From Luteibacter sp. 9135 (GTDB lineage Bacteria > Pseudomonadota > Gammaproteobacteria > Xanthomonadales > Rhodanobacteraceae), in assembly GCF_000745005.1 (NCBI RefSeq), contig NZ_JQNB01000001.1:1459001-1523000 (forward strand): 64,000 nucleotides of DNA. Direction: 5' to 3'. Of this stretch, positions 1-64,000 are shown one piece after another. The notes beneath the pieces were generated by a model. It ran no database searches. It saw only the letters and a program-made list of their open reading frames with translations, and was not told the origin of the DNA. Position numbers and translations under genes: made by a program. Position 1 is the first letter of the stretch, and each line of letters opens with the position of its first letter.

Positions 1-711
1 CCGGCGGTCACCGTGTCGTTCAACCTCGCGCCGGGCGAGTCGCTGTCCTCGGCCGTGGAAGCGATCCACGAAGTGGAGAAGCAACTCAACTTCCCGCCGC
101 AGGTGCGCGGCCAGTTCATCGGCAAGGCGGCGGAATTCTCCTCCTCGGTCGGCGACGAAGTGCTCCTGCTGCTGGCATCCATCATCGTGATCTACATCGT
201 GCTGGGCGTGCTCTACGAGAGCTACATCCATCCGCTGACGATCATTTCCACCCTGCCGCCTGCGGGCGTGGGCGCCCTGCTTGCGCTGCTCCTGTGCGGC
301 ATGACCCTGTCGGTCGACGGCATCGTGGGCATCGTGCTGCTGATCGGCATCGTGAAGAAGAACGCGATCATGATGATCGACTTCGCCATCGAGGCGAAGC
401 GCACCGGCCTGAATGCGCACGACGCCATCCGCCGCGCATGCCTGCTGCGCTTCCGCCCGATCATGATGACCACCGCCGCGGCCTTGCTGGGTGCGTTGCC
501 GCTCGCGCTGGGCAACGGTATCGGTTCGGAGCTGCGCAAGCCGCTGGGCGTCTCCATCGTGGGCGGCCTGCTGCTGTCTCAGCTGGTCACGCTGTACACC
601 ACGCCGGTGATCTACCTCTACATGGAGCGGTTCTCCGACTGGCTGGCGGAACGCAAACGGCAGCGCGCCCTGGCCCACGAGGCGGCACTGCCCCGGCCCA
701 CCGGGCGATGA
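1..711 (+). CDS. mdtB: RND efflux permease, MdtB-like (3' part only)
   Basis: This is the C-terminal 236 residues of an inner-membrane RND drug/proton antiporter; the reading frame is open from the window edge, so the start lies upstream. It contains the end of the second porter domain and the last five membrane segments. The typical RND stretch [14 protein letters not shown], with the lysine of the proton relay, is followed by RFRPIMMTT. It is followed by a second, complete RND permease, and that tandem arrangement is known for MdtB-MdtC and MuxB-MuxC, which form one heteromeric pump. The substrate cannot be read from this fragment. Assignment to MdtB rather than MdtC rests on gene order and similarity. 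Confidence 0.88.
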
Positions 712-743
712 CGCCAGCCGCAGGCATGCCTGGAACCACCCCT

Positions 744-780
744 TTTCGCCGGACGGCACCCCGTCCGGCGAAACCTTTTT
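744..780 (+). terminator. Terminator-like hairpin between the two RND genes
   Basis: A perfect 13-bp stem (744-756 paired with 761-773) with a CACC loop is followed by CCTTTTT. It has the form of a Rho-independent terminator although the two flanking genes are expected to encode subunits of one pump. It may attenuate the downstream gene or act as an RNA-stabilising hairpin. Confidence 0.65.
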
Positions 781-844
781 CCGGATGGTGCGTTAGGACG
801 GAATCATTCCGCGCCGATCCGAGCACGATGCAGCGTTTCCCGAC

Positions 845-3800
845 ATGAATATCTCCGGTCCGTTCATCCGCCGTCCGATCGGCACGTCGCTGCTGGCCAT
901 CGGCATCTTCGTGATCGGCGTCATTTGCTACTCGCTGCTCGGCGTGGCGGCGTTGCCGGCCATCCAGTTCCCGGCCATCTTCGTGCAGGCGCAGCAATCC
1001 GGCGCGGACGCCAGCACCATGGCCTCCACGGTAGCGGCCCCGCTGGAGCGCCACCTGGGCCAGGTGCCCGGCGTCGAGTCCATGCGCTCGAACAGCTCGG
1101 AGGGCAGCGCCTTCGTCCTGCTGTTCTTCCAGAACGGCACCAATATCGACGCGGCGGCGCGCGACGTGCAGTCGGCGATCAACGCGGCGCAGCCCGATCT
1201 GCCTAGTGGCCTGCTCAACGCCCCGTCCTACGAGAAGGCCAACCCGAACGACGATCCGGTGATCGTGCTGGCGCTCACCTCCGACACGGTGGCGCCCACG
1301 GCGCTGTACAACGTGGCCGACTCCATCCTCGCGCAGCGGCTGCGCCAGCAGGAGGGCATTGCATCGGTGGACATCGCCGGCAGCGCGACGCCGGCCATCC
1401 GCGTCGACGTCAACCTGCGCGCGCTGAACGCGATGGGCCTGTCTCCGGATCAGTTGCGTAATGCGCTCACCGCCGCCAACGTCACCTCGCCGCAGGGGTT
1501 CCTCTCCGACGGCAAGACGACCATGGCGGTGACGGCCACGGATTCGCTGCATACCGCCGACGAATTCGCCAAATTGATCATCGGCGTGAACAACAGCGTG
1601 CCGATCCGCCTGTCCGATGTGGCCAAGGTGTACGACGGCCAGCAGGACGCCTTCCAGGCTGCCTGGTTCAACGGCAAGCCCGGCATCCTGATGTACGTGT
1701 TCCGCAAGTCGGATGCCAACGTCATCGACACGGTGGACCGGATCAAGGCGCAGATTCCCACCATGCAGACCTGGCTGCCGGCCGGTGTGCAGCTGCATTC
1801 GTTCTTCGACGGCACGCCGACCATCCGCGCGTCGCTGCACGAGGTGCAGGCCACACTGCTGATCAGCCTGGCGATGGTGATCATGACGATGGCGCTATTC
1901 CTGCGCCGCCTTGCGCCCACGGTGATCGCCGGCCTGACGGTGCCGCTGTCGCTGGCCGGTGCGTTCACGGTCATGTACGCCTTCGGTTACACCCTGAACA
2001 ACCTGACGCTGCTGGCGCTGGTGATAGCCATCGGCTTCGTGGTGGATGACGCGATCGTGGTGATCGAAAATGTGATCCGCCACATGGACGAGGGTATCCC
2101 TCGGTTCGAGGCGGCCTTGCTGGGCGCGCGCGAGATCGGTTTCACCATCGTCTCGATCACCGGTTCGCTGGTGGCGGTGTTCATCCCGCTGCTGCTTGCA
2201 CCGGGCGTCATCGGCATGTTCTTCAAGGAGTTCACGGTCACCCTCGTGGCGGCCATCCTGGTCTCGGCGGTGATCTCGCTGACCCTCACCCCGTCGTTGT
2301 GCGCGCATTTCCTCACCGCGCACGCCAACGACGAACCGGAATCGAAGTTCGGTCGCGCGCTCGAGCGCATGCACGAGCGCATGGTCGGCGTCTATCGCCG
2401 CGCGCTCGACTGGACCCTGCGCCATGCCCTGTTGATGGCGCTCACGCCGCTGGTGCTGGTCGGCATCACCATCGTGCTGTTCGGCATGATCAAGGCGGGT
2501 TTCTTCCCCCCGCAGGACACCGGCCTGATCGGCGCGCGCGCCACGTCCAGTTCCACGGTGTCGTTCGACGAGATGCAGGCGCGCCAGACCCGGCTCACCG
2601 ACATGCTGCTGGCCGATCCGGCGGTGAAGGCTGTCGGCTCGCGCCTGGGCACCAGCCGCACCGGCTCCACCGGGCAGTTCAACATCGAACTGAAGACGGT
2701 GGCGGAAGGGCGCAAGGGCACCACGTTCGACGTGCTGGATCGCCTTTCGGCGGCGGCCAACAAGTACCCCGACCTCAACCTGCGCCTGCGTCCCATCCAG
2801 GACCTGCCCACGGGCGGTGGCGGCGGCTCGTCGCAGGGTGGCCAGTATTCGGTGTCGCTCAAGGGCAACGACATCGTCGAACTGCAGACGTGGCTGCCGA
2901 AGCTCGTGGACGCGCTGAAGAAGAACAAGATGCTGACCGATGTCGGCAGCGATATCGACGCGCAGGGCCTGCGCCAGAACATGGTGATCGACCGTGATAC
3001 GGCCGCACGTCTGGGCGTGTCCATCGGCAACATCGACGGCGCCTTGTATAACGCCTTCGGTCAGCGTGCGGTGTCCACCATCTATTCGGACATCAACCAG
3101 TACCGCGTCATCGTCAACGCGCTGCCGCAGATGGCTGCCACGCCGGAATCGCTCAACCAGATCTACGTGCGCTCCGACAGCGGCGCCATGGTGCCCATGT
3201 CCGCGGTGGCACGCCAGGAGCCTGGCCTGGCGCCCAGCCAGATCGTGCACGAAGACCAGTACACGAGCATGGGCGTCAGCTTCAACCTCGCTCCCAACGT
3301 GAGCATGGGCGAGGCCATGGTCATCATCCAGAAGACCATCGACGGCATGCGCATGCCCGGTGACATCCGCCTGGATGCGGGCAGCGACTTCCGTCGCTTC
3401 CAGCAGTCGCAGAGCGACATGCCGCTATTGATCCTTGCCGCCATCGTCGTGGTCTACCTGCTGATGGGCATGCTGTACGAGAGCCTGATCCATCCCGTGA
3501 CCATCATCTCGACCCTGCCGGCCGCCGGCGTGGGCGCGCTGGCGGCGCTGGTCATCACCGATACCGAGTTGTCGGTAGTGGCGATGATCGCGCTGGTGCT
3601 GCTTATCGGTATCGTCAAGAAGAACGCGATCATGATGATCGACTTCGCGCTGGTGGCCGAGCGCGAGCATCACCTCACCTCGAAGGAAGCGATCCGAGAG
3701 GCCTGCCTGGTGCGCTTCCGGCCGATCATGATGACCACCATGGTGGCCATCCTGGCGGCGCTGCCACTGGCGATCGGCCTCGGCGAGGGTTCCGAGCTGC

Positions 3801-3970
3801 GCCGCCCCCTGGGTATCGCGATGATCGGCGGCCTGCTGATCTCGCAGAGCCTCACCCTGCTGTCCACGCCGGCGCTCTATGTGATCTTCGCCTGCCTGTC
3901 CGAACGCTGGAAGACGCGCAAGGCCCGTCGTGCCGAAAAACGCGCACTCCGCCTGAACAAACCCGCGTAA
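845..3970 (+). CDS. mdtC: RND efflux permease, MdtC-like
   Basis: This 1041-residue protein is a complete proton-driven RND exporter of the inner membrane, of the usual family length. It opens with MNISGPFIRRPIGTSLL, the typical first membrane helix. The fourth membrane segment near residue 400 carries the paired aspartates of the proton relay in FVVDDAIVVIENV. The matching lysine lies near residue 925 in [14 protein letters not shown]. The best fit is MdtC/MuxC, the partner of the MdtB-like gene just upstream. The periplasmic adaptor and probably the outer-membrane channel should lie upstream of the window. The start at 845 matches the family N-terminus, although no strong ribosome binding site is visible. 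Confidence 0.92.
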   Translation: MNISGPFIRRPIGTSLLAIGIFVIGVICYSLLGVAALPAIQFPAIFVQAQQSGADASTMASTVAAPLERHLGQVPGVESMRSNSSEGSAFVLLFFQNGTNIDAAARDVQSAINAAQPDLPSGLLNAPSYEKANPNDDPVIVLALTSDTVAPTALYNVADSILAQRLRQQEGIASVDIAGSATPAIRVDVNLRALNAMGLSPDQLRNALTAANVTSPQGFLSDGKTTMAVTATDSLHTADEFAKLIIGVNNSVPIRLSDVAKVYDGQQDAFQAAWFNGKPGILMYVFRKSDANVIDTVDRIKAQIPTMQTWLPAGVQLHSFFDGTPTIRASLHEVQATLLISLAMVIMTMALFLRRLAPTVIAGLTVPLSLAGAFTVMYAFGYTLNNLTLLALVIAIGFVVDDAIVVIENVIRHMDEGIPRFEAALLGAREIGFTIVSITGSLVAVFIPLLLAPGVIGMFFKEFTVTLVAAILVSAVISLTLTPSLCAHFLTAHANDEPESKFGRALERMHERMVGVYRRALDWTLRHALLMALTPLVLVGITIVLFGMIKAGFFPPQDTGLIGARATSSSTVSFDEMQARQTRLTDMLLADPAVKAVGSRLGTSRTGSTGQFNIELKTVAEGRKGTTFDVLDRLSAAANKYPDLNLRLRPIQDLPTGGGGGSSQGGQYSVSLKGNDIVELQTWLPKLVDALKKNKMLTDVGSDIDAQGLRQNMVIDRDTAARLGVSIGNIDGALYNAFGQRAVSTIYSDINQYRVIVNALPQMAATPESLNQIYVRSDSGAMVPMSAVARQEPGLAPSQIVHEDQYTSMGVSFNLAPNVSMGEAMVIIQKTIDGMRMPGDIRLDAGSDFRRFQQSQSDMPLLILAAIVVVYLLMGMLYESLIHPVTIISTLPAAGVGALAALVITDTELSVVAMIALVLLIGIVKKNAIMMIDFALVAEREHHLTSKEAIREACLVRFRPIMMTTMVAILAALPLAIGLGEGSELRRPLGIAMIGGLLISQSLTLLSTPALYVIFACLSERWKTRKARRAEKRALRLNKPA

Positions 3971-4006
3971 CGGTGACCATCACGGCGCAAACTGCAAACG
4001 ACGCTG

Positions 4007-4101
4007 TGTAGGAGCGCACGATGTGCGCGATCGGGCTTGCCGCGATGGGGGGTACCGCATCGCCGCCCTGTCGGTTTTTCGCGCACATCGTGCGCTCCTA
4101 C
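4007..4101. repeat. REPIN copy 1 (paired inverted REP sequences)
   Basis: Left arm 4007-4030 and right arm 4079-4101 are perfect inverted copies of a REP palindrome that begins GTAGGAGCGCACGATGTGCG. The spacer resembles that of the copy at 61117 read on the other strand. It fills the 248-base gap between mdtC and icd. Such paired REPs are REPINs, moved in trans by RAYT transposases; none is encoded in this window. Confidence 0.85.
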
Positions 4102-4185
4102 CCCTCGGGGGGCAATCGGGCGACAATGGGCGGGTTTTCTGCCCGCCGGTGCGCCCCTTGCGGCCTGCGCCGGCCAGCCCCATGA

Positions 4186-6456
<2,271 letters not shown>

Positions 6457-6489
6457 ACCCCTGGCCACGGGCAGGCGGACGGTGGACGA

Positions 6490-6517
6490 GGAAGGCGCCG
6501 CATGCGCGGCCCCTTCC
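6490..6517. terminator. Hairpin between convergent genes
   Basis: Stem GGAAGG(C)GCCGC pairs with GCGGC(C)CCTTCC around an ATGC loop, with one C-C mismatch. It lies between the ends of icd and the lipase. No T-run follows, so its role as a terminator for either strand is only probable. Confidence 0.4.
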
Positions 6518-6604
6518 CGTTAGCTCAAGCCCCCCTTCGTAGGGCGTGTCGTTCCGTACCCACCGTGAGATTCCCGACGGTATTGCCGGGAATATCTGGT
6601 TCGT

Positions 6605-7810
6605 TCAACGCCGCAGACCCCAGGATGCCGGCGTCGCCTCGATCGCCCAACCGGCCATCAACGCATGCGTGCGTGTGGTTGGATGCAGAGTGTCCCAGAA
6701 CACGTAGGCGGACGGATCGCAGCCGGCACGCAGCTTCTGCTTTCTCATGTAGTTCAGCGAACTGGGGCTGTCGATCTGCAGGCAGGAGTCGGTGGTGTTG
6801 ACGAAGCCGAAGCGCTTCGGCCGGCGGATGACCTCGTCGAACGCCGCCCGTGCGTCGACCACGCGGATCTCGGCACCGGTCGTGGCCGAAAGGCGCTCGG
6901 CAATGAGCCTGACCTGGTGGTTATAGTGTTCGACCTTGCCGACCACGGTGTGTACATCGGCCGCGCGGTACTTGAACACGGGGGCCACCGAGACGTCCGG
7001 CAGGTTCACGATGAGGATCTTGCGTGCGCCCTTGGCGATGAGTTTCCGGAGTGACGCCTCCTGCTGGGCGACGATCTGCGGCGCCGTCTTGGTGTCGTTG
7101 ACGAAATCGTTGGCGCTGGCCAGGAAGGTGAACAACGTGCGCGACGGGTCGTAACCCTTGGCGTGTTTCATGTAGCTCAAAAAGCCATCGATCTGCTTGT
7201 CCATGCCATGGATCAGGCCCAGGTGCGCGTCGCGCGTCTGCGCGCCGCCAATCGCCCAGTTGTTGAGGGTCAGTCCGGTACGCGAAGCGAGGTGCTCGAT
7301 CCAGGTCGGGCCATTGCTGAAACGGCCCAGGAACCACGACGAGCCCGGCAGTTGCCATTGCGAAGCGTTGTGCATGTTGCCCGTGTCGCTCAGGCTGTCG
7401 CCGAACGACACGATGCGCTCGATCGGCTTGCCAGGCGCCAGATCGCCGTTGTACCAGATCTCGTAGTTGTAGCTGCGATCGCTATCGGCGGCGCCTACCG
7501 CGACCAGCCCGAGGGCGCCCTTGATCGTGGCGATCTTGGACTCGCAGGCTTGTCGGGCCTTGGCCGGGCTTATGTCGGTAAAGAACAGGCTTCGCGAGGG
7601 CAGGACACTGGAGCTGCGCCAGTAACCACGCAGCGGCACATCCGCCCTGGTGAAGGCGGTCGCGGCGCCGTGGGGATCGGAAGCCAGGCGGTAGTGGCAG
7701 CGCAGTCCGGTCGTGCTCTCGCCGAAGGGCGCGGCCTGTGCGGACAGGGTCAGCGTGGCGGCAAGCGCCGCGAGCGAGACGAGGATGAGCGGGCGTCCGG
7801 TCGTGGACAT
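6605..7810 (-). CDS. Secreted GDSL-family lipase/phospholipase
   Basis: This 401-residue exported hydrolase of the GDSL/SGNH superfamily resembles thermolabile haemolysins and lecithinases. Residues 1-26 form a signal peptide ending in AQA. A cysteine-containing N-terminal region of about 100 residues precedes the catalytic domain. Block I, FGDSLSDTGN, places the nucleophile at Ser139. The last block, DTLHPTTRTH (Asp373, His376), completes the triad. A strong AGGAG site lies 6 bases before the ATG. No autotransporter domain is attached, so the enzyme should be released through a secretion system or stay periplasmic. Phospholipase activity is inferred from the family; the acyl substrate is unknown. 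Confidence 0.85.
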   Translation of the reverse strand: MSTTGRPLILVSLAALAATLTLSAQAAPFGESTTGLRCHYRLASDPHGAATAFTRADVPLRGYWRSSSVLPSRSLFFTDISPAKARQACESKIATIKGALGLVAVGAADSDRSYNYEIWYNGDLAPGKPIERIVSFGDSLSDTGNMHNASQWQLPGSSWFLGRFSNGPTWIEHLASRTGLTLNNWAIGGAQTRDAHLGLIHGMDKQIDGFLSYMKHAKGYDPSRTLFTFLASANDFVNDTKTAPQIVAQQEASLRKLIAKGARKILIVNLPDVSVAPVFKYRAADVHTVVGKVEHYNHQVRLIAERLSATTGAEIRVVDARAAFDEVIRRPKRFGFVNTTDSCLQIDSPSSLNYMRKQKLRAGCDPSAYVFWDTLHPTTRTHALMAGWAIEATPASWGLRR

Positions 7811-7903
7811 GGGTAACTCCTGTGAGGGGAAAGGACGTCGGGCTGGCTGCCCGACACCTCACATATTTCCTGCCCAGCGCCCACACGACTGCCGGAGTGA
7901 GCC

Positions 7904-7939
7904 GACACATCGTGCAGGGTAAGTCCTGCACGATGTGTC
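7904..7939. terminator. Perfect 15-bp hairpin downstream of the aldo/keto reductase
   Basis: 7904-7918 pairs perfectly with 7925-7939 around a six-base loop. It lies after the reductase stop and before the lipase start on the minus strand, and may end or insulate the reductase transcript. There is no T-run. The stem contains GCACGATGTG, also found in the REP palindromes of this window. Confidence 0.45.
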
Positions 7940-7995
7940 TTCGCCTTAGGCATGGCGCCCACGACGCTTGCGACCGACGCCAGCCGCGGCGTGGG

Positions 7996-8943
7996 TCACT
8001 CGCCGCTGGCGCTATCCAGTCGGCTCAGGTCGTCCGTCGTCAGCTGTAGGGTCGCCGCCTTGGCCAGCTCGCTCAACTGTTCCACCGTGGTGGCGCTGGC
8101 GATGGCCGCGGCGATGGCCGGTTGGGCCATCACCCACGCCAGGGCCACCTGGGCCGGCGTGGCGCCGTGTGCCTCCGCCGTCTGGTCGAGCGCCGCCAGC
8201 ACACGGTCGCCGCGGTCGGTGAGATACGTCTTGACCTTGCCGCCGCGCGCCTTGCTCTTGGCCAGGTCGGCTTCGCTGCGGTACTTGCCGCTGAGGAAGC
8301 CGCTGGCCAGCGAGTAGTAACTGATCACGCCCACGTCTTCCCTCACGCACAGCGGCTGCAGTTCCTTCTCGAAGCCCGCGCGATCCATCAGGTTGTATTC
8401 CGGCTGCAGGGATTCGTAACGCGCGAGGCCGGCGGACCGGCTGGTCTTCAGTGCGTCGTCCAGCCGTGTGGCCTCGAAATTGGACGCGCCGATGACGCGC
8501 ACCTTGCCCGCCTGCACCAGGTCGTCGAACGCGCGCAGGGTCTCTTCCAGCGGCACCTTGGGATCGTCCTCGTGGGCCTGGTAGAGATCGATATGGTCGG
8601 TCTGCAGGCGGCGAAGGGAATCCTCCACGGCCTCCTTGATGTTCGTCGGCGACAGACCCGGGTAACGTTCCCACTTGGCCACCTTGGTGGCGATCAGCAC
8701 CCGGTCGCGTTTGCCGGACTGTTTCAGCCAGCGCCCGATGATGGCCTCGGACTCGCCGCCCTCGTTACCTTCCACCCAGCGCGAATAGACGTCGGCCGTG
8801 TCGATGAGGTTAAGGCCGTGGTCGACGAAGGCATCCAGCAGGGCGAACGAGCGGGATGCGTCCGCGCTCCAGCCGAAAACGTTACCGCCGAACGCCAGCG
8901 GCGCAACCTGCAGGGACGAGCGTCCCAGTTGACGAAGCATCAT
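7996..8943 (-). CDS. Aldo/keto reductase
   Basis: This 315-residue NADPH-dependent carbonyl reductase of the YajO-like AKR branch folds as a TIM barrel. The catalytic tetrad is visible: Asp and Tyr in TADVYSRW, Lys in ATKVAKW and His in YQAHEDD. Two consecutive ATG codons (8943 and 8940) follow GGAGA; the second has slightly better spacing. The upstream extension to 9120 is Arg/Ser/Pro-rich noise and is excluded. It is transcribed divergently from a LysR-type regulator, which suggests control by that protein. The aldehyde or ketone substrate is unknown. Confidence 0.9.
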   Translation of the reverse strand: MMLRQLGRSSLQVAPLAFGGNVFGWSADASRSFALLDAFVDHGLNLIDTADVYSRWVEGNEGGESEAIIGRWLKQSGKRDRVLIATKVAKWERYPGLSPTNIKEAVEDSLRRLQTDHIDLYQAHEDDPKVPLEETLRAFDDLVQAGKVRVIGASNFEATRLDDALKTSRSAGLARYESLQPEYNLMDRAGFEKELQPLCVREDVGVISYYSLASGFLSGKYRSEADLAKSKARGGKVKTYLTDRGDRVLAALDQTAEAHGATPAQVALAWVMAQPAIAAAIASATTVEQLSELAKAATLQLTTDDLSRLDSASGE

Positions 8944-9091
8944 GCGTGTCTCCGATGAGGGCGAGACACGCAGGATGGCCGATGCCAGGTCCAGACGGCG
9001 TGTGGGTCGGCAGGCGGCCCAGGCGCAGGACGAGCTCACGGTCGACGATATGGCCGTGCATGAAGGCGAGGCCGGTGAGGATCGATGCCAT
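8882..9091 (-). CDS. Possible small ORF overlapping the reductase start
   Basis: This 69-codon ORF begins MASILTGLAFMHGHIVDREL after an AGGAG site seven bases before its ATG. Codons of the first 35 residues end mostly in G or C, as in real genes of this genome, while the last third does not. It runs out of frame into the reductase gene. It may be a small protein translationally coupled to the reductase, or the remnant of a longer gene. I do not recognise a family. Confidence 0.35.
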   Translation of the reverse strand: MASILTGLAFMHGHIVDRELVLRLGRLPTHTPSGPGIGHPACLALIGDTHDASSTGTLVPAGCAAGVRR

Positions 9092-9114
9092 GGCGGTGCT
9101 CCTGTGAACGCGTG

Positions 9115-9130
9115 TCGCAAAGCCTTGCGA
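9115..9130. promoter_or_regulatory. Candidate LysR operator dyad
   Basis: TCGCAA and TTGCGA are perfect inverted arms around AGCC, in the divergent region between the reductase side and the LysR gene. A further inverted pair, AAGCCTTG (9120-9127) and CAAGGCTT (9162-9169), overlaps it. Such dyads are typical LysR binding sites, but binding here is inferred. Confidence 0.5.
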
Positions 9131-9211
9131 CTGTCGGTGAGCTAAAGGGTGTATGTTCCGCCAAGGCTTAAAAAGCGATATGTTTGCAAGCCCGCCTTGA
9201 GGTTAATTCAC

Positions 9212-10120
9212 ATGTCCCGCCTGCCGCTCGGTCAGCTTCAGGGGTTTGTCCTGGTCGCCCGCACGGGCAAGCTCTCCCGCGCTGCGGAACAGCTCAACCT
9301 GACCGTGAGCGCGCTCAGCCACCAGGTGCGCAACCTGGAGGAGCGCCTGGGCCGTTCGTTGTTCGATCGGGGGCCGCGTGGCGTGACACTCACGGCGGAA
9401 GGTACCCACCTGCTCGATGCGATCGGGCACCATTTCGAGGGCATCGAGCACGCCCTGAACCGCTATGCCTGCCGGCACCACGACACCGTCACGCTGAGCG
9501 TCCTTCCCTCGGTGGCGTCCAGCTGGCTGGTGCCGCGACTGCCCAGGCTGGTCGGTGCCCACCCGGAACTGGAACTCAGCCTCTCGTCGTCCGCCTCGCT
9601 GGTCGACTTCGATCGCGAGCCGACCATCGATGTCGCCTTCCGCTACGGCCTCGGGTCGTGGCCGCGCACGAAGGCCGACCGGTTGTTCGGCGAATACATC
9701 GTGCCCATCGCCAGTCCCTCGCTGGTACGCAAGATGGGCGGCCTGCCCGACACCTCGCTGGCCGGCTGGCCCCTGCTGGGCGATCCTTCCGGCCGCTGGA
9801 ACGACTGGGCCGAGGCCTTCGGCATGCCCTTGCCCTCACGCTACGTGGCCCGCTTCGACAACACCGAGCACCTGCAACGCGCCGTGCTCGAAGGCATGGG
9901 CGTGGCCCTTGGGCGACTGGTCATGGCGCGCTCCCTGATCGAGTGCGGAGCGCTTACCGTGTTGTGCCAGGAACGCCTGCGGGTGGCCGAGGCGTATTAC
10001 TTGGTTTACCCCAAGCGCTCGGAGACCCACGCCGGCGTGGGTCGCGTCCGCGAATGGCTGCTGGGCGAGGCTCGCGAATACGAAGCCGGCATTGCCGACG
10101 GATCGTCGCTTTCCCCTTGA
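9212..10120 (+). CDS. LysR-family transcriptional regulator
   Basis: This 302-residue regulator has the standard LysR layout: an N-terminal winged helix-turn-helix (about residues 4-62, SRAAEQLNLTVSALSHQVRNLEERLG) and a periplasmic-binding-like effector domain (about 90-295). It belongs to the GcvA-like subgroup by its N-terminus. The ATG at 9212 follows TGAGGT at good spacing and gives the usual length; the longer frame from 9149 adds 21 unlike residues. The divergent aldo/keto reductase is the likely target. The effector is unknown. Confidence 0.9.
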   Translation: MSRLPLGQLQGFVLVARTGKLSRAAEQLNLTVSALSHQVRNLEERLGRSLFDRGPRGVTLTAEGTHLLDAIGHHFEGIEHALNRYACRHHDTVTLSVLPSVASSWLVPRLPRLVGAHPELELSLSSSASLVDFDREPTIDVAFRYGLGSWPRTKADRLFGEYIVPIASPSLVRKMGGLPDTSLAGWPLLGDPSGRWNDWAEAFGMPLPSRYVARFDNTEHLQRAVLEGMGVALGRLVMARSLIECGALTVLCQERLRVAEAYYLVYPKRSETHAGVGRVREWLLGEAREYEAGIADGSSLSP

Positions 10121-10226
10121 CCGATCCTCGCTGCGGCGCGACAATCCGCGCGCTACCGAACCGCTTCCGGTCCGGCTGGCACCCTTCTTAGCTTACCCAG
10201 GCATATGGACGTCTACCCTAGTCGAC

Positions 10227-10359
10227 GCGCCGGCTCCCGCACGCATCGGGTCCCGGCGCTGGCAAACATCAACGCCTACGGCGACCGTTCCCGGTCGGCC
10301 GGCGCTTTCCTCCGCTAGGGAAAGTCCGGCTCTCCCGGCCCGGAAGCCGTGCGCTTCCG
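10227..10359 (+). promoter_or_regulatory. Structured RNA leader upstream of mgtA
   Basis: An 8-bp closing stem (10227-10234 with 10298-10305) encloses at least two hairpins: CCCG/CGGG (10236-10250) and CGACCG/CGGTCG (10282-10297). It is followed by CTTTCC/GGAAAG (10305-10324) and a perfect 7-bp hairpin (10341-10359). The multi-branch form, inside a 590-base region before a Mg2+ transporter, suggests a cis-regulatory RNA. It does not match the M-box or yybP-ykoY consensus as I know them. The rest of 10121-10377 shows no gene. Confidence 0.5.
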
Positions 10360-10377
10360 CTACCCGAGGATTGAGCC

Positions 10378-10551
10378 ATGAATCTGCAGCTCGAAAAGAC
10401 CGGTCCCCGCATGTTCGGCCGCCGTCTGGCGTTCGCCATCGCCCGTCGCCGCGCCGTTTCCACCGTTCCCGCCAAGCGCACCATCACCGTTCCCCGTCCG
10501 CTGGATGCGCAGGAAAGCCAGGGGAAACCGGCCGGCGTCAAACTCCCGTAA
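10378..10551 (+). CDS. Small basic protein or leader peptide upstream of mgtA
   Basis: This 57-residue ORF starts MNLQLEKTGPRMFGRRLAFA and is rich in Arg and Lys. A GAGGA site lies seven bases before its ATG, and codon third positions are strongly G/C, both signs of real translation. It lies between the structured leader and mgtA, about 160 bases before the mgtA start. In enterobacteria, translation of the short ORF mgtL in the mgtA leader controls transcription into mgtA, so a similar role is possible. It is longer and more basic than MgtL, with no detectable similarity. It could also be an independent small nucleic-acid-binding protein. Confidence 0.5.
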   Translation: MNLQLEKTGPRMFGRRLAFAIARRRAVSTVPAKRTITVPRPLDAQESQGKPAGVKLP

Positions 10552-10553
10552 CG

Positions 10554-10655
10554 ATGAACAGCGACATAGACACTACGGCGCGGCATCCGCCGTCCGTTAC
10601 GTCCACCCGGAACACCGAACGTCGGCTCCGCGCCGGCGCGCACGCTTTCAGCTGA
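10554..10655 (+). CDS. Very short ORF in the mgtA leader
   Basis: This 33-codon ORF begins MNSDIDTTARHPPSV, two bases after the previous stop, so reinitiation is possible. It has no ribosome binding site of its own. It contains a Pro-Pro pair, which can slow ribosomes at low proline, as in known mgtA leader peptides. Evidence for translation is weak. Confidence 0.25.
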   Translation: MNSDIDTTARHPPSVTSTRNTERRLRAGAHAFS

Positions 10656-10679
10656 CAGCTGAGGGCCGCCCGCGCCCTA

Positions 10680-10696
10680 CCGGACGTCACGTCCGG
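10680..10696 (+). promoter_or_regulatory. Hairpin beside the mgtA ribosome binding site
   Basis: CCGGACG pairs with CGTCCGG across a three-base loop, ending directly before the GGAAAGG-like ribosome binding site of mgtA. A second small hairpin (TCAGCT/AGCTGA, 10648-10662) lies just upstream. These could modulate initiation at mgtA. Confidence 0.4.
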
Positions 10697-10710
10697 AAAG
10701 GCAGCGAGCC

Positions 10711-13335
10711 ATGAAGAAACAGACCTCCCAGGCGGCCGTTGCCGCCAAGACCTTCCAGCAGGTGGCCGCGGATGCGTTCCGTCCGGCCGACGAACTGCTG
10801 CACGCCCTCGATACACGGGCGGACGGCCTGGACGAGGAGGCCATCGCGGAGCGGCTCGATCGCGACGGCATCAACGAGGTGGGGCACGAGAAGCCGCCGC
10901 ACTGGTCCGTGCAACTGCTGCATGCCTTCCGCAACCCGTTCATCATCGTGCTGCTGGTGCTGGCGGTGGTGCAGCTGTTCACCGACGACGACTTCACCGG
11001 GCCGATCATCATCGGCGTGATGGTCGGCATCAGCGTGCTGCTTTCGTTCACCCAGGAGTTCCGTTCGTCGCAGGCGGCCGGTCGTCTCAAGGCGATGGTC
11101 CGCAATACGTCCACGGTGACCCGCCGTGCCGAGGACGGACACGCCGAGCGCATCGAGGTGCCGGTGGAAGAGCTGGTGGTCGGTGACATCGTGCACCTGG
11201 GCGCCGGCGACATGGTGCCCGCGGACCTGCGCCTGCTCGCCACCAAGGACCTGTTCATCAGCCAGGCGATCCTCACCGGCGAATCCCTCCCGGTGGAGAA
11301 AATGGCGCCCAACGGCACGCTGACCCTCGGCGACGCCAACGGCCCGCTCGACCTGCCTACCATCTGCTACATGGGCACCAACGTGGTGTCGGGCACCGCG
11401 ACGGCCGTGGTGATGACCACCGGCGCACGCACTTACCTCGGCTCGCTGGCGCATACGCTCTCGGGGGAACGCGTGCAGACCAGCTTCGATCGAGGCATCT
11501 CCTCGGTGAGCTGGCTGCTGATCCGCTTCATGGCGGTGATGGTGCCGGTGGTGTTCCTGATCAACGGCTTCGACAAGCACGACTGGCTGGGCGCCTTCAT
11601 GTTCGGCCTGTCGGTGGCCGTGGGCCTCACGCCGGAGATGCTCCCACTGATCGTCACCGCCAACCTCGGCAAGGGCGCCATCGCCATGTCGAAGCGCAAG
11701 GTGGTGGTGAAGCGGTTGAACGCGATCCAGAACTTCGGCGCCATGGACGTGCTGTGCACGGACAAGACCGGCACGCTGACGCTCGACAAGATCGTGCTCG
11801 AGCGCCATGTGGACCTCAACGGCGACGATTCCGACGACGCCCTGGAATACGGCTATCTCAACAGCCGTTTCCAGACCGGCCTGCGCAACCTGATGGACAA
11901 GGCCGTGCTGGCCCATCGCGACATGGAGGCGGTTGCGCGGCGCTTCCACGTCGTCGACGAGATTCCCTTCGACTTCCAGCGTCGCCGTATGTCGGTGGTG
12001 GTGGCGGACGGCCAGGGCGAGCAGCTGCTGGTCTGCAAGGGCGCCGTGGAAGAGATGCTGACGATCTGCACCGAGGCGCGCATCGGCGACGTGGTGGAGC
12101 CCCTCACGCCGGAGAAGCGCGCCGAAATCCGTGCGATGACCGGCCGCCTCAACGAGGACGGCCTGCGCGTGCTGATCGTGGCGATGCGTCGCGACCCGAC
12201 GGGGGATCGCGCGTACGGCGTGGCCGATGAAACCGGCCTGACCGCCGTGGGCTGCCTGGCCTTCCTCGATCCGCCGAAGGATTCCGCCGCCACCGCCATC
12301 CGCGCGCTCAACCACCACGGCGTCGCGGTGAAGGTCATCACCGGTGACAACGAGGCGGTCACGCGCAAGATCTGCACCGAGGTCGGCCTGGACGTGCAGG
12401 AATCCGTGCTCGGTCGCGACATCGAGCAGATGGACGATGCCACGCTCGACGCGATGGTCGAGCGCACCACGGTGTTCGCGAAGATGTCGCCGGTGCAGAA
12501 GGCCCGCGTGGTCAAGGCATTGCAGCGGCGCGGTCACACCGTGGGCTTCCTCGGCGACGGCATCAACGATGCGCCGGCGCTGCGCGATGCCGACGTGGGT
12601 ATCTCGGTGGACACGGCCACGGATATCGCCAAGGAGTCGGCCGACATCATCCTGCTCGAGAAGAACCTGATGGTGCTGGAAGAGGGCGTGCTCGAAGGGC
12701 GCGTCACCTTCGGCAACATCATGAAGTACATCAAGATGACCGCCAGCTCCAACTTCGGCAACGTGTTCAGCGTGCTGGTGGCCAGTGCGTTTCTGCCGTT
12801 CCTGCCCATGCTGCCGTTGCAGATCCTGGTGCAGAACCTGCTGTACGACCTGTCGCAGTTGTCCATCCCGTTCGATCGCATGGACGAGGAATACCTGCGC
12901 CAGCCGCGCAAGTGGGACGCCGGCGACATCGGGCGCTTCATGGTCTGTATCGGCCCGGTCAGTTCCGTGTTCGACATCACCACGTTCTGGCTGATGTGGC
13001 ACTACTTCGGCGCGAATGACGTGGCGCACCAGTCGCTGTTCCAGTCGGGCTGGTTCATCGAGGGCCTGCTGTCGCAGACGCTGGTGGTGCACATGATCCG
13101 CACGCGGCGCATCCCGTTCCTGCAGAGCGTGGCCTCGGCGCCGGTGCTGGCGCTGACGGGCCTGATCATGGTGGTGGGCATGCTGGTGCCGTACTCGGCC
13201 ATCGGTTCGCGCATCGGCATGCAGCCGCTGCCCGGCATCTACTTCGCCTGGCTGGCGCTGACGCTGGCGTGCTACTGCGTGTTGACCCAGGTGGTGAAGA
13301 CGATCTACATCCGCCGCTACGGCCACTGGCTGTAG
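10711..13335 (+). CDS. mgtA: Magnesium-translocating P-type ATPase
   Basis: This 874-residue type IIIB P-type ATPase imports Mg2+ across the inner membrane using ATP. A cytosolic N-terminal region comes first, then a helix pair (about 65-115). The actuator domain carries LTGES (about residue 192). The phosphorylation site is Asp351 in DKTGTLT, and the nucleotide-binding part includes FDFQRRRMSVV. The hinge GDGINDAPAL lies near residue 618, and a C-terminal block of membrane helices includes NLLYDLSQLSIPFDRMD. Sequence and length match MgtA/MgtB. The long leader upstream suggests control by Mg2+ or by leader translation. It appears to be monocistronic, with a hairpin following. Confidence 0.95.
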   Translation: MKKQTSQAAVAAKTFQQVAADAFRPADELLHALDTRADGLDEEAIAERLDRDGINEVGHEKPPHWSVQLLHAFRNPFIIVLLVLAVVQLFTDDDFTGPIIIGVMVGISVLLSFTQEFRSSQAAGRLKAMVRNTSTVTRRAEDGHAERIEVPVEELVVGDIVHLGAGDMVPADLRLLATKDLFISQAILTGESLPVEKMAPNGTLTLGDANGPLDLPTICYMGTNVVSGTATAVVMTTGARTYLGSLAHTLSGERVQTSFDRGISSVSWLLIRFMAVMVPVVFLINGFDKHDWLGAFMFGLSVAVGLTPEMLPLIVTANLGKGAIAMSKRKVVVKRLNAIQNFGAMDVLCTDKTGTLTLDKIVLERHVDLNGDDSDDALEYGYLNSRFQTGLRNLMDKAVLAHRDMEAVARRFHVVDEIPFDFQRRRMSVVVADGQGEQLLVCKGAVEEMLTICTEARIGDVVEPLTPEKRAEIRAMTGRLNEDGLRVLIVAMRRDPTGDRAYGVADETGLTAVGCLAFLDPPKDSAATAIRALNHHGVAVKVITGDNEAVTRKICTEVGLDVQESVLGRDIEQMDDATLDAMVERTTVFAKMSPVQKARVVKALQRRGHTVGFLGDGINDAPALRDADVGISVDTATDIAKESADIILLEKNLMVLEEGVLEGRVTFGNIMKYIKMTASSNFGNVFSVLVASAFLPFLPMLPLQILVQNLLYDLSQLSIPFDRMDEEYLRQPRKWDAGDIGRFMVCIGPVSSVFDITTFWLMWHYFGANDVAHQSLFQSGWFIEGLLSQTLVVHMIRTRRIPFLQSVASAPVLALTGLIMVVGMLVPYSAIGSRIGMQPLPGIYFAWLALTLACYCVLTQVVKTIYIRRYGHWL

Positions 13336-13343
13336 TTGGCATG

Positions 13344-13383
13344 GCCGTCCGCTGCCTGGGAGAGGGCTCCCACAGCGGACGGC
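13344..13383. terminator. Long hairpin downstream of mgtA
   Basis: An 11-bp outer stem (13344-13354 with 13373-13383) and a 6-bp inner stem (13357-13362 with 13367-13372) are separated by a two-base bulge. It lies just after the mgtA stop. No T-run follows, so it may protect the 3' end or end transcription weakly. Confidence 0.5.
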
Positions 13384-13477
13384 ACCCGGCGGCTACGTTG
13401 CCGCATGGGCGCGACGGGACAGACCCGCCGCGGCGAAACCGGTGTCATGTGACCTCCCCAACCAAGGAGTCACCACG

Positions 13478-13957
13478 ATGCTTCGAATCACCTCCGTCGC
13501 CGCCCTGCTGGTCCTGCCGCTGGCGGCGTTCGCGCAGACCCCGCCCGCCACCGACCGCTACGTCGACATCGCCAACTGGCCGACCGCCGAAGCCGGCCTC
13601 GACCGTTTCGCCGGTGCCGAGGCCGCGCTCAACGCCGGCTTCGACAAGATCTGCGGCGATACCTTCTGCGAAGGCGAATACCACAACCTGCGGCCCACGC
13701 AACTCACCTGTTCGGTCGACACCACGAAGAGCAGCATCAAGCAGTGCCTGTGGACCTTCGCCGGCACCCGCGCCGCCGTCAACACGAAGTCCGGCGCCGT
13801 GCAGACCGGTGGCAAGTTGTACAAGTGCAAGTTGCTGCTGGCGAAGGACACCCCGGTGGAAGCCTTCTACGAAGCGATGAAGGGTGACGACCCGCTCAAC
13901 GCGAAGCTGCCGGGTTCGCGATACTCCGTGTACGACGGCCTGGTCGGTTGTCTCTGA
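13478..13957 (+). CDS. Secreted protein of unknown function
   Basis: This 159-residue protein has a clear signal peptide, MLRITSVAALLVLPLAAFAQ, followed by a soluble domain. The cysteines are in KICGDTFCEGEY, LTCSVD, QCLW, YKCK and the final GCL, consistent with disulfides in the periplasm or outside the cell. An AAGGAG site lies eight bases before the ATG; the in-frame GTG at 13442 is less likely. I do not recognise a named family. It stands alone between mgtA and an acyltransferase and has a hairpin after its stop. Confidence 0.8.
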   Translation: MLRITSVAALLVLPLAAFAQTPPATDRYVDIANWPTAEAGLDRFAGAEAALNAGFDKICGDTFCEGEYHNLRPTQLTCSVDTTKSSIKQCLWTFAGTRAAVNTKSGAVQTGGKLYKCKLLLAKDTPVEAFYEAMKGDDPLNAKLPGSRYSVYDGLVGCL

Positions 13958-13986
13958 TCCGCTGACCCACACAAGCGTCGCGTGCT

Positions 13987-14013
13987 CCGCCGCTACCCGC
14001 AAGGTAGCGGCGG
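13987..14013 (+). terminator. Hairpin after the secreted protein gene
   Basis: A perfect 11-bp stem (13987-13997 with 14003-14013) has a five-base loop, 30 bases after the stop codon. No T-run follows. Confidence 0.5.
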
Positions 14014-14124
14014 ACTCGTCGTTCGACACGACGGACCGTCTCCTCGCCCGCGAATTGCCATATCCCGGTCGCGCATCGGCCCGCCCGCTCCGGCACAGTC
14101 CCGGTATCCAGGGGGACCACCAGC

Positions 14125-15249
14125 ATGCATCGCACACCCGGCCTCGACACACTGCGCGCGATCGCCATCGTGTGGGTGATGCTGTTCCACAGTTATCTCG
14201 TCGGTGGACTGGGCGACGGCTTCGGCAAACTCGAGGCCTCGGGATGGATGGGTGTCGACCTGTTCTTCGTCCTCAGTGGTTACCTGATCGGTACGCAGGT
14301 ACTGTCGGCGCTGAAGACCACGGGCACGCTGGATGCCCGCGACTTCTACCTGCGTCGTGCCGTGCGCATCCTGCCGGCGTTCCTCGTGGTGCTGGCGCTG
14401 TACGCCTGCGTGCCCGCGTGGCGGGAGACCTCCGGCATGCAGCCGCTATGGCAGTTCCCCACTTTCACCTTCAACCTGCTGTTCGACAATCCGGACAACT
14501 ACGCTTTCTCGCATGTGTGGTCGCTATGCGTGGAAGAGCATTTCTACCTCGTCTTTCCCTGGCTGGCCTGGCTGCTGACGCGGCGGCCGTCCCTGCGCGC
14601 CGGTACGATCGTCGGCGTGGCGCTCGTGCTGGGCGGGATACTGCTGCGCGCGTGGCTGTGGTCGGACCGTATGGGGCCGGCGCTGGACACGGATAGCCGG
14701 CCCGGGCTGGTTTACTTGCACAACCTCTACTACCCGACGTGGTCGCGGCTGGATGGCCTGGTGGCGGGCGTGGCGCTGGCCGCCTGTGCCGTGCATCGCC
14801 CCGCCTGGATGGCGTGGCTGCACCGGCGCGCGGGCCGGGTTCTCGTGTTGTCGTTCGTGCTGCTGTGCGTATGCCTTGGCCTGTTCGACGAGGCGCGCAT
14901 GCAGTTCTGGCCGTGCGTGGTCGGGTTCCCGTTGCTTGCGCTGACCATGGCCGGCTTCGTCGTCGCCTTCAGCGGGCCGACGTTCCTGGCGCGCCTGCGC
15001 CTGCCCGGCGCACGCTGGCTGGCGGCGGTGTCATACAGTCTCTACCTGAGCCACAAGGGCATGGCCCACCTTACCCAGGGTTTGCTGGGCGACAGCCTGG
15101 CCGAGCATCCCCTGCTGCGTTTCGTGATCTTTGCCGCCGCCACGTTGCTCGGCGGTGCGCTGTTGCACGACATGGTGGAACGCCCGTGCCTGCGCTGGCG
15201 CGATCGCTATCGCCTACGCGCGCCACCACGGGGTCATGCCGTTGGGTGA
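14125..15249 (+). CDS. Membrane acyltransferase, OafA/acyltransferase-3 family
   Basis: This 374-residue multi-pass inner-membrane protein transfers acyl groups, usually acetyl, to exported carbohydrates such as O-antigen or polysaccharide. The N-terminus PGLDTLRAIAIVWVMLFHS contains the conserved family start and catalytic-type histidine. VDLFFVLSGYLIG and SLCVEEHFYLVFPWLAWL are further family signatures. About ten membrane segments follow, with no C-terminal SGNH domain. A GGGGG ribosome site precedes the ATG. Its end overlaps the convergent MBL hydrolase gene by 36 bases. The acceptor molecule is unknown, and no polysaccharide cluster is nearby. Confidence 0.87.
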   Translation: MHRTPGLDTLRAIAIVWVMLFHSYLVGGLGDGFGKLEASGWMGVDLFFVLSGYLIGTQVLSALKTTGTLDARDFYLRRAVRILPAFLVVLALYACVPAWRETSGMQPLWQFPTFTFNLLFDNPDNYAFSHVWSLCVEEHFYLVFPWLAWLLTRRPSLRAGTIVGVALVLGGILLRAWLWSDRMGPALDTDSRPGLVYLHNLYYPTWSRLDGLVAGVALAACAVHRPAWMAWLHRRAGRVLVLSFVLLCVCLGLFDEARMQFWPCVVGFPLLALTMAGFVVAFSGPTFLARLRLPGARWLAAVSYSLYLSHKGMAHLTQGLLGDSLAEHPLLRFVIFAAATLLGGALLHDMVERPCLRWRDRYRLRAPPRGHAVG

Positions 15250-16239
15250 GCGCATGTCCACGCGTTCGCCCATCATCGGCGTCGTGAGCGGCACCTGCGC
15301 GGCGGCCGCCAGGGCGACGATGCGCTCGAAGGGCTCTTCCCAGGGGTGCAGGGCCAGGTCGAACGTGCCGTTGTGGATCGGCAGCAGCCAGCGGCCGCGG
15401 AGGTCCAGGTGCGCCTGCAGGGTTTCTTCCGGCTGCATGTGCACGAAGGCCCATCGTTTGTCGTACGCACCGGTTTCCATCAGCGTGAGATCGAACGGGC
15501 CATAGGTATCGCCGATCGCCTTGAAGCCGTTGAAATAGCCGCTGTCGCCGCTGAAGAACACGCGCAGTTCGTCATCCTGGATCACCCAGGACACCCACAG
15601 GCTGCGATCGCTGTCGCGCAACCCGCGTCCGGAGAAGTGCTGCGCGGGCGTGGCGGTCAGGCGCAGGCCCTCCACCTCGGTGGACTGCCACCAGTCCAGT
15701 TGCTCGACCTTCGACGCGTCGATGCCCCAGGCGACCAACTGATCGCCCACGCCCAGCGGTGCGATGAAGCGGGCGGTCTTGCCGGCCAGCTTCAACACCG
15801 CGGCCCGGTCCAGGTGGTCATAGTGGTTGTGCGAGAGGATCACGCCCGCGATGGGCGGCAGGTCGTCGATACCGATCGGGGGTGCATGGAAGCGTGCCGG
15901 CCCGGCCCACATGACCGGCGACGCCCGCTCGGAAAACACCGGGTCGGTCAGCCAGAACCGTCCACGCAATTTCATCAGCATCGTTGAGTGGCCCAGGCGA
16001 TACAGGCTGCGGTCGGGCGCGGCGTCCAGCATCGCGCGGTCGATCGCGTGCACCGGTATCGGCCGGTCCGGCACGGTACCTGCGGGCTTGCCGCGCAGGA
16101 ACAGCGACATGAGCTTCAGCCCTTCCCACAGGCCCATAGACGGACGTGGCCTTGGGTTCGTGAAGCGACCCTGGCGGAACTGGGGCGACTGGTCGTAACG
16201 CGAAAGGGCGTGCGACGGGTGGCGAGTGATGGCAGTCAC
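15214..16239 (-). CDS. Metallo-beta-lactamase-fold hydrolase (UlaG/NAPE-PLD-like)
   Basis: This 341-residue MBL-fold hydrolase has the metal-binding motif HNHYDHLD at residues 137-144 and the metal-bridging aspartate in FFSGDSGYF. A later histidine lies in LLPIHNGTFDLALH. The RLGHSTMLMKLRGRFWLTDP segment is typical of the branch containing UlaG-like lactonases and N-acyl-phosphatidylethanolamine phospholipase D. The start is a GTG at 16239 with AGGAAG seven bases before it. It has no signal peptide and is probably cytosolic. The substrate cannot be assigned. The adjoining acyltransferase gene points the other way and overlaps its 3' end. Confidence 0.85.
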   Translation of the reverse strand: MTAITRHPSHALSRYDQSPQFRQGRFTNPRPRPSMGLWEGLKLMSLFLRGKPAGTVPDRPIPVHAIDRAMLDAAPDRSLYRLGHSTMLMKLRGRFWLTDPVFSERASPVMWAGPARFHAPPIGIDDLPPIAGVILSHNHYDHLDRAAVLKLAGKTARFIAPLGVGDQLVAWGIDASKVEQLDWWQSTEVEGLRLTATPAQHFSGRGLRDSDRSLWVSWVIQDDELRVFFSGDSGYFNGFKAIGDTYGPFDLTLMETGAYDKRWAFVHMQPEETLQAHLDLRGRWLLPIHNGTFDLALHPWEEPFERIVALAAAAQVPLTTPMMGERVDMRSPNGMTPWWRA

Positions 16240-16361
16240 AGAGCTTCCTGGAAACAGGGGTTGTGTAGCCTCGTAACTATACCAGTGAGTTTATTAATGA
16301 ACGATTGCGGCGTTGGTCGCAGCCGTGAAGCATCGGTATCGGCACGCGGCTTCTCTGCGGG

Positions 16362-16448
16362 GAGGAGGCGTCGGGTGGTCACCCTCTGCGCTCGGGCAGC
16401 GGCCGCAAGCGGCCGAACTCGCTCAGAGGATGACCACCCGACACCTCC
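16362..16448. repeat. Palindromic element, copy A (downstream side of the FRG gene)
   Basis: A near-perfect hairpin of 87 bases: outer arms 16364-16381 and 16431-16448 match except at one position, CTCTG/CAGAG forms a middle stem, and CGGCCGC/GCGGCCG the tip (16400-16415). Its 45-base core (16384-16428) is identical to the reverse complement of the core of copy B. It sits in the 375-base gap between the MBL gene and the FRG gene. The rest of that gap is AT-richer with no visible gene, and presumably holds the MBL promoter near 16270-16310. Confidence 0.88.
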
Positions 16449-16614
16449 GTGACGACTGAAGTGTCGGGCCGGGAGAGCAACACCCGCTGCGTTGACCGAC
16501 GCGAGATCGCCAGGGTGTCCCCGCCCGAGGTCGCACAGGCTCTGCTATACGCCCACGCTTGCCTAAGTTACTGATGCTGGATCGAACGCGCTCAATCATA
16601 TGATCCAAGAAATT

Positions 16615-17982
16615 TTACAGCTCGGGGGGCACGTCAAGCGGCGCAGCCGTACTTGTAGGCTTGAAAGCGTAGCGGCGCGCGATGTAGCGAGCTGAGTTTT
16701 CGATGTTTGGAAAGACCGTACTCTCGTTGATGTTCAACTGGTCGAGCTCGCGTAGGATCTTGGCCTTTTCGGAAATGGCGATACGGGTGACCGTGATTTC
16801 ATCGGTTCCAGACTCGTTAAGAGCCGCGTCGTGCCCGAATAGAAGAAACGCTCCCGATTGAAACGAAATACGTGTATTCGTGCGCTTACCCTTAACGCAT
16901 AGAACCCGTTTGAGGTCTTGCGGAATGATCTTCGGCTCGAAAAAAGTTTTTTCTTCGCGTATGAAGTGGAGTAGCCGCCTGACTTGCTCCTGTCGGTTGA
17001 ACTCGTCGATGTCAGTCAGCGAAAAATCGACGGCTTCTTTCGCCTCGTGGTCTAGGCGTGCCAAGTTGGCAATGCAGCTGGCAGTATCTGAGTCGAAATA
17101 ACGGACGTGGCCCGGCCTTACGGAAAAAATTACAATTTCACCCGTGTCGTTTTCATAGGCTGTGTCATTGCATGCAAAGAACAAAGCAATGAGAGGATTC
17201 GACGTGATGTCCAGCAAACGCGTTGGTAGCGAGTAATGCTGCATGCGTACTAAGCGATCGAGGGTGTGGGTATCCTGCTCGAAGTCTGCGGAGTTCGATA
17301 TCAATAACTCCCGGTAGAGACGATGCTCCTCTTCGAGGTGTTTGTAGTTTCCCTCTACGTCTCGTCGAAATAACGACGGCTCCAAGCGAAACGTCTGGGC
17401 AGCATGCCCGCGGTAAAACACTTCCCACCGCTCAGGGTGGGCCCGTCTCAGTACGGCGCTAGTGAAGGCACCCACCGATGAGACGCTTTCAGCTGGCTCG
17501 TCGGGCGGCGGGAGATCAACGGGAAGCGTTGGCGGGGAAAGTCCAACTGCACCTGCCGCGCTGAGTACTTCCATAAGGTTCGCTGATTTAACGGCCCAGT
17601 GAGTCCTGTTCAACTCCCAATTCCGGATATCCAGTTCGAGCCGTAGCCGATTCACCACATTGAACGGAATGGGGGCAATAGTGCGGTCGATTTCGAAATG
17701 TATCCGAATGACGGTCGACCGCTCCTCAATGAGGGTGATCTTGCCAATCAGCATCGGCTGATCATCGCCTTCGTAAGCGAAGAGGGTCGGCAAGCTCTTG
17801 AGGAGATCCATTCGCTTCGACGTAAGCGGAGTGAAGCTCCTAGCCAGCTTTTCTGTGGTGTATTCGAGGAACCGATTGGAGCCGAATTCATAGACAGTGC
17901 GCTCCCATGCCCCATCGGCCGCCGTGACGAGGAAGTTAAACAGTGTTTCCTGATGGGGGCTCGTCCCTGTGCTAGCAGTCAT
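16615..17982 (-). CDS. FRG-domain protein, candidate accessory or defence gene
   Basis: This 455-residue protein has an N-terminal region of about 165 residues of no known family, then a Pro-rich link (150-163), then an FRG domain. The domain shows FYRGH (189-193), QHYSLPTRLLD (248-258), NPLIALFFA (262-270) and GEIVIFSV (281-288), the usual order of FRG motifs. The ATG at 17982 follows GAGGT. The open frame runs on to 18261 through copy B of the repeat, but that extension is not protein-like. Base composition is clearly AT-richer than the neighbours, pointing to horizontal transfer. The gene stands alone between inverted copies of a palindromic element. FRG proteins occur in accessory and phage-related regions; their biochemical activity is unknown to me. 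Confidence 0.85.
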   Translation of the reverse strand: MTASTGTSPHQETLFNFLVTAADGAWERTVYEFGSNRFLEYTTEKLARSFTPLTSKRMDLLKSLPTLFAYEGDDQPMLIGKITLIEERSTVIRIHFEIDRTIAPIPFNVVNRLRLELDIRNWELNRTHWAVKSANLMEVLSAAGAVGLSPPTLPVDLPPPDEPAESVSSVGAFTSAVLRRAHPERWEVFYRGHAAQTFRLEPSLFRRDVEGNYKHLEEEHRLYRELLISNSADFEQDTHTLDRLVRMQHYSLPTRLLDITSNPLIALFFACNDTAYENDTGEIVIFSVRPGHVRYFDSDTASCIANLARLDHEAKEAVDFSLTDIDEFNRQEQVRRLLHFIREEKTFFEPKIIPQDLKRVLCVKGKRTNTRISFQSGAFLLFGHDAALNESGTDEITVTRIAISEKAKILRELDQLNINESTVFPNIENSARYIARRYAFKPTSTAAPLDVPPEL

Positions 17983-18102
17983 GGTTGGACCTCGGTGGCG
18001 CTCGGGTTCGGCTATGAACCTGAAGTATGCCCCTGATCGCCTCGAGAAGCTCTGAGCTTGCCCCCGCTTTGCCTCTCCGACATGCTTGCCTCTGTCGTCG
18101 CA

Positions 18103-18188
18103 GAGGTGCTGGGTGGTTACGCTCTGAGCGAGTTCGGCCGCTTGCGGCCGCTGCCCGAGCGCAGAGTGTGACCACCCAGCGCCTCCTC
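18103..18188. repeat. Palindromic element, copy B (upstream side of the FRG gene)
   Basis: This 86-base element is the inverted counterpart of copy A. Its 45-base core (18122-18166) is identical to the reverse complement of 16384-16428. In the outer arms TC/GA pairs of copy A are replaced by CT/AG, so stem pairing is kept. It lies in the 333-base gap between the FRG gene and the glutaredoxin gene. Beside it is a short 6-bp tandem repeat (CTGGCT-type, 18211-18230) and then a terminator; no gene is seen there. Confidence 0.88.
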
Positions 18189-18265
18189 GCCGCGCCATAC
18201 GAGCGACGCGCTCTGGCTCTGGCTCTGGCTTCGGGACAGGCCCCGGCCATGCGTGAAGCACGCAA

Positions 18266-18295
18266 AAAAAAGCGCCCTCCGGTGGGCGCTTTTTT
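18266..18295. terminator. Bidirectional Rho-independent terminator
   Basis: AAAAAAGCGCCC pairs with GGGCGCTTTTTT around a six-base loop. It has T-runs on both strands. On the minus strand it ends the glutaredoxin-rhodanese transcript and separates it from the FRG cassette. Confidence 0.9.
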
Positions 18296-18315
18296 CCCTC
18301 GCGAAACAGCCGGAC

Positions 18316-19239
18316 TCAGTAACGCGGCACCGTCGGGTCCACCTCACGTGCCCAGGCATCCATGCCGCCTTCCACGTTGAACAGATTCGTGAAGCCATGG
18401 GCGGCCAGGCGCTCCGCGGCGGCCTGGCTGGAGATGCCGTGGTGGCAGATGAAGGCGATCGGCGTGTCCTTCGGCAGCGCGGCAAGCGCCTCGTAGCCCT
18501 CGTCCTCGAGAATGCGCGCGCCCGGCAGAGGGGCCGCCGCGGCACGGCCGTGCGCCGGACGCACGTCGACCAGTGTCAGGCCACCGGCGGCGAGCTTGTC
18601 CTTCAACTGGTGCACGCTGATCGAGGCGATGTCGACGGCGCCGGGGAACTTCAGGCTGAGGCCTTCGCCCTGCACGGTGCTCACCCAGTCGATGGTGATG
18701 CCCTTGGCGCGCGCGGCGCTGCCCGGATCGAAGTGCACCTCGATGCCGTTGGCCACCACCACGATGTCGAAATCGCCGGCCGGCGCCAGCTGGAAGCCGG
18801 CGCTGTGGTCCGGGCCGATCTCCAGGTGCAAGGCCATGCCCTGGGCCGTGGCCATGCCGCCACGGATGGCCTCGGCGGCCTTGTCGGTGATGGCGATCTC
18901 GGGCGGCGTGCGATCCGGCGGGCTGGCGCCGAACAGCGTGTAGAGCTCGCCGCTGGTGTACATCTGGCGGATGATGTCGGACCCGCCGACCAGCTCGCCC
19001 TTCACGTACAGCTGCGGAATGGTCGGCCACTGGCCGTATTCCTTGATGCCCTCGCGGATCTCCGGGTCTTCCAGCACGTTGACGGTGTGGTAGGCCGGGA
19101 TGATGTCGTTGAGCGTGTTCGTGGCCGCGGCGGAAAAACCGCACATCGGCTGCTGGCGCGTCCCCTTCATGAACAGCACGACCTCGTGCTGGGCCAGGAG
19201 GGATTCGATGCGCTCGCGTGTGGGTGTTTCGAGGGCCAT
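18316..19239 (-). CDS. Monothiol glutaredoxin fused to an A-type-like domain and a rhodanese domain
   Basis: This 307-residue protein has three domains. Residues 1-107 are a Grx4/GrxD-type monothiol glutaredoxin with the CGFS site at Cys33 and the conserved WPTIPQLYVKGELVGGSD segment; such proteins bind and transfer 2Fe-2S clusters with glutathione. Residues about 112-200 resemble HesB/IscA-type scaffolds but lack the cysteines that hold a cluster. Residues about 205-307 form a rhodanese domain with the putative active Cys265 in FICHHGISS. Plain GrxD proteins are about 110 residues long, so this is a fusion. It is probably a cytosolic iron-sulfur trafficking protein. It ends at a strong terminator. 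Confidence 0.9.
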   Translation of the reverse strand: MALETPTRERIESLLAQHEVVLFMKGTRQQPMCGFSAAATNTLNDIIPAYHTVNVLEDPEIREGIKEYGQWPTIPQLYVKGELVGGSDIIRQMYTSGELYTLFGASPPDRTPPEIAITDKAAEAIRGGMATAQGMALHLEIGPDHSAGFQLAPAGDFDIVVVANGIEVHFDPGSAARAKGITIDWVSTVQGEGLSLKFPGAVDIASISVHQLKDKLAAGGLTLVDVRPAHGRAAAAPLPGARILEDEGYEALAALPKDTPIAFICHHGISSQAAAERLAAHGFTNLFNVEGGMDAWAREVDPTVPRY

Positions 19240-19311
19240 GGGGTCACCGCGGGTAGGAGAGGGAGCCAGTTTACCGGCATCCCTCGCAGATGGGCCCCGC
19301 GCCGCTCGCTT

Positions 19312-20181
19312 TCAACCGGCCAGGGAGGTTCCGGCATGGAGTTCGCCCAGGTCCGCGCGGCAATCGGCCAATGGGGCGAAGCCGAGCACGGCCTCTGCCG
19401 AGGGCAGCACGGTCTCCCGGCTGGCCCGCCCCAGGGGCGTGCATTGCTCGGTCCAGTGGATAAGCTCCATGGCGCCGCCCATGTCCTCGACCAGCGCCGT
19501 GCAGTGCTCCACCCAATCGCCGTCGTTCATGTAGAGCACGCCCTCCACGCTGCGGATGTGCCCGAAGTGGATATGCCCGCAGATATGGCCGTCGAAACCG
19601 CGCTCGCGCGCATCGCTGGCGACGCGCTGCTCGTAATCGCGGATGTAGGCCAAGGCGGCCCCGACGTGCGATTTCAGGATGATCGACAGCGGCAGGTACG
19701 GCAGCTCGAGCCGCTTGCGCACCGCGTGCACCCGGCGGTTGGCCCAGCAGATGAAGCGATGCAGCGTGTCGCCCAGCCAGGTGATCCACGCGCGACCGAT
19801 ATGCTCGGGATCGTATTCGTCACCGTGGCTGACCCGGTAGCGACGACCGTCGGCACCCTCGTGCACGGCATCCAGCTCGACGCGGATACCGGCGATGGTG
19901 GATCCGGCCAGGCCGCGCATCTGGTAGTCATGGTTGCCGGGCAGGTAGATGACCTCCACACCGCGCGCAGCCATGCCCACCAACTCGGCGATCACCGCGC
20001 TGTGCTCGGGGTGCCACCACTGGCGACGGGCCAGCGCTTCCAGGTCGACGATGTCGCCGACGAGGTAGAGCTGCCGGCAGTCGAGGCTTTTCAGGAAATC
20101 CAGCAGATAGCCGGCTTTGCAGTCGGGCGTGCCCAGATGCACGTCGGAGATGAAGGCGGCGCGGCAGATGAGTCTGGCCAT
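19312..20181 (-). CDS. Calcineurin-like phosphoesterase, LpxH-related (COG2908)
   Basis: This 289-residue metallophosphoesterase is related to UDP-2,3-diacylglucosamine hydrolases of lipid A synthesis. Metal-binding motifs are in the correct order: SDVHLG (12-17), GDIVD (42-46), GNHD (82-85), SHGDEYD and GHIHFGH. Length and the motif spacing fit the COG2908 branch often named LpxH-like rather than classical LpxH of about 240 residues. A second enzyme may therefore perform the lipid A step in this organism, and the substrate here is uncertain. It is the last gene of a minus-strand run behind the SGNH hydrolase. Confidence 0.85.
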   Translation of the reverse strand: MARLICRAAFISDVHLGTPDCKAGYLLDFLKSLDCRQLYLVGDIVDLEALARRQWWHPEHSAVIAELVGMAARGVEVIYLPGNHDYQMRGLAGSTIAGIRVELDAVHEGADGRRYRVSHGDEYDPEHIGRAWITWLGDTLHRFICWANRRVHAVRKRLELPYLPLSIILKSHVGAALAYIRDYEQRVASDARERGFDGHICGHIHFGHIRSVEGVLYMNDGDWVEHCTALVEDMGGAMELIHWTEQCTPLGRASRETVLPSAEAVLGFAPLADCRADLGELHAGTSLAG

Positions 20182-20293
20182 GAGAACGGTTTCCGGGAGG
20201 GTCCCGGTTGCCCAGTCTCGGCCTGCGGCGTAACCGCCGCATGGCGATGGTGTTGCAAAGCTGTTGCGCGTGGATCGCCGGCTGCGGTTGCCG

Positions 20294-20917
20294 TCAATCC
20301 GTCGCGGTCATCCGTTCGCGAAGGGCGGCGACGGCGACGGGCAGGATGCATGCCACCCACCGGGCGTAGTGGGTCGCCGAGGGATGCAGGCCGTCGTCGA
20401 CCAGCATGCCGGGCTGTTCGCCGGCCTGCCGCGATACGGGCGTGATATCCACCCACCGTGCATGGACGCGTACAGCCTCGTCACGCGCGACGGCATTGAA
20501 CGCGTCGATCTCGTGCCCGATGGCCGCACGGTCGCGGCCCTCGGCAAAGCGCGTGACACCCCAGTCGGGAATCGACACCACTACCACCCGCTGGGGATCG
20601 CCGGCCAGCGCAATGGCGCGTTCGAGCAGGTGGACGAAGGGCTGGCGGTAGGCATCCACGCCGCGACCGCGGTACTGGTCGTTCACGCCGATCAGCAGCG
20701 TGACCATGTCGTAGGCATCGCGCAGGACGGTCGTGTCCATGGCGGCGGACAACTCGTCGGTCGTCCAGCCAGTGGTAGCGATGACCTGCGGCGTGCCCAC
20801 GGCGATGCCGAGTTCGCGCAGGCACGCGGCCAGTTGCATCGGCCAGCGCCCGGTGTCCGCCACGCCCTCGCCGATGGTGTACGAATCACCCAGTGCGAGA
20901 AAGCTTGCCTCGCCCAT
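20294..20917 (-). CDS. SGNH/GDSL hydrolase
   Basis: This 207-residue esterase-like protein has all SGNH blocks: ALGDSYTIGEG with nucleophile Ser12, the TTGWTTDEL glycine block, LLIGVNDQYRG with the asparagine, and DGLHPSATHY with the Asp-His pair. There is no signal peptide, so it should act in the cytosol. It starts three bases after the aminotransferase stop and is almost certainly co-transcribed with it. The substrate is unknown; small acyl esters are usual for the family. Confidence 0.87.
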   Translation of the reverse strand: MGEASFLALGDSYTIGEGVADTGRWPMQLAACLRELGIAVGTPQVIATTGWTTDELSAAMDTTVLRDAYDMVTLLIGVNDQYRGRGVDAYRQPFVHLLERAIALAGDPQRVVVVSIPDWGVTRFAEGRDRAAIGHEIDAFNAVARDEAVRVHARWVDITPVSRQAGEQPGMLVDDGLHPSATHYARWVACILPVAVAALRERMTATD

Positions 20918-20920
20918 GGT

Positions 20921-22171
20921 TCAGGCGACGGCGCTGGAGGTGGCCGCGGGCACTGACTCACGGGCCATGCGCTGCAGCACCCGATCGATCCGCACGAACA
21001 CTTCCTGCAACTGCGCCGGCTCGGGCAACAGGGTGAGACGGAGATGCCGGCTGGCGGACAGGTTGAAACTGGTGCCCGGCACGACCAGTACGCTTTCCTC
21101 TTCGAGCAGCCGCAGTGCGAACGCGGTGTCGTCGAAGTGCGCGATGGCATCGGCACGGATATGCGGGAACGCGTAGATGGCGCCGCCCGGAGCCACCACA
21201 TCGAGGAACGGGCTGGCCGCCACACCGTCGAGCACCACCTGCCGCGCCTGGTGCAGGCGGCCGCCCGGCGCGGTGAGGACGCCGATGGTGGGTTTGTCCA
21301 GCAGCGCGGGGCGCACGGCCCACTGCGCGGTGACATTGGCGCACAGGCGCAGCGCTGCCAGCAGTTGCAGGGCGTCGCGGTACTCGGTGCTGCGCTGCGG
21401 GTCGCCCGAGAGGCTCATCCAGCCCACGCGGTAGCCGCAGGCGCGATGGACCTTGGACAAGCCCCCGAAGCTGACGCAGGGGTGATCGCCCGCGATGGCG
21501 GCCAGCGGCTGGAAAGGCGTGCCGTCGTAGAGGATCTCGTCGTAGATCTCGTCGCACAGCAGCAGCAGGCCATGGCGGCGCGCCACCTCGACGATGCGCT
21601 CGAGCAGGGCCTTGGGATAGACCGCGCCGGTGGGGTTGTTCGGGTTGATCAGGACAAGGGCGCGCGTGCGCGGGCCGATCAGTGCCTCGATTTCTTCCGG
21701 GTCGGGCAGGTGGGCGTTCTCGGCCAGGCAGCGGTAATAGCGCGGGCTGCCGTCGTTGAGGATGGTGGCCGCGCTCCACAGCGGGTAATCCGGGCTGGGC
21801 AGGAGTACTTCGTCGCCCGGCTGTAGCAGGGCGCGTAGGGAAATATCGATCAGTTCGCTGACCCCGTTGCCGATGAAGACGCGCTCCATGTCGACGCCGG
21901 TGGCTCCACGGGCGCGCTGCTGCGCCACGATGGCCTCGCGTGCTTCCTCCAGGCCCTGTTCGTGGCCATAGGCCTCGCTGTCGCCCAGGTGGTTGCGGAT
22001 GGCTTCGCTGAGGTGCGGCGGCGTGGCGAAGCCATAGCGACCGGGATTGCCGATATTGAGCTTGATGATCGGCTGGCCGGCCGCTTCCATGTCGCGAGCG
22101 CGCCGCGTGAGGGCGCCGCGGATTTCGTAGCGCACTTCCGCCAGGTGCGCGCTGGGCTTGATCGAGGACAC
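20921..22171 (-). CDS. alaA: Pyridoxal-phosphate aminotransferase, AlaA-like
   Basis: This 416-residue fold-type I aminotransferase resembles AlaA (YfbQ), which makes alanine from pyruvate and glutamate. LNIGNPGRYGFATPPHL at the N-terminus, INPNNPTGAVYPK and CDEIYDEILYD are family signatures. The pyridoxal phosphate lysine lies in FGGLSKVHRACGYRVGW near residue 245. The start is a GTG at 22171 with GGAAG upstream. It is followed closely by the SGNH gene and is divergent from rsgA. The amino-donor preference cannot be read from sequence alone. Confidence 0.88.
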   Translation of the reverse strand: MSSIKPSAHLAEVRYEIRGALTRRARDMEAAGQPIIKLNIGNPGRYGFATPPHLSEAIRNHLGDSEAYGHEQGLEEAREAIVAQQRARGATGVDMERVFIGNGVSELIDISLRALLQPGDEVLLPSPDYPLWSAATILNDGSPRYYRCLAENAHLPDPEEIEALIGPRTRALVLINPNNPTGAVYPKALLERIVEVARRHGLLLLCDEIYDEILYDGTPFQPLAAIAGDHPCVSFGGLSKVHRACGYRVGWMSLSGDPQRSTEYRDALQLLAALRLCANVTAQWAVRPALLDKPTIGVLTAPGGRLHQARQVVLDGVAASPFLDVVAPGGAIYAFPHIRADAIAHFDDTAFALRLLEEESVLVVPGTSFNLSASRHLRLTLLPEPAQLQEVFVRIDRVLQRMARESVPAATSSAVA

Positions 22172-22288
22172 TGCTGACGACTTCCGGTGCGTGCGGCGGG
22201 CCGTTTCCCGCCGTCGTCACCCGATACTAACAGCGTCGGCACGACGCCGCGAGACGGACTTCGGGCCATAAGCGGGCATAATCGCGGC

Positions 22289-23344
22289 ATGACCGACACC
22301 CCGGACCTGACCTCCCTGCGCCGCATCGGCTGGCGCGAGGCCACGCTACCCGCCGACCGGCGCCGCCTCGCCCGCGTGGTGGCGCAGCATCGTGCCGGCT
22401 ACGAGATGCACGACGGCTCGTCCGCGTTCAACGCGCAGCCGGCGGGGCATTTCCTGAAACGCGGCCTGGATCCGTCATTGCGACCGGCCGTCGGCGACTT
22501 CGTCTTCCTCGACCGCGCCACGCACCCGGTGATCGAGGAGGTGCTGCCTCGCCGCTCCGTGCTCACGCGGGCCGCCGCCGGCGAGCGCTACGAACGGCAG
22601 ATCATCGCCACCAACATCGACTACGTGCTGGTACTGACCGGCCTGGACGGCGACTTCAACCCGTCGCGCATCGAGCGCTACCTCACGCTGGTGGAAGGCT
22701 CCGGCGCCCGGCCAGTGGTGCTGCTCAGCAAGGCGGACACGGGCGTGGACGTCGACGCGGCGGTGTCGGCGCTCGTCGCCCGCCTGCCGGACGACGCCTC
22801 CGTGCACGCGATCAACGCCAAAGACCCGGCCACGGTTCCCCTGCTGGCGTCCTACCTGGGGCCGGGCTCCAGTGCCGTGCTGGTCGGCTCGTCCGGCGCG
22901 GGCAAGTCCACCCTCACCAACACGTTGCTCGGCGAGCAGCGCATGGCCACCAATGCGGTGCGCTCGCACGACAGTCGCGGTCGTCACACCACCACGCATC
23001 GCGCCCTGCTCAGCCTGCCCAGCGGCGGCTGCCTGATCGACACGCCGGGCATGCGCGAACTGAAGCTGACCGGCGAGGAAAACCTCGACCTGTTCGCCGA
23101 TATCGAAACGCTTGCCGCGCAGTGTCGTTTCGCCGACTGCGGCCACGGCAACGAACCCGGTTGCGCGATCCAGGCGGCGCTCGCGTCCGGTGAGCTTTCG
23201 CCGCAGCGCTGGCGCAATTTCCTCAAGCTCCACGACGAGCGCGAGGAACAGGCGGCGACGCTCGAGGCACGGCTGAAGCGCAAGGCCGCGCCCAAGCCCG
23301 CCGGCAAGCCTAAACGCGGCGAGTGGCGACGCGGCGACAACTAA
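22289..23344 (+). CDS. rsgA: Ribosome small-subunit-dependent GTPase A
   Basis: This 351-residue circularly permuted GTPase helps late maturation of the 30S subunit. An N-terminal OB-fold domain (about 25-105) is followed by the GTPase domain, with motifs in permuted order: NIDYVLVLT, LSKAD (G4), GSSGAGKST (G1) and DTPGMREL (G3). The C-terminal zinc site is CRFADCGHGNEPGC. The ATG at 22289 is preceded by a CATAAT -10-like box only a few bases upstream; the open frame to 22187 is non-coding in character. A basic tail ends the protein. Confidence 0.95.
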   Translation: MTDTPDLTSLRRIGWREATLPADRRRLARVVAQHRAGYEMHDGSSAFNAQPAGHFLKRGLDPSLRPAVGDFVFLDRATHPVIEEVLPRRSVLTRAAAGERYERQIIATNIDYVLVLTGLDGDFNPSRIERYLTLVEGSGARPVVLLSKADTGVDVDAAVSALVARLPDDASVHAINAKDPATVPLLASYLGPGSSAVLVGSSGAGKSTLTNTLLGEQRMATNAVRSHDSRGRHTTTHRALLSLPSGGCLIDTPGMRELKLTGEENLDLFADIETLAAQCRFADCGHGNEPGCAIQAALASGELSPQRWRNFLKLHDEREEQAATLEARLKRKAAPKPAGKPKRGEWRRGDN

Positions 23345-23433
23345 GGCTGACTTTCGCAGCGCGTCCAACCGACATACAGCGCTCCACCCACTGAATAAGT
23401 TCACTTCCTCTCATCGCGAGCAAGGAAGTGTCC

Positions 23434-25881
23434 ATGATCGTCTCCCACGGCCGGCGCCATGCGCTGGCGGCCGCGCTGTTCACCGCTTTGACCACACCCG
23501 CAGCGGCGGCGGATTTTCCGTACGGCATCCTTGTCCAGAGCGGTTCGGCCCTGTCTCTCGCCTCGGGCGACATCGTGTCGGTCAGCGGGACGGCCACCGG
23601 GCGTGCCATCACGGTCGCCTCGCGAGCCTCGTTCGACGCCACGGGTGCCGCCGTCAGCAACCGCACCAGCGGCAACCCGGCCGGCTATGCCTACGGCTTG
23701 CTCGTCTTCGACGGCAGCGACTCGGACATGCAGGGCGGCGCGATCACCATGCTCGGCGATCGCGCGGTGGCCGTGCAGGTCCAGGGCGCCTCGCGTGCCG
23801 TGTTCCGCGATATCGATATCGCCACCGCCGGCAACGGCAGCCTCGGCATCGCGGCCGTCGGCGGTGCCGACATCGATGGGCAGGGCACACGCATCGAGGT
23901 GACGGGGACGGACAGCACCGCCGTACTGGTGCGTGGCGGCGCTCACGTCGGCATCAGCGACGGCGACGTGCTCACGCGGCAGGCCCATGTCGGTGCCGTG
24001 GTAGTGGATGGCATGGGATCGACCTTCACCGCCCGGCGTAGCCGCATCGCGGCGCAGGGCGAACAGGCATGGGCGATCACCGGGACGGGAGGCGAGGTCC
24101 GGCTCCATGCCACCCGGCTGGAGGGCGCCGGCGGGGTTTTCGGCAGCCGGGGCCCGGGTGCCGACCCACTGCGCGTGCACCTGATGGAGGGTTCCCGCGC
24201 CGTGGGGCATGTCGAGAGTGGCCGTGCCGCGCTGTTGCTGCGGATGGAGGACAGCGAACTGGTCGGTGACATGCACCGCCGCGGCACGGGTGAGCTGGAT
24301 GCCGGGCTTACGCGGTCGCGCTGGATGGGCCGCGCCACGGGTGTGGATCGCCTGCGCCTGGACGCCAGCGACTGGTCCGTCACCGGGGAGGCCGATGTCG
24401 GGCAACTGACACTGGCGGGGGCGTCCACCGTGGCCTTCGCCCAAGCGGGCACCGGCTTCGCCAGCCTGCGTGTCGGTCGCCTCGACAGCACCGGCGGCGA
24501 GGCGACGGTGCGCCTGCGTACACGGCTGGATGCCGGTGGCGCGATGGCACGCCAGGCCACCGATCGCCTTCTCGTGCAGGGCGATGCCCTCGGCACCACG
24601 CGACTGGACATCGTCCCTGCCGGTGGCCGTGGCGCCGCGACCGCGCCGGGTGCGGGTGGCGGCATCAGCGTCGCGCAGGTGGGCGGTGCGGCCAGCGAGG
24701 CATCGTTCCGTCTGGCCGGCGATTACGTCGTCGTCGGGCCCTGGCGCTATGGCCTGCACGCGTACGCTCCTGGCGAGGCGGATGCCTCGCAACGGCGTGT
24801 CGCTGGCAACGGCAGCGATTACTGGGATTTTCGCCTGCAGAGTACGCGGATCGACCGGCATGGCCGCGCCTTCGGCCTCTTCGGGCGGTCGTTGCCGGTC
24901 GACGCGGCGGACGATGCATCGCACCTGCCAGTCTCGCGCGCCGCCCTTGCGCCGCAGGTGCCTGCCTACCTGGCGCTGGCGGGAGCCTTGTTCGGCCATG
25001 CGCGTGCATCCCTCGACGCCGCGCACCCGGACGATCTCGCCGCCGCGCACGATGCCGCGCTGCGCGTACGCGGCTTCGGTGGTCATACGCGCTACCGGAG
25101 TACGTTGCCCTTCGACCGCTTCGGCGTCGACAGCCAGCGCAGCGACACGGGTGTGCAGGTGGCGGGCGACCTCGTCGCCATCGAATCCGATGCATCGCAC
25201 ACGCGTGCCGGTATCGTCGCCAGTGTCGGGCGTGCACGCATCGCGCCGCGCGCGGTCGACGGCGTCGGCTCGGCGCGTTCGGAGAGCCGCGCTCTGGCCC
25301 TCACCTATGCGCTGCGCGCTGACGCAGGCTGGCGCGTGGATGCGGCCTACGCGGTCAGTCACCATCGCGTGGCGGTACGTAGCCACCCGCGGGGCGAGGC
25401 CCTCGCCCGGCTGCGTGCGAACGGCAACGATGCATCGCTGGCCGGCACGTTGCGATGGTCGCCCACGTCGTATCTGGCCGTGGACCCAGGGGCGTCGTTG
25501 CTGTGGCAGCGCCAGCGCTTCACCTCCGCGCAGGACCGCGACGGCATCGTCGTCCGCCTGGGTGCGCCGGAACGCCTGACGCTTCGTGCCGGCATGCGCG
25601 CCGCGCTGGCCTTCGTACCGCACGGCTACTGGCTGTCGGCCTGGTCCGCCCACGTGTATGCGGGCTATGCGACCACGCGCGACACCGGTACACAGGCCGT
25701 TCTCTCCGGCATCCGCTTCGCCACGGGCGGGGGTGGCCGCCAGGTCGACCTTGCCGCCGGCATGTCGGCGGAACTACGCGGCGACATCACCCTCTCCGTG
25801 GATATCGATCGACGCGTCGCGGTCGGCGGTGCCGGAGAGTCCGGCCTGGCACTTCGCGTGGGACTGGCCATGACGTTCTGA
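23434..25881 (+). CDS. Autotransporter (type Va secretion) with pertactin-like passenger
   Basis: This 815-residue protein exports itself to the cell surface. A signal peptide (about 1-27, ending AAAADF) is followed by a Gly/Ala-rich passenger (about 30-520) with many short repeats of the kind that form a beta-helix, such as GSDSDMQGGAITMLGD. The last 270 residues form a beta-barrel domain with alternating aromatic and small residues and end LRVGLAMTF, with the C-terminal Phe needed for outer-membrane insertion. AAGGAA precedes the ATG. No protease or lipase motif is seen in the passenger, so an adhesin role is likely. The gene converges on a chaperone-usher pilus operon with only 18 bases between. 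Confidence 0.87.
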   Translation: MIVSHGRRHALAAALFTALTTPAAAADFPYGILVQSGSALSLASGDIVSVSGTATGRAITVASRASFDATGAAVSNRTSGNPAGYAYGLLVFDGSDSDMQGGAITMLGDRAVAVQVQGASRAVFRDIDIATAGNGSLGIAAVGGADIDGQGTRIEVTGTDSTAVLVRGGAHVGISDGDVLTRQAHVGAVVVDGMGSTFTARRSRIAAQGEQAWAITGTGGEVRLHATRLEGAGGVFGSRGPGADPLRVHLMEGSRAVGHVESGRAALLLRMEDSELVGDMHRRGTGELDAGLTRSRWMGRATGVDRLRLDASDWSVTGEADVGQLTLAGASTVAFAQAGTGFASLRVGRLDSTGGEATVRLRTRLDAGGAMARQATDRLLVQGDALGTTRLDIVPAGGRGAATAPGAGGGISVAQVGGAASEASFRLAGDYVVVGPWRYGLHAYAPGEADASQRRVAGNGSDYWDFRLQSTRIDRHGRAFGLFGRSLPVDAADDASHLPVSRAALAPQVPAYLALAGALFGHARASLDAAHPDDLAAAHDAALRVRGFGGHTRYRSTLPFDRFGVDSQRSDTGVQVAGDLVAIESDASHTRAGIVASVGRARIAPRAVDGVGSARSESRALALTYALRADAGWRVDAAYAVSHHRVAVRSHPRGEALARLRANGNDASLAGTLRWSPTSYLAVDPGASLLWQRQRFTSAQDRDGIVVRLGAPERLTLRAGMRAALAFVPHGYWLSAWSAHVYAGYATTRDTGTQAVLSGIRFATGGGGRQVDLAAGMSAELRGDITLSVDIDRRVAVGGAGESGLALRVGLAMTF

Positions 25882-25899
25882 ATACGTGCCGGTCCGCCG

Positions 25900-26916
25900 T
25901 CAATAGGTGATGGTGACCGTGACGATATCGCTGTAGGTACCTGCCCGCGCCGCCGTCTGTACGGGCAGGCGGCCATACACGGTCAGTGTCTGTTCGGCAC
26001 CGGTGCCGGTGCCCGTGGCGGTATCGGTGTTGAGGGATGCGCCCCAGCGCAGCGTGCGTGCGGTGTCCCGGTAGAGTTCGTAGGTGACGAAGCGGGTGCC
26101 GTCGGTCATGCGTCGCGTCGTGCCCGATGCGTTGCTGCCGTTGTCCAGGCCCACCTGGTAGGCGGCGCGGTTGGTGCAGGTGGCGCGCAGCAGCGAAGTC
26201 TGGTCGGTGACGGTGCGCAACAGCCCGGGCACACTGCCGAAGTTGAGGTCGGTGGCGGTGCCGAACGTGCAGCGGGCGGCGACGTTCGCCGTGGTGGTCA
26301 TGGACGGCGCGGCCACCGTCTGCGCGGCGACGGTGCCGCCAGCGCTGCACGAGGCGGGGTAGGTGCCGATGGTCAGCAAGGCTTCGTTGTAGCTCCAGGT
26401 CAAGGAGTTGCCTGTGAGCGAGCCGAGCAGGTTGCCGCTGTAGCTACCGGGCGACAACGTGCTTTGCAGCGCCGGTACCTGCCCGTAGATCGTGAGGCTG
26501 CCGGTGAGCGTCGCGCCGTTGGACAGGATGCCGATCTGCCGCGTGAAAGCCTGCGGCGTGTAGGTCGCATGGTTTACCCGCCCCCATATCGATGTGAGGC
26601 TCGCGTCCTTGAATACCTGGTATTGCATGCGATCGTTGTTGGCGTTGACGATCGTACGGGGCGAAAAATTCGCCAGGTCGTCCGTTCCCAGGCTGACACA
26701 CGCGGATATGTAGCTGCCGTACAACGATCCGAGCACGCCGGAATAGGTGCAACTGTAGTTGAGCGTCGCCGTGGTGGTCACGGACGTGCCGGTCGGGTCC
26801 ACGGGGCCGAACGCGAGGTTGCTGATGCTGGTAATGCTGCACGTCGTCGTCGTGTCGGCGCGCGGCGACGCAAGCAGGGCAGCGAAGGCCAGCAGCATAA
26901 AGGCAAGCCACTTCAT
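25900..26916 (-). CDS. Archaic chaperone-usher pilus tip protein with two SCPU domains (CsuE-like)
   Basis: This 338-residue secreted protein has a signal peptide (MKWLAFMLLAFAALLASPRA) and two spore-coat-U-type domains: about 22-170 (CSITSISNLAFGPVD) and about 185-338 (CTFGTATDLNFGSV). Each domain ends in the beta-strand pattern typical of pilus subunits, the second in IVTVTITY. The two-domain layout matches CsuE, the tip adhesin of archaic (sigma-family) Csu pili. Its ATG overlaps the usher stop by four bases (ATGA). It is the last gene of the operon and probably forms the pilus tip that contacts hydrophobic surfaces. Confidence 0.85.
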   Translation of the reverse strand: MKWLAFMLLAFAALLASPRADTTTTCSITSISNLAFGPVDPTGTSVTTTATLNYSCTYSGVLGSLYGSYISACVSLGTDDLANFSPRTIVNANNDRMQYQVFKDASLTSIWGRVNHATYTPQAFTRQIGILSNGATLTGSLTIYGQVPALQSTLSPGSYSGNLLGSLTGNSLTWSYNEALLTIGTYPASCSAGGTVAAQTVAAPSMTTTANVAARCTFGTATDLNFGSVPGLLRTVTDQTSLLRATCTNRAAYQVGLDNGSNASGTTRRMTDGTRFVTYELYRDTARTLRWGASLNTDTATGTGTGAEQTLTVYGRLPVQTAARAGTYSDIVTVTITY

Positions 26917-29225
26917 GGCGTGGCCGCCTTGCAGGTCAGCGGACCGAGTTGCGGCAGGTCGTGTGCCTGCGCCGGATAGGTGAGCGTCGCATCGCAACGC
27001 GCACCGCCGGGAAGGGTCACGTCGAGCGGTGTGTCGCCGCCCTGCAGGTTGTCGAGGTACACCAGGCCGTCGTAGCCGACGACGGCAGGCGACGATGCAT
27101 CGCCTGTCGCCACGCTTGCCCCCACCGGCAGCGGCTGCCCTGCCTCGTCGACGAGGATCGCCGACGCCGCGCGCACCCGCTTCACGGGAAAACGCACCAC
27201 GACGCCGGCGCGATCGGAGGGCGCGACGATGGTTTCCACGCGTTGCACGCGCTGGTCGGCCGGGAGGTCGATCGGATCGATCGCCAGCCGGTTGTCCTGG
27301 TAGGCCATGAGTCGCGACACGAGCAGCAGTCCCCGGCTGTCGGTCACGCCGGTGCGCCGGTTTTCCAGGAGCACCGGAATATCCGGTGTGCCTTCCGTCG
27401 TCACCAGGGCGAAGGCGTCGTCGATCCGGCGTGCGGCGAAGGTGTGGCCGCCCATCAACACGAGCGCGCCGTTGGCGTCGGCATACGCGTAGGATGCGGC
27501 GCCGAAATTGCTGGCGCCCACGGTCAGCTGGCCACGGTTGCCCAGCCAGCCCAGCTCCGCCAGGCCGCCGCCGGTCGATCCGCTGCGGCCCTGCACATGC
27601 CAGCCAAAACCACCGTCGCCGTCGATCGGCCGGCTGGCATCCACGATGCCGAAGGTGCGGTCGCGATCGCGCTGCACCGAGGTACTCCATGTCGTGCGCT
27701 GGTCGAGCGCCATGGTCGCGCCGATGAAGAAGCTGCGGTCGGCTGCGATGTCCAGGTTCTGGTTGTAGCTGGCGTTCAACGAGATGCCGCGGCCGATGTT
27801 GCGCAGCAGGAACATGCCGGCATAGCGCGTGGCCGGCTGTCCGTCGTAGCGCAGGCGGACATAGTTCACGCCGAAACTGGATGCGTGGATGTTGAAGCCG
27901 AGAAGGGCACGGTCACTGGCACGCGGTGGCGGCGACCCGTAGCCGCTGGCGACGTCGTCGTAACGTGCGTTGCCGCGAAGCGTGTCTATCGAGGCATTCA
28001 CATGGCTGCCGTTCCACGACAGACCCGCACCGTATTGGGCGCCACCACCGCGCGATCGGGCATAGGAGCCATTCAACACCAGCGCCCCGGTCGGGTTCCA
28101 GACGAGGCCGCTGCCTGCCGTGCCGCGTCCGTCGCCCGCCTCGGTGTGCGACTCCAGCGTCAGCCGGTCGGTGATGCCGCGCCGCCAGGTCGCGCTGGCG
28201 ACCGGTTCGCTCCCATAGGCGAACGAATCGATGCCGTAGGCCTCGCGCACCGTGCCCAGTTCGACCGACCAGTCCGACAGGCCGGCACGCAACAACTGAC
28301 GCGCGGCGTAGAAAGGAAAGGTCACCGTGCTGCTCCTGCCCAGCGCGTCGGTGAGCACCACCTGCGCCTGGCCGGCCTGGTCCACGCCGGGTACGGCGGT
28401 GAGCTGGAACGGGCCGGCGGGCACCTTGCCGTTGTACTGGCGGATGCCGTCTATGTAGAGCTCCACCGAGGACGGCGCGGTGGCCTGGCCGAAGAACTGC
28501 GGCAGCGGCGTCGTCACGCGATAGGGCTGCAAGGCGAAGTCCGTGCCGTAGGCGATGCCGCCGATCCGCGTGGCACGCGACCAGGACAGGGCGCCGGTAA
28601 AGGTGTCGCCGATAGTCAGCGTCTGCGACCGGTCGGGGAACGACAACCGCCATTGCGTATCCAGGCGTACGGTATCGCCCTGCCAGCCGACGCCGGACGT
28701 CTGGTAGCGACGACTCAGCGAGGTCGTACTCAGCACGCCCAGGCCGTCCGTGAACGCACGCAGCTCGGCCAGGCCACTGACGTTGCTCGCGCCGCCACCG
28801 TGCGCGGCATACACGTCGTAGTTGAGCAACAGGCCGGTCCCGCTGGAGGCACGCGTCGCACGGCGCTCGGGCACGTTGAGCACTTGCATCGGCAGGTTCA
28901 GCTGCCCGGTGGGCACGTCGATGTTCACGCGCTGCTGGGCGACATCGTAGGTGTAGCGTACGTCGGGCATGTCCGGCAGGCAGCGTTGATCGCTGCCGGG
29001 CGGGAGCACGAAGCCCAGACCACGCAGGTCGGCGACCTGGGCGCAGAGTGCCTCGCCACGGCGGATGAAATGCACCAGCGCCTCGGTCCGCGTGCCGTTG
29101 AGCACCACTTCCAGGTAGAGGTCTTCGCCGGCGCCGCTCTCCCGCGTCGCCACGGGCGGCGGCAGGGCACCGGGCGCGGTCGCATGCCCGTCCGCGTTCG
29201 CGCTGCCAGCGGCCAGGACCAGCAT
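26913..29225 (-). CDS. Outer-membrane usher of an archaic chaperone-usher pilus (CsuD-like)
   Basis: This 770-residue protein is the outer-membrane pore that assembles and exports pilus subunits. A short signal region precedes the N-terminal domain (LYLEVVLNGTRTEALV), followed by the 24-strand beta-barrel with its plug and the C-terminal domains (RVETIVAPSDRAGVVVRFPVK). IDGIRQYNGKVPAGPF and RQLLRAGLSDWSVELG are usher signatures. The ATG at 29225 lies one base after the chaperone stop; the open frame further upstream is the chaperone gene read out of frame. Length fits archaic ushers, shorter than FimD. Confidence 0.9.
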   Translation of the reverse strand: MLVLAAGSANADGHATAPGALPPPVATRESGAGEDLYLEVVLNGTRTEALVHFIRRGEALCAQVADLRGLGFVLPPGSDQRCLPDMPDVRYTYDVAQQRVNIDVPTGQLNLPMQVLNVPERRATRASSGTGLLLNYDVYAAHGGGASNVSGLAELRAFTDGLGVLSTTSLSRRYQTSGVGWQGDTVRLDTQWRLSFPDRSQTLTIGDTFTGALSWSRATRIGGIAYGTDFALQPYRVTTPLPQFFGQATAPSSVELYIDGIRQYNGKVPAGPFQLTAVPGVDQAGQAQVVLTDALGRSSTVTFPFYAARQLLRAGLSDWSVELGTVREAYGIDSFAYGSEPVASATWRRGITDRLTLESHTEAGDGRGTAGSGLVWNPTGALVLNGSYARSRGGGAQYGAGLSWNGSHVNASIDTLRGNARYDDVASGYGSPPPRASDRALLGFNIHASSFGVNYVRLRYDGQPATRYAGMFLLRNIGRGISLNASYNQNLDIAADRSFFIGATMALDQRTTWSTSVQRDRDRTFGIVDASRPIDGDGGFGWHVQGRSGSTGGGLAELGWLGNRGQLTVGASNFGAASYAYADANGALVLMGGHTFAARRIDDAFALVTTEGTPDIPVLLENRRTGVTDSRGLLLVSRLMAYQDNRLAIDPIDLPADQRVQRVETIVAPSDRAGVVVRFPVKRVRAASAILVDEAGQPLPVGASVATGDASSPAVVGYDGLVYLDNLQGGDTPLDVTLPGGARCDATLTYPAQAHDLPQLGPLTCKAATP

Positions 29226-29226
29226 G

Positions 29227-29955
29227 CTAGTGGCCGTCCGTGTCCACCGCCAGCGTCGACTCGGACGGCTCACCGTTGATCCTCGCACGCAGGAGACCAT
29301 CCGCGTGCCGCGCGTCCGGTGGGAGCTTCCAGCGCATCGTCGCCCCGGGCAGTGCGTAACCCGCCAGGCCGGGCAGCAGCGGGGTGCGATGGCCCTGCCT
29401 GCCTTGCCACGCCAGGTCGGCGACCTGCGCATGACCGTTGCCGCCGTTGTGAATGCGCAGGTGAGGACCGTCCGCGTCGCTCTCCCACGTTGCATGCAGC
29501 GCCGCTTTCATTGTCGGGTCGCCCACCGGTGCCAGGAACACCGGCACGGAGTAGCGCAACACGAACTTCAGCCCCGGCTTGTCGCTGGCGTCCACCGGCA
29601 GTTCGTCCACGATCACGCGGTAGGCGGTTTCCCTGCCGTCCGCCGCCGGGGCGACCTGTCTGATGACGCGCACCAGCTGGCGGTCGCCGGGGGCGATAGT
29701 CACCATCGGCGGGCTCACGACCAGGTCGCGAGAGGGCGTCAGCACATCCTTGCCGTCCGCCTGGGTCCAGCGAAACACACGCACCTGCGCATGCAGCGAT
29801 TCGGTGCCGGTGTTGGTGAGCCACAGGGCTTCGGCGGGTGTCGAGGTGGCCAGCCGCAGTCCGATGGGCGACACCTGCAGGCCACTCGCGTGGATAACGC
29901 ACGCCATCGAGGCCAGCGCGCCGGCTATCGCCACGCGGAATGGCCAAGGGCGCAC
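29227..29955 (-). CDS. Periplasmic pilus chaperone (CsuC-like)
   Basis: This chaperone of about 242 residues folds pilus subunits in the periplasm by donor-strand complementation. The signal peptide is MRPWPFRVAIAGALASMACVIHASG if the GTG at 29955 is used. A TTG at 29961 overlapping the pilin stop is the alternative start. The first Ig-like domain contains LQVSPIGLRL, ALWLTNTG and QVRVFRWTQ, and LVVSPPMVTIAPGDRQLVRVIRQ is the conserved subunit-binding part. No ribosome site is seen, so translation is probably coupled to the pilin gene. Confidence 0.88.
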   Translation of the reverse strand: MRPWPFRVAIAGALASMACVIHASGLQVSPIGLRLATSTPAEALWLTNTGTESLHAQVRVFRWTQADGKDVLTPSRDLVVSPPMVTIAPGDRQLVRVIRQVAPAADGRETAYRVIVDELPVDASDKPGLKFVLRYSVPVFLAPVGDPTMKAALHATWESDADGPHLRIHNGGNGHAQVADLAWQGRQGHRTPLLPGLAGYALPGATMRWKLPPDARHADGLLRARINGEPSESTLAVDTDGH

Positions 29956-29957
29956 CG

Positions 29958-30464
29958 TCAATAGGTGATGGTGGCGGTGATGACGTCGGCGTAGCTGCCG
30001 GCGGGGAAGTTGCTGCTGGGCACGCGGCCGTACACGGGCACGGTCTGCACCGTGCCGCTGCCGGTGCCGGCGTAGGTATTGCCGCCGGTACCCGTGGTGC
30101 TGCCCCAGACATCCGCGGACGTGCGCGTGGCCGCGCGGTAGAGCTGGTAGGGCACCTGCGCCGTGCCGCTGCTCATCTTGCGGGTGTTGGCGTCGGTACC
30201 GTTCTGGCCGTTGTCCAGCGCGATGGTATAGGGCGCACTGGGCGTGCAGTTCACGTTGAGCGCACCCTGGTTGTCGGTGTTGGTCGCGGTGGACGGCTGC
30301 GTACCGAAGTTGACGTCGGTCGGCGCCGTGGTGCTGATGTCGCATGCCGCGGTGATGGTCACGCGCACGTTGAACGTGGTGGTCGCCGTGGCGGCGTGCA
30401 CAGAGGCGGCGGCGACGGAAAGCGCCAGCAGGGTGGCGGTGGTGGCAATAAGGCGGAAGGACAT
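29958..30464 (-). CDS. Major pilin with SCPU domain (CsuA/B-like)
   Basis: This 168-residue secreted subunit has a signal peptide (MSFRLIATTATLLALSVAAASVHA). One SCPU domain contains FNVRVTITAACDI, VNFGTQ, VNCTPSAPYTIALDNGQN and the C-terminal ADVITATITY strand. It is the first gene of the pilus operon, as expected for the most abundant subunit, with an AGGAG site seven bases before the ATG. The final strand pattern also occurs in the tip protein. The operon promoter should lie in 30465-30650. Confidence 0.88.
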   Translation of the reverse strand: MSFRLIATTATLLALSVAAASVHAATATTTFNVRVTITAACDISTTAPTDVNFGTQPSTATNTDNQGALNVNCTPSAPYTIALDNGQNGTDANTRKMSSGTAQVPYQLYRAATRTSADVWGSTTGTGGNTYAGTGSGTVQTVPVYGRVPSSNFPAGSYADVITATITY

Positions 30465-30662
30465 GGTGCTCTCCTGGGGCGGTGCGACGCGTCGTTTTAT
30501 CGGCGCTTGCCGGCATGTGCTCCCGTAGGTTGCAAGGATCGGGGAAGCAAAGCTCCCGTAGGCGTGAAGAACGCCATCACGTGCCGGAACGACCTGACGA
30601 TGCCGAAAGCGTCCATGGATATGTAAAGTTTGCTTGACATGATCGCAGTGTCGGCCCAGGAT

Positions 30663-30686
30663 GCGTGTCAAGCGTGCTTGACACGC
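30663..30686. promoter_or_regulatory. Perfect 24-bp palindrome, candidate operator of the XRE regulator
   Basis: GCGTGTCAAG and CTTGACACGC are perfect inverted arms around CGTG. A further half-site GCTTGACA lies at 30632-30639. The element contains TTGACA-like -35 hexamers and lies between the divergent pilus operon and the small-ORF/XRE operon. Autoregulation by the XRE protein encoded 600 bases downstream is a reasonable inference. Confidence 0.6.
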
Positions 30687-30710
30687 TCCATGTCTCACGG
30701 GAGGTTCGTC

Positions 30711-30839
30711 ATGTCGCACCACGTCACGTTTCGCCTTGCAGCGCCCGCTATGGCCGTACTGATCCCGGGCCTGGCCGGCGGCATCCGGGTAGGGCGCGAC
30801 ACCATCGTGGCGCTCGCCGATGTCATCCGCGCGCACTGA
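30711..30839 (+). CDS. Small protein of unknown function
   Basis: This 42-residue ORF, MSHHVTFRLAAPAMAVLIPG onward, has a GGGAGG site six bases before its ATG and G/C-ending codons. A hydrophobic stretch (about 9-22) could insert into the membrane. It lies directly after the candidate operator and 13 bases before the next gene, so it would be the first gene of the XRE/NatAB operon. No family is recognised. Confidence 0.45.
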   Translation: MSHHVTFRLAAPAMAVLIPGLAGGIRVGRDTIVALADVIRAH

Positions 30840-30852
30840 CGGGAGACCGGCG

Positions 30853-31263
30853 ATGGCCATGCGTGCCGTACACAAGCGTTACCTGCGCGAGTTCTTCCCG
30901 GCGATGGTCGCCTATGTGGTGATCCTGTTCGTCTCGGTCGGCTGGCTGAAGACACTGGAAGGCACGGCGGCCCGGGCGATCGTCACCCTGCTGCCGACCC
31001 TGCCCATCGCCTTCGTCATCCGCGCCATGGTCCGGGTGATCCGCGACCAGGACGAATTCGAACGGCGCATCGACCTGGAGGCCATCGCGATGGCGGGCGG
31101 TATCGGCGGCTTCGGCTTCTTTACGTTCGGCATGCTGCTGCATGCGCACGTCATCGCCGCACCGCCAGCCGAAGCCATCGCCATCTGGGTGCTGCCCGTG
31201 CTGATGGGGCTGTTCGGCATCACCAAATGCGCCGTGCGCTGGCACTACCGCGGCGATGCATAA
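30853..31263 (+). CDS. Small membrane protein upstream of an XRE regulator
   Basis: This 136-residue protein has about four membrane segments (roughly 14-34, 39-58, 78-98 and 108-126) and a charged middle part, RVIRDQDEFERRIDLEAIAM. GGGAG lies seven bases before the ATG. Its 3' end overlaps the start of the XRE gene by eight bases. Pairs of a small membrane protein and a short YozG-type regulator occur in many bacteria, where the membrane protein may sense a signal or sequester the regulator. No enzymatic motif is visible. Confidence 0.75.
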   Translation: MAMRAVHKRYLREFFPAMVAYVVILFVSVGWLKTLEGTAARAIVTLLPTLPIAFVIRAMVRVIRDQDEFERRIDLEAIAMAGGIGGFGFFTFGMLLHAHVIAAPPAEAIAIWVLPVLMGLFGITKCAVRWHYRGDA

Positions 31264-31450
31264 CCGTGTCCGTGAACTGCGCACCGCGCTGGGCTGGTCG
31301 CAGGCCGACCTGGGCGAGAAGCTGGACGTCTCGCGGCAGACCGTGAACGCGGTGGAGACCGGCAAGTACGACCCCAGCCTGCCGCTGGCCTTCAAGATCG
31401 CGCGCCTGTTCGCGTTGCCCATCGAATCCATTTTCGTCCCCGAGGAATGA
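31256..31450 (+). CDS. XRE-family transcriptional regulator
   Basis: This 64-residue protein is a single helix-turn-helix domain: LRTALGWSQADLGEKLDVSRQTVNAVETGKYDPSL. The FALPIESIFVPEE tail is typical of short regulators of this family. It overlaps the preceding membrane-protein gene and is followed five bases later by the peptidase gene, so it belongs to the NatAB operon. The perfect palindrome at 30663 is its likely binding site. Confidence 0.9.
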   Translation: MHNRVRELRTALGWSQADLGEKLDVSRQTVNAVETGKYDPSLPLAFKIARLFALPIESIFVPEE

Positions 31451-31454
31451 CGGC

Positions 31455-33038
31455 ATGAAACGTCCCCCACGCATCGCCATCATCGTCGTCCTGCTCACCA
31501 CGGCGATGGCGGGGCGGCACATGGTGATGTCCCTGCATGACGCGTCCGATGCCCATGCCTCCACCCCGGCGGCGACGCACACCGCGGTGCCAGCGGCCAC
31601 CAATCCCGCGCCGCCGCGCGTCTGGCGCCTCGGTTCCGTCGAGCTGAAGCCGTGCGAGTTGCCGCAGCCACACTCGGGCCTGTCGACCGCCGCGTGGTGT
31701 GCGCCCTTCGTGGTGCCGGAAAACCGCGCCGAGCCGCACGGTCGCATGCTCACCCTGCGCCTGGCCGTGGTGCGCAGCAGCGCCCAGGTGCCGGCGGACG
31801 ACATGCTGGCCTTCATCGCGGGCGGTCCCGGCCAGTCGGCGGCGGAAAGCTACTCCGGCATCGCGCCGGCCATGGCCCCGCTGCTGGCCCATCGCAACCT
31901 GCTGCTGCTCGACCAGCGCGGCACCGGCGCCTCCCATCCGCTGAGCTGCCGCGACGACGAGCCGGGCGCACCGGCAGGCGCGGCGGAGGTGCACGGGTTC
32001 GATGCCGGCGCGGTGCGGCGCGAGACGCAGCATTGCCTCGACCAGCTGTCGCAGGATGCCGACGTGCGCTTCTACACCACCACCGATGCCGTGGCCGACC
32101 TGGAGGATGTCCGCCGTGCGCTGGGCTCGCCGACGTTCGACCTGATCGGCGTGTCCTACGGCACGCGCGTGGCACAGCAGTACGCCATGCGTCACCCCGA
32201 CGGTTTGCGCACCCTCGTGCTGGACGGCATCGCCCCCAACGCGCTGGTGCTGGGCGAGGACTTCGCGGTCAACCTCGACGCGGCGCTGAAGGCGCAGTTC
32301 GCTCGTTGCGAGGCGGACGACGCCTGCCGGGCGCGTTTCAGCGATCCCTACCAGACCCTGTTCCAGTTGCGCGACGCGCTACGCGCCAACCCGCACATGG
32401 TCAGCTTCCGCGATCCGCAGAACTATGCCTCGGTGAAGCGCGTGTTGAGCGAGCACGCCCTGGCCACGGTGGTGCGCATGTTCGCCTATTCGCCGGAAAC
32501 CGCTGCCTTGCTGCCCCTGTCCATCGACGCCGCCGCGCGGGGCGATGTCGGGCCCCTGCTGGGCCAGGCGAAGCTGCTCACGGGCGACCTGGGCGACACC
32601 ATGGACGGCGGCATGCAGTATTCAGTGATCTGCAGCGAAGACGGCGACCTCCTGCAATCGCGTCCGCAGGACAAGGACACCATCCTGGGCGACACCATGA
32701 TCGAGGCGTTTCGCGCGGCCTGTTCCGTCTGGCCGCATGGCACGATGCCGGCCGACTTCCACCAGCCGCTGAAGAGCGCGGTGCCCGCCTTGCTGATGTC
32801 CGGCGAATTCGACCCGGTCACGCCACCGCGCTACGGCGACGACGTGCTCAAGGGCCTGCCCAACGGCCGCCACCTGGTGCTCCGGGGCCAGGGCCACAAC
32901 GTGATCTCGCGCGGCTGCATGCCACGCGTGCTCGACCATTTCATCGACACGGCCGACGCGAAGGCGCTGGACGTGACGTGCCTGGAGCGGCTGCGCCCGC
33001 TGCCGGTGTTCGTCGGATTCAACGGAGCCACGCCATGA
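31455..33038 (+). CDS. Alpha/beta hydrolase, peptidase S33 family
   Basis: This 527-residue protein resembles secreted tripeptidyl or proline aminopeptidases. An N-terminal hydrophobic segment (about 6-20) suggests export or anchoring, followed by an Ala/Thr/Pro-rich linker. FIAGGPGQSA is the oxyanion region and LLLDQRGTGAS a family motif. GVSYGTRVAQQY holds the nucleophile near Ser233, GEFDPVTPP the aspartate and GQGHNVISRGC the histidine. The TAP C-terminal domain pattern is present. Its stop overlaps the ATG of natA (ATGA), so it is translationally coupled to an ABC exporter, and may act on the exporter's substrate. Confidence 0.87.
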   Translation: MKRPPRIAIIVVLLTTAMAGRHMVMSLHDASDAHASTPAATHTAVPAATNPAPPRVWRLGSVELKPCELPQPHSGLSTAAWCAPFVVPENRAEPHGRMLTLRLAVVRSSAQVPADDMLAFIAGGPGQSAAESYSGIAPAMAPLLAHRNLLLLDQRGTGASHPLSCRDDEPGAPAGAAEVHGFDAGAVRRETQHCLDQLSQDADVRFYTTTDAVADLEDVRRALGSPTFDLIGVSYGTRVAQQYAMRHPDGLRTLVLDGIAPNALVLGEDFAVNLDAALKAQFARCEADDACRARFSDPYQTLFQLRDALRANPHMVSFRDPQNYASVKRVLSEHALATVVRMFAYSPETAALLPLSIDAAARGDVGPLLGQAKLLTGDLGDTMDGGMQYSVICSEDGDLLQSRPQDKDTILGDTMIEAFRAACSVWPHGTMPADFHQPLKSAVPALLMSGEFDPVTPPRYGDDVLKGLPNGRHLVLRGQGHNVISRGCMPRVLDHFIDTADAKALDVTCLERLRPLPVFVGFNGATP

Positions 33039-33769
33039 TCGAGGTAAGGGACCTGCACAAGGCCTTCGGCACGGTGCGCGCCGTGAACGGCGTGAACTTC
33101 ACCGCGCGCGACGGCGAGATCACCGGCCTGCTCGGCCCCAACGGGGCGGGCAAGACCACCACGCTGCGCATGCTGTACACGCTGATGCGGCCCGATGCCG
33201 GACAGGTGCTGGTGGACGGGATGGATGCCTACCAGGATGCGCTTGCGGTGCGCCGGCGCCTCGGCGTGCTTCCCGATGCGCGCGGCCTGTATAAACGGCT
33301 GACTGCCGCGGAGAACATCGATTATTTCGGCCGGCTGCACGGCATGTCGTCCGACCTGCTGGCGCGACGTCGCGAGGTCCTGATCGACGCGCTGGAGATG
33401 CGCGACATCGCCGATCGCCGTACGGAGGGTTTTTCCCAGGGGCAACGGGTCAAGACGGCTATCGCCCGTGCGCTGATCCACGATCCGCGCAACGTCCTGC
33501 TCGACGAGCCGACCAACGGCCTGGACGTGATGGCGACGCGCGCCATGCGCCGCTTCATGCGGCAGTTGCGCGACGAAGGACGCTGCGTGCTGTTTTCCAG
33601 TCACATCATGCAGGAGGTGGCCGCGCTGTGCGATCGCATCGTGGTGATCGCGCAGGGTCGTGTGGTCGCCGATGAAACGCCCGCCGCGCTGCTGGCGCAG
33701 ACGGGCCAGGCCACGCTCGAGGATGCCTTCGTGACGATCATCGGTACCGACGAAGGACTGGCCGCATGA
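33035..33769 (+). CDS. natA: ABC transporter ATP-binding protein, NatA-like
   Basis: This 244-residue ATPase subunit has Walker A GPNGAGKTT near residue 37, the signature FSQGQR, Walker B NVLLDEPTNGLD and the switch histidine in SSHIMQE. The closest type is NatA, which with NatB exports Na+ or lipophilic cations. It overlaps the peptidase gene upstream and the permease gene downstream by ATGA junctions, so the two subunits are made together. Confidence 0.9.
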   Translation: MIEVRDLHKAFGTVRAVNGVNFTARDGEITGLLGPNGAGKTTTLRMLYTLMRPDAGQVLVDGMDAYQDALAVRRRLGVLPDARGLYKRLTAAENIDYFGRLHGMSSDLLARRREVLIDALEMRDIADRRTEGFSQGQRVKTAIARALIHDPRNVLLDEPTNGLDVMATRAMRRFMRQLRDEGRCVLFSSHIMQEVAALCDRIVVIAQGRVVADETPAALLAQTGQATLEDAFVTIIGTDEGLAA

Positions 33770-34941
33770 GCGCGTTCTCCGCGGTGTACTGGAAGGAAGT
33801 GCGCGAGAACCTGCGTGACCGGCGCACGCTGGTCAGCGCCCTGGTCACCGGGCCGCTGCTGGGTCCGATCATCTTCATCATGCTGATGAACGTCATGACC
33901 AATCGCGAGCTGGCCAAGGTCGATCGCAACATCGATGTCCCGGTCATCGGCGCGGAACTGGCGCCCAACCTGATGGCGGCGCTGAAAGGGGCCGGCATCG
34001 ACGCCGATCCCGGCATGGCCGATCCCGAGAACGCCGTGCGCGAACAGCGCGCCGATGTCGTGGTGCGCATCGCGCCGGACTACGCCAAGGCGTGGAACAA
34101 GGGCCAGAGCGTGCAGGTGGAACTGATCTACGATTCCTCGCGACGCGACGCGTCCACGCCCGTGCTGCGCGTACGCAGCGTGGTGGAAAGCTACGGCCGC
34201 CGCGAGGGGGCGATGCGCCTGATCGCGCGCGGCCTGTCGCCCACCACGGCCTGGCCCGTGCAGGTGGCCGATCGCGACCAGGCCACATCGCAATCGCGCT
34301 CTGCGCTGATGTTCTCGTTCCTGCCGTACTTCTTCACGCTCACCGTGTTCCTCGGCGGCATGTACCTGGCCATCGACCTCACCGCCGGTGAGCGCGAGCG
34401 CCAGTCGCTGGAGCCGCTGTTCGTCAATCCGGTAGCGCGCTGGAAGATCCTCGCCGGCAAGCTGGCGGCGATCTGCACGTTCTCGCTGGTCAGCCTGTTC
34501 CTCACCATCGCCGCGTTCATGACGGCGCCGTGGTTCATCCCGACGGAAAAACTCGGCATCGCGCTCGACCTGGGCCTGCGCTTCGGCGCCCAGGTGGCCT
34601 TGCTGATGCTGCCGCTCATCCTGCTGCTGGCTGCGTTGCAGTCGCTGGTGTCGGCCTTGGCCAAGAGCTATCGCGAGGCGCAGACCTACCTGTCGATCCT
34701 GATGATGATCCCCATCGTGCCGAGCGTGCTGCTCTCGGTCGTTCCGGTGCGCGCGGAACCCTGGATGTACGCGGTGCCGCTGCTGGGCCAGAACCTGGGC
34801 ATCGTGCAGCTGCTGCGCGGCGATGGCATGCCCGCCTGGCAGATCGGCACCTGCCTTGCCGGCGGTTTTGCCGCCGCGTTGCTGGCCACGCTGGGCGCGG
34901 CCCTGCTCTACCGTTCCGAACGCCTGGCGATTTCGGCCTAA
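33766..34941 (+). CDS. natB: ABC transporter permease, NatB-like
   Basis: This 391-residue inner-membrane permease pairs with NatA. An N-terminal helix (about 18-38) is followed by a large extracytoplasmic part (about 45-170) with VVVRIAPDYAKAW, then five or six helices from about 180. ERERQSLEPLFVNPVARWKILAGKL is the family coupling-helix region. Its stop overlaps the convergent receptor gene by four bases. Sodium export is inferred from the family; peptide or antibiotic export is equally possible given the S33 peptidase in the operon. Confidence 0.88.
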   Translation: MSAFSAVYWKEVRENLRDRRTLVSALVTGPLLGPIIFIMLMNVMTNRELAKVDRNIDVPVIGAELAPNLMAALKGAGIDADPGMADPENAVREQRADVVVRIAPDYAKAWNKGQSVQVELIYDSSRRDASTPVLRVRSVVESYGRREGAMRLIARGLSPTTAWPVQVADRDQATSQSRSALMFSFLPYFFTLTVFLGGMYLAIDLTAGERERQSLEPLFVNPVARWKILAGKLAAICTFSLVSLFLTIAAFMTAPWFIPTEKLGIALDLGLRFGAQVALLMLPLILLLAALQSLVSALAKSYREAQTYLSILMMIPIVPSVLLSVVPVRAEPWMYAVPLLGQNLGIVQLLRGDGMPAWQIGTCLAGGFAAALLATLGAALLYRSERLAISA

Positions 34942-37049
34942 CGCCAGCGCAGGTCCACGCCGACCAGGAACGTGCGGCCGGGCGCGGGTTCGTCGTAGCG
35001 CCCGTTACCGTCGTTGACGATCACCGAGCCGACCACGTGCCGGTCGGCAAGGTTGTCCACACGGGCGAAGGTGTTGATCCGCCACGGGCCATCGTCCACG
35101 ACATAACCCGCCGACAGTCCGAACAGGGCGTAGCCCGCCGCCGAGGCCGTGCCCAGGTCGTTCGCCGAGGTCGCGCCCATCGCGTTCATGTCCAGACCCG
35201 CCTGCCAGCCGCGCTCGGCACCGTACGTCAGCGCGGCATACGCGGTGGATCGCGGCACGCCCGGAATGCGTGTGCCGGCCGCCACCGGCGTATCGGGCGC
35301 GGCGCAGCCGGTGCTCGCGCAGGTGAGGAACGGCGTGCGGAAACTCGCCTGCAGGCGCGTATAGGCCGCGACGACGTGCAGGTCCGGTGCGATCTCGCTC
35401 TTGAACGAGGCCTCGATGCCCTGGCGTCGCGAGCGCGCGATGTTCTGGTAGGTGGTGCGCCCGCCGAGGTTGGTCGCCACGGCCAGTTCGTCGTCGCTGT
35501 CGGCGCGGAACAGGGCCAGCCCGGCTTCCGTGTGGTCCGAGGGCTGCAGCTTCAGGCCCACCTCGCCGTTGCGCGAGCGCGAGGGCCGCAGGTCGAAGGC
35601 CAGGCCAGCGCCGCCGTCGGCGCGATAGCCCAACTCGGAGAACGTCGGGGTTTCGAAGCCGCGACCCCAGTTCGCATAGACGTGCGCCCACGGCGTCGCG
35701 CGCCACAGTACGCCGAACACCGGCGTGGTGGCGCTGTACGTCGTGCTGCCGCTGTCGTCGGGATTGCCGGCCACGATGTAACGATCGGTGGAACGGAAAC
35801 GTACCTCGCTGTGGCGCAGGCCGCCCATCAGGCTCCAGTCGTCGGCCACGCGCCAGGTGGCCTGTGCGTACTGGTCGAAGTCGAACACACGGTCGATCTC
35901 GTCGCGTCGCTTGTCACCGCGCACGCCGAGCGTGCCGCCCACGAAGTTGTTGTAGCCCTGCCGGTGCTGTGTCTGGTTGTCGTAGGCGACGCCGGCGGCG
36001 ATCTCGAAGGGCCGGCCGGCCAGCGTGTCGCTCCAGGTCCAGCGGGCGTCGCCGCCACCGTACTCGTTGGCAAGGTCCACCACACCGCCCGAGTTACCCG
36101 GCTGCGCCACCTGCGTGGCCTTGGGTATCGACAGGTACTGGGTCACGCCACGCTGCCCGTAGTAGCCCATGACGCGCAGGCTGTTCGCCGCGTCGAGCCG
36201 CTGGTCCCAGATCAGCCCGGCCTGTTGCTGGTCCGCCGATTTGCGGGTGTCGTAGGTGTCGGCCACGGTGGCGACCTGGCGCGGATCGGCCTTGAACTGC
36301 GCCTTCGTCAGCCCGAGCGGATCCTGCGCATCCGGTATGTCCACCGTGTTGACCACCAGGGTGAGCTTCGTGTCGTCGTCGATCTTCCAGCCGACCTTGG
36401 CATTGCCCGATTCCCGCCGCGCGGCGCTGTGGTCGCGGTAGCCGCTGGTACGGAAATGGCTGAAATCGACGTTGTAGTCCACGGGGCCGTCGACGCCCCG
36501 CGCGTTCACGGACGTGCGCAGGTTGCCATTGCTGCCGCCGGCAACGCCGAATCGTAGTTCCGGCGGCTCGGTGCCGTCGGCGGTGAACACCTGCACCACG
36601 CCGCCCGAGGCATTGCCGTAGAGGGCTGAAAACGGGCCGCGCAATACTTCCACGCGCGCCGCCGAATCCAGGTTGAAATGCGACACCTGGCCCTGGCCGT
36701 CCGGCATCGTCGCTGGAATGCCGTCGGTATACAGGCGGATGCCACGGATGCCGAAGGTGGATCGCGCGCCGAACCCACGGATGGAAACCTGGGTGTCCTG
36801 CGCGTAATTCTGTCGATCGCGCGCCACGATGCCGGGAATGGACTGCACCCGTTCGGACAGGTTGACGTCCAGCGAGCCGTCGGGCGGGGTGGCCACCACG
36901 TCGATGGCCGCGGGAATATCGTAGGGTGCCTGGGCGGTGCGGGTAGCCGTCACCACCACCGGTGTGAGGGTGGCTTCCTGGGCGGAGGCGGTACCCGCCA
37001 GTGCGATAAGCACGCCCGCGGCGAGCGGACGGAAGGGGGACTGCGACAT
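34938..37049 (-). CDS. pqqU: TonB-dependent receptor, PqqU/YncD-like
   Basis: This 703-residue outer-membrane receptor has a signal peptide (about 1-23), a TonB-box-like stretch ATLTPVVVTATR, a plug domain and a 22-strand barrel. The plug contains RQNYAQDTQVSIRGFGARST and DGIPATMPDGQGQ, and the barrel GRGFETPTFSELGYR and GNGRYDEPAPGR, all very close to E. coli YncD (PqqU), the receptor for pyrroloquinoline quinone. It begins 8 bases after AGGA. It is divergent from the exported methyltransferase gene. Uptake of PQQ is inferred from these motifs. Confidence 0.88.
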   Translation of the reverse strand: MSQSPFRPLAAGVLIALAGTASAQEATLTPVVVTATRTAQAPYDIPAAIDVVATPPDGSLDVNLSERVQSIPGIVARDRQNYAQDTQVSIRGFGARSTFGIRGIRLYTDGIPATMPDGQGQVSHFNLDSAARVEVLRGPFSALYGNASGGVVQVFTADGTEPPELRFGVAGGSNGNLRTSVNARGVDGPVDYNVDFSHFRTSGYRDHSAARRESGNAKVGWKIDDDTKLTLVVNTVDIPDAQDPLGLTKAQFKADPRQVATVADTYDTRKSADQQQAGLIWDQRLDAANSLRVMGYYGQRGVTQYLSIPKATQVAQPGNSGGVVDLANEYGGGDARWTWSDTLAGRPFEIAAGVAYDNQTQHRQGYNNFVGGTLGVRGDKRRDEIDRVFDFDQYAQATWRVADDWSLMGGLRHSEVRFRSTDRYIVAGNPDDSGSTTYSATTPVFGVLWRATPWAHVYANWGRGFETPTFSELGYRADGGAGLAFDLRPSRSRNGEVGLKLQPSDHTEAGLALFRADSDDELAVATNLGGRTTYQNIARSRRQGIEASFKSEIAPDLHVVAAYTRLQASFRTPFLTCASTGCAAPDTPVAAGTRIPGVPRSTAYAALTYGAERGWQAGLDMNAMGATSANDLGTASAAGYALFGLSAGYVVDDGPWRINTFARVDNLADRHVVGSVIVNDGNGRYDEPAPGRTFLVGVDLRWR

Positions 37050-37167
37050 ACAAAAATCCTGCGGGGCGGGCGCCCGGGGAGGCCTGGCATGCTGCACTGC
37101 AACCGGTGTAGCGGTGGTGATGCCCCGTGCTAGCCTTCCGGGCCACATCCCCCAAAACGGTGTCGCC

Positions 37168-38016
37168 ATGAAGAAACTCGCCTTTGCCTGCGCCGGCCTG
37201 CTCGGTCTCGCGCTTTCGCACGCCGCCCTGGCTGCCGGCGCCCAGCAGCCGACCCGCGCCGCATCGTCCACCGGCATCGACGCGACCAGCGCCGCCCAAC
37301 TCGACAAGGCCGTCGCCGGGAGCTGGCGCTCGCCGGAGAACAAGGCGCGCGACATGTATCGCCACCCGCAGCAGACGCTGAGCTTCTTCGGCGTGCGCCC
37401 GGACATGACCGTCATTGAGATATGGCCGTCCGGTGGCTGGTTCACCGAGATCCTCGCGCCCTACCTGCACGACAACGGCCACTACATCGGCGCGGTGGAA
37501 GCGGGCTCCAAGAGCACGGCGGCCCTGCAGAAGAAGTTCTCCTTCGCTCCGGCGCAGTACGGCAACGCGAAGATCATGGAGTTCAACCACAAGGCGCCGG
37601 TGCTGGGTGCGCCGGGGTCGGCCGATCGCGTGCTGACCTTCCGCAACGTGCACAACTGGGCCGCCGACGGCAGCGCCGAGGCCATGTTCAAGGCGATGTT
37701 CGCGGTGCTCAAGCCCGGCGGCGTGCTGGGCGTGGAAGACCATCGTGCCGATGCCGGCAAGAAGCTCGACGACGTGGTCAACTCCGGCTACCTGCCGACC
37801 GACTACGTGATCAAGCTGGCCACCGATGCCGGTTTCAAGCTGGACGCGCAAAGCGAGATCAACGCCAATCCGAAGGACGACCACAATCATCCCAAGGGCG
37901 TGTGGACCCTGCCGCCCTCGTTCGACATGGGCGACACGGACAAGGCCAAGTGGCAGGCCATCGGCGAGTCCGACCGGATGACCCTGCGCTTCGTGAAGCC
38001 CGCCGCCGCGAAGTAA
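37168..38016 (+). CDS. Exported class I SAM-dependent methyltransferase (COG4798-like)
   Basis: This 282-residue protein starts with a signal peptide ([20 protein letters not shown], cleavage near LAAGAQ) and continues as a Rossmann-type methyltransferase. [17 protein letters not shown] takes the place of the usual glycine-rich SAM motif, and [16 protein letters not shown] is a later motif. An exported methyltransferase is odd because S-adenosylmethionine is cytosolic, but this combination is a recurring family. The target is unknown. One base separates it from rluE. Confidence 0.82.
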
Positions 38017-38017
38017 C

Positions 38018-38572
38018 GTGCTGGTCGCGCTGAACAAGCCCTTCGGGGTGCTGTGCCAGTTCACCGACGCCGCCGGCCGGCGCACGCTGGCCGATGTCGT
38101 GCCGCACAAGGGCGTGTACGCGGCCGGCCGGTTGGACCACGACAGCGAAGGCCTGCTGCTGCTCACCGACGACGGCAAGCTGCAGCATCGCCTGGCCGAT
38201 CCGAAGCACAAGCAGCCGAAGACGTATGTGGTGCAGGTGGAGGGTGTGCCGACGGAAGACGCCCTCGACCGGCTACGCCGCGGCGTCACGCTCAACGACG
38301 GCCCCACGCTGCCGGCCGGCGTGGCGGCGATCGACCCACCCGACTGGCTGTGGCCACGCGATCCGCCCGTGCGCTTTCGCAAGACGGTGCCGGATGCGTG
38401 GCTGCGCATCGTGCTGCGCGAAGGGCGCAACCGGCAGGTGCGGCGCATGACGGCGGCCGTGGGATTGCCCACGCTGCGCCTGATCCGCGAGGCCGTCGGC
38501 GATTACCGACTCGACGGCCTGGCCCCGGGGGCCGTGCGGATCATCGACCCGACGCGTCAGACCGAGCGATAA
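38018..38572 (+). CDS. rluE: 23S rRNA pseudouridine synthase, RluE type
   Basis: This 184-residue pseudouridine synthase of the RsuA/RluB family lacks an S4 domain, as RluE does. The catalytic aspartate lies in [14 protein letters not shown], and [22 protein letters not shown] is the second conserved motif. RluE modifies U2457 of 23S rRNA in E. coli. It starts with GTG one base after the methyltransferase stop. Its 3' end overlaps the convergent dgoA gene by 16 bases. Confidence 0.9.
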
Positions 38573-39168
38573 GCGGTGACGAAGGCGGCGGCGCGTTCCC
38601 GCGTTCGTGACACGGGCTGACCGGGTTTGTAGAGATCACTGCCCAGCCCGGCCCCGATGCAGCCGGCGTCGAGGAACTGGCCCAGGTTTTCCGGGGTAAC
38701 GCCGCCGACCGCCAGCAACGGCACGTCCGGCGGCAGCACCGCACGGATGCCCTTGATATAGGAGGGCCCGAGGATCGACGACGGAAACAGCTTGAGCGAT
38801 TGTGCGCCGGCAGCCAGTGCCGCAAACGCTTCCGTTGGCGTCATGAAGCCGATGGCGGTATAGAGGTTGCGCTCGCGCGCCTTGCGGATGGTGGCCGGAT
38901 CGGTGTTGGGCGTGACCATCAGGTGGCCGCCCAGGTCGGCCACCTGGGCGGCCGCCTCGGGCGACAGGACGGTACCCGCACCGACCAGGGCGCGTGCACC
39001 GGCCGTTTCCACCGCGAGCGGGATGCTGCGCTGCCAGTCGGGCGAATTCAGTGGGATCTCGATGGCGTCGAAGCCTTCGGCGATCAGCGCCTCGACATGG
39101 CCGACTACTTCGTCGGGGGTGATACCGCGCAGGATCGCGATGAGCGGCAGAGCGGTGGGCCAGCTCAT
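38557..39168 (-). CDS. dgoA: 2-dehydro-3-deoxy-6-phosphogalactonate aldolase
   Basis: This 203-residue KDPG/KDPGal-type class I aldolase splits 2-dehydro-3-deoxy-6-phosphogalactonate into pyruvate and glyceraldehyde 3-phosphate. [13 protein letters not shown], the glutamate in [18 protein letters not shown] and the Schiff-base lysine in [10 protein letters not shown] are visible. Pairing with a DgoK kinase in the same operon favours DgoA over the gluconate enzyme Eda. Its ATG overlaps the stop of the SMP-30 gene (ATGA). Confidence 0.9.
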
Positions 39169-40058
39169 GACTGCACCTCGTGGCCGTAGCGTGCCTCGGG
39201 CAGGCCACGCCCTCGCGGCGGCGTGCCGATGAAGATTGCGCCGTTGAGCGGCTCGTCGCGGACCGTGGCCTCGTCGATGCCCTTGTGCGCGGAGGTGATC
39301 ACCATCTGCGCCAGGTCCGTCCCCGCAAAGCTGACGCAGCTGGGCTGGCGCGCGGGCAGCGGAATGATCGTGTCGATGCGCCCGTCCGGCGCGTAGCGGA
39401 CCACGCGCGACGCGCCCCATTGGGCGTTCCAGAGGAAACCGTCGGCATCGATGGTGGAACCGTCCGGCTCGTGGCCCGCATCCACCTCGGCAAAACCGCG
39501 GATGCGATCCACCTCGCCGGTGTCCGAATCGTAGTCGCAGGCCATGATGCGAGCCGTCGGTGAATCGGTGAAGTACATCGTTTCCCCGTCGGGACTGAAA
39601 CAGATGCTGTTGGTGATCGCGGCCTTGGGCAGGGCCAGGCGGCCCAGCTGGCCGTTCTTCGTGTAGCGCCAGAACGAGGCGATCTGTTCGGGCCCCCGCT
39701 CGTTCAGCGTGCCGAAGATGAAGTTGCCGCCGCGGTCGCAGCGCCCGTCGTTGGTGCGTGTGCCGGGAAGGCCGGCCTCGATGTCGTCCAGGACATGCAG
39801 GCGGCCATCGCGCGTATCGAACCGCCCCAACTGTTTCTCCATCGCCAGCAGCAGGACGCCGGGCTCGTGGGTCAGCGCGAAGCAGCCGACGCGCGCAGGC
39901 AGCACATGCTCGCGCACCACGCCGGTGGCCGGGTCGTAGTCGTGGATCGTCGACGTGGCGATATCGGTCCAGCGGACCAGGCCCGTCAGGTCGTCCCAGA
40001 TCACGCCTTCGGCATGGGCCTGGCGCTGCGGGGAAAGGGGTTTGAACGAATCGGTCAT
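39165..40058 (-). CDS. SMP-30/gluconolactonase-family lactonase
   Basis: This 297-residue six-bladed beta-propeller hydrolyses sugar lactones with a divalent metal. AEGVIWDD carries the first metal glutamate, RTNDGRCDRGGNFIFGT and NSICFSPDGETMYFTDS hold further metal residues, and EPDGSTIDADGFLWNAQWG is the conserved last part. In this operon, between a KDGal kinase and the aldolase, it most likely opens galactono- or arabinolactone. The ATG at 40058 matches the family start; the upstream extension does not. Confidence 0.87.
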   Translation of the reverse strand: MTDSFKPLSPQRQAHAEGVIWDDLTGLVRWTDIATSTIHDYDPATGVVREHVLPARVGCFALTHEPGVLLLAMEKQLGRFDTRDGRLHVLDDIEAGLPGTRTNDGRCDRGGNFIFGTLNERGPEQIASFWRYTKNGQLGRLALPKAAITNSICFSPDGETMYFTDSPTARIMACDYDSDTGEVDRIRGFAEVDAGHEPDGSTIDADGFLWNAQWGASRVVRYAPDGRIDTIIPLPARQPSCVSFAGTDLAQMVITSAHKGIDEATVRDEPLNGAIFIGTPPRGRGLPEARYGHEVQS

Positions 40059-40092
40059 CAGCGGTGTCGCCTGTGTTCTTGGGCCTGAAGGA

Positions 40093-41091
40093 TTACGCGA
40101 CCAGCCCGCGGCGACGGGCCACGGCGATGGCACCGGCGCCGGCCAGGTCGCACTGCATGTCGTCGCCGACCACCGTCAGCGTGCCGGAGAAGAAGTCGTC
40201 GTCCTCGACCAGCCGCGCGATCGCTTCGCGCAGTATGGGCTTGCCGCTGACGACGAAGCGTGTACCCGGGCGCATCCGGATCGCGCTGGAGTGTTTCAGG
40301 GTGAGGATATCGGAGGCGAGCACGGCCCCGAGCAGGAAATTGGCTCGCGCGTTGGCGTCGTGGTCCGTGAACTGGTCGAGGATGCGTACGCTGAAGCAGG
40401 TGCGTCCCAGGCCGACCCGGTGGGCGGAGGCGGCGCCGGCCCGCAGCATCTCCGCATCGATGTGCGTGGCGAAACCGTCCTTCAGCGACCCGGCCAGGAT
40501 CGTGTCGTGCGAGATCACCTGCAGCAGCTCGCCGGCCAGGGTGGTGACGCAGCCGTCGATGCGACCCTCCTGGTCGATGCTGACGAACTTGGAGTGCGAG
40601 CCGGGCAGTGCGATGACCGCCGGTTCGGTCAATGCAAGGCGTTCGACCAGGGCCAATGCCTCGGTTTCTTCACCGCGCATCATGTCCATGGCTTCGACGT
40701 TGTGCAGGTCGATGGGCCCCACGGCGTTGCGCACGCCCGGCACGAAGGCGATGGGCGCGTGCCAGACACCCTCGATGCGCACCTCGCGCATGGCGGCCGC
40801 AAGCTCGTCGATGCCGGCCGGCGCGGGCACGTGCGGTATCTCGCACAGGCCCATGTTCGAGGTGATCATGCCCGAGGCCAGCACGGGGCCGATGTCGCTT
40901 TGGGTCATACCGGCGGCGAAAAGTACCCCGGCGATGGCATCGCGCAACGCCTGTTCGAGCTTGCCCGTGCTGCCGGTGATGGCGGTGTCGCGCACCCCCA
41001 CCGGACGCGAGGTCAGGGCGACGGCTTCGCCGTCCTGCCAGGCGGTGACGCGGGTGTTGGTCGTGCCGGTGTCGATGGTCAGGATATTCAT
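40093..41091 (-). CDS. dgoK: 2-dehydro-3-deoxygalactonokinase
   Basis: This 332-residue kinase phosphorylates 2-dehydro-3-deoxygalactonate. The N-terminus LTIDTGTTNTRVTAW binds phosphate, and GMITSNMGLCEIPHVPAPAG and LPGSHSKFVSIDQEGRI are DgoK signatures. AGAG-type ribosome binding bases lie about seven bases before the ATG. It is the first gene of the three-gene operon. Galactonate dehydratase and a transporter are not in the window. Confidence 0.9.
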   Translation of the reverse strand: MNILTIDTGTTNTRVTAWQDGEAVALTSRPVGVRDTAITGSTGKLEQALRDAIAGVLFAAGMTQSDIGPVLASGMITSNMGLCEIPHVPAPAGIDELAAAMREVRIEGVWHAPIAFVPGVRNAVGPIDLHNVEAMDMMRGEETEALALVERLALTEPAVIALPGSHSKFVSIDQEGRIDGCVTTLAGELLQVISHDTILAGSLKDGFATHIDAEMLRAGAASAHRVGLGRTCFSVRILDQFTDHDANARANFLLGAVLASDILTLKHSSAIRMRPGTRFVVSGKPILREAIARLVEDDDFFSGTLTVVGDDMQCDLAGAGAIAVARRRGLVA

Positions 41092-41143
41092 CACGTGTCC
41101 TCTGGAGGGCATGCGTCTTGTTCGGAGGGACTGCGCCTGGGCG

Positions 41144-41758
41144 TCAGCAGTCGCCCGCGGATTTCTTCCGGCGCCACCAGATCACCGCCAGCGCGATCAG
41201 CGCCGCGGCGATGGCCAGCCAGATACCGGTCTGCCCACGACGGATCCACATCGACAGCCAGGCGTGGTTGTGCGCGCCGAAGTAACCCAGGTAGACCCAG
41301 ATCGGCACGCTGATGGCGGCGGCGAGGCCGTCCAGCAGCAGGAAGCGGAAGAAGCCCACGCGGTGGGTGGCGCCGGCGGTGATGAACACCGCGGTGCGCA
41401 TGCCGGGCAGGAAGCGCGCCACGAACATCATGCGGTTGCCGTACTTCTCGAATTTTTCCTGCACCTTCGTGTAGCGCTCCGGCGTGAGCAGGCGGGACAC
41501 CACACGCCAACTCATGATCCGCGCGCCGAAATGGCGACCCAGCAGGAACATGGTGGAATCGCCCACCAGCACACCGGCCATGCCGATACCGACCATGGTG
41601 TGCACGTCGCCGTAGCCCAGGCCCGTGATGATGCCGCCGGCGACGAGGGTGATGTCCTCGGGCAGGGGCACGCCCGCCCCGCAGAGCATCAGGGCGAAGA
41701 AAACGGCGGCATAGCCATTGCGACCGAAGAAGTCGACGAGGTCGTTGAGTAGATCCAT
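41144..41758 (-). CDS. DedA-family membrane protein
   Basis: This 204-residue inner-membrane protein belongs to the DedA/Tvp38 family, implicated in lipid scrambling and membrane homeostasis. The motifs GAGVPLPEDITLVAGG and FVARFLPGMRTAVFITAGATHRVGFFRFL, the latter with the conserved F/G-x-R-x-x-P-x-x-R, are clear. About five hydrophobic segments and a basic C-terminal tail are present. It follows dnaG on the same strand after 91 bases and may share its transcript. Confidence 0.9.
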   Translation of the reverse strand: MDLLNDLVDFFGRNGYAAVFFALMLCGAGVPLPEDITLVAGGIITGLGYGDVHTMVGIGMAGVLVGDSTMFLLGRHFGARIMSWRVVSRLLTPERYTKVQEKFEKYGNRMMFVARFLPGMRTAVFITAGATHRVGFFRFLLLDGLAAAISVPIWVYLGYFGAHNHAWLSMWIRRGQTGIWLAIAAALIALAVIWWRRKKSAGDC

Positions 41759-41849
41759 CAGTGGCGCGTGAAGCCGGCTGGGGCCGGTCCCTTGGAAGAA
41801 CGAGGCGGGGATGATCCCATGGATCGTGTTACGGCGACGGTGCGCCGCA

Positions 41850-43592
41850 TCATTCGCCGGCCGCCCGGGCCGGCGCGGCCCGCGCCGCCAGCAACACGCG
41901 CAGCTCGGCTTTTTCCGTGTCGTCGAGGATGCCCTCGCGGCTGCGGGCGATCAGCTGCTCGCGGCGCTGCATGGTGGCCTGGCGTTCCATCTGGGTGAGG
42001 GCGTCGTGGAACTCCACGCGCTGCATGTCCGCCTCGCCCACCACGTCCGCGGCCATCAGTTTCTGCAGGGAGGCGTATTCGGGGCGCTCCATGAAATGCT
42101 CGACCAGCACGGCAGGGCGGATGCCGGGGCGCGCCCGTGCCACGTCCAGCAGCTCGGACAGCAAGCCGACGCCCGGGCGGTCCAGGCGCAGGAAGGGGTA
42201 GGGCGGCTCCACTTCCGCGGCCAGTTCCGGCTGGGCCAGCAGTAGCGTGATGGCGCTGCGGACCAGGCTGCGCTGGACGTTGGCCGGACGCGCGTTGTCG
42301 GGCCGGCGGGAAGGCGGCTCCGGTTCGAGCACGGCACGGGCGCCGGTGCGCCGTTCCAGTTCCTGGCCCATGAGGTCACGGAAGGCGCCATCGGGCAGCT
42401 TGGCGATCAGCGGCCGTGCCCGCTCGGCCAGACGCGCACGGCCATCGAGGCGGCTGATGTCGACGTCGCGGCCCAGTTCCTCGAAGAAGTATTCCGACAT
42501 GGGCATGGATTCTTTCATGCGTTTCTCGAAGCCGTCCTTGCCTTCCTTGCGCACCAGCGTGTCCGGGTCCTCGCCGTCGGGCAGGAACAGGAAGTGCGCC
42601 TGGCGCCCGTCGCGCATGCGCGGCAGCACCGATTCCAGCGCGCGCCAGGCCGCGGCGCGGCCCGCCCGGTCGCCGTCGAAGCAGAAATACACATCGGGTG
42701 CGGCGCGGAACAGCACTTCGGCGTGGTCGGGCGTGGTCGCCGTGCCCAGCGTGGCCACCGCGATGGGCAGTCCGGCCTGGTGCAGGGCGATGACGTCCAT
42801 GTAGCCCTCCACCACCATGATCCGCGTGAGCTGCTGGTGCGCCTGCTTCACCTGCCACAGGGCGAACAGCTCCTTGCCCTTGTGGAAGAGCGGGGTTTCC
42901 GGAGAATTGAGGTACTTGGGGCTCTGTTCCGACGACAGCACGCGCCCACCGAAGGCGATGACCCGCCCGCGTCGATCGAGGATGGGGAACATCACCCGTT
43001 CGCGGAAACGGTCGTAGCGGTTGCCGCGCTCGTTGCTGGCGACCATGCCGGCCTCGTTCAGCAGCTGCCGGCGGCGGTCGCTGGTGCCCAGTGCCTTGAG
43101 CACGCCGTCGAACCCCGCCGGCGCCCAGCCGATGCGGAAGCGCTTGACGATCTCGTCGTCCAGCCCGCGGCCATCGACATAGGCCTTCGCCTCCGGGCTG
43201 CCGCCCAGCTCGCGCTGGTAGAAGCTGGCCGTCTCGTCGAGCAGGGTGTAGAGGTCGCTGCGGTCTTCACGCGGCTTGTCGTCGCGGCTGCCCTCGTAGG
43301 GCACCTTGAGGCCGGCGGACTGGGCCAGTTCCTCGATGGCGTCGGGAAACTCGAGCCGGTCGTAGTCCATGATGAACTTGATCGCACTGCCATGGGCACC
43401 GCAACCGAAGCAGTGGAAGAACTGCTTCTGTGGGCTGACATAGAAGGAGGGTGAGCGTTCGTTGTGGAACGGGCAGCAGGCCGTCCACTCGCGTCCGGCT
43501 TTTTTCAGCGGCACGCGCCGCTCGATCACGTCGACGATGTCGACGCGGGTCAGCAGTTCATCGATGAAACTGTCGGGAATACGGCCGCGCAT
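41850..43592 (-). CDS. dnaG: DNA primase
   Basis: This 580-residue primase makes RNA primers at the replication fork. The N-terminal zinc domain has CCPFHNERSPSF and CFGCGAHG (about 39-65). The RNA polymerase core holds GFGGRV-like and TOPRIM residues (VVEGYMDVIALHQAG, about 260-275, then CFDGDRAG). The C-terminal helicase-binding domain occupies about 440-580. The length is normal. It lies downstream of rpsU and yqeY, the classic macromolecular-synthesis order, but rpoD does not follow. Confidence 0.96.
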   Translation of the reverse strand: MRGRIPDSFIDELLTRVDIVDVIERRVPLKKAGREWTACCPFHNERSPSFYVSPQKQFFHCFGCGAHGSAIKFIMDYDRLEFPDAIEELAQSAGLKVPYEGSRDDKPREDRSDLYTLLDETASFYQRELGGSPEAKAYVDGRGLDDEIVKRFRIGWAPAGFDGVLKALGTSDRRRQLLNEAGMVASNERGNRYDRFRERVMFPILDRRGRVIAFGGRVLSSEQSPKYLNSPETPLFHKGKELFALWQVKQAHQQLTRIMVVEGYMDVIALHQAGLPIAVATLGTATTPDHAEVLFRAAPDVYFCFDGDRAGRAAAWRALESVLPRMRDGRQAHFLFLPDGEDPDTLVRKEGKDGFEKRMKESMPMSEYFFEELGRDVDISRLDGRARLAERARPLIAKLPDGAFRDLMGQELERRTGARAVLEPEPPSRRPDNARPANVQRSLVRSAITLLLAQPELAAEVEPPYPFLRLDRPGVGLLSELLDVARARPGIRPAVLVEHFMERPEYASLQKLMAADVVGEADMQRVEFHDALTQMERQATMQRREQLIARSREGILDDTEKAELRVLLAARAAPARAAGE

Positions 43593-43653
43593 CAGTCGCC
43601 TAGGATGCCATGCATCCGGCTCCGTATGGCGTCCGCATTCCCGACGGGCGCGA

Positions 43654-43827
43654 TCAGAACGCCAGGTGGAAGACGCCGATCACGGCCAGGATCGCGATCA
43701 CGAACAGGATCAGGAAGATGGCGAAGCAGATCTTGGCGATCGTGCCGGCAACGCCCGACACGCGGCTGAAGCCGAGCGCGCCGGTAACGAGGGCGATGAG
43801 ACCGAAAATAATGGCGTACTTGAGCAT
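43654..43827 (-). CDS. DUF1328-family small membrane protein
   Basis: This 57-residue protein, MLKYAIIFGLIALVTGALGF onward, has two hydrophobic helices and the GFSRVSGVAGTIAKICF middle typical of DUF1328 (YtjA-like) proteins. Its function is unknown; related genes are common near stress and envelope genes. It is inserted between yqeY and dnaG. A GGGAA site precedes the ATG at moderate spacing. Confidence 0.82.
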   Translation of the reverse strand: MLKYAIIFGLIALVTGALGFSRVSGVAGTIAKICFAIFLILFVIAILAVIGVFHLAF

Positions 43828-43966
43828 TGGGGATTCCCGTCGAGCGCCGGAGGAGGGTCCCGCCAGCTGCGGTGCGGAGAATGCTCACAAATGTGTAGGG
43901 CTGCCGTGAATGTGTCACGCCGATGTCACCCCCCACCCATCCCCTGACGGCTGGAAGGCACCGTGC

Positions 43967-44074
43967 GTAGGAGCGCACGATGTGCGCGAAAAGCCAACAG
44001 CGCGAAAACGAGGCAAGCCCCATTTTTTCAGCGTGATCGCGAAAAGATATCGCGCGCGTGAGCGCGCTCCTACA
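43967..44074. repeat. REPIN copy 2 (two different REP variants)
   Basis: The left REP (43967-43989) is the same palindrome as in copies 1 and 3. The right REP (44050-44074) is a variant with GCGCGCTC/GAGCGCGC-like changes. The spacer shares AAAAGCCAAC and AGGCAAGCCCC with copy 3. It fills the gap between the DUF1328 gene and yqeY. Confidence 0.8.
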
Positions 44075-44093
44075 CGGTCGGTCCGGCCGCTGG

Positions 44094-44537
44094 TCAGACC
44101 AGGCGGGCTTTGACCTTGCCTGCCACGGCGCCCATGTCGGCACGGCCGGCGGCCTTTTCCTTCACCAGGGCCACGACCTTCCCCATGTCGCGGGCGGTGG
44201 TGGCGCCGGTCTCGGCGATGGCGTCGGCGATCACGGCGTCCAACTCGACCTCGCTGAGCTTGGCCGGGAGGTAGCCGTCGATGATACCCATCTCGTAGCG
44301 CTCGATGTCGGCGAGGTCCGTTCGGCCGGCCTTGTCGAACTGCTCGATGGAGTCGCGCCGCTGCTTCTGCATCTTCTCCAGCGCCGCCAGCACCTGGGCG
44401 TCGTCCAGTTCGATGCGCTCGTCCACTTCACGCTGCTTGATCTGGGCCTGCATCAGGCGGATAACAGCCAGGCGTTCTTTTTCGCCACCCTTCATGGCGG
44501 CCTTCATGTCTTCGGTGATCTTTGCCTTCAGGCTCAT
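44094..44537 (-). CDS. yqeY: GatB/YqeY-domain protein
   Basis: This 147-residue protein belongs to the YqeY family, related to the tail domain of the amidotransferase subunit GatB. MSLKAKITEDMKAAMKGGEK, RLAVIRLMQAQIKQREVDER and the C-terminal GRADMGAVAGKVKARL are characteristic. The family is thought to bind tRNA, but its role is not settled. It lies between rpsU and dnaG as in many proteobacteria. GGAG lies seven bases before the ATG. Confidence 0.92.
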   Translation of the reverse strand: MSLKAKITEDMKAAMKGGEKERLAVIRLMQAQIKQREVDERIELDDAQVLAALEKMQKQRRDSIEQFDKAGRTDLADIERYEMGIIDGYLPAKLSEVELDAVIADAIAETGATTARDMGKVVALVKEKAAGRADMGAVAGKVKARLV

Positions 44538-44557
44538 GTCTTTTCTCCGGGACGACG

Positions 44558-44590
44558 AAAAGCCGGCTTCACCTTTCGGCGAAGCCGGCT
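44558..44590 (-). terminator. Terminator downstream of rpsU
   Basis: On the minus strand a 10-bp stem (44581-44590 with 44561-44570) with a ten-base loop is followed by TTTT. It lies between rpsU and yqeY and should let rpsU be made in excess over yqeY and dnaG. Confidence 0.75.
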
Positions 44591-44671
44591 CGGGTTCCGC
44601 CTGATTGCGGCGGCAGCGGGCGAACGCGCCAGCCGCGGGTCCAGCACCCGACCTGACGGCCGGGCCGGCAA

Positions 44672-44887
44672 TCAGTACATGCGGGTCCGGCGCGTCGTGT
44701 CGCGGGACAGACGGCGCAGGTGACGCTTCACAGCAGCAGCGCGCTTGCGCTTACGCTCCTGGGTGGGCTTTTCGTAAAATTCGCGCTTGCGCGTTTCGGC
44801 CAGGACGCCAGCCTTCTCGCACGTACGCTTGAAGCGGCGAAGGGCAAGCTCAAACGGCTCGTTCTCGCGGACTTTAACGCTCGGCAT
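44672..44887 (-). CDS. rpsU: 30S ribosomal protein S21
   Basis: This 71-residue basic protein is full-length S21: [20 protein letters not shown], the [20 protein letters not shown] segment and the Arg/Lys-rich tail. S21 binds the 30S platform and helps select mRNAs with ribosome binding sites. It is preceded by a strong promoter at 44936-44965 and followed by a terminator, as usual for the first gene of the macromolecular-synthesis operon. Confidence 0.97.
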
Positions 44888-44935
44888 GGAAACTCCACTT
44901 GTTTAAACTGACCCGTCTACCCGGGTGAGCCGCGG

Positions 44936-44965
44936 ATTATAACGTGATCGATTCGAAAAATTCAA
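44936..44965 (-). promoter_or_regulatory. Strong sigma-70 promoter of rpsU
   Basis: On the minus strand TTGAAT (44965-44960) and TATAAT (44941-44936) are separated by 18 bases, close to the sigma-70 consensus. The -10 box lies two bases before the divergent tsaD start codon and the -35 box lies inside tsaD. Confidence 0.75.
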
Positions 44966-45993
44966 AGCCCGTGTTGGGTGTGGAAACCTCCTGCGACGAG
45001 ACGGGGGTGGCCCTGCTCCGCTGGGACCCGCAACAGCCGGGCCGTGGCCTGCTTTCCCATGCGCTGTTCAGCCAGATCGCCCTGCACGCCGAATACGGCG
45101 GCGTGGTGCCCGAACTGGCCAGCCGCGACCACGTGCGCAAGCTGGTGCCCCTGGTACGCCAGGCCTTGAAGGATGCGGGGCTGACGCCCGCGGACCTGGG
45201 CGGCGTGGCCTACACCGCCGGCCCCGGCCTCGTCGGGGCCTTGCTGGTGGGTGCCTCGGCCGCCCGTGCCATGGCCTGGGCCCTGGGCATTCCGGCCATC
45301 GGCGTGCATCACATGGAAGGCCACCTGCTGGCGCCCCTGCTGGAAGACGACCCGCCGGAGCCGCCCTTCGTGGCCCTGCTGGTGTCGGGCGGCCATTCCA
45401 TGCTGGTCGAGGTGAAGGCCATCGGTGAGTACACCATCCTGGGCGATACTTTGGACGACGCGGCGGGTGAGGCGTTCGACAAGACCGCCAAGCTGATGGG
45501 CCTGCCGTACCCGGGCGGCCCGGCACTGGCAAAGCTGGCCGAGCAGGGTACGCCTGGCCGATTCCGCTTCTCCCGGCCCATGGTCGACCGGCCGGGGCTG
45601 GACTTCAGCTTCTCCGGCCTGAAGACCCAGGTGCTGCTGGCGTGGCAGGCCTCCGACAAGACGGCACAGACCCGCGCGGACATCGCACGGGCCTTCGAGG
45701 AGGCCATCGTCGATACGCTGGCGATCAAGTGCCGGCGCGCGCTGGAAGCCAGCGGCGCCCGGCGGCTGGTGATCGCCGGTGGCGTCGGCGCCAACACGCG
45801 CCTGCGCGAGCAGCTGGCGGACGCCGCGGCGAAGGACGGTTTCCGGGTGTATTTCCCGCGCCTGGCCTTCTGCACCGACAACGGCGCCATGATCGCCCTG
45901 GCCGGTGCCATCCGCCTGGCCGCCGGCCAGCAGCAGGACGCCACCATCCAGGTGCATCCGCGCTGGAGCCTGGAGACCCTGCCCGCGGCGTGA
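44944..45993 (+). CDS. tsaD: tRNA threonylcarbamoyladenosine transferase subunit
   Basis: This 349-residue protein, with TsaB and TsaE, makes t6A37 in ANN-decoding tRNAs. [16 protein letters not shown], the metal histidines in [26 protein letters not shown] and [23 protein letters not shown] are diagnostic. The start is a GTG at 44944, at the family position. It is divergent from rpsU, as in many gammaproteobacteria, and the rpsU promoter overlaps its first codons. Confidence 0.96.
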
Positions 45994-46068
45994 CGCGTCG
46001 TCGCGCACGGTTGCACAAATGGCATCCGTCGCCGACCCTGTAAGCCCTTCGCATCACCAGACACCCGC

Positions 46069-46428
46069 ATGGATATCGTCTTCATCGAAGACCTGCGCAT
46101 CGACGCGGTCATCGGCATCTACGACTGGGAGCGCCGTATCCGGCAGACCCTGTCGTTCGACATCGAGATGGCCTTCGACAACCGCAAGCCCGCCGCGACC
46201 GACGACATCGAGCAGACGCTCAACTACAAGTCGGTCTCCAAACGCCTGCAGGCCTATGTCGAGGCGTCCAGCTTCGGCCTCGTCGAGACTCTGGCGGAAC
46301 GCTGCGCGCAGATCGTCCGCGAGGAATTCGGCGTGGCCTGGGTGCGCCTGAAGCTGTCCAAGCCCGGTGCCGTGCGCGGCGCCAGGGCCGTGGGTGTGCG
46401 CATCGAACGCGGCACCCGACCGGAATGA
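46069..46428 (+). CDS. folB: Dihydroneopterin aldolase
   Basis: This 119-residue enzyme converts 7,8-dihydroneopterin to 6-hydroxymethyl-dihydropterin and glycolaldehyde in folate synthesis. MDIVFIEDLRIDAVIGIYDWER, LNYKSVSKRLQAYVEAS, LVETLAERCAQIV and LKLSKPGAVRGARAVGV are FolB signatures, with the catalytic lysine in the last. Its stop overlaps the MscS gene start (ATGA), and folK follows that gene, so the two folate steps share an operon. Confidence 0.94.
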   Translation: MDIVFIEDLRIDAVIGIYDWERRIRQTLSFDIEMAFDNRKPAATDDIEQTLNYKSVSKRLQAYVEASSFGLVETLAERCAQIVREEFGVAWVRLKLSKPGAVRGARAVGVRIERGTRPE

Positions 46429-47708
46429 TATCCAGGGAGACCCCGTTCAACGTCATGGAAGATTTCATCGCATCCCCCGAACTGAAACGGGTGGCGTTCG
46501 TCGCCGGCCTGTTCGTCGTAGCCTGGCTGGTCGGCCTGCTGGGCCGCGTGTTCCTGCACCGCGTGGTGCGCGTGGCCACCCGTCACACCGCCTGGCGCTG
46601 GGACGACGCCCTCTACGAATACGGCGCGTTCCGTTGGCTGGCGCGGATGCTTCCCGCCATCGTCGTCTATTACGGCATCGCCCTGTTTCTCTCGGTGGCC
46701 GACGACGACATGGGCGCCTTCATCCGCAACCTGGCCGTGTGCTGGATGATCGTCTGCGTGATCGCCGCACTGGGTCGTGCCCTGATCGCGTTCGAATCGC
46801 TCTATAGCGCCACGCCCGCAGGCAAGCGTTCCATCAAGGGTGTGGTGCAGCTGATGCAGCTGGCCTTGTGGATCGTCGCGCTGGTGCTGGTCATCACCAA
46901 GCTCACCCACCAGAGCATCGGCCTGTTGCTGTCCGGCATCGGTGCCATGTCGGCCGTGCTGCTGCTGGTGTTCAAGGACACCATCCTCGGCTTCGTCGCC
47001 GGTATCCAGCTCAGCACCAACGACATGCTGCGCGTGGGCGACTGGATCACCATGACCTCGGCCGGCGTCGATGGCGACGTCATCGACATCACCCTGCACA
47101 CGGTGAAGGTGCGCAATTTCGATCGCACCATCGTGACCGTGCCGACCTGGCGCCTGATCGCCGAGTCGTTCCAGAACTGGCGCGGCATGTCCGAATCGGG
47201 CGGCCGGCGGATCAAGCGGGAGTTGTTCATCGACGCGGCAGGCGTGCGCTTTCTCGAGGACGCGGAAATCGAACGCTTCGGCAAGATGCACCTGCTCACC
47301 GGTTACCTCGCACGCAAGCGAGAGGACATCGCACGCTGGAACGAGGCCCTTGGCGAGCCCGGCAAGCTGCCGGTCAATCGCCGCCGGCAGACCAATATCG
47401 GCGCCTTCCGCGCGTATGCCGATGCCTACCTCGCGGCCCATCCGGACGTGCACGACAGGATGACCCGCATGGTGCGCATGCGCGACCCGGGCGCGCTCGG
47501 CATCCCGCTGGAAATCTACGCGTTCACCAATACGGTGGTCTGGCTCGACTACGAGCGCATCCAGGCGGATATCTTCGATCACCTCATCGCCATCCTTCCC
47601 GAGTTCGGGCTGCGTCCGTTCCAGCAGCCTTCCGGTGGCGACCTGCGGGAGGGCTTCGCAGCGCTGCGGCCATCCTCCGCGGCGGCCATCGCGTCGGGTG
47701 GCGACTGA
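46425..47708 (+). CDS. MscS-family mechanosensitive channel, YbdG/MscM-like
   Basis: This 427-residue inner-membrane channel protein opens under membrane tension to release solutes. Several N-terminal helices (about 20-165) are followed by the pore helix and MscS beta-domain: GIGAMSAVLLLVFKDTILGFVAGIQLSTNDMLRVGDWI. TLHTVKVRNFDRTIVTVPTWRLI and a C-terminal region near AFTNTVVWLDYERIQADIFDHL match YbdG in length and form. The start overlaps the folB stop; a second ATG at 46455 is too far from a ribosome site. It separates folB from folK. Confidence 0.9.
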   Translation: MISRETPFNVMEDFIASPELKRVAFVAGLFVVAWLVGLLGRVFLHRVVRVATRHTAWRWDDALYEYGAFRWLARMLPAIVVYYGIALFLSVADDDMGAFIRNLAVCWMIVCVIAALGRALIAFESLYSATPAGKRSIKGVVQLMQLALWIVALVLVITKLTHQSIGLLLSGIGAMSAVLLLVFKDTILGFVAGIQLSTNDMLRVGDWITMTSAGVDGDVIDITLHTVKVRNFDRTIVTVPTWRLIAESFQNWRGMSESGGRRIKRELFIDAAGVRFLEDAEIERFGKMHLLTGYLARKREDIARWNEALGEPGKLPVNRRRQTNIGAFRAYADAYLAAHPDVHDRMTRMVRMRDPGALGIPLEIYAFTNTVVWLDYERIQADIFDHLIAILPEFGLRPFQQPSGGDLREGFAALRPSSAAAIASGGD

Positions 47709-48232
47709 TGGGCCGTGCCTACCTCAGCCTCGGTTCCAACATCGACGCCGCCCGCTGGCTGGGCGCGGCGGTGAGGGAACTGCGCGCGCGGTTCGGTCCG
47801 CTGGACGTCTCGCCCGTGTACCGCAGCGCCGCCGTCGGCTTCGACGGCCCCGATTTCCTCAACCTGGCCGTGGCGATGGACAGCGACCTCGAGCCGGAAG
47901 CCCTTAACGACTGGCTGCATGCGCTGGAAGATCGCCACGGCCGCGTCCGCGGCGGCAAGCGCTACGCGGACCGCACGCTCGATGTCGACATCGTGCTCTA
48001 CGACGACCGGGTGATGCGTGGAGAAGGGCACCTCGAGTTGCCGCGGGGCGAATTGCGCCACGCCTTCGTCCTCAAGCCGCTGGCCGATATCGCGCCGGCC
48101 GTGCGTCATCCGCTGGAGGGGCGCACCCTGGGCGAGTTATGGGCAGCCTTCCCGGCCGATCGCGAGCCGCTGGCGCGGGACGAGGCCTGCACGGCGGCGG
48201 TCCAGGCGGGTGCCCGATCCGCTGGGCCCTGA
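47708..48232 (+). CDS. folK: 2-amino-4-hydroxy-6-hydroxymethyldihydropteridine pyrophosphokinase
   Basis: This 174-residue enzyme pyrophosphorylates 6-hydroxymethyl-dihydropterin for dihydropteroate synthase. AYLSLGSNIDAARWL, VYRSAAVGFDGPDFLNLAVAM and RYADRTLDVDIVLYDD, the last holding the metal aspartates, are diagnostic. Its ATG overlaps the channel stop by one base (TGATG). Confidence 0.93.
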   Translation: MGRAYLSLGSNIDAARWLGAAVRELRARFGPLDVSPVYRSAAVGFDGPDFLNLAVAMDSDLEPEALNDWLHALEDRHGRVRGGKRYADRTLDVDIVLYDDRVMRGEGHLELPRGELRHAFVLKPLADIAPAVRHPLEGRTLGELWAAFPADREPLARDEACTAAVQAGARSAGP

Positions 48233-48303
48233 CCACCCGCGGTGGCAGCAGGCCGGGCAAGGTGATACAACGCGTTCCACCTATGGGGCTATAAGGAACG
48301 GCA

Positions 48304-49158
48304 ATGGGTAAGTTCGCACGCAGTTGGGCGCTGATGAAGGCGAGCGCCCGCATCCTCCGCCAGGACAAGGAACTGATGCTGTTTCCGCTGTTCGCGGGCA
48401 TCGCCTCGCTGCTGGTGATCGCCACCTTCGCCTGGCCGGTCATCGCCATGATCGGCACCCACCATGCCGACTTCGAAGGGCAGCGCCGGCATGTCTCGCC
48501 GCTGTTCATGCTGGTCAGCTTCGCGTTCTATTTCGTGCAGTACAGCGTGGTCATCTTCTTCAACGTGGCGCTGGCCTCCGCCGCCATGATCCGCCTGGAT
48601 GGCGGCAACCCGACGCTCGGCGATGGCCTTCGCGCGGCGCGCGGCAAGCTGCCCAACATCATCGGTTACGCACTCGTCGCCGCCACGGTGGGCATGATCC
48701 TGCGCGCCTTGCAGGAGCGCCTGGGCTTTGTCGGCCGCATCGTCGCCGGCATCCTCGGCTTCGGCTGGACGGTCGCCACCTTCCTCGTCGTGCCGGTGCT
48801 GGCCGCACAGGACATCGGCCCGGTGGATGCGGTTAAGCGCAGCACCTCGCTATTGAAGCTGACCTGGGGCGAAAACCTCATCGGCAACGCCGGCATCGGC
48901 GTGGCCGGCGGCGTGCTCACCCTCTGCCTGCTGTTCGCCAGCGGCCTGCTGTTCTTCGGCGCGTTCGCCACGCACTCGGTGGCATTGATGGTCGCCGTCG
49001 GCGTCGCCGCCGTGATCGCCCTGGTCGCGCTCACGCTGTTCCAGTCGGCGATGCACGGGGTGTACTCCGCAGCGCTGTATCGGTTCGCTACCGAAGGCGA
49101 TCCGGGGCAGGGCTTCGATCGGGCGCTGCTTGAATCGGCGTTCCGCCCCAAGAAGTGA
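48304..49158 (+). CDS. Multi-pass membrane protein (DUF6159-like)
   Basis: This 284-residue inner-membrane protein has five or six hydrophobic segments. It starts MGKFARSWALMKASARILRQ, a pattern of DUF6159 proteins. The internal ILGFGWTVATFLVVPVLAAQ and the GPVDAVKRSTSLLKLTWGEN amphipathic part are conserved in that family, whose function is unknown. AAGGAA lies seven bases before the ATG. It follows folK after 71 bases and may be separately transcribed. Confidence 0.8.
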   Translation: MGKFARSWALMKASARILRQDKELMLFPLFAGIASLLVIATFAWPVIAMIGTHHADFEGQRRHVSPLFMLVSFAFYFVQYSVVIFFNVALASAAMIRLDGGNPTLGDGLRAARGKLPNIIGYALVAATVGMILRALQERLGFVGRIVAGILGFGWTVATFLVVPVLAAQDIGPVDAVKRSTSLLKLTWGENLIGNAGIGVAGGVLTLCLLFASGLLFFGAFATHSVALMVAVGVAAVIALVALTLFQSAMHGVYSAALYRFATEGDPGQGFDRALLESAFRPKK

Positions 49159-49344
49159 GTCGTCCCGCCATTCACCTCAGGGTGGACGACGCCGATTCGG
49201 CAGGATGCCGAAGCGCATGAGGACCCGTTGCCGTAGGTGCGGACGGATTTGACAGGCTGCGACGGCACCCTATAGTCGGTGACGCAGGCGGCAAAAACCC
49301 GCCCTGCGCGCGGGGGGATCCGCTCGGTGAAAAGGAGCATCGCC

Positions 49345-49878
49345 ATGGAAAGGAAAGGACTGTCTGCATCGATCGGCCTGTGTGCCGTCATCCTGATGTC
49401 GACGATGGGACATGAAGCATCGGCCGGTGACGTACCGGCGCAGGGTCGCGATACCGCGACGGTGTCGGCGGCTGCCCCCGCTGGTGACGCCACGGGCGAA
49501 ACCTCGTGCAGCCATGTGTTCAATGGATACACCATCACGGGCTATGCGCGACTTCGCGTCGTCACATCCGGGCAGCGGGTCACTGCCACGGTGACCGAAT
49601 ACCGCATCGCCGGTGCGAGCTCCAGCCGCAACAAGGCCAATGTCGATAACGACATGCGAGTCTGGAACAACGCGGCGGGCACGGGCGAGGGCAAGGCGGC
49701 GGACCTGGTCCATTCGGCGGATGCGATGCGCCAGGACGGGCAGTGGCACACGTTGAACCAGTCGGTCAGCAGCGCTCCCGGTTTCGACGTGAAGCGCGCA
49801 CGCGTGGGCGTACGCTTCACGTTCGACATGGCCAGTGGCGATCCGACGTGCTGGGCTACTTTCGAGGCCACGTTATAG
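49345..49878 (+). CDS. Secreted protein of unknown function
   Basis: This 177-residue protein has an N-terminal signal sequence (MERKGLSASIGLCAVILMST, cleavage near HEASAGD) and a Thr/Ala-rich linker. A domain with two cysteines follows (SCSHVFNGYT and DPTCWATFEATL), likely disulfide-bonded. AAAGGAG lies seven bases before the ATG. The repeated beta-strand pattern (ARLRVVTSGQRVTATVTEYRI) suggests a small beta-sandwich. No family is recognised. Confidence 0.72.
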   Translation: MERKGLSASIGLCAVILMSTMGHEASAGDVPAQGRDTATVSAAAPAGDATGETSCSHVFNGYTITGYARLRVVTSGQRVTATVTEYRIAGASSSRNKANVDNDMRVWNNAAGTGEGKAADLVHSADAMRQDGQWHTLNQSVSSAPGFDVKRARVGVRFTFDMASGDPTCWATFEATL

Positions 49879-49960
49879 GGCGGATGCCATCCACGGCGCG
49901 CGGCCTGGGGCTGTTTCCCTGGCTGTGCCACGGTCGCGGTCCTGCCGGTGGTAGCCGCAC

Positions 49961-50698
49961 TCAGATGGTCAACACCCTGCCGCCATCGACCCGGATCACC
50001 TGGCCGGTGGTGTAGTGCGCATCTTTCAGCAGCCAGCGCACGGCTTCCGCGACATCCCGCGGGTCGCCCTTGCGGGCCATCGGTGTCTTGGCGAGCAAGG
50101 CATCGACCGCCTCATCCGGCTTGCCGGACATCGGCCAGAGGATGGCACCCGGCGCCACGGCGTTCACGCGGACGTCCGGCGCCAGGTCCTTCGCCAGCGC
50201 CTGCGTCAGCATGACCAGCGCGGCCTTGGCCATCGAGTAGACGGCGTGTCCTCCCAGGGGGCGCTCCGCGTAGATGTCGACGATATTGACGATCGCCCCG
50301 CGTGCCTCGCGCAACGCCGGCGTGGCAGCCTGGGCCAGGAAGAACGGTCCGCGCGCGTTCGCGGCGAACAGGTCGTCCCAATGCGCCGGCGTGGTCTGGC
50401 CGATCGGCGTGGGGTAGAACGCCGAGGCATTGTTGACCAGGCCGTCGAGCCGGCCGAAGCGGGAAAGCACGGCGCCGATAAGCGCCTCGGGCGTGGCATC
50501 GTCTTCCAGTGCGCCGGCGAAGGTCGCGGCGCTGTCCGCGCGCACGCCGTTGAATTCCGCGGACAGCGCCTCGGCATCGTCGGCGGACCGGTGGTAGTGG
50601 ATCGCCAGGGTGCAGCCGGCGGCATGCAGGTGCCGCGCGATCGCTGCGCCGACACGACGCGCGCCGCCGGTCACGAGAACAACGCTTTGCTGGTTCAC
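49961..50698 (-). CDS. Short-chain dehydrogenase, pteridine-reductase-like
   Basis: This 245-residue SDR binds NADP(H) through TGGARRVGAAIARHLH and has LVNNASAFYPTPIGQT, the catalytic Tyr-Lys in YSMAKAALVMLT, and AVAPGAILWP. The GGARRVG motif and the SAFYPTP segment are typical of FolM/PTR1-type pteridine reductases, which reduce dihydrobiopterin or dihydrofolate. The start is a GTG at 50698 with AGGGAG six bases before it. Proximity to folB and folK fits a pterin role, but the genes are not in one operon. Confidence 0.86.
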   Translation of the reverse strand: MNQQSVVLVTGGARRVGAAIARHLHAAGCTLAIHYHRSADDAEALSAEFNGVRADSAATFAGALEDDATPEALIGAVLSRFGRLDGLVNNASAFYPTPIGQTTPAHWDDLFAANARGPFFLAQAATPALREARGAIVNIVDIYAERPLGGHAVYSMAKAALVMLTQALAKDLAPDVRVNAVAPGAILWPMSGKPDEAVDALLAKTPMARKGDPRDVAEAVRWLLKDAHYTTGQVIRVDGGRVLTI

Positions 50699-50750
50699 AC
50701 GACACTCCCTGTACGGCCGGTGGCGAGCTTGACGCAAACGCCGCGCGGCG

Positions 50751-51416
50751 TCACTTCCCGTCGGTGTCCGGTGCCATCGGCGGCTCGGCGTCCTCGACAT
50801 GCACCTCGCCGCTGAACAGCTCCATGGCGCTTTTGGCGACATGGTTGGTGTCGTAGTAGGCATACGCGCCCACGCCCATGGCGCCGACGATGGGCAGCCA
50901 GCGAGAGATGCCCTTGCCCACGGCGCGTTTGGACACGCTGACGCCGATACGGCCGGCCACGCGCTGGAGCACGCCCCCGGCGGCCCGGCGGAACACCAGG
51001 CGGTCGCCGACGCGCATGGCGATGTCGCGGAAAGCCTGCGCGGCGGTATGCCGGAACAGGCACCAGAGCATCTGTTCCCGGCCCAGGCTGGCCGTCTTGC
51101 CATAGGCCGCGGCGATATCGCTGACCAGCTGCCCCTGGATGCGCCAGATGGCGACCAGTTCCGGCAGGACGGTCAGCCAGCCGACCGGGCCGGGGGGCAG
51201 GGCGAGCGACCCGGCCGTCAGGCCGGCCTTGCGGGCCGCGGCGGCGGCGAGCTGCTGGCACTTCTCTTCAACCGTGGCGGGCGAGGCAGCCGCCACATCG
51301 CTTTCCGGAATATGGCTGACGAAGCTCAGGATGGCCCGGGTAACCGGGCTTTCGGTGCGGTCGGCGACCACGGCGATGATTTCTTTCGAGGTGGAAGTGG
51401 CGTCGTGCTTCGCCAT
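50751..51416 (-). CDS. EcsC-family-like protein
   Basis: This 221-residue protein has alternating hydrophobic helices such as LPPGPVGWLTVLPELVAIWRIQ and WLPIVGAMGVGAYAYYDTNH, resembling EcsC-family proteins found beside ABC transporters or alone. The ATG at 51416 matches the start of a coherent protein; the longer frame to 51545 is not protein-like. The function is unknown. It is divergent from the TonB receptor and ends 52 bases before the reductase gene start on the same strand. Confidence 0.68.
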   Translation of the reverse strand: MAKHDATSTSKEIIAVVADRTESPVTRAILSFVSHIPESDVAAASPATVEEKCQQLAAAAARKAGLTAGSLALPPGPVGWLTVLPELVAIWRIQGQLVSDIAAAYGKTASLGREQMLWCLFRHTAAQAFRDIAMRVGDRLVFRRAAGGVLQRVAGRIGVSVSKRAVGKGISRWLPIVGAMGVGAYAYYDTNHVAKSAMELFSGEVHVEDAEPPMAPDTDGK

Positions 51417-51619
51417 CGGGGCGGTTCCATGGAATCGAGGGGACCATGGTCGCCTTGGGGGCGTGAGTCGTCCATGAAGCGGGTTCGCGGTATGCTTTGA
51501 GACAAATCTCAGGGCCGAAAGCGGTCTGAAAGGTCGAAACGCCATAGTCGCCGCACCGAAATTCCCCCTTGCTGCGCCTGTCGTCAGTAACGTTATAACA
51601 TTCGTAAGAAGAGTCCCCG

Positions 51620-53728
51620 ATGACCCCTGTTCGCCTCGCCTTCTGCATCGCGCTTGCCCTTTCCGCCGCGCCGGCCTTCGCCACCGACGAAGCGCCCCCG
51701 CAAAAAGCCACGAACCTGGGCGAGGTCGATGTCAATGCGCGCCTGGACGAGGCCCGTAACAGCCTGTCGCCGGACACGGGCAGCAGCCAGTACGTGATGA
51801 CCCGCCAGACGATCCAGGCGTTGCCGCTGGGCGATTCCACTCCGCTGAACCAGGTCGTGCTCCAGGCGCCGGGCGTGGTGCAGGACTCCTACGGCCAGCT
51901 GCACGTGCGCGGCGATCACGCCAACCTGCAGTACCGGATCGACGGCGTGCTGATCCCCGAGAGCATCGGTGGTTTCGGCCAGACGCTGGACACCCGCATG
52001 ATCGACAACATCAAGCTGCTCACCGGCGCGCTGCCCGCGCAGTACGGTGATCGCACCGCGGCGGTCGTGGACATCACCACGCGCACGCCGAAGGATGGGG
52101 TTGGCGGCAGCGTCGGCATCACCGGTGGCCAGTTCGGTACGGTGAACCCCAATGCCACGCTGTTCGGCAAGAAGGACGACTGGAGCTTCTTCCTGACGGC
52201 CAACTACCTCAAGAACGACGTGGGCATCGAGAACCCGACCGCCAGCCGCACCGCCATCCACGACCACACCAACCAAGTGAAGGCGTTCGGCGACGTGTCG
52301 TACCTGATCAACAACGACACGCGCATCAGCTTCATGTTCGGTGCGACCAACAACCGCTTCGAGATCCCCAACAACCCGGGGCAGACGGCGCAGTTCGGTT
52401 ACCTGGATGTCACCAACTTCGACTCCGCGCAGCTCGATGAGCGCCAGCAGGAAAAGACCCGGTTCGGCGTGCTCAGCCTGCAGGGCAAGATGGGCGACAC
52501 CGCTTATCAGGTCTCGGCCGGTGAGCGTTACAGCAGCCTGGACTTCACGCCCGACGACATCGGTGACCTGATGTTCAACGGCGTCGCTTCCGACGTGCGC
52601 CGCGCGAACCGCGCCACCACGCTACAGGCGGATTTCGCCACGCCGCTGGGTGACAGCCATACCCTCCGCTACGGTGTTTACGGCGAGTTCGAGCGCGCCA
52701 CGTCGACCAACAACGCCCTCGTGTTCCCGGCCGACGGTGACGGCAACCAGACCTCCACCACGCCGCTGAACATCCTCGACAGCAGCCGCATCCTCGCCCG
52801 TACGTACGCGCTCTACCTGCAGGACGAGTGGAGCATCGGCGACAAGTGGACGGTGAACTACGGCGTGCGCGCCGACAAGTACAACGCGTTCAAGCCGGAA
52901 AGCCAGCTCAGCCCGCGCCTGGGCGTGGTCTACCAGCCGGTGGACGGCACCACGATCCACGCCGGCTACTCGCGTTACTTCACGCCGCCGGCCAGCGAAT
53001 CGATCAGTCCCACGTCGATCGCCAAGTTCGTCGGCACGACCAACGCGCTGCCGGACAACGGCAACGACACGCCGCTGGCCGAGCGCAGCAGCTACTACGA
53101 CGTGGGTATCTCGCAGAAGCTGGGCACGCAGTGGACCGTGGGCCTGGACAGCTACCGGCGCAACGTGTCGCGCATCCAGGATGAAGGCCAGTTCGGTGCC
53201 GCTGTCGTCTATTCGACCTTCAACTACGACCAGGGCAAGGTCAAGGGCGACGAGCTGACCGTCAACTACGACGGTGGCGCGCTGACCGCCTACTTCAATT
53301 TCTCGTACAACCGCTCTGTCGGCAAGCGCATCATCACCGGCCAGTACAACTTCGCTCCGGACGACCTGGCCTACATCCAGGACCACTTCATCCACCTCGA
53401 CCACGACCAGAAGTACACCTCGTCGGGCGGCATCAGCTACGCGTTCCCGGACAGCACGCGCATCGGTGCGAACTACCTGTTCGGCTCGGGCCTGCGTCGC
53501 GACGGCATCGTCCCCAACGGCGACACCATGCCGGCGTACTTCCAGCTCAACCTGAGCGTGGCGCACGACTTCAACCTGACCAGCGTGGGCGCGACACACG
53601 CGCAGTTCGCCCTGGTCAACGCGCTGGATCGCACCTACCAGCTGCGTGACGGCTCGGGCATCGGCGTGGGTGCACCGCAGTTCGGGCCGCGCCGTGGTGT
53701 GTTCCTCTCGCTGCAGCAGGACTTCTGA
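51620..53728 (+). CDS. TonB-dependent receptor
   Basis: This 702-residue outer-membrane receptor has a signal peptide (about 1-22, ending AFAT), a plug domain and a beta-barrel. The plug contains LHVRGDHANLQYRIDGVLIP and GALPAQYGDRTAAVVDITTR. The barrel includes YALYLQDEWSIGDKWTVNYGVR and LSPRLGVVYQPVDGTTIHAGYSR, and the C-terminal strand ends in FLSLQQDF with the usual Phe. Similar receptors in this order take up plant or organic compounds, but no ligand can be assigned. No regulator or enzyme is coupled to it. Confidence 0.87.
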   Translation: MTPVRLAFCIALALSAAPAFATDEAPPQKATNLGEVDVNARLDEARNSLSPDTGSSQYVMTRQTIQALPLGDSTPLNQVVLQAPGVVQDSYGQLHVRGDHANLQYRIDGVLIPESIGGFGQTLDTRMIDNIKLLTGALPAQYGDRTAAVVDITTRTPKDGVGGSVGITGGQFGTVNPNATLFGKKDDWSFFLTANYLKNDVGIENPTASRTAIHDHTNQVKAFGDVSYLINNDTRISFMFGATNNRFEIPNNPGQTAQFGYLDVTNFDSAQLDERQQEKTRFGVLSLQGKMGDTAYQVSAGERYSSLDFTPDDIGDLMFNGVASDVRRANRATTLQADFATPLGDSHTLRYGVYGEFERATSTNNALVFPADGDGNQTSTTPLNILDSSRILARTYALYLQDEWSIGDKWTVNYGVRADKYNAFKPESQLSPRLGVVYQPVDGTTIHAGYSRYFTPPASESISPTSIAKFVGTTNALPDNGNDTPLAERSSYYDVGISQKLGTQWTVGLDSYRRNVSRIQDEGQFGAAVVYSTFNYDQGKVKGDELTVNYDGGALTAYFNFSYNRSVGKRIITGQYNFAPDDLAYIQDHFIHLDHDQKYTSSGGISYAFPDSTRIGANYLFGSGLRRDGIVPNGDTMPAYFQLNLSVAHDFNLTSVGATHAQFALVNALDRTYQLRDGSGIGVGAPQFGPRRGVFLSLQQDF

Positions 53729-53779
53729 GTCCTCGCATCGAGGTGACCATGCGGTCGTGCCTTCCATTATCCTGAAGGC

Positions 53780-54973
53780 ATGACCGCCAAGCTTCCCGAT
53801 CCCGGCGCCGACGAGCGCGCCCATTCCGACCATCTGTCCGCCCTGCTCCGCGAGGAGATCGCGAGCCATGGCCCCATGCCCTTCTCACGGTTCATGGAGC
53901 GGTGCCTCTATGCGCCGGGGCTGGGCTACTACAGCGCAGGCAAGACCAAGTTCGGCGCGGATGGCGATTTCGTCACGGCACCGGAACTGGGTACGCTGTT
54001 CGCCCGCTGTGTCGTCCGTGCCGTCCAACCGGTGCTGGCTTCCCTGGGGCCCGATGCCGATGTCCTCGAGATCGGCGGCGGCAGCGGTGCCTTCGCCGAA
54101 GCGGCACTGCGCGCGCTGGATGCCGCCGGCCACGCACCGCGTCGTTTCATGATCCTGGAGCCCAGCGCGGATCTGCGCGAGCGCCAGCGCGAACGCCTGC
54201 ACGCCAACCTTCCTGCCGGCCTGGCCGCGCGCGTGAGCTGGCTCGACGGCCCGCTGGAAACGGAGTGGGAGGGCGTGATCTTCGCCAACGAAGTGATCGA
54301 TGCCCTGCCGACCACACGGATCACGGCCCGCGAGGGCGAAATCTACGAAGAGCACGTGGTGCTCGATGGCGAAGGTCGGTTCACGCGCAGCGACCGTCCG
54401 GCCGATGCCCTCGTCCGCGGGGCCGTGCGCCATGTGGAACGCGACCTGGGTCGCGACTTCGCCGATGGCTATCGCACCGAGATCCTGCCGCAGCTGCCGT
54501 ACTGGATGCAGGCGGTGGCCGGCACACTGCGTCGCGGCGCGATGGTCTTCGTCGATTACGGCTACACCCGCGGGGAGTTCTACCTGCCCGAGCGCACCGA
54601 CGGCACGCTGCGCGCGTTCTACCGCCACCGAGCCCACAACGACGTCTTCCACCTGCCGGGCCTGCAGGACCTGACCGCATCGGTGGACTTCACGGCGCTG
54701 GCGGAGGCGGGCAACAACGCGGGTTTCGGCGTGGCCGCCTACCTGTCACAGGCGCGGTTCCTGATCGCCGCCGGCTTGCAGGACGTTTTCGAGGACGACT
54801 ACCTGGGCCTGACCGATGAAGCGGCGCGCTTCCGGTTGTCGCAGGAAGTGAAGAAGCTGACCTTGCCCGACCAGATGGGCGAGCGCTTCCAGGTGATGAT
54901 GTTCGCCAGGGACATCGACCCGGGCGTGCTGCCGGCCGAGGTGATGGCGGCGGACCAGGGCTCCCGTCTGTAG
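53780..54973 (+). CDS. SAM-dependent methyltransferase, MidA/NDUFAF7-like
   Basis: This 397-residue protein belongs to COG1565. MERCLYAPGLGYYSAGKTKF, GADGDFVTAPELGTLFA, VLEIGGGSGAFAEAALRAL (SAM motif) and GVIFANEVIDALPTTRI are family signatures. The human relative NDUFAF7 methylates an arginine of a complex I subunit; bacterial targets are not known. Its end is 18 bases from the convergent cca gene. An NDUFA9-like gene lies next to cca, another complex I relative, but in the opposite direction. Confidence 0.88.
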   Translation: MTAKLPDPGADERAHSDHLSALLREEIASHGPMPFSRFMERCLYAPGLGYYSAGKTKFGADGDFVTAPELGTLFARCVVRAVQPVLASLGPDADVLEIGGGSGAFAEAALRALDAAGHAPRRFMILEPSADLRERQRERLHANLPAGLAARVSWLDGPLETEWEGVIFANEVIDALPTTRITAREGEIYEEHVVLDGEGRFTRSDRPADALVRGAVRHVERDLGRDFADGYRTEILPQLPYWMQAVAGTLRRGAMVFVDYGYTRGEFYLPERTDGTLRAFYRHRAHNDVFHLPGLQDLTASVDFTALAEAGNNAGFGVAAYLSQARFLIAAGLQDVFEDDYLGLTDEAARFRLSQEVKKLTLPDQMGERFQVMMFARDIDPGVLPAEVMAADQGSRL

Positions 54974-54991
54974 GTCTCGCCGGACCGAGCG

Positions 54992-56221
54992 TCAGGCGGT
55001 AGGGCGGGGCACGGCGGCGATGGCCGCGGCCTGGGCTTTCTTCATCGCCTCGCCGATGGCGGGGCCCTGCAAGCCCCGTTCGACGAAGGGCTGTGAGGTG
55101 ACGGCCGCGGCCGCGGTGCGGCAGCTGCGCAGGAAGTCGGCCTGCGGATAGGGCGCATCGGCACTGCCGGCGCGTCCACGTTTGTCGGCCATGCAGGCGA
55201 GCAGGAAGGTCTCCAGGCGCTCCGGTCGGCGCAGCGCGCCCAGGGCATCCAGCAGGCGGAGTACGGTGGTCGGCTTCAGTTCGAACGCCATGTGCGCGTT
55301 GAGGTGGTGCTTGCAGACCATCTCGGCCATGAAGGCGTATTCCGCAGGTACCTTGAGCCGGGCAGACAGTTCGCGAACGGGCGCGATGCCGCGCTGCTCG
55401 TGCATGATGTGCCGGGGCAGAACATCCGCCGGCGTCAGGGCCTTGCCCAGATCGTGCGTCAGGGCACACCAGCCGACCAGCGCATCGCCCGGGGCCAGCG
55501 CCGCCGCGGCGTCCAGCACCAGTTGCACGTGGATGCCCGTATCGACTTCCGGGTGGTACTCCGGCCGCTGGGGGACGCCGTAGAGCGCATCCACCTCGGG
55601 AAACAGCAGGCGCAGCGCGCCGGTGTCCCGCAGCACCTGCACGAATACCGACGGACGGGATTCGGCCAGCGCCTTGCGCGTTTCGGTCCATACGCGCTCG
55701 GGCACGAGGTGATCCACCTCGCCGTCGTCCACCATGCGCCGCATCAGCGCCATCGTGTCGTCGGCGACCGTGAAACCCAGTGGGGCATATCGCGCCGCGA
55801 AGCGCGCGACACGCAAAAGCCGGACCGGATCTTCCGCGAACGCCGACGAGACATGCCTGAGCGTAAGCGTGCGGATATCGTCGACCCCGCCGAACGGATC
55901 CACCAGACTGCCGTCGTCGCGCTGGGCGATGGCGTTGATGGTCAGGTCGCGGCGCTCGAGGTCCTGCTCGACGGTGACGCTGGGGTCGGCATGGAACGCG
56001 AAGCCGTGGTAACCGCGGCCCGTTTTGCGCTCCGTGCGCGCCAGCGCGTATTCCTCCTTCGTCTGCCCGTGCAGGAAGACGGGGAAATCCTTGCCGACCG
56101 GCTTGAAGCCGGCGGCGAGCATGTCGTCGGGCGTGGCTCCCACGACGACCCAGTCGCGATCCACCACGGGGCGGCCGAGCAGCTGATCGCGGACGGCGCC
56201 GCCGACGAGGTAGATCTCCAC
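54992..56221 (-). CDS. cca: CCA tRNA nucleotidyltransferase
   Basis: This enzyme of about 409 residues adds or repairs the 3' CCA end of tRNAs. [29 protein letters not shown] holds the nucleotidyltransferase motif. [14 protein letters not shown] and [15 protein letters not shown] bind nucleotide. The HD motif LTHDLGKA lies in the C-terminal phosphohydrolase domain found in gammaproteobacterial CCA enzymes. The start is a GTG at 56221, seven bases after the stop of the upstream gene, without a clear ribosome site. Confidence 0.94.
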
Positions 56222-56228
56222 GGGCGTG

Positions 56229-57170
56229 TCAGGGGCGGCGCTTGGTGCGCGCTTCGTCGAGCCGGCGCTGGCGTACGGGTTGGCCCAGCAGCCGCGGCAA
56301 CCAGGCGGCGAACGACTGGGGTGCGATGCCGAGCTGGGCCAGGCCGTCGACCTTGCCGACGGAATCCGTGCGCAGCGAGAGGAAATTGTCCGGGGTGAAC
56401 GGCTTGCCGGGAACGAACTGCGCGAACTGCGCCTGCAGGCGACCCAGGCTGTCGGGCATGGGAAGGACCACGCGATGCCGGCCTCGCGCATCGCGGATGG
56501 CGCGGACGATGTCGATCAGGGTCCAGGTCTCCGGCCCGTACAGCTCGAACGTGCGCAGCAGGCTGGCGGCTGGCGTGGCGACCGAGCGGGCGATCGCCTC
56601 GGCGACATCGCCGACGTAGACCGGCGCCATTTTCGCCTGCGGCCGCGGCAGCGGAATGACCGGCGCCAGGCGCAGGAGCGCATCGAACCGGCTGACCAGG
56701 CCGTCGCCCGGCCCGAAGATGGTGCTTGGCTGGTAAAGCGTCCAGTCCAGCGTGGAGGCCTTGACCAGGGCTTCGGCCTCGCCGCGGGAGCGGAGGTATT
56801 TCGATAGTCCCTGGCCGGCCTTGAGCGAACTCATCTGGTGCAGGCGATGGACGCCGGTGGCCTGGCAGGCCTCGATGACGAGCCGCGTCAGCCCCACGTG
56901 CGCGCGTTCGAACGTGTGCCGGCCACTCTCGCTGAGGATACCGACGAGGTTGATGACGGCATCCGCGCCGGCGATGTGCCGCCGCAGGGTGGCGGGATCG
57001 TAGACATCCGCCGTGACGGTGGTGACCTGGCGTCCCACCGCGCTGTGACGGCGTGCCTCGCGATTGCGGGAGAGCAGCAGGAGGGAATGTCCGTCGGCGG
57101 CGAGCCGGGGAATCAGCGTGCCGCCGACGAAGCCGGTGCCACCGAGGATGACGATGCGTTGAGCGTTCAT
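56229..57170 (-). CDS. NAD(P)-binding oxidoreductase, complex I NDUFA9-like
   Basis: This 313-residue extended-SDR protein has the Rossmann motif [37 protein letters not shown] and [14 protein letters not shown] mark the branch that includes the complex I subunit NDUFA9. A catalytic Tyr-Lys pair is not obvious, as in NDUFA9, so it may bind rather than turn over a nucleotide. It is the gene directly upstream of cca and probably co-transcribed. Confidence 0.85.
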
Positions 57171-57210
57171 GAGTTCAGCCTAGGCCGCCTGGCGCTCGAC
57201 GCCAAGCGGA

Positions 57211-59316
57211 TCAGCTCTGGGGTTCCTGAGGGGCCGGGGCGGATGTCGCCTCGGCGGGTGCCGGCTGTGAGACGGCCGGGGCTGTCGGTGGCGTCGGGTG
57301 TGTCACCGCGGGTGCCGGACAGGCCACCGGCTTGCGGACGGCGCCCGCCGACGGAAGCGCATACGTGCTGCCGAAGCGGGTCATGCGCGAGCCGATGGGC
57401 AGGGCGTTGCCGGTCAGGCGCCAGTCGTAGATCACGGCGAAAGCCATGACGCGAGCGACGTATTCGCGGGTTTCCTTGTAAGGGATGCTGGCGACGAACA
57501 GGTCGGGGTCCAGGGTGCCGCGGGCGCTCACCCACTGGTCGACCTTGTTGGGTCCGGCGTTGTACGCGGCGCTGGCCAGCCACGGGGCGCCGTTGTAGCG
57601 CGCGGCCATCTGGGCGAGGTAGCGCGTGCCGAGAATGATGTTGGTGGTGGGCTCGTAGAGGCTGTCACCGCCGTTCCAGGCCAGTCCGTTGCGCTTGGCC
57701 ACCAGCGAGGCCGTGCCGGGCAGCAGCTGCATGAGCCCGCGTGCGTCGGCGCCCGAGCGTGCGTCGGTCATCCATGCGCTCTCGGCGCGGATGATCGCGT
57801 AAGCCCACGGCGCCTCGATGCCCGCCTGGCTGGCCTGTTCGACCACGCCGTCCTGGCGTGCCAACGGAAAGCGCTGCTCGTAAAGGCGCAGGGCATCGCC
57901 GGACGACAGCGCGAACACCGCGCGGTCGTACCAGCCCTTGCGGAAGGCCAGGTCCACGGCAAGCCGCTGGGTATCGGCGTCGCGTCCGGCCAGCGCGGCC
58001 GTCCACTCGCGCCGGGCGTACTTCTGCAGACCCACGGCGTAGAGTTCGAACGCGCGGTCCATGCCCGGCTCCGCCAGCAGCGAAGCCTCGCGGCGCTCGT
58101 CGGTGGCCATGGAGGCGGGGCAGATCGCATAGGACGCGTCGAGCCGGTCGGCGGCGAGGAAGCCGAAGTACGTGGCTTCCTGTGCCACGTTCTGGTAGAT
58201 CGCCCGCGCTTCCGTCTGCCGGTTCAACCGGCCCAGCACCAGTGCGCGGAAATAACGCCACTCGCCGTCGTCTTTCTGCGTGGGCGACAGGGCATCGAGG
58301 GCGGTCAGTGCCGCCGGCCAGTCCTGCCTGGCCAGGGCGACGCGCACCCGCCATTCCCGTGTCGCGTCGGTCTGGGCACCCGCCGGCAGCGCGGCCAGCC
58401 GATCCAGCGCGGACTCGTCGAAGTCGGTGGCGTGGAACAGCGCGAGGGCGTTGAGGACGGCGCCCTTCTGTTGTTCGCTGAGGGCGAAGCGCGGTGCCAG
58501 GGTGGTCCAGGCGCTGTCGGCCACGGTGGACTGCTTGCGGGCCATGCGCTGCAGGGCGAGCGTCACGGCCTGACGGCCGCGCGGTGTATCCGGCCACGTG
58601 GCCGCATCGCGTAGTGCGCCGTTGGGATCGTTCAGGGCCTTGGCGATGCGTTGTGCCGCCGCGGCATCGTCGGCCGGCAGCCAGCCTGCCAGCGCGGCGA
58701 TGGTGCCGCCCTTGCCTGCTTCGGCTGCGGTCTGGATGCGTGTCCACAGGCGATCCGGCGTCAGCAGGCCCTGGTCGTGCGCCGCGCCCAGCACCGGGTC
58801 GCAGGCGTCGGGCAGGCTGGCCTTCTTCCATAGGTCAGCCAGGTCGGTCGCGAACACCAGCGGCTCGCCACGGGACAGCTTGGCCTGGAGGGCGAAGCAA
58901 CTCAGCGCGTCGCCGAGTCCCGGCTGGTACATCGCGGTGAAGGTGGGCCAGTCCTTGCGGCGGGCGAGTTCGGCGAGGAAGTCGCGGCGAAGGTCGCTTG
59001 CGGGGATCAGCCCACGATTGGCATTGAGGTAAGCCTCGACGCGTGCGCGATCGAGGGTGCGCAGGTCGTGCTCGAGCGCGGCTGCCTCGAGGTAGGGGAA
59101 CAATGCGTAGTGTTCGAGGCCCCCGGCCTGGGCACGCCACGCGTCGCCGCCCTGCTGGGCGACGGCATAGGCCTGGCGAAAACGCGCGCGCTCGGCGTCG
59201 GTACCCTCGGCCGAGGCGCCCAGCGTGACGGCGAGGCCGCAGGTGGCAAGGGCGAGACCGGCCATGAGGCGAAACGAGCGGACGCTGCGTCGCAGTGCCT
59301 TCGGGGCGAAGACCAT
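57211..59316 (-). CDS. slt: Soluble lytic murein transglycosylase
   Basis: This 701-residue periplasmic enzyme cleaves the MurNAc-GlcNAc bond of peptidoglycan with formation of anhydro-MurNAc. A signal sequence (about 1-36) is followed by a long superhelical domain (about 40-480). The SLT domain has the catalytic glutamate in AYAIIRAESAW, then GLMQLLPGTAS, NIILGTRYL and ASAAYNAGPNKVDQW. A Pro/Ala-rich tail of about 60 residues is unusual and may span the envelope. AAGGAA precedes the ATG. Confidence 0.93.
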   Translation of the reverse strand: MVFAPKALRRSVRSFRLMAGLALATCGLAVTLGASAEGTDAERARFRQAYAVAQQGGDAWRAQAGGLEHYALFPYLEAAALEHDLRTLDRARVEAYLNANRGLIPASDLRRDFLAELARRKDWPTFTAMYQPGLGDALSCFALQAKLSRGEPLVFATDLADLWKKASLPDACDPVLGAAHDQGLLTPDRLWTRIQTAAEAGKGGTIAALAGWLPADDAAAAQRIAKALNDPNGALRDAATWPDTPRGRQAVTLALQRMARKQSTVADSAWTTLAPRFALSEQQKGAVLNALALFHATDFDESALDRLAALPAGAQTDATREWRVRVALARQDWPAALTALDALSPTQKDDGEWRYFRALVLGRLNRQTEARAIYQNVAQEATYFGFLAADRLDASYAICPASMATDERREASLLAEPGMDRAFELYAVGLQKYARREWTAALAGRDADTQRLAVDLAFRKGWYDRAVFALSSGDALRLYEQRFPLARQDGVVEQASQAGIEAPWAYAIIRAESAWMTDARSGADARGLMQLLPGTASLVAKRNGLAWNGGDSLYEPTTNIILGTRYLAQMAARYNGAPWLASAAYNAGPNKVDQWVSARGTLDPDLFVASIPYKETREYVARVMAFAVIYDWRLTGNALPIGSRMTRFGSTYALPSAGAVRKPVACPAPAVTHPTPPTAPAVSQPAPAEATSAPAPQEPQS

Positions 59317-59468
59317 CGGGATTCCTTCACGGGTGCTTACCCGGTGATTGTAAGCGAAGCCGGTGCGCAGGCTTGATGAACGCCCCGCGCGGGAGGCATC
59401 GCGCCCGCGCGCGCGGGTCCGCTAAGCTTGGGCGGTTTCCTCCTTTACGCTCTGGCAACTGGAACGGC

Positions 59469-61121
59469 ATGCCGCCCCATCTCTCCCATGCGCGCCTGGC
59501 GCGACCCCTCGCCTGGCTCATCCTTGCCCTGGCCGCCGTCTTCGGCGCGGGGTACTGGTTCGTCCTCGGCCGGCCGATCACCTTGCCGGACTCGCCGACG
59601 GCCAAGATCGCCTGCGTGTCCTACGCGCCATTTCGCCTGAAGGGCGAAACGCCGTTCGACATCCATGCGTTCATTCCCCCCGAGCGCATCGACGCCGACC
59701 TCAAGGCGCTGTCCACGCGTTTCGACTGCGTACGTACGTATTCGATGGGCCAGGGCCTGGGGGCCGTTCCCGATCTTGCCGGCCGCTACGGCATGAAGGT
59801 GCTGATGGGCATCTGGCTGGGCCGCGATCCGGCCGCCAACGAGCGAGAGATCCAACTGGGCCTGGCGGCGGCGCGGCGCGATCACGACAGCCTGCGCGGC
59901 ATCGTGGTGGGTAACGAGGTGCTGCTACGCGGCGAACTGTCGGAGAAGGAACTGGCTGGCTACATCTCGCGGGTGAACAAGGCCACGGACGTTCCGGTGA
60001 CCTACGCCGATGTGTGGGAGTTCTGGCAGAAGCATCCCGCGCTGGCCAAGGCGACGGATTACCTCACCATCCACATCCTGCCGTACTGGGAAGACCAGCC
60101 GGTGGCGCCCGAAGACGCGGTGCGCCATGTCGCGGACGTGTACCAGAAGATGAAGCGCGAGTTTCCGGGCAAGGCCATCATGATCGGCGAGACCGGCTGG
60201 CCCAGCCAGGGCCGCACGCGTCGCGACGCCAGCGCCAGCCTGGTCAACGAAGCGCGCTACATGCGCGAATTCCTGAACTACGCGGCGACGGTGGACATGC
60301 CGTACAACGTCATCGAGGCCTTCGACCAGCCGTGGAAGCGCGACCTGGAAGGCACGGTCGGCGGCTACTGGGGCATTTTCGACGTGGATGCCGAACCCAA
60401 GTTCGCCATGCAGGGTCCCATCATCGAAGAGCCGCGCTGGACGTGGGCGATCGCGGCGGGCGGCCTGATGGCGCTGGTCTTCCTCGCCGCGGGCGCGGTG
60501 CGTCGCCGCTGGCGGGGTGCATCGGGCTGGGTGGCGCTCGCGCTCGCCGGCTTCGCCACGGGCACCGCACTGGCGGCGCACCTGCGGCTGCTGTCGTTCG
60601 CCGCGCGCAACGACGTGGAATGGACGGTCGGCATCGTCATCGGGTTGCTGGCGCTGGTCACCACCGTGTCGCTGTCGCGTACCATCGCGGCGCGATTGGC
60701 CTCGCCGGTCGATCCTGCCGCGGTGGCGCCGCGTCCCGTGGAGCGGCGGCGCCTCGGCATCGCCTGGTCCGACGTGTTCACGCCGCAGCGTTTCTTCTGG
60801 ATGTTCGTCCTCACGCTCTACGGCATCCTGCTGGTGTTCAACGGACGCTACCGCGACTTTCCTATCGGCCTGTTCGCGCTGCCGTGCATCGGGTTCCTCG
60901 TGCTCGGCGTGCTGCGCACGCGCAACGACACGCCGATGCCCCTGGTGGAGGAACGCCTGCTGGCCGTGTGGTTGCCGCTGCTGGCGGTGGCCGTCGTGGT
61001 CCAGGAGCAGGGCGCGAATGCCGTGTCGTGGGGCTGGCTGGTGCTCAACCTGGCAATGGCGCTACCGGTGCTGAGCGCTTGGCGCCGCGCGCGCCTGCCG
61101 GCGCCCGATACCGCCGTGTAG
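59469..61121 (+). CDS. Membrane-anchored glycoside hydrolase family 17 protein
   Basis: This 550-residue protein has an N-terminal membrane segment (about 12-33) and a GH17 beta-1,3-glucanase/transglycosylase domain (about 45-320). The proton donor lies in VVGNEVLLRGELS and the nucleophile in MIGETGWPSQGR. Five or six C-terminal helices follow. Such proteins in proteobacteria modify beta-1,3-glucans or make branch points in periplasmic glucans. The ATG at 59469 is chosen because the hydrophobic anchor follows at once. The stop codon TAG is the first TAG of a REPIN. Confidence 0.86.
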   Translation: MPPHLSHARLARPLAWLILALAAVFGAGYWFVLGRPITLPDSPTAKIACVSYAPFRLKGETPFDIHAFIPPERIDADLKALSTRFDCVRTYSMGQGLGAVPDLAGRYGMKVLMGIWLGRDPAANEREIQLGLAAARRDHDSLRGIVVGNEVLLRGELSEKELAGYISRVNKATDVPVTYADVWEFWQKHPALAKATDYLTIHILPYWEDQPVAPEDAVRHVADVYQKMKREFPGKAIMIGETGWPSQGRTRRDASASLVNEARYMREFLNYAATVDMPYNVIEAFDQPWKRDLEGTVGGYWGIFDVDAEPKFAMQGPIIEEPRWTWAIAAGGLMALVFLAAGAVRRRWRGASGWVALALAGFATGTALAAHLRLLSFAARNDVEWTVGIVIGLLALVTTVSLSRTIAARLASPVDPAAVAPRPVERRRLGIAWSDVFTPQRFFWMFVLTLYGILLVFNGRYRDFPIGLFALPCIGFLVLGVLRTRNDTPMPLVEERLLAVWLPLLAVAVVVQEQGANAVSWGWLVLNLAMALPVLSAWRRARLPAPDTAV

Positions 61122-61199
61122 GAGCGCACGATGTGCGCGAAAAGCCAACGAAGCGGCGAAGAGGCAAGCCCCCTATCGCGCACATCGTGCGCTCCTACA
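61117..61199. repeat. REPIN copy 3
   Basis: Two perfect inverted 24-base REP arms (61117-61140 and 61176-61199) flank a 35-base spacer. The TAG in each arm is used as the stop codon of the flanking convergent genes, at 61119-61121 on the plus strand and 61195-61197 on the minus strand. Confidence 0.88.
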
Positions 61200-61584
61200 T
61201 GGCCCTATTCGGCAGGGCGGGGCGGGTCTGGTCGTATTGCACGCGGACCAGGCGCAGGGCGCCGATCAGCAACGCCAGGGCGCCGCCTTCGTAGCAGTAC
61301 AGCTGCAGGGCGATGACGCCCAGCGACGCGGCGAGCACGGCGGATACCGTGCTGCGCCAGAACAGGGCGACCAGGGCCATCAGCACGGCGGCGTAGCCGT
61401 AGGTGTAGGTCAGGAAGCCCTGCACGATGAGGTTGCGCGTGGTGCACCACCAGGGGCCGTCGGCACCGTCGCACGCGTGTGCCGCGTCGGCGGGTTCGAT
61501 GAAGCCGTAACGCAACACGGTGGCGGCGAGCGCGACGAGGACGATGACGACCCAGGGCAGGGCGGCGCGCAGGCTGGACTTCAT
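61195..61584 (-). CDS. Small membrane protein
   Basis: This 129-residue protein has about four hydrophobic segments (roughly 7-27, 54-75, 77-96 and 97-112), with CDGADGPWWCTTRN between the first two, possibly outside the membrane with a disulfide. No family is recognised. It starts seven bases after the stop of the EEP hydrolase gene, so it is its operon partner. The last bases lie within the REPIN. Confidence 0.7.
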   Translation of the reverse strand: MKSSLRAALPWVVIVLVALAATVLRYGFIEPADAAHACDGADGPWWCTTRNLIVQGFLTYTYGYAAVLMALVALFWRSTVSAVLAASLGVIALQLYCYEGGALALLIGALRLVRVQYDQTRPALPNRAM

Positions 61585-61591
61585 GACGGGC

Positions 61592-62404
61592 TTATCTCGT
61601 GGGGAGGGCGCCGGCGGCTTCTGCCAGCGCGAGCGGCAGGCGGATTTCGGCGGCAAGCGGCAGATGATCGGAGAAGGCACGGGGCAATGTCCATGTCCGG
61701 TCCAGCGCGATGTCCGCGGAGGTCAGGATGTGGTCCAGCGCGCGGCGCGGTTTCCAGCTGGGGAAGGTGGGCGTGCTGACCGTCGGTGGCTGCAACGCCG
61801 TCTTCTCGAACAGGCGGCGCATCTCGGGCGAAGTGGGCTCGGTGTTGAGGTCGCCCATGAGCACCGCGTGGGGAAACGGGGCCAGTAATTCGGCGATGAA
61901 GCCCAGTTGGCCCATGCGCGCCGCCGCGCCCAGCGACAGATGGGCGATGACCACCACCAGCGCGTCGGTGCCGGTGCCGAAACGCACGAACAGCGCACCG
62001 CGGCCCTTGATGCGACCAGGCAGGGGGTAGTCGATGACTTCGCTGGGCTCGATCCGACTCAGCAGGCCATTGGCCGAATGCGCCACGCGCGCCATCGGCC
62101 GGTTGGGCTGGTGACTCCAGTAAGGCATCCCGGCGGCTTCGGCGATGTAACGGGTCTGGTTGAGGAAGCCGGAACGCAGGCTTCCTGCATCGGCCTCCTG
62201 CAGGCCGACCACGTCGAATTCGTGCAGGAGCTGGGCGAGCGAATCGAGGTTGTCGAGCTTGGAGCGCGCGGGCAGCACCGCGTTGACGCTGCGCGTGACG
62301 TAATCGCTGTAACGCTGGACGCTGGCGCCGGCGAGGATGTTGCAGCTCAACAGGCGCAGGGTGCGTTCCGGAGCGATGACGGGGGGGGACGTGAAGCGGG
62401 TCAT
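61592..62404 (-). CDS. Endonuclease/exonuclease/phosphatase-family hydrolase
   Basis: This 270-residue EEP-fold hydrolase shows LRLLSCNILAG with the metal asparagine, DVVGLQEADAGS with the metal glutamate, VIAHLSLGAAAR, LMGDLNTEPTS and FSDHLPLAAEIRL with the catalytic histidine. Members act on DNA, phospholipids or other phosphodiesters. No signal peptide is seen. It is co-transcribed with the small membrane protein and lies downstream of the dsbA pair with an intervening hairpin. Confidence 0.86.
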   Translation of the reverse strand: MTRFTSPPVIAPERTLRLLSCNILAGASVQRYSDYVTRSVNAVLPARSKLDNLDSLAQLLHEFDVVGLQEADAGSLRSGFLNQTRYIAEAAGMPYWSHQPNRPMARVAHSANGLLSRIEPSEVIDYPLPGRIKGRGALFVRFGTGTDALVVVIAHLSLGAAARMGQLGFIAELLAPFPHAVLMGDLNTEPTSPEMRRLFEKTALQPPTVSTPTFPSWKPRRALDHILTSADIALDRTWTLPRAFSDHLPLAAEIRLPLALAEAAGALPTR

Positions 62405-62445
62405 GTGTGGGTGCTTTTGGGTCTCGTCCGGCGATAGCGCCAGAG

Positions 62446-62476
62446 GATGCCCCCCGCCGCGTGAACAGGGGGCATC
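62446..62476 (-). terminator. Hairpin downstream of dsbA
   Basis: GATGCCCCC pairs with GGGGGCATC around a 13-base loop, between the dsbA stop and the EEP gene on the minus strand. No T-run follows. Confidence 0.45.
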
Positions 62477-62491
62477 GGATAGCCTCAGGGC

Positions 62492-63145
62492 TTACTTGCC
62501 GCCCTTGAGTTCCTTGTCGACCAGGTACTTGGTGACGCCGTTGAGCTCGTCGAAGTCCTTGATCTGTGCGCTGCGGTACTTGCCGTCCACGACGACGGTG
62601 GGTGTGCCGTCGATGCCCCACGCCTGGATCAGCTTCCCGTCGTCGAGGATGCGCTTGCGGATGGCTTCGTCGTTCGTGGCCAGCTGGATGAATTTCGCCT
62701 TGTCCACGCCGTAGTTCTGTGCGTACCAGCCGGCCAGCTCATCGATGGTGCGGATCGGGTAATGGTCCTCATGGATCGCCTTGAACAAGGCGGCATGGGC
62801 CTTCTCGGCCACGCCGAGCTGCTTGGCCGCATAGTAGGCCTGCGCATAAGGCAACCAGGCGTCGTTGAACGCCGCCGGGATGACACGGAACACCACGCCC
62901 TTGGGCAGCTGCTTCTGCAGGGCTTCCGCGTACGACTCGTAATGCGCGCAATGCACGCACCCGTATGAGAACACCTCGACGACTTCCACCTTGCCGTCCT
63001 TCGGATCCAGGCGTTGCGGCTTGGCGATGGTGACGTACTGCGTGCCGTCGGTGTAGCTGGCCGCGGCAGCGGGGTCGGCCGGCTTGGCGCTGCACGCCGC
63101 GGTGAGGGCCAGGCCCACGAAAAGGAGCGATAGACGCTTGAACAT
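62492..63145 (-). CDS. dsbA: Thiol:disulfide interchange protein DsbA-like, CVHC type
   Basis: This 217-residue periplasmic oxidoreductase introduces disulfides into exported proteins. Its N-terminus ends in LTAAC, a lipobox-like motif, so it may be a lipoprotein. The active site is CVHC in EVFSYGCVHCAHYES and the cis-proline is in GIDGTPTVVVDGKY. CVHC differs from the CPHC of E. coli DsbA and resembles DsbL-like or other variants. CGGAG precedes the ATG. It lies 30 bases after the second dsbA gene and is probably in the same transcript. Confidence 0.88.
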   Translation of the reverse strand: MFKRLSLLFVGLALTAACSAKPADPAAAASYTDGTQYVTIAKPQRLDPKDGKVEVVEVFSYGCVHCAHYESYAEALQKQLPKGVVFRVIPAAFNDAWLPYAQAYYAAKQLGVAEKAHAALFKAIHEDHYPIRTIDELAGWYAQNYGVDKAKFIQLATNDEAIRKRILDDGKLIQAWGIDGTPTVVVDGKYRSAQIKDFDELNGVTKYLVDKELKGGK

Positions 63146-63175
63146 GAAGATCTCCGTAAAGGGTCGGGAACGCGG

Positions 63176-64000
63176 TTACTTGCCCGCGGCTTCCTTGCTG
63201 ATGAGCCACTGCACCAACTCGATCGACTGGGGATAGCCACCGGCCGTCGCGGCCGTGAAGCGGTATTTTCCGTTCACCACGATGGTCGGCGTGCTATCGA
63301 CCTCATAGGCGCGGATCAGTTCATCGGCGCGCTTCATCTTCGTGTTGATGGTGAAGGAATTGGCCGTGGCGACGAATTCCTCCGGCTTCACGCCGTACTT
63401 CGCGTAAAACTTCGCCACGTCGTCGATGGTCGGCCAGGCCGACTGCGCCTTGGGCTTGTTGGTCTGCTGGTCCATGATGCCGAGCTCGCCGCTCTTGAAT
63501 ACGGCGTCGAACATCGCGTCGTGGCTCTGCTTGTCCACGCCGAACGCCTGCGCGGTGAGATAGGCGCGCTGCAGCAACGGCCAGTTCTCGTCCGGGCGGA
63601 ACGATGCCGGCGTGTACGTCATGACCGTACCGCGGGGCAGGTCCTTGACCATCTGGTCGACGATGCCGTGGAACTGGAAGCAGGCCGGGCAACCGTACGA
63701 AAACACCTCGGTGACCTCGATCTTGCCGGGCGTGCTGGTCGGCTGTGCCGGGTCGATGCGGAAGTACTGCTTGCCCTCCACCCACTTGCCGTCGTCGACG
63801 AAGGGCTTGGGCGCAGGGCGCTTGTCGTCCGCTTCGGCGGCGGAGGCGGGGGCTGCCGAAGCGGTGCTGCCCGCGGCGGCGGGCGTGCTCGCCGCGGTCG
63901 AGGTGGCGCCGGCCGGCGTGGCCACCGGTGCCGTGGTGGCGGCCGGCGCCGCGGTGGCCGCGGGGGTGGGCGACGGCGTGGAAGCCGCGTCGTGGTTACC
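63176..64000 (-). CDS. Second DsbA-like protein, CPAC type (5' end outside the window)
   Basis: The C-terminal 275 residues are in the window; the frame is still open at 64000. A low-complexity Ala/Thr/Pro/Ser-rich region of at least 60 residues precedes the thioredoxin-like domain. The active site is CPAC in EVFSYGCPACFQFHG and the cis-proline is in EVDSTPTIVVNGKY. A GTG at 63925 could start a shorter protein, but the in-frame linker upstream argues for a longer one. It lies directly before the CVHC-type dsbA. Confidence 0.85.
   Translation of the reverse strand, partial: GNHDAASTPSPTPAATAAPAATTAPVATPAGATSTAASTPAAAGSTASAAPASAAEADDKRPAPKPFVDDGKWVEGKQYFRIDPAQPTSTPGKIEVTEVFSYGCPACFQFHGIVDQMVKDLPRGTVMTYTPASFRPDENWPLLQRAYLTAQAFGVDKQSHDAMFDAVFKSGELGIMDQQTNKPKAQSAWPTIDDVAKFYAKYGVKPEEFVATANSFTINTKMKRADELIRAYEVDSTPTIVVNGKYRFTAATAGGYPQSIELVQWLISKEAAGK

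What the first reader, a model, noticed from the sequence alone, without database searches (positions are those of the whole stretch)
16362..18188. FRG-domain gene carried between two inverted palindromic elements: a candidate mobile or defence cassette
A single AT-richer gene for a 455-residue FRG-domain protein with an unknown N-terminal domain lies exactly between inverted copies of one 86-87 bp palindrome. It interrupts a housekeeping run between an MBL hydrolase and a glutaredoxin fusion. Lone low-GC genes bounded by inverted repeats are typical of cassettes moved in trans. The fold, the unknown partner domain and the setting suggest a phage-defence or toxin function, which is inference.
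Basis: partly seen in the sequence, partly recalled or inferred. Interest (0 to 1): 0.75.

Follow-up and report, generated by a model that had tools for sequence, protein, structure and literature searches.

The report
Hairpin-bracketed candidate phage-defence gene
An acquired single gene, probably an anti-phage sensor-effector protein, sits between two inverted copies of a repeated DNA hairpin whose relatives in a few related species lie around or beside other bacterial-warfare genes; whether the hairpins move the genes is not shown.

Summary
In detail: an AT-rich FRG gene (16615-17982, minus; 53.7% against 67.3% GC) lies between inverted ~90-bp hairpins (16361-16450; 18100-18189). The cassette reading is partly supported. 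The hairpin occurs 29 times in the genome, and 10 of 12 inverted pairs are 294-341-bp elements without room for a gene. It is a maintained hairpin (10 of 28 stem pairs with compensatory changes). In congeners, family members enclose two Tlde1 effector modules and adjoin a third, so a carrier or landing-site role is plausible, but enrichment is not proven. The protein matches PADLOC's candidate defence family PDC-S15. No other held family genome of 232 has it at E <= 1e-60; distant homologues lie on 216 plasmid records and in phages, some beside known defence genes. The 'unknown' N-terminal domain folds confidently (pLDDT 91.6) and resembles EVE/YTH/ASCH base readers at moderate Z. I predict a modified-nucleic-acid sensor joined to an ADP-ribosyltransferase-type effector. 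Four of 22 congeners lack gene and hairpins at this site.

The parts
16361..16450 (+). Left (L-type) hairpin unit of the repeat element
   Evidence: covariance-model match 106.3 bits (the unit is in the model's training set); inverted repeat I1; DNA fold
16451..16564 (+). Element core next to the L hairpin, kept to position ~207 of a standard ~300-bp element
   Evidence: 84% identity over 208 columns to a standard element, hairpin included; alignment
16530..16564 (+). End of the core that recurs, diverged, on the right side (18059-18091)
16615..17982 (-). FRG-domain gene, 455 aa, candidate anti-phage protein (PADLOC PDC-S15)
   Evidence: ORF, Pfam PF08867, PADLOC 2.2e-99
17533..17958 (-). N-terminal domain (about residues 9-150), EVE/YTH/ASCH-like fold predicted
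17155..17421 (-). FRG domain (residues 188-276), ART superfamily according to the literature
   Evidence: Pfam; PMC9503650 passages
18059..18091 (+). End of the element core before the R hairpin
18100..18189 (-). Right (R-type) hairpin unit, inverted to the left one
   Evidence: covariance-model match 108 bits (the unit is in the model's training set)
18190..18263 (+). Outer flank typical of R ends, with a GGCTCT/GGCTTC run, ending at the terminator of the glutaredoxin-fusion gene
   Evidence: flank comparison; T-run counts
18266..18295 (-). Terminator-like inverted repeat downstream of the glutaredoxin-fusion gene, next to the R end
   Evidence: inverted repeat I13; not reported by the consensus terminator scan of 16200-18400

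Best explanation
The gene is a horizontally acquired, single-gene anti-phage candidate. Its N-terminal domain, of the EVE/YTH/ASCH (PUA-superfamily) type, would sense a modified or foreign nucleic acid, and its C-terminal FRG domain, assigned in the literature to the ADP-ribosyltransferase superfamily, would then act as an NAD-consuming or ADP-ribosylating effector that stops the infected cell. It lies inside a copy of a repeat element, an inverted pair of ~90-bp hairpins that resembles a large REPIN or MITE. That element served at least as the landing site, and possibly as the carrier, of accessory conflict genes. Shown: sequence, repeat family, absence from sampled relatives, defence genes near some homologues. 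Predicted: the N-domain fold. Inferred: sensing, NAD chemistry, cell shutdown, and how the gene entered.
For: PADLOC PDC-S15 at 2.2e-99. Homologues are common elsewhere (2175 at E <= 0.001 among the 7997 best candidates; the 120 listed cover 93-100% of the query), but at E <= 1e-60 only the own genome of 233 in the family has one. 216 plasmid records, 188 predicted conjugative; 6 phage records, one with the gene second from the end of a P2-like genome. Near homologues: 8 of 20 large neighbour proteins that I picked after the first scan match PADLOC models at 1e-40, in 6 of 14 loci (PDC-S06, PDC-S68, short pAgo with SIR2, PprPIWI, GajB). In the first scan 110 neighbours hit 188 families at 1e-10, at most 3 proteins per listed family; 84 control proteins hit 3 families. 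N-domain model pLDDT 91.6 with a uniform list of EVE/YTH/ASCH-type neighbours. FRG as an ART-superfamily immune effector: PMC9503650, passages. Hairpin: 29 units, reversed-pattern control 0; 10 of 28 stem pairs covary, 0 of 500 shuffles reach the score. Four congeners without gene or hairpin at the site. Low-GC DNA in a second pair of this genome; Tlde1 modules in congeners.
Confidence: 0.5

Rival explanations
1. The hairpin pair is a true nonautonomous transposon whose inverted ends move whatever lies between them, by a transposase supplied in trans; the FRG gene is its cargo.
For: Inverted units bracket low-GC DNA at several loci: here; G000 309990-311254 (two R units); G002 L057 (170 bp, 91%); G001 L229 (174 bp, 95%). 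Different end combinations occur, L-R here and R-R at 309990. A gene-free copy has a counterpart without the element in G018.
Against: No transposase-bearing member was seen; the left end of the FRG locus lacks the outer motif seen at some other ends; no target-site duplication resolved here; 10 of 12 pairs are gene-free; no hairpin at 45 FRG loci from public genomes.
Confidence: 0.2
2. Coincidence: the FRG gene entered an intergenic region that already had, or later received, two hairpin units independently; the R unit is a usual solo unit next to a terminator.
For: 5 of 29 units are unpaired. R ends often lie beside a T-run (11 of 17 against 0 of 12 L ends), so an R unit at the glutaredoxin terminator is expected. 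At G000 4178075-4179448 a complete element and a separate L unit enclose an ordinary glyoxalase-family gene, which shows that chance enclosure happens. G022 carries its own hairpin pair downstream of the same glutaredoxin gene.
Against: The left side keeps nearly the complete core, including the part that normally adjoins the R hairpin, which suggests one interrupted element; enclosed modules recur in other species.
Confidence: 0.25
3. The FRG protein is not a defence protein but another toxin or regulator whose presence near defence genes is hitchhiking.
For: PDC-S15 is only a candidate system in PADLOC (that 'PDC' means candidate is recalled); 12 of 20 picked neighbours had no strong PADLOC match.
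Against: Placement near Gabija, short-pAgo and other systems in 6 of 14 loci tested and in phage genomes; predicted reader-plus-effector layout.
Confidence: 0.2

Closest known systems
PADLOC candidate defence protein PDC-S15 (FRG domain)
   Same: Residues 164-440 match two PDC-S15 models at 2e-99 and 5e-99
   Different: Those two models (300 and 286 positions) match only the C-terminal part; the predicted EVE/YTH/ASCH-like domain is outside the match
EVE-HNH modification-dependent endonuclease VcaM4I (PMC7897488, search listing only)
   Different: Effector is FRG, not a nuclease; 8% identity; base specificity unknown
REPINs and BIMEs (PMC3116915, PMC2817692, search listing only)
   Same: Two inverted palindromic units at a near-constant distance, dispersed in the genome
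   Different: Units are ~90 bp rather than 20-40 bp (PMC3733652, start of abstract), without a constant GTAG or CGTC tag, and the genome's single Y1_Tnp match has its own different GTAG repeats
MITEs and trans-mobilised cassettes (recalled)
   Same: Short, near-constant length, inverted ends, DNA enclosed at a few loci
   Different: No partner transposase found and no resolved target-site duplication

Membership tests
FRG-domain proteins / PDC-S15 | FRG domain over the Pfam cut-off and PDC-S15 model match | tested here: met
   Pfam 74.4 bits, cut-off 25; PDC-S15 2.2e-99
FRG-domain proteins / PDC-S15 | anti-phage activity | not testable with these tools
   needs plating assays
ADP-ribosyltransferase superfamily | ART fold with catalytic residues in the FRG part | tested here: inconclusive
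   model too poor there; literature assignment only
PUA superfamily (EVE/YTH/ASCH) domain | PUA-like fold of the N-terminal domain | tested here: inconclusive
PUA superfamily (EVE/YTH/ASCH) domain | binding of a modified base | not testable with these tools
   needs binding assays
REP/REPIN with RAYT | 20-40 bp palindrome with GTAG or CGTC tag | tested here: not met
   ~90-bp units; CGTC occurs inside some L units but not constantly
REP/REPIN with RAYT | cognate RAYT gene flanked by the same repeat | tested here: not met
   the one Y1_Tnp match is flanked by GTAGGAGCGCACGATGTGCGCGA repeats, not by this hairpin
MITE / nonautonomous transposon | inverted ends and near-constant length in several copies | tested here: met
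   10 pairs of 294-341 bp
MITE / nonautonomous transposon | target-site duplication | tested here: inconclusive
   A- or T-runs next to both ends of two copies, L051 and L056; not resolved for L117
Integron gene cassette | attC sites in direct orientation with an integrase | not tested
   units are inverted here; considered only

The most novel reading that the evidence does not exclude
A class of hairpin-bracketed cassettes: inverted pairs of a ~90-bp (in other species ~150-bp) structured DNA hairpin, recognised through a conserved internal loop rather than its stem sequence, capture and move single conflict modules (FRG defence gene, Tlde1 effector modules) using an enzyme supplied in trans; and the FRG cargo is a modification-sensing PUA-FRG defence protein.
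Probability: 0.2. Interest if true: 0.78.

Novelty: new variant of a known kind. Interest (0 to 1): 0.5.

Why it matters
If the protein works as predicted, it links the kind of base-reader domain used in type IV restriction to an ADP-ribosyltransferase-type effector; a search for 'EVE domain' with 'FRG' found no paper and the EVE census paper does not contain the word FRG (open-licence library only). Distant relatives that cover most of both parts lie on 188 plasmid records predicted conjugative. If the hairpin family carries conflict genes, it gives a small, countable model for how single defence and effector modules enter chromosomes outside large islands.

Tried and rejected
Rejected or not borne out: (a) the palindromes as REPs of the resident Y1_Tnp gene; that gene has its own GTAG repeats. 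(b) A known structured RNA; Rfam gave one sub-threshold match, outside the element. (c) Further members of the element; the outer R-end motif with up to 3 mismatches was found at 4 places, all at known copies. (d) The hairpin as a general companion of FRG genes; 0 of 45 loci, and in an earlier screen none of 39 of those loci had an inverted pair comparable to the window's 103 nt. (e) Solved-structure relatives by sequence: none at E <= 1. (f) Full-length fold: C-terminal half unreliable. (g) Element-Tlde1 association as a statistic: hairpin matches in 4 of 12 Tlde1 loci (3 of 11 places) against 1 of 51 other loci, 50 of them from congeners; one-sided p 0.016 by places, but without G002, where the link was first noticed, 1 of 8 against 1 of 49, p 0.26. 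(h) A 13-nt match just inside the right end of both long pairs of this genome is unexplained. (i) The consensus promoter scan found none in 16200-18400. (j) Literature searches for this element or for hairpin-bracketed effector modules gave nothing to the point.

Limits: the first defence-neighbour scan used 110 of 158 listed neighbour proteins, my choice, from 22 loci; one ATPase can match many PADLOC families, so 188 families overstate it; only 25 of the 188 were shown. The 20 proteins were picked by size after that scan and are not a random sample. The control (84 proteins) comes from element-flanking regions of the window's genus, not matched by species. The homologue search scored only 7997 candidates. 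In one search, 40 of 70 first-look candidates were scored and three per genome; the exact pattern count was used for the own genome. The long hairpin form was not sought outside held loci. The best homologue is in Rhodanobacter glycinis (67%), so the 233-genome sample does not hold every carrier.

Full report
1. What is there. The window is G000:C1:1459001-1523000 of a 4.49-Mb single-contig genome. Between 16357 and 18193 two 103-nt inverted arms, 88% complementary, enclose one 455-codon ORF on the minus strand. Each arm is a palindrome; none of 200 shuffles folds as well. The gene has 53.7% GC; the acyltransferase, MBL and glutaredoxin-fusion genes beside it have 66.8-68.3%.

2. The repeat. 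A 30-nt piece of the palindrome occurs 29 times in the genome (up to 3 mismatches; reversed-pattern control 0). Twenty-four of the 29 units form 12 inverted pairs; 10 pairs span 294-341 bp and two span more: this locus (1827 bp) and 309990-311254 (1265 bp). Five units are single; a recombined copy at 478192 and a half copy at 1376293 were also seen by BLAST. One single L unit lies 1 kb from a complete element at 4178075-4179448, with a glyoxalase-family gene between. The standard element is an L hairpin, a ~120-bp core and an R hairpin. At the FRG locus the left side keeps the L hairpin and nearly the whole core, the right side the end of the core and the R hairpin, so ~35 bp of core occur on both sides, clearly diverged. 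R ends tend to lie beside a run of five or more T within 100 nt (11 of 17; L ends 0 of 12; random stretches 2.2%), here the T-run of the glutaredoxin-fusion gene's terminator-like repeat. One gene-free copy (L117) has a counterpart in congener G018 without the element: the matching flanks lie 94 bp apart there and 443 bp apart here.

3. The family. With the L half-unit as BLAST query, 4 of 233 genomes of the family match at E <= 1e-5, all in this genus (three candidates per genome scored); with the palindrome alone at E <= 0.001, 6 of 23 in the genus, two of them by stretches of about 30 nt. An alignment of 23 units from four species has 10 of 28 stem pairs with changes on both sides; 98.2% of cells pair against 37-48% when partners are slid, and 0 of 500 shuffles reach the covariation score. 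The units were found by similarity, so this shows a maintained hairpin, not its use. Two internal-loop strands, GCTCRRRCA and GAACTCGC, vary little. A scan for them with pairing flanks found a longer form in two further congeners: an inverted pair in G022 directly downstream of its glutaredoxin-fusion gene, and one in G001. The covariance model finds one of the two G022 copies (2.5e-5) and both G001 copies (1.6e-4, 4.8e-4).

4. What lies between units elsewhere. In G000 309990-311254 two R units enclose DNA of 55% GC (flank 67%) with a 141-aa ORF that has no Pfam or NCBIfam match; the search found only a 133-aa relative at 99% identity on two other contigs (longest 1.2 Mb) and a 78-aa version predicted on the own contig, so the ORF itself is uncertain. 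In G002 two inverted units (170 bp, 91%) enclose a Tlde1-domain gene (5.7e-29), a 100-aa ORF and a truncated second Tlde1 copy; at another G002 place one unit adjoins a Tlde1 gene (3.6e-33) and a 97-aa ORF. In G001 a 174-bp inverted repeat (95%) built on the long hairpin encloses a 151-aa Tlde1 protein and an 87-aa ORF. That the small ORFs are immunity proteins is my inference. As a statistic this is weak: 3 of 11 Tlde1 places against 1 of 51 other loci (p 0.016), and 1 of 8 against 1 of 49 without G002 (p 0.26), where I first saw the link. G000 itself has no Tlde1 match.

5. The site in relatives. Of 22 congeners, 4 (G005, G016, G017, G019) have the acyltransferase gene directly beside the glutaredoxin fusion, about 105-226 bp between the aligned ends, with no MBL, FRG or hairpin; in G001 the two lie 1.4 kb apart, and in the other 17 the acyltransferase was not found in the stretch. 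The MBL gene has orthologues of at least 76% identity in 4 of 22 congeners (G018, G022, G004, G014), none in the stretch next to the glutaredoxin fusion. So MBL and FRG are both likely additions in this lineage, and the 'interrupted housekeeping run' is not established. In the protein database the FRG protein's 90% cluster has one member, on the own contig, whereas the orphan of the other long pair has a 99% relative on two other contigs; a very close genome may thus lack the FRG gene, but this is indirect.

6. The protein. At E <= 0.001 a first search found matches in 10 of 61 relatives, the own included, the others partial; at E <= 1e-60 only the own genome of 233 in the family. Elsewhere it is common: the best named relative is Rhodanobacter glycinis (67%), the others listed, among them Xanthomonas, Pseudoxanthomonas, Rhodoferax, Burkholderia and Pseudomonas, 53-58%. 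In 38 of 39 checked loci outside this genome the gene has lower GC than its flanks (L155 is the exception). tblastn finds it on 216 plasmid records, 188 predicted conjugative, all below 60% identity, and in 6 phage records, 5 covering at least 80%; two of the 6 are the same phage. In the P2-like record it is the second gene from the end, beyond the replication gene; that this end is a known place of defence genes is recalled.

7. Defence context. PDC-S15 models match residues 164-440. Of 110 proteins next to FRG homologues in 22 loci, some match 188 PADLOC families at 1e-10, at most 3 proteins per family shown; Pfam adds one CAP12-type TIR protein. A control of 84 proteins hits 3 families, each once. 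To name loci I then scanned 20 large neighbours of my choice at 1e-40: 8 match, in 6 of 14 loci (PDC-S06 in three Pseudomonas loci, PDC-S68, short pAgo with its SIR2 partner, PprPIWI, GajB), 12 do not.

9. Judgement. Ordinary parts: a horizontally acquired PDC-S15 gene in an intergenic site, and a repeat that is mostly empty. Unusual parts: the predicted reader-effector layout, and a structured hairpin family that in three species has single conflict modules between or next to its units. Carrier, landing site and coincidence cannot be separated with the data in hand.

Noticed in passing
L057 2265-4747 (G002): Inverted hairpin units enclose a Tlde1-domain gene, a 100-aa ORF and a truncated second Tlde1 copy with a hairpin remnant between: a duplicated module.
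   Followed up: partly
L229 1129-2395 (G001): A 174-bp, 95% identical inverted repeat built on a longer hairpin encloses a Tlde1 gene plus an 87-aa ORF.
   Followed up: partly
L107 1086-1574 (G022): An inverted pair of the long hairpin lies downstream of the glutaredoxin-fusion gene, the same gene that adjoins the element in the window.
   Followed up: no
L122 1212-2023 (G000 1697503): The genome's one Y1_Tnp (RAYT-like) match is flanked by GTAGGAGCGCACGATGTGCGCGA repeats; similar GTAGGAGCCGCTATAGCGGC repeats lie beside several hairpin units in G002.
   Followed up: partly
window 18210-18236 and other R ends: Many R ends carry a variable run of GGCTCT/GGCTTC hexamers, a possible microsatellite.
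   Followed up: no
window 18008-18020; L050 3604-3616: TCGGCTATGAACC occurs just inside the right end of both long pairs of this genome and at no other site among the 221 loci held at that time.
   Followed up: partly
L222 320-1684 (Peduovirus P22H1): A distant FRG homologue with most of the N-terminal part is the second gene from the end of a P2-like phage genome, annotated hypothetical.
   Followed up: partly
L053 21-1667: A 548-aa ORF of lower GC without Pfam or NCBIfam match lies on the inner side of a single R unit.
   Followed up: partly
L133, L136, L147 upstream of the FRG homologue: A PDC-S06 candidate defence gene ends about 120-150 bp before the FRG homologue in three Pseudomonas loci, a possible two-gene unit.
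   Followed up: no
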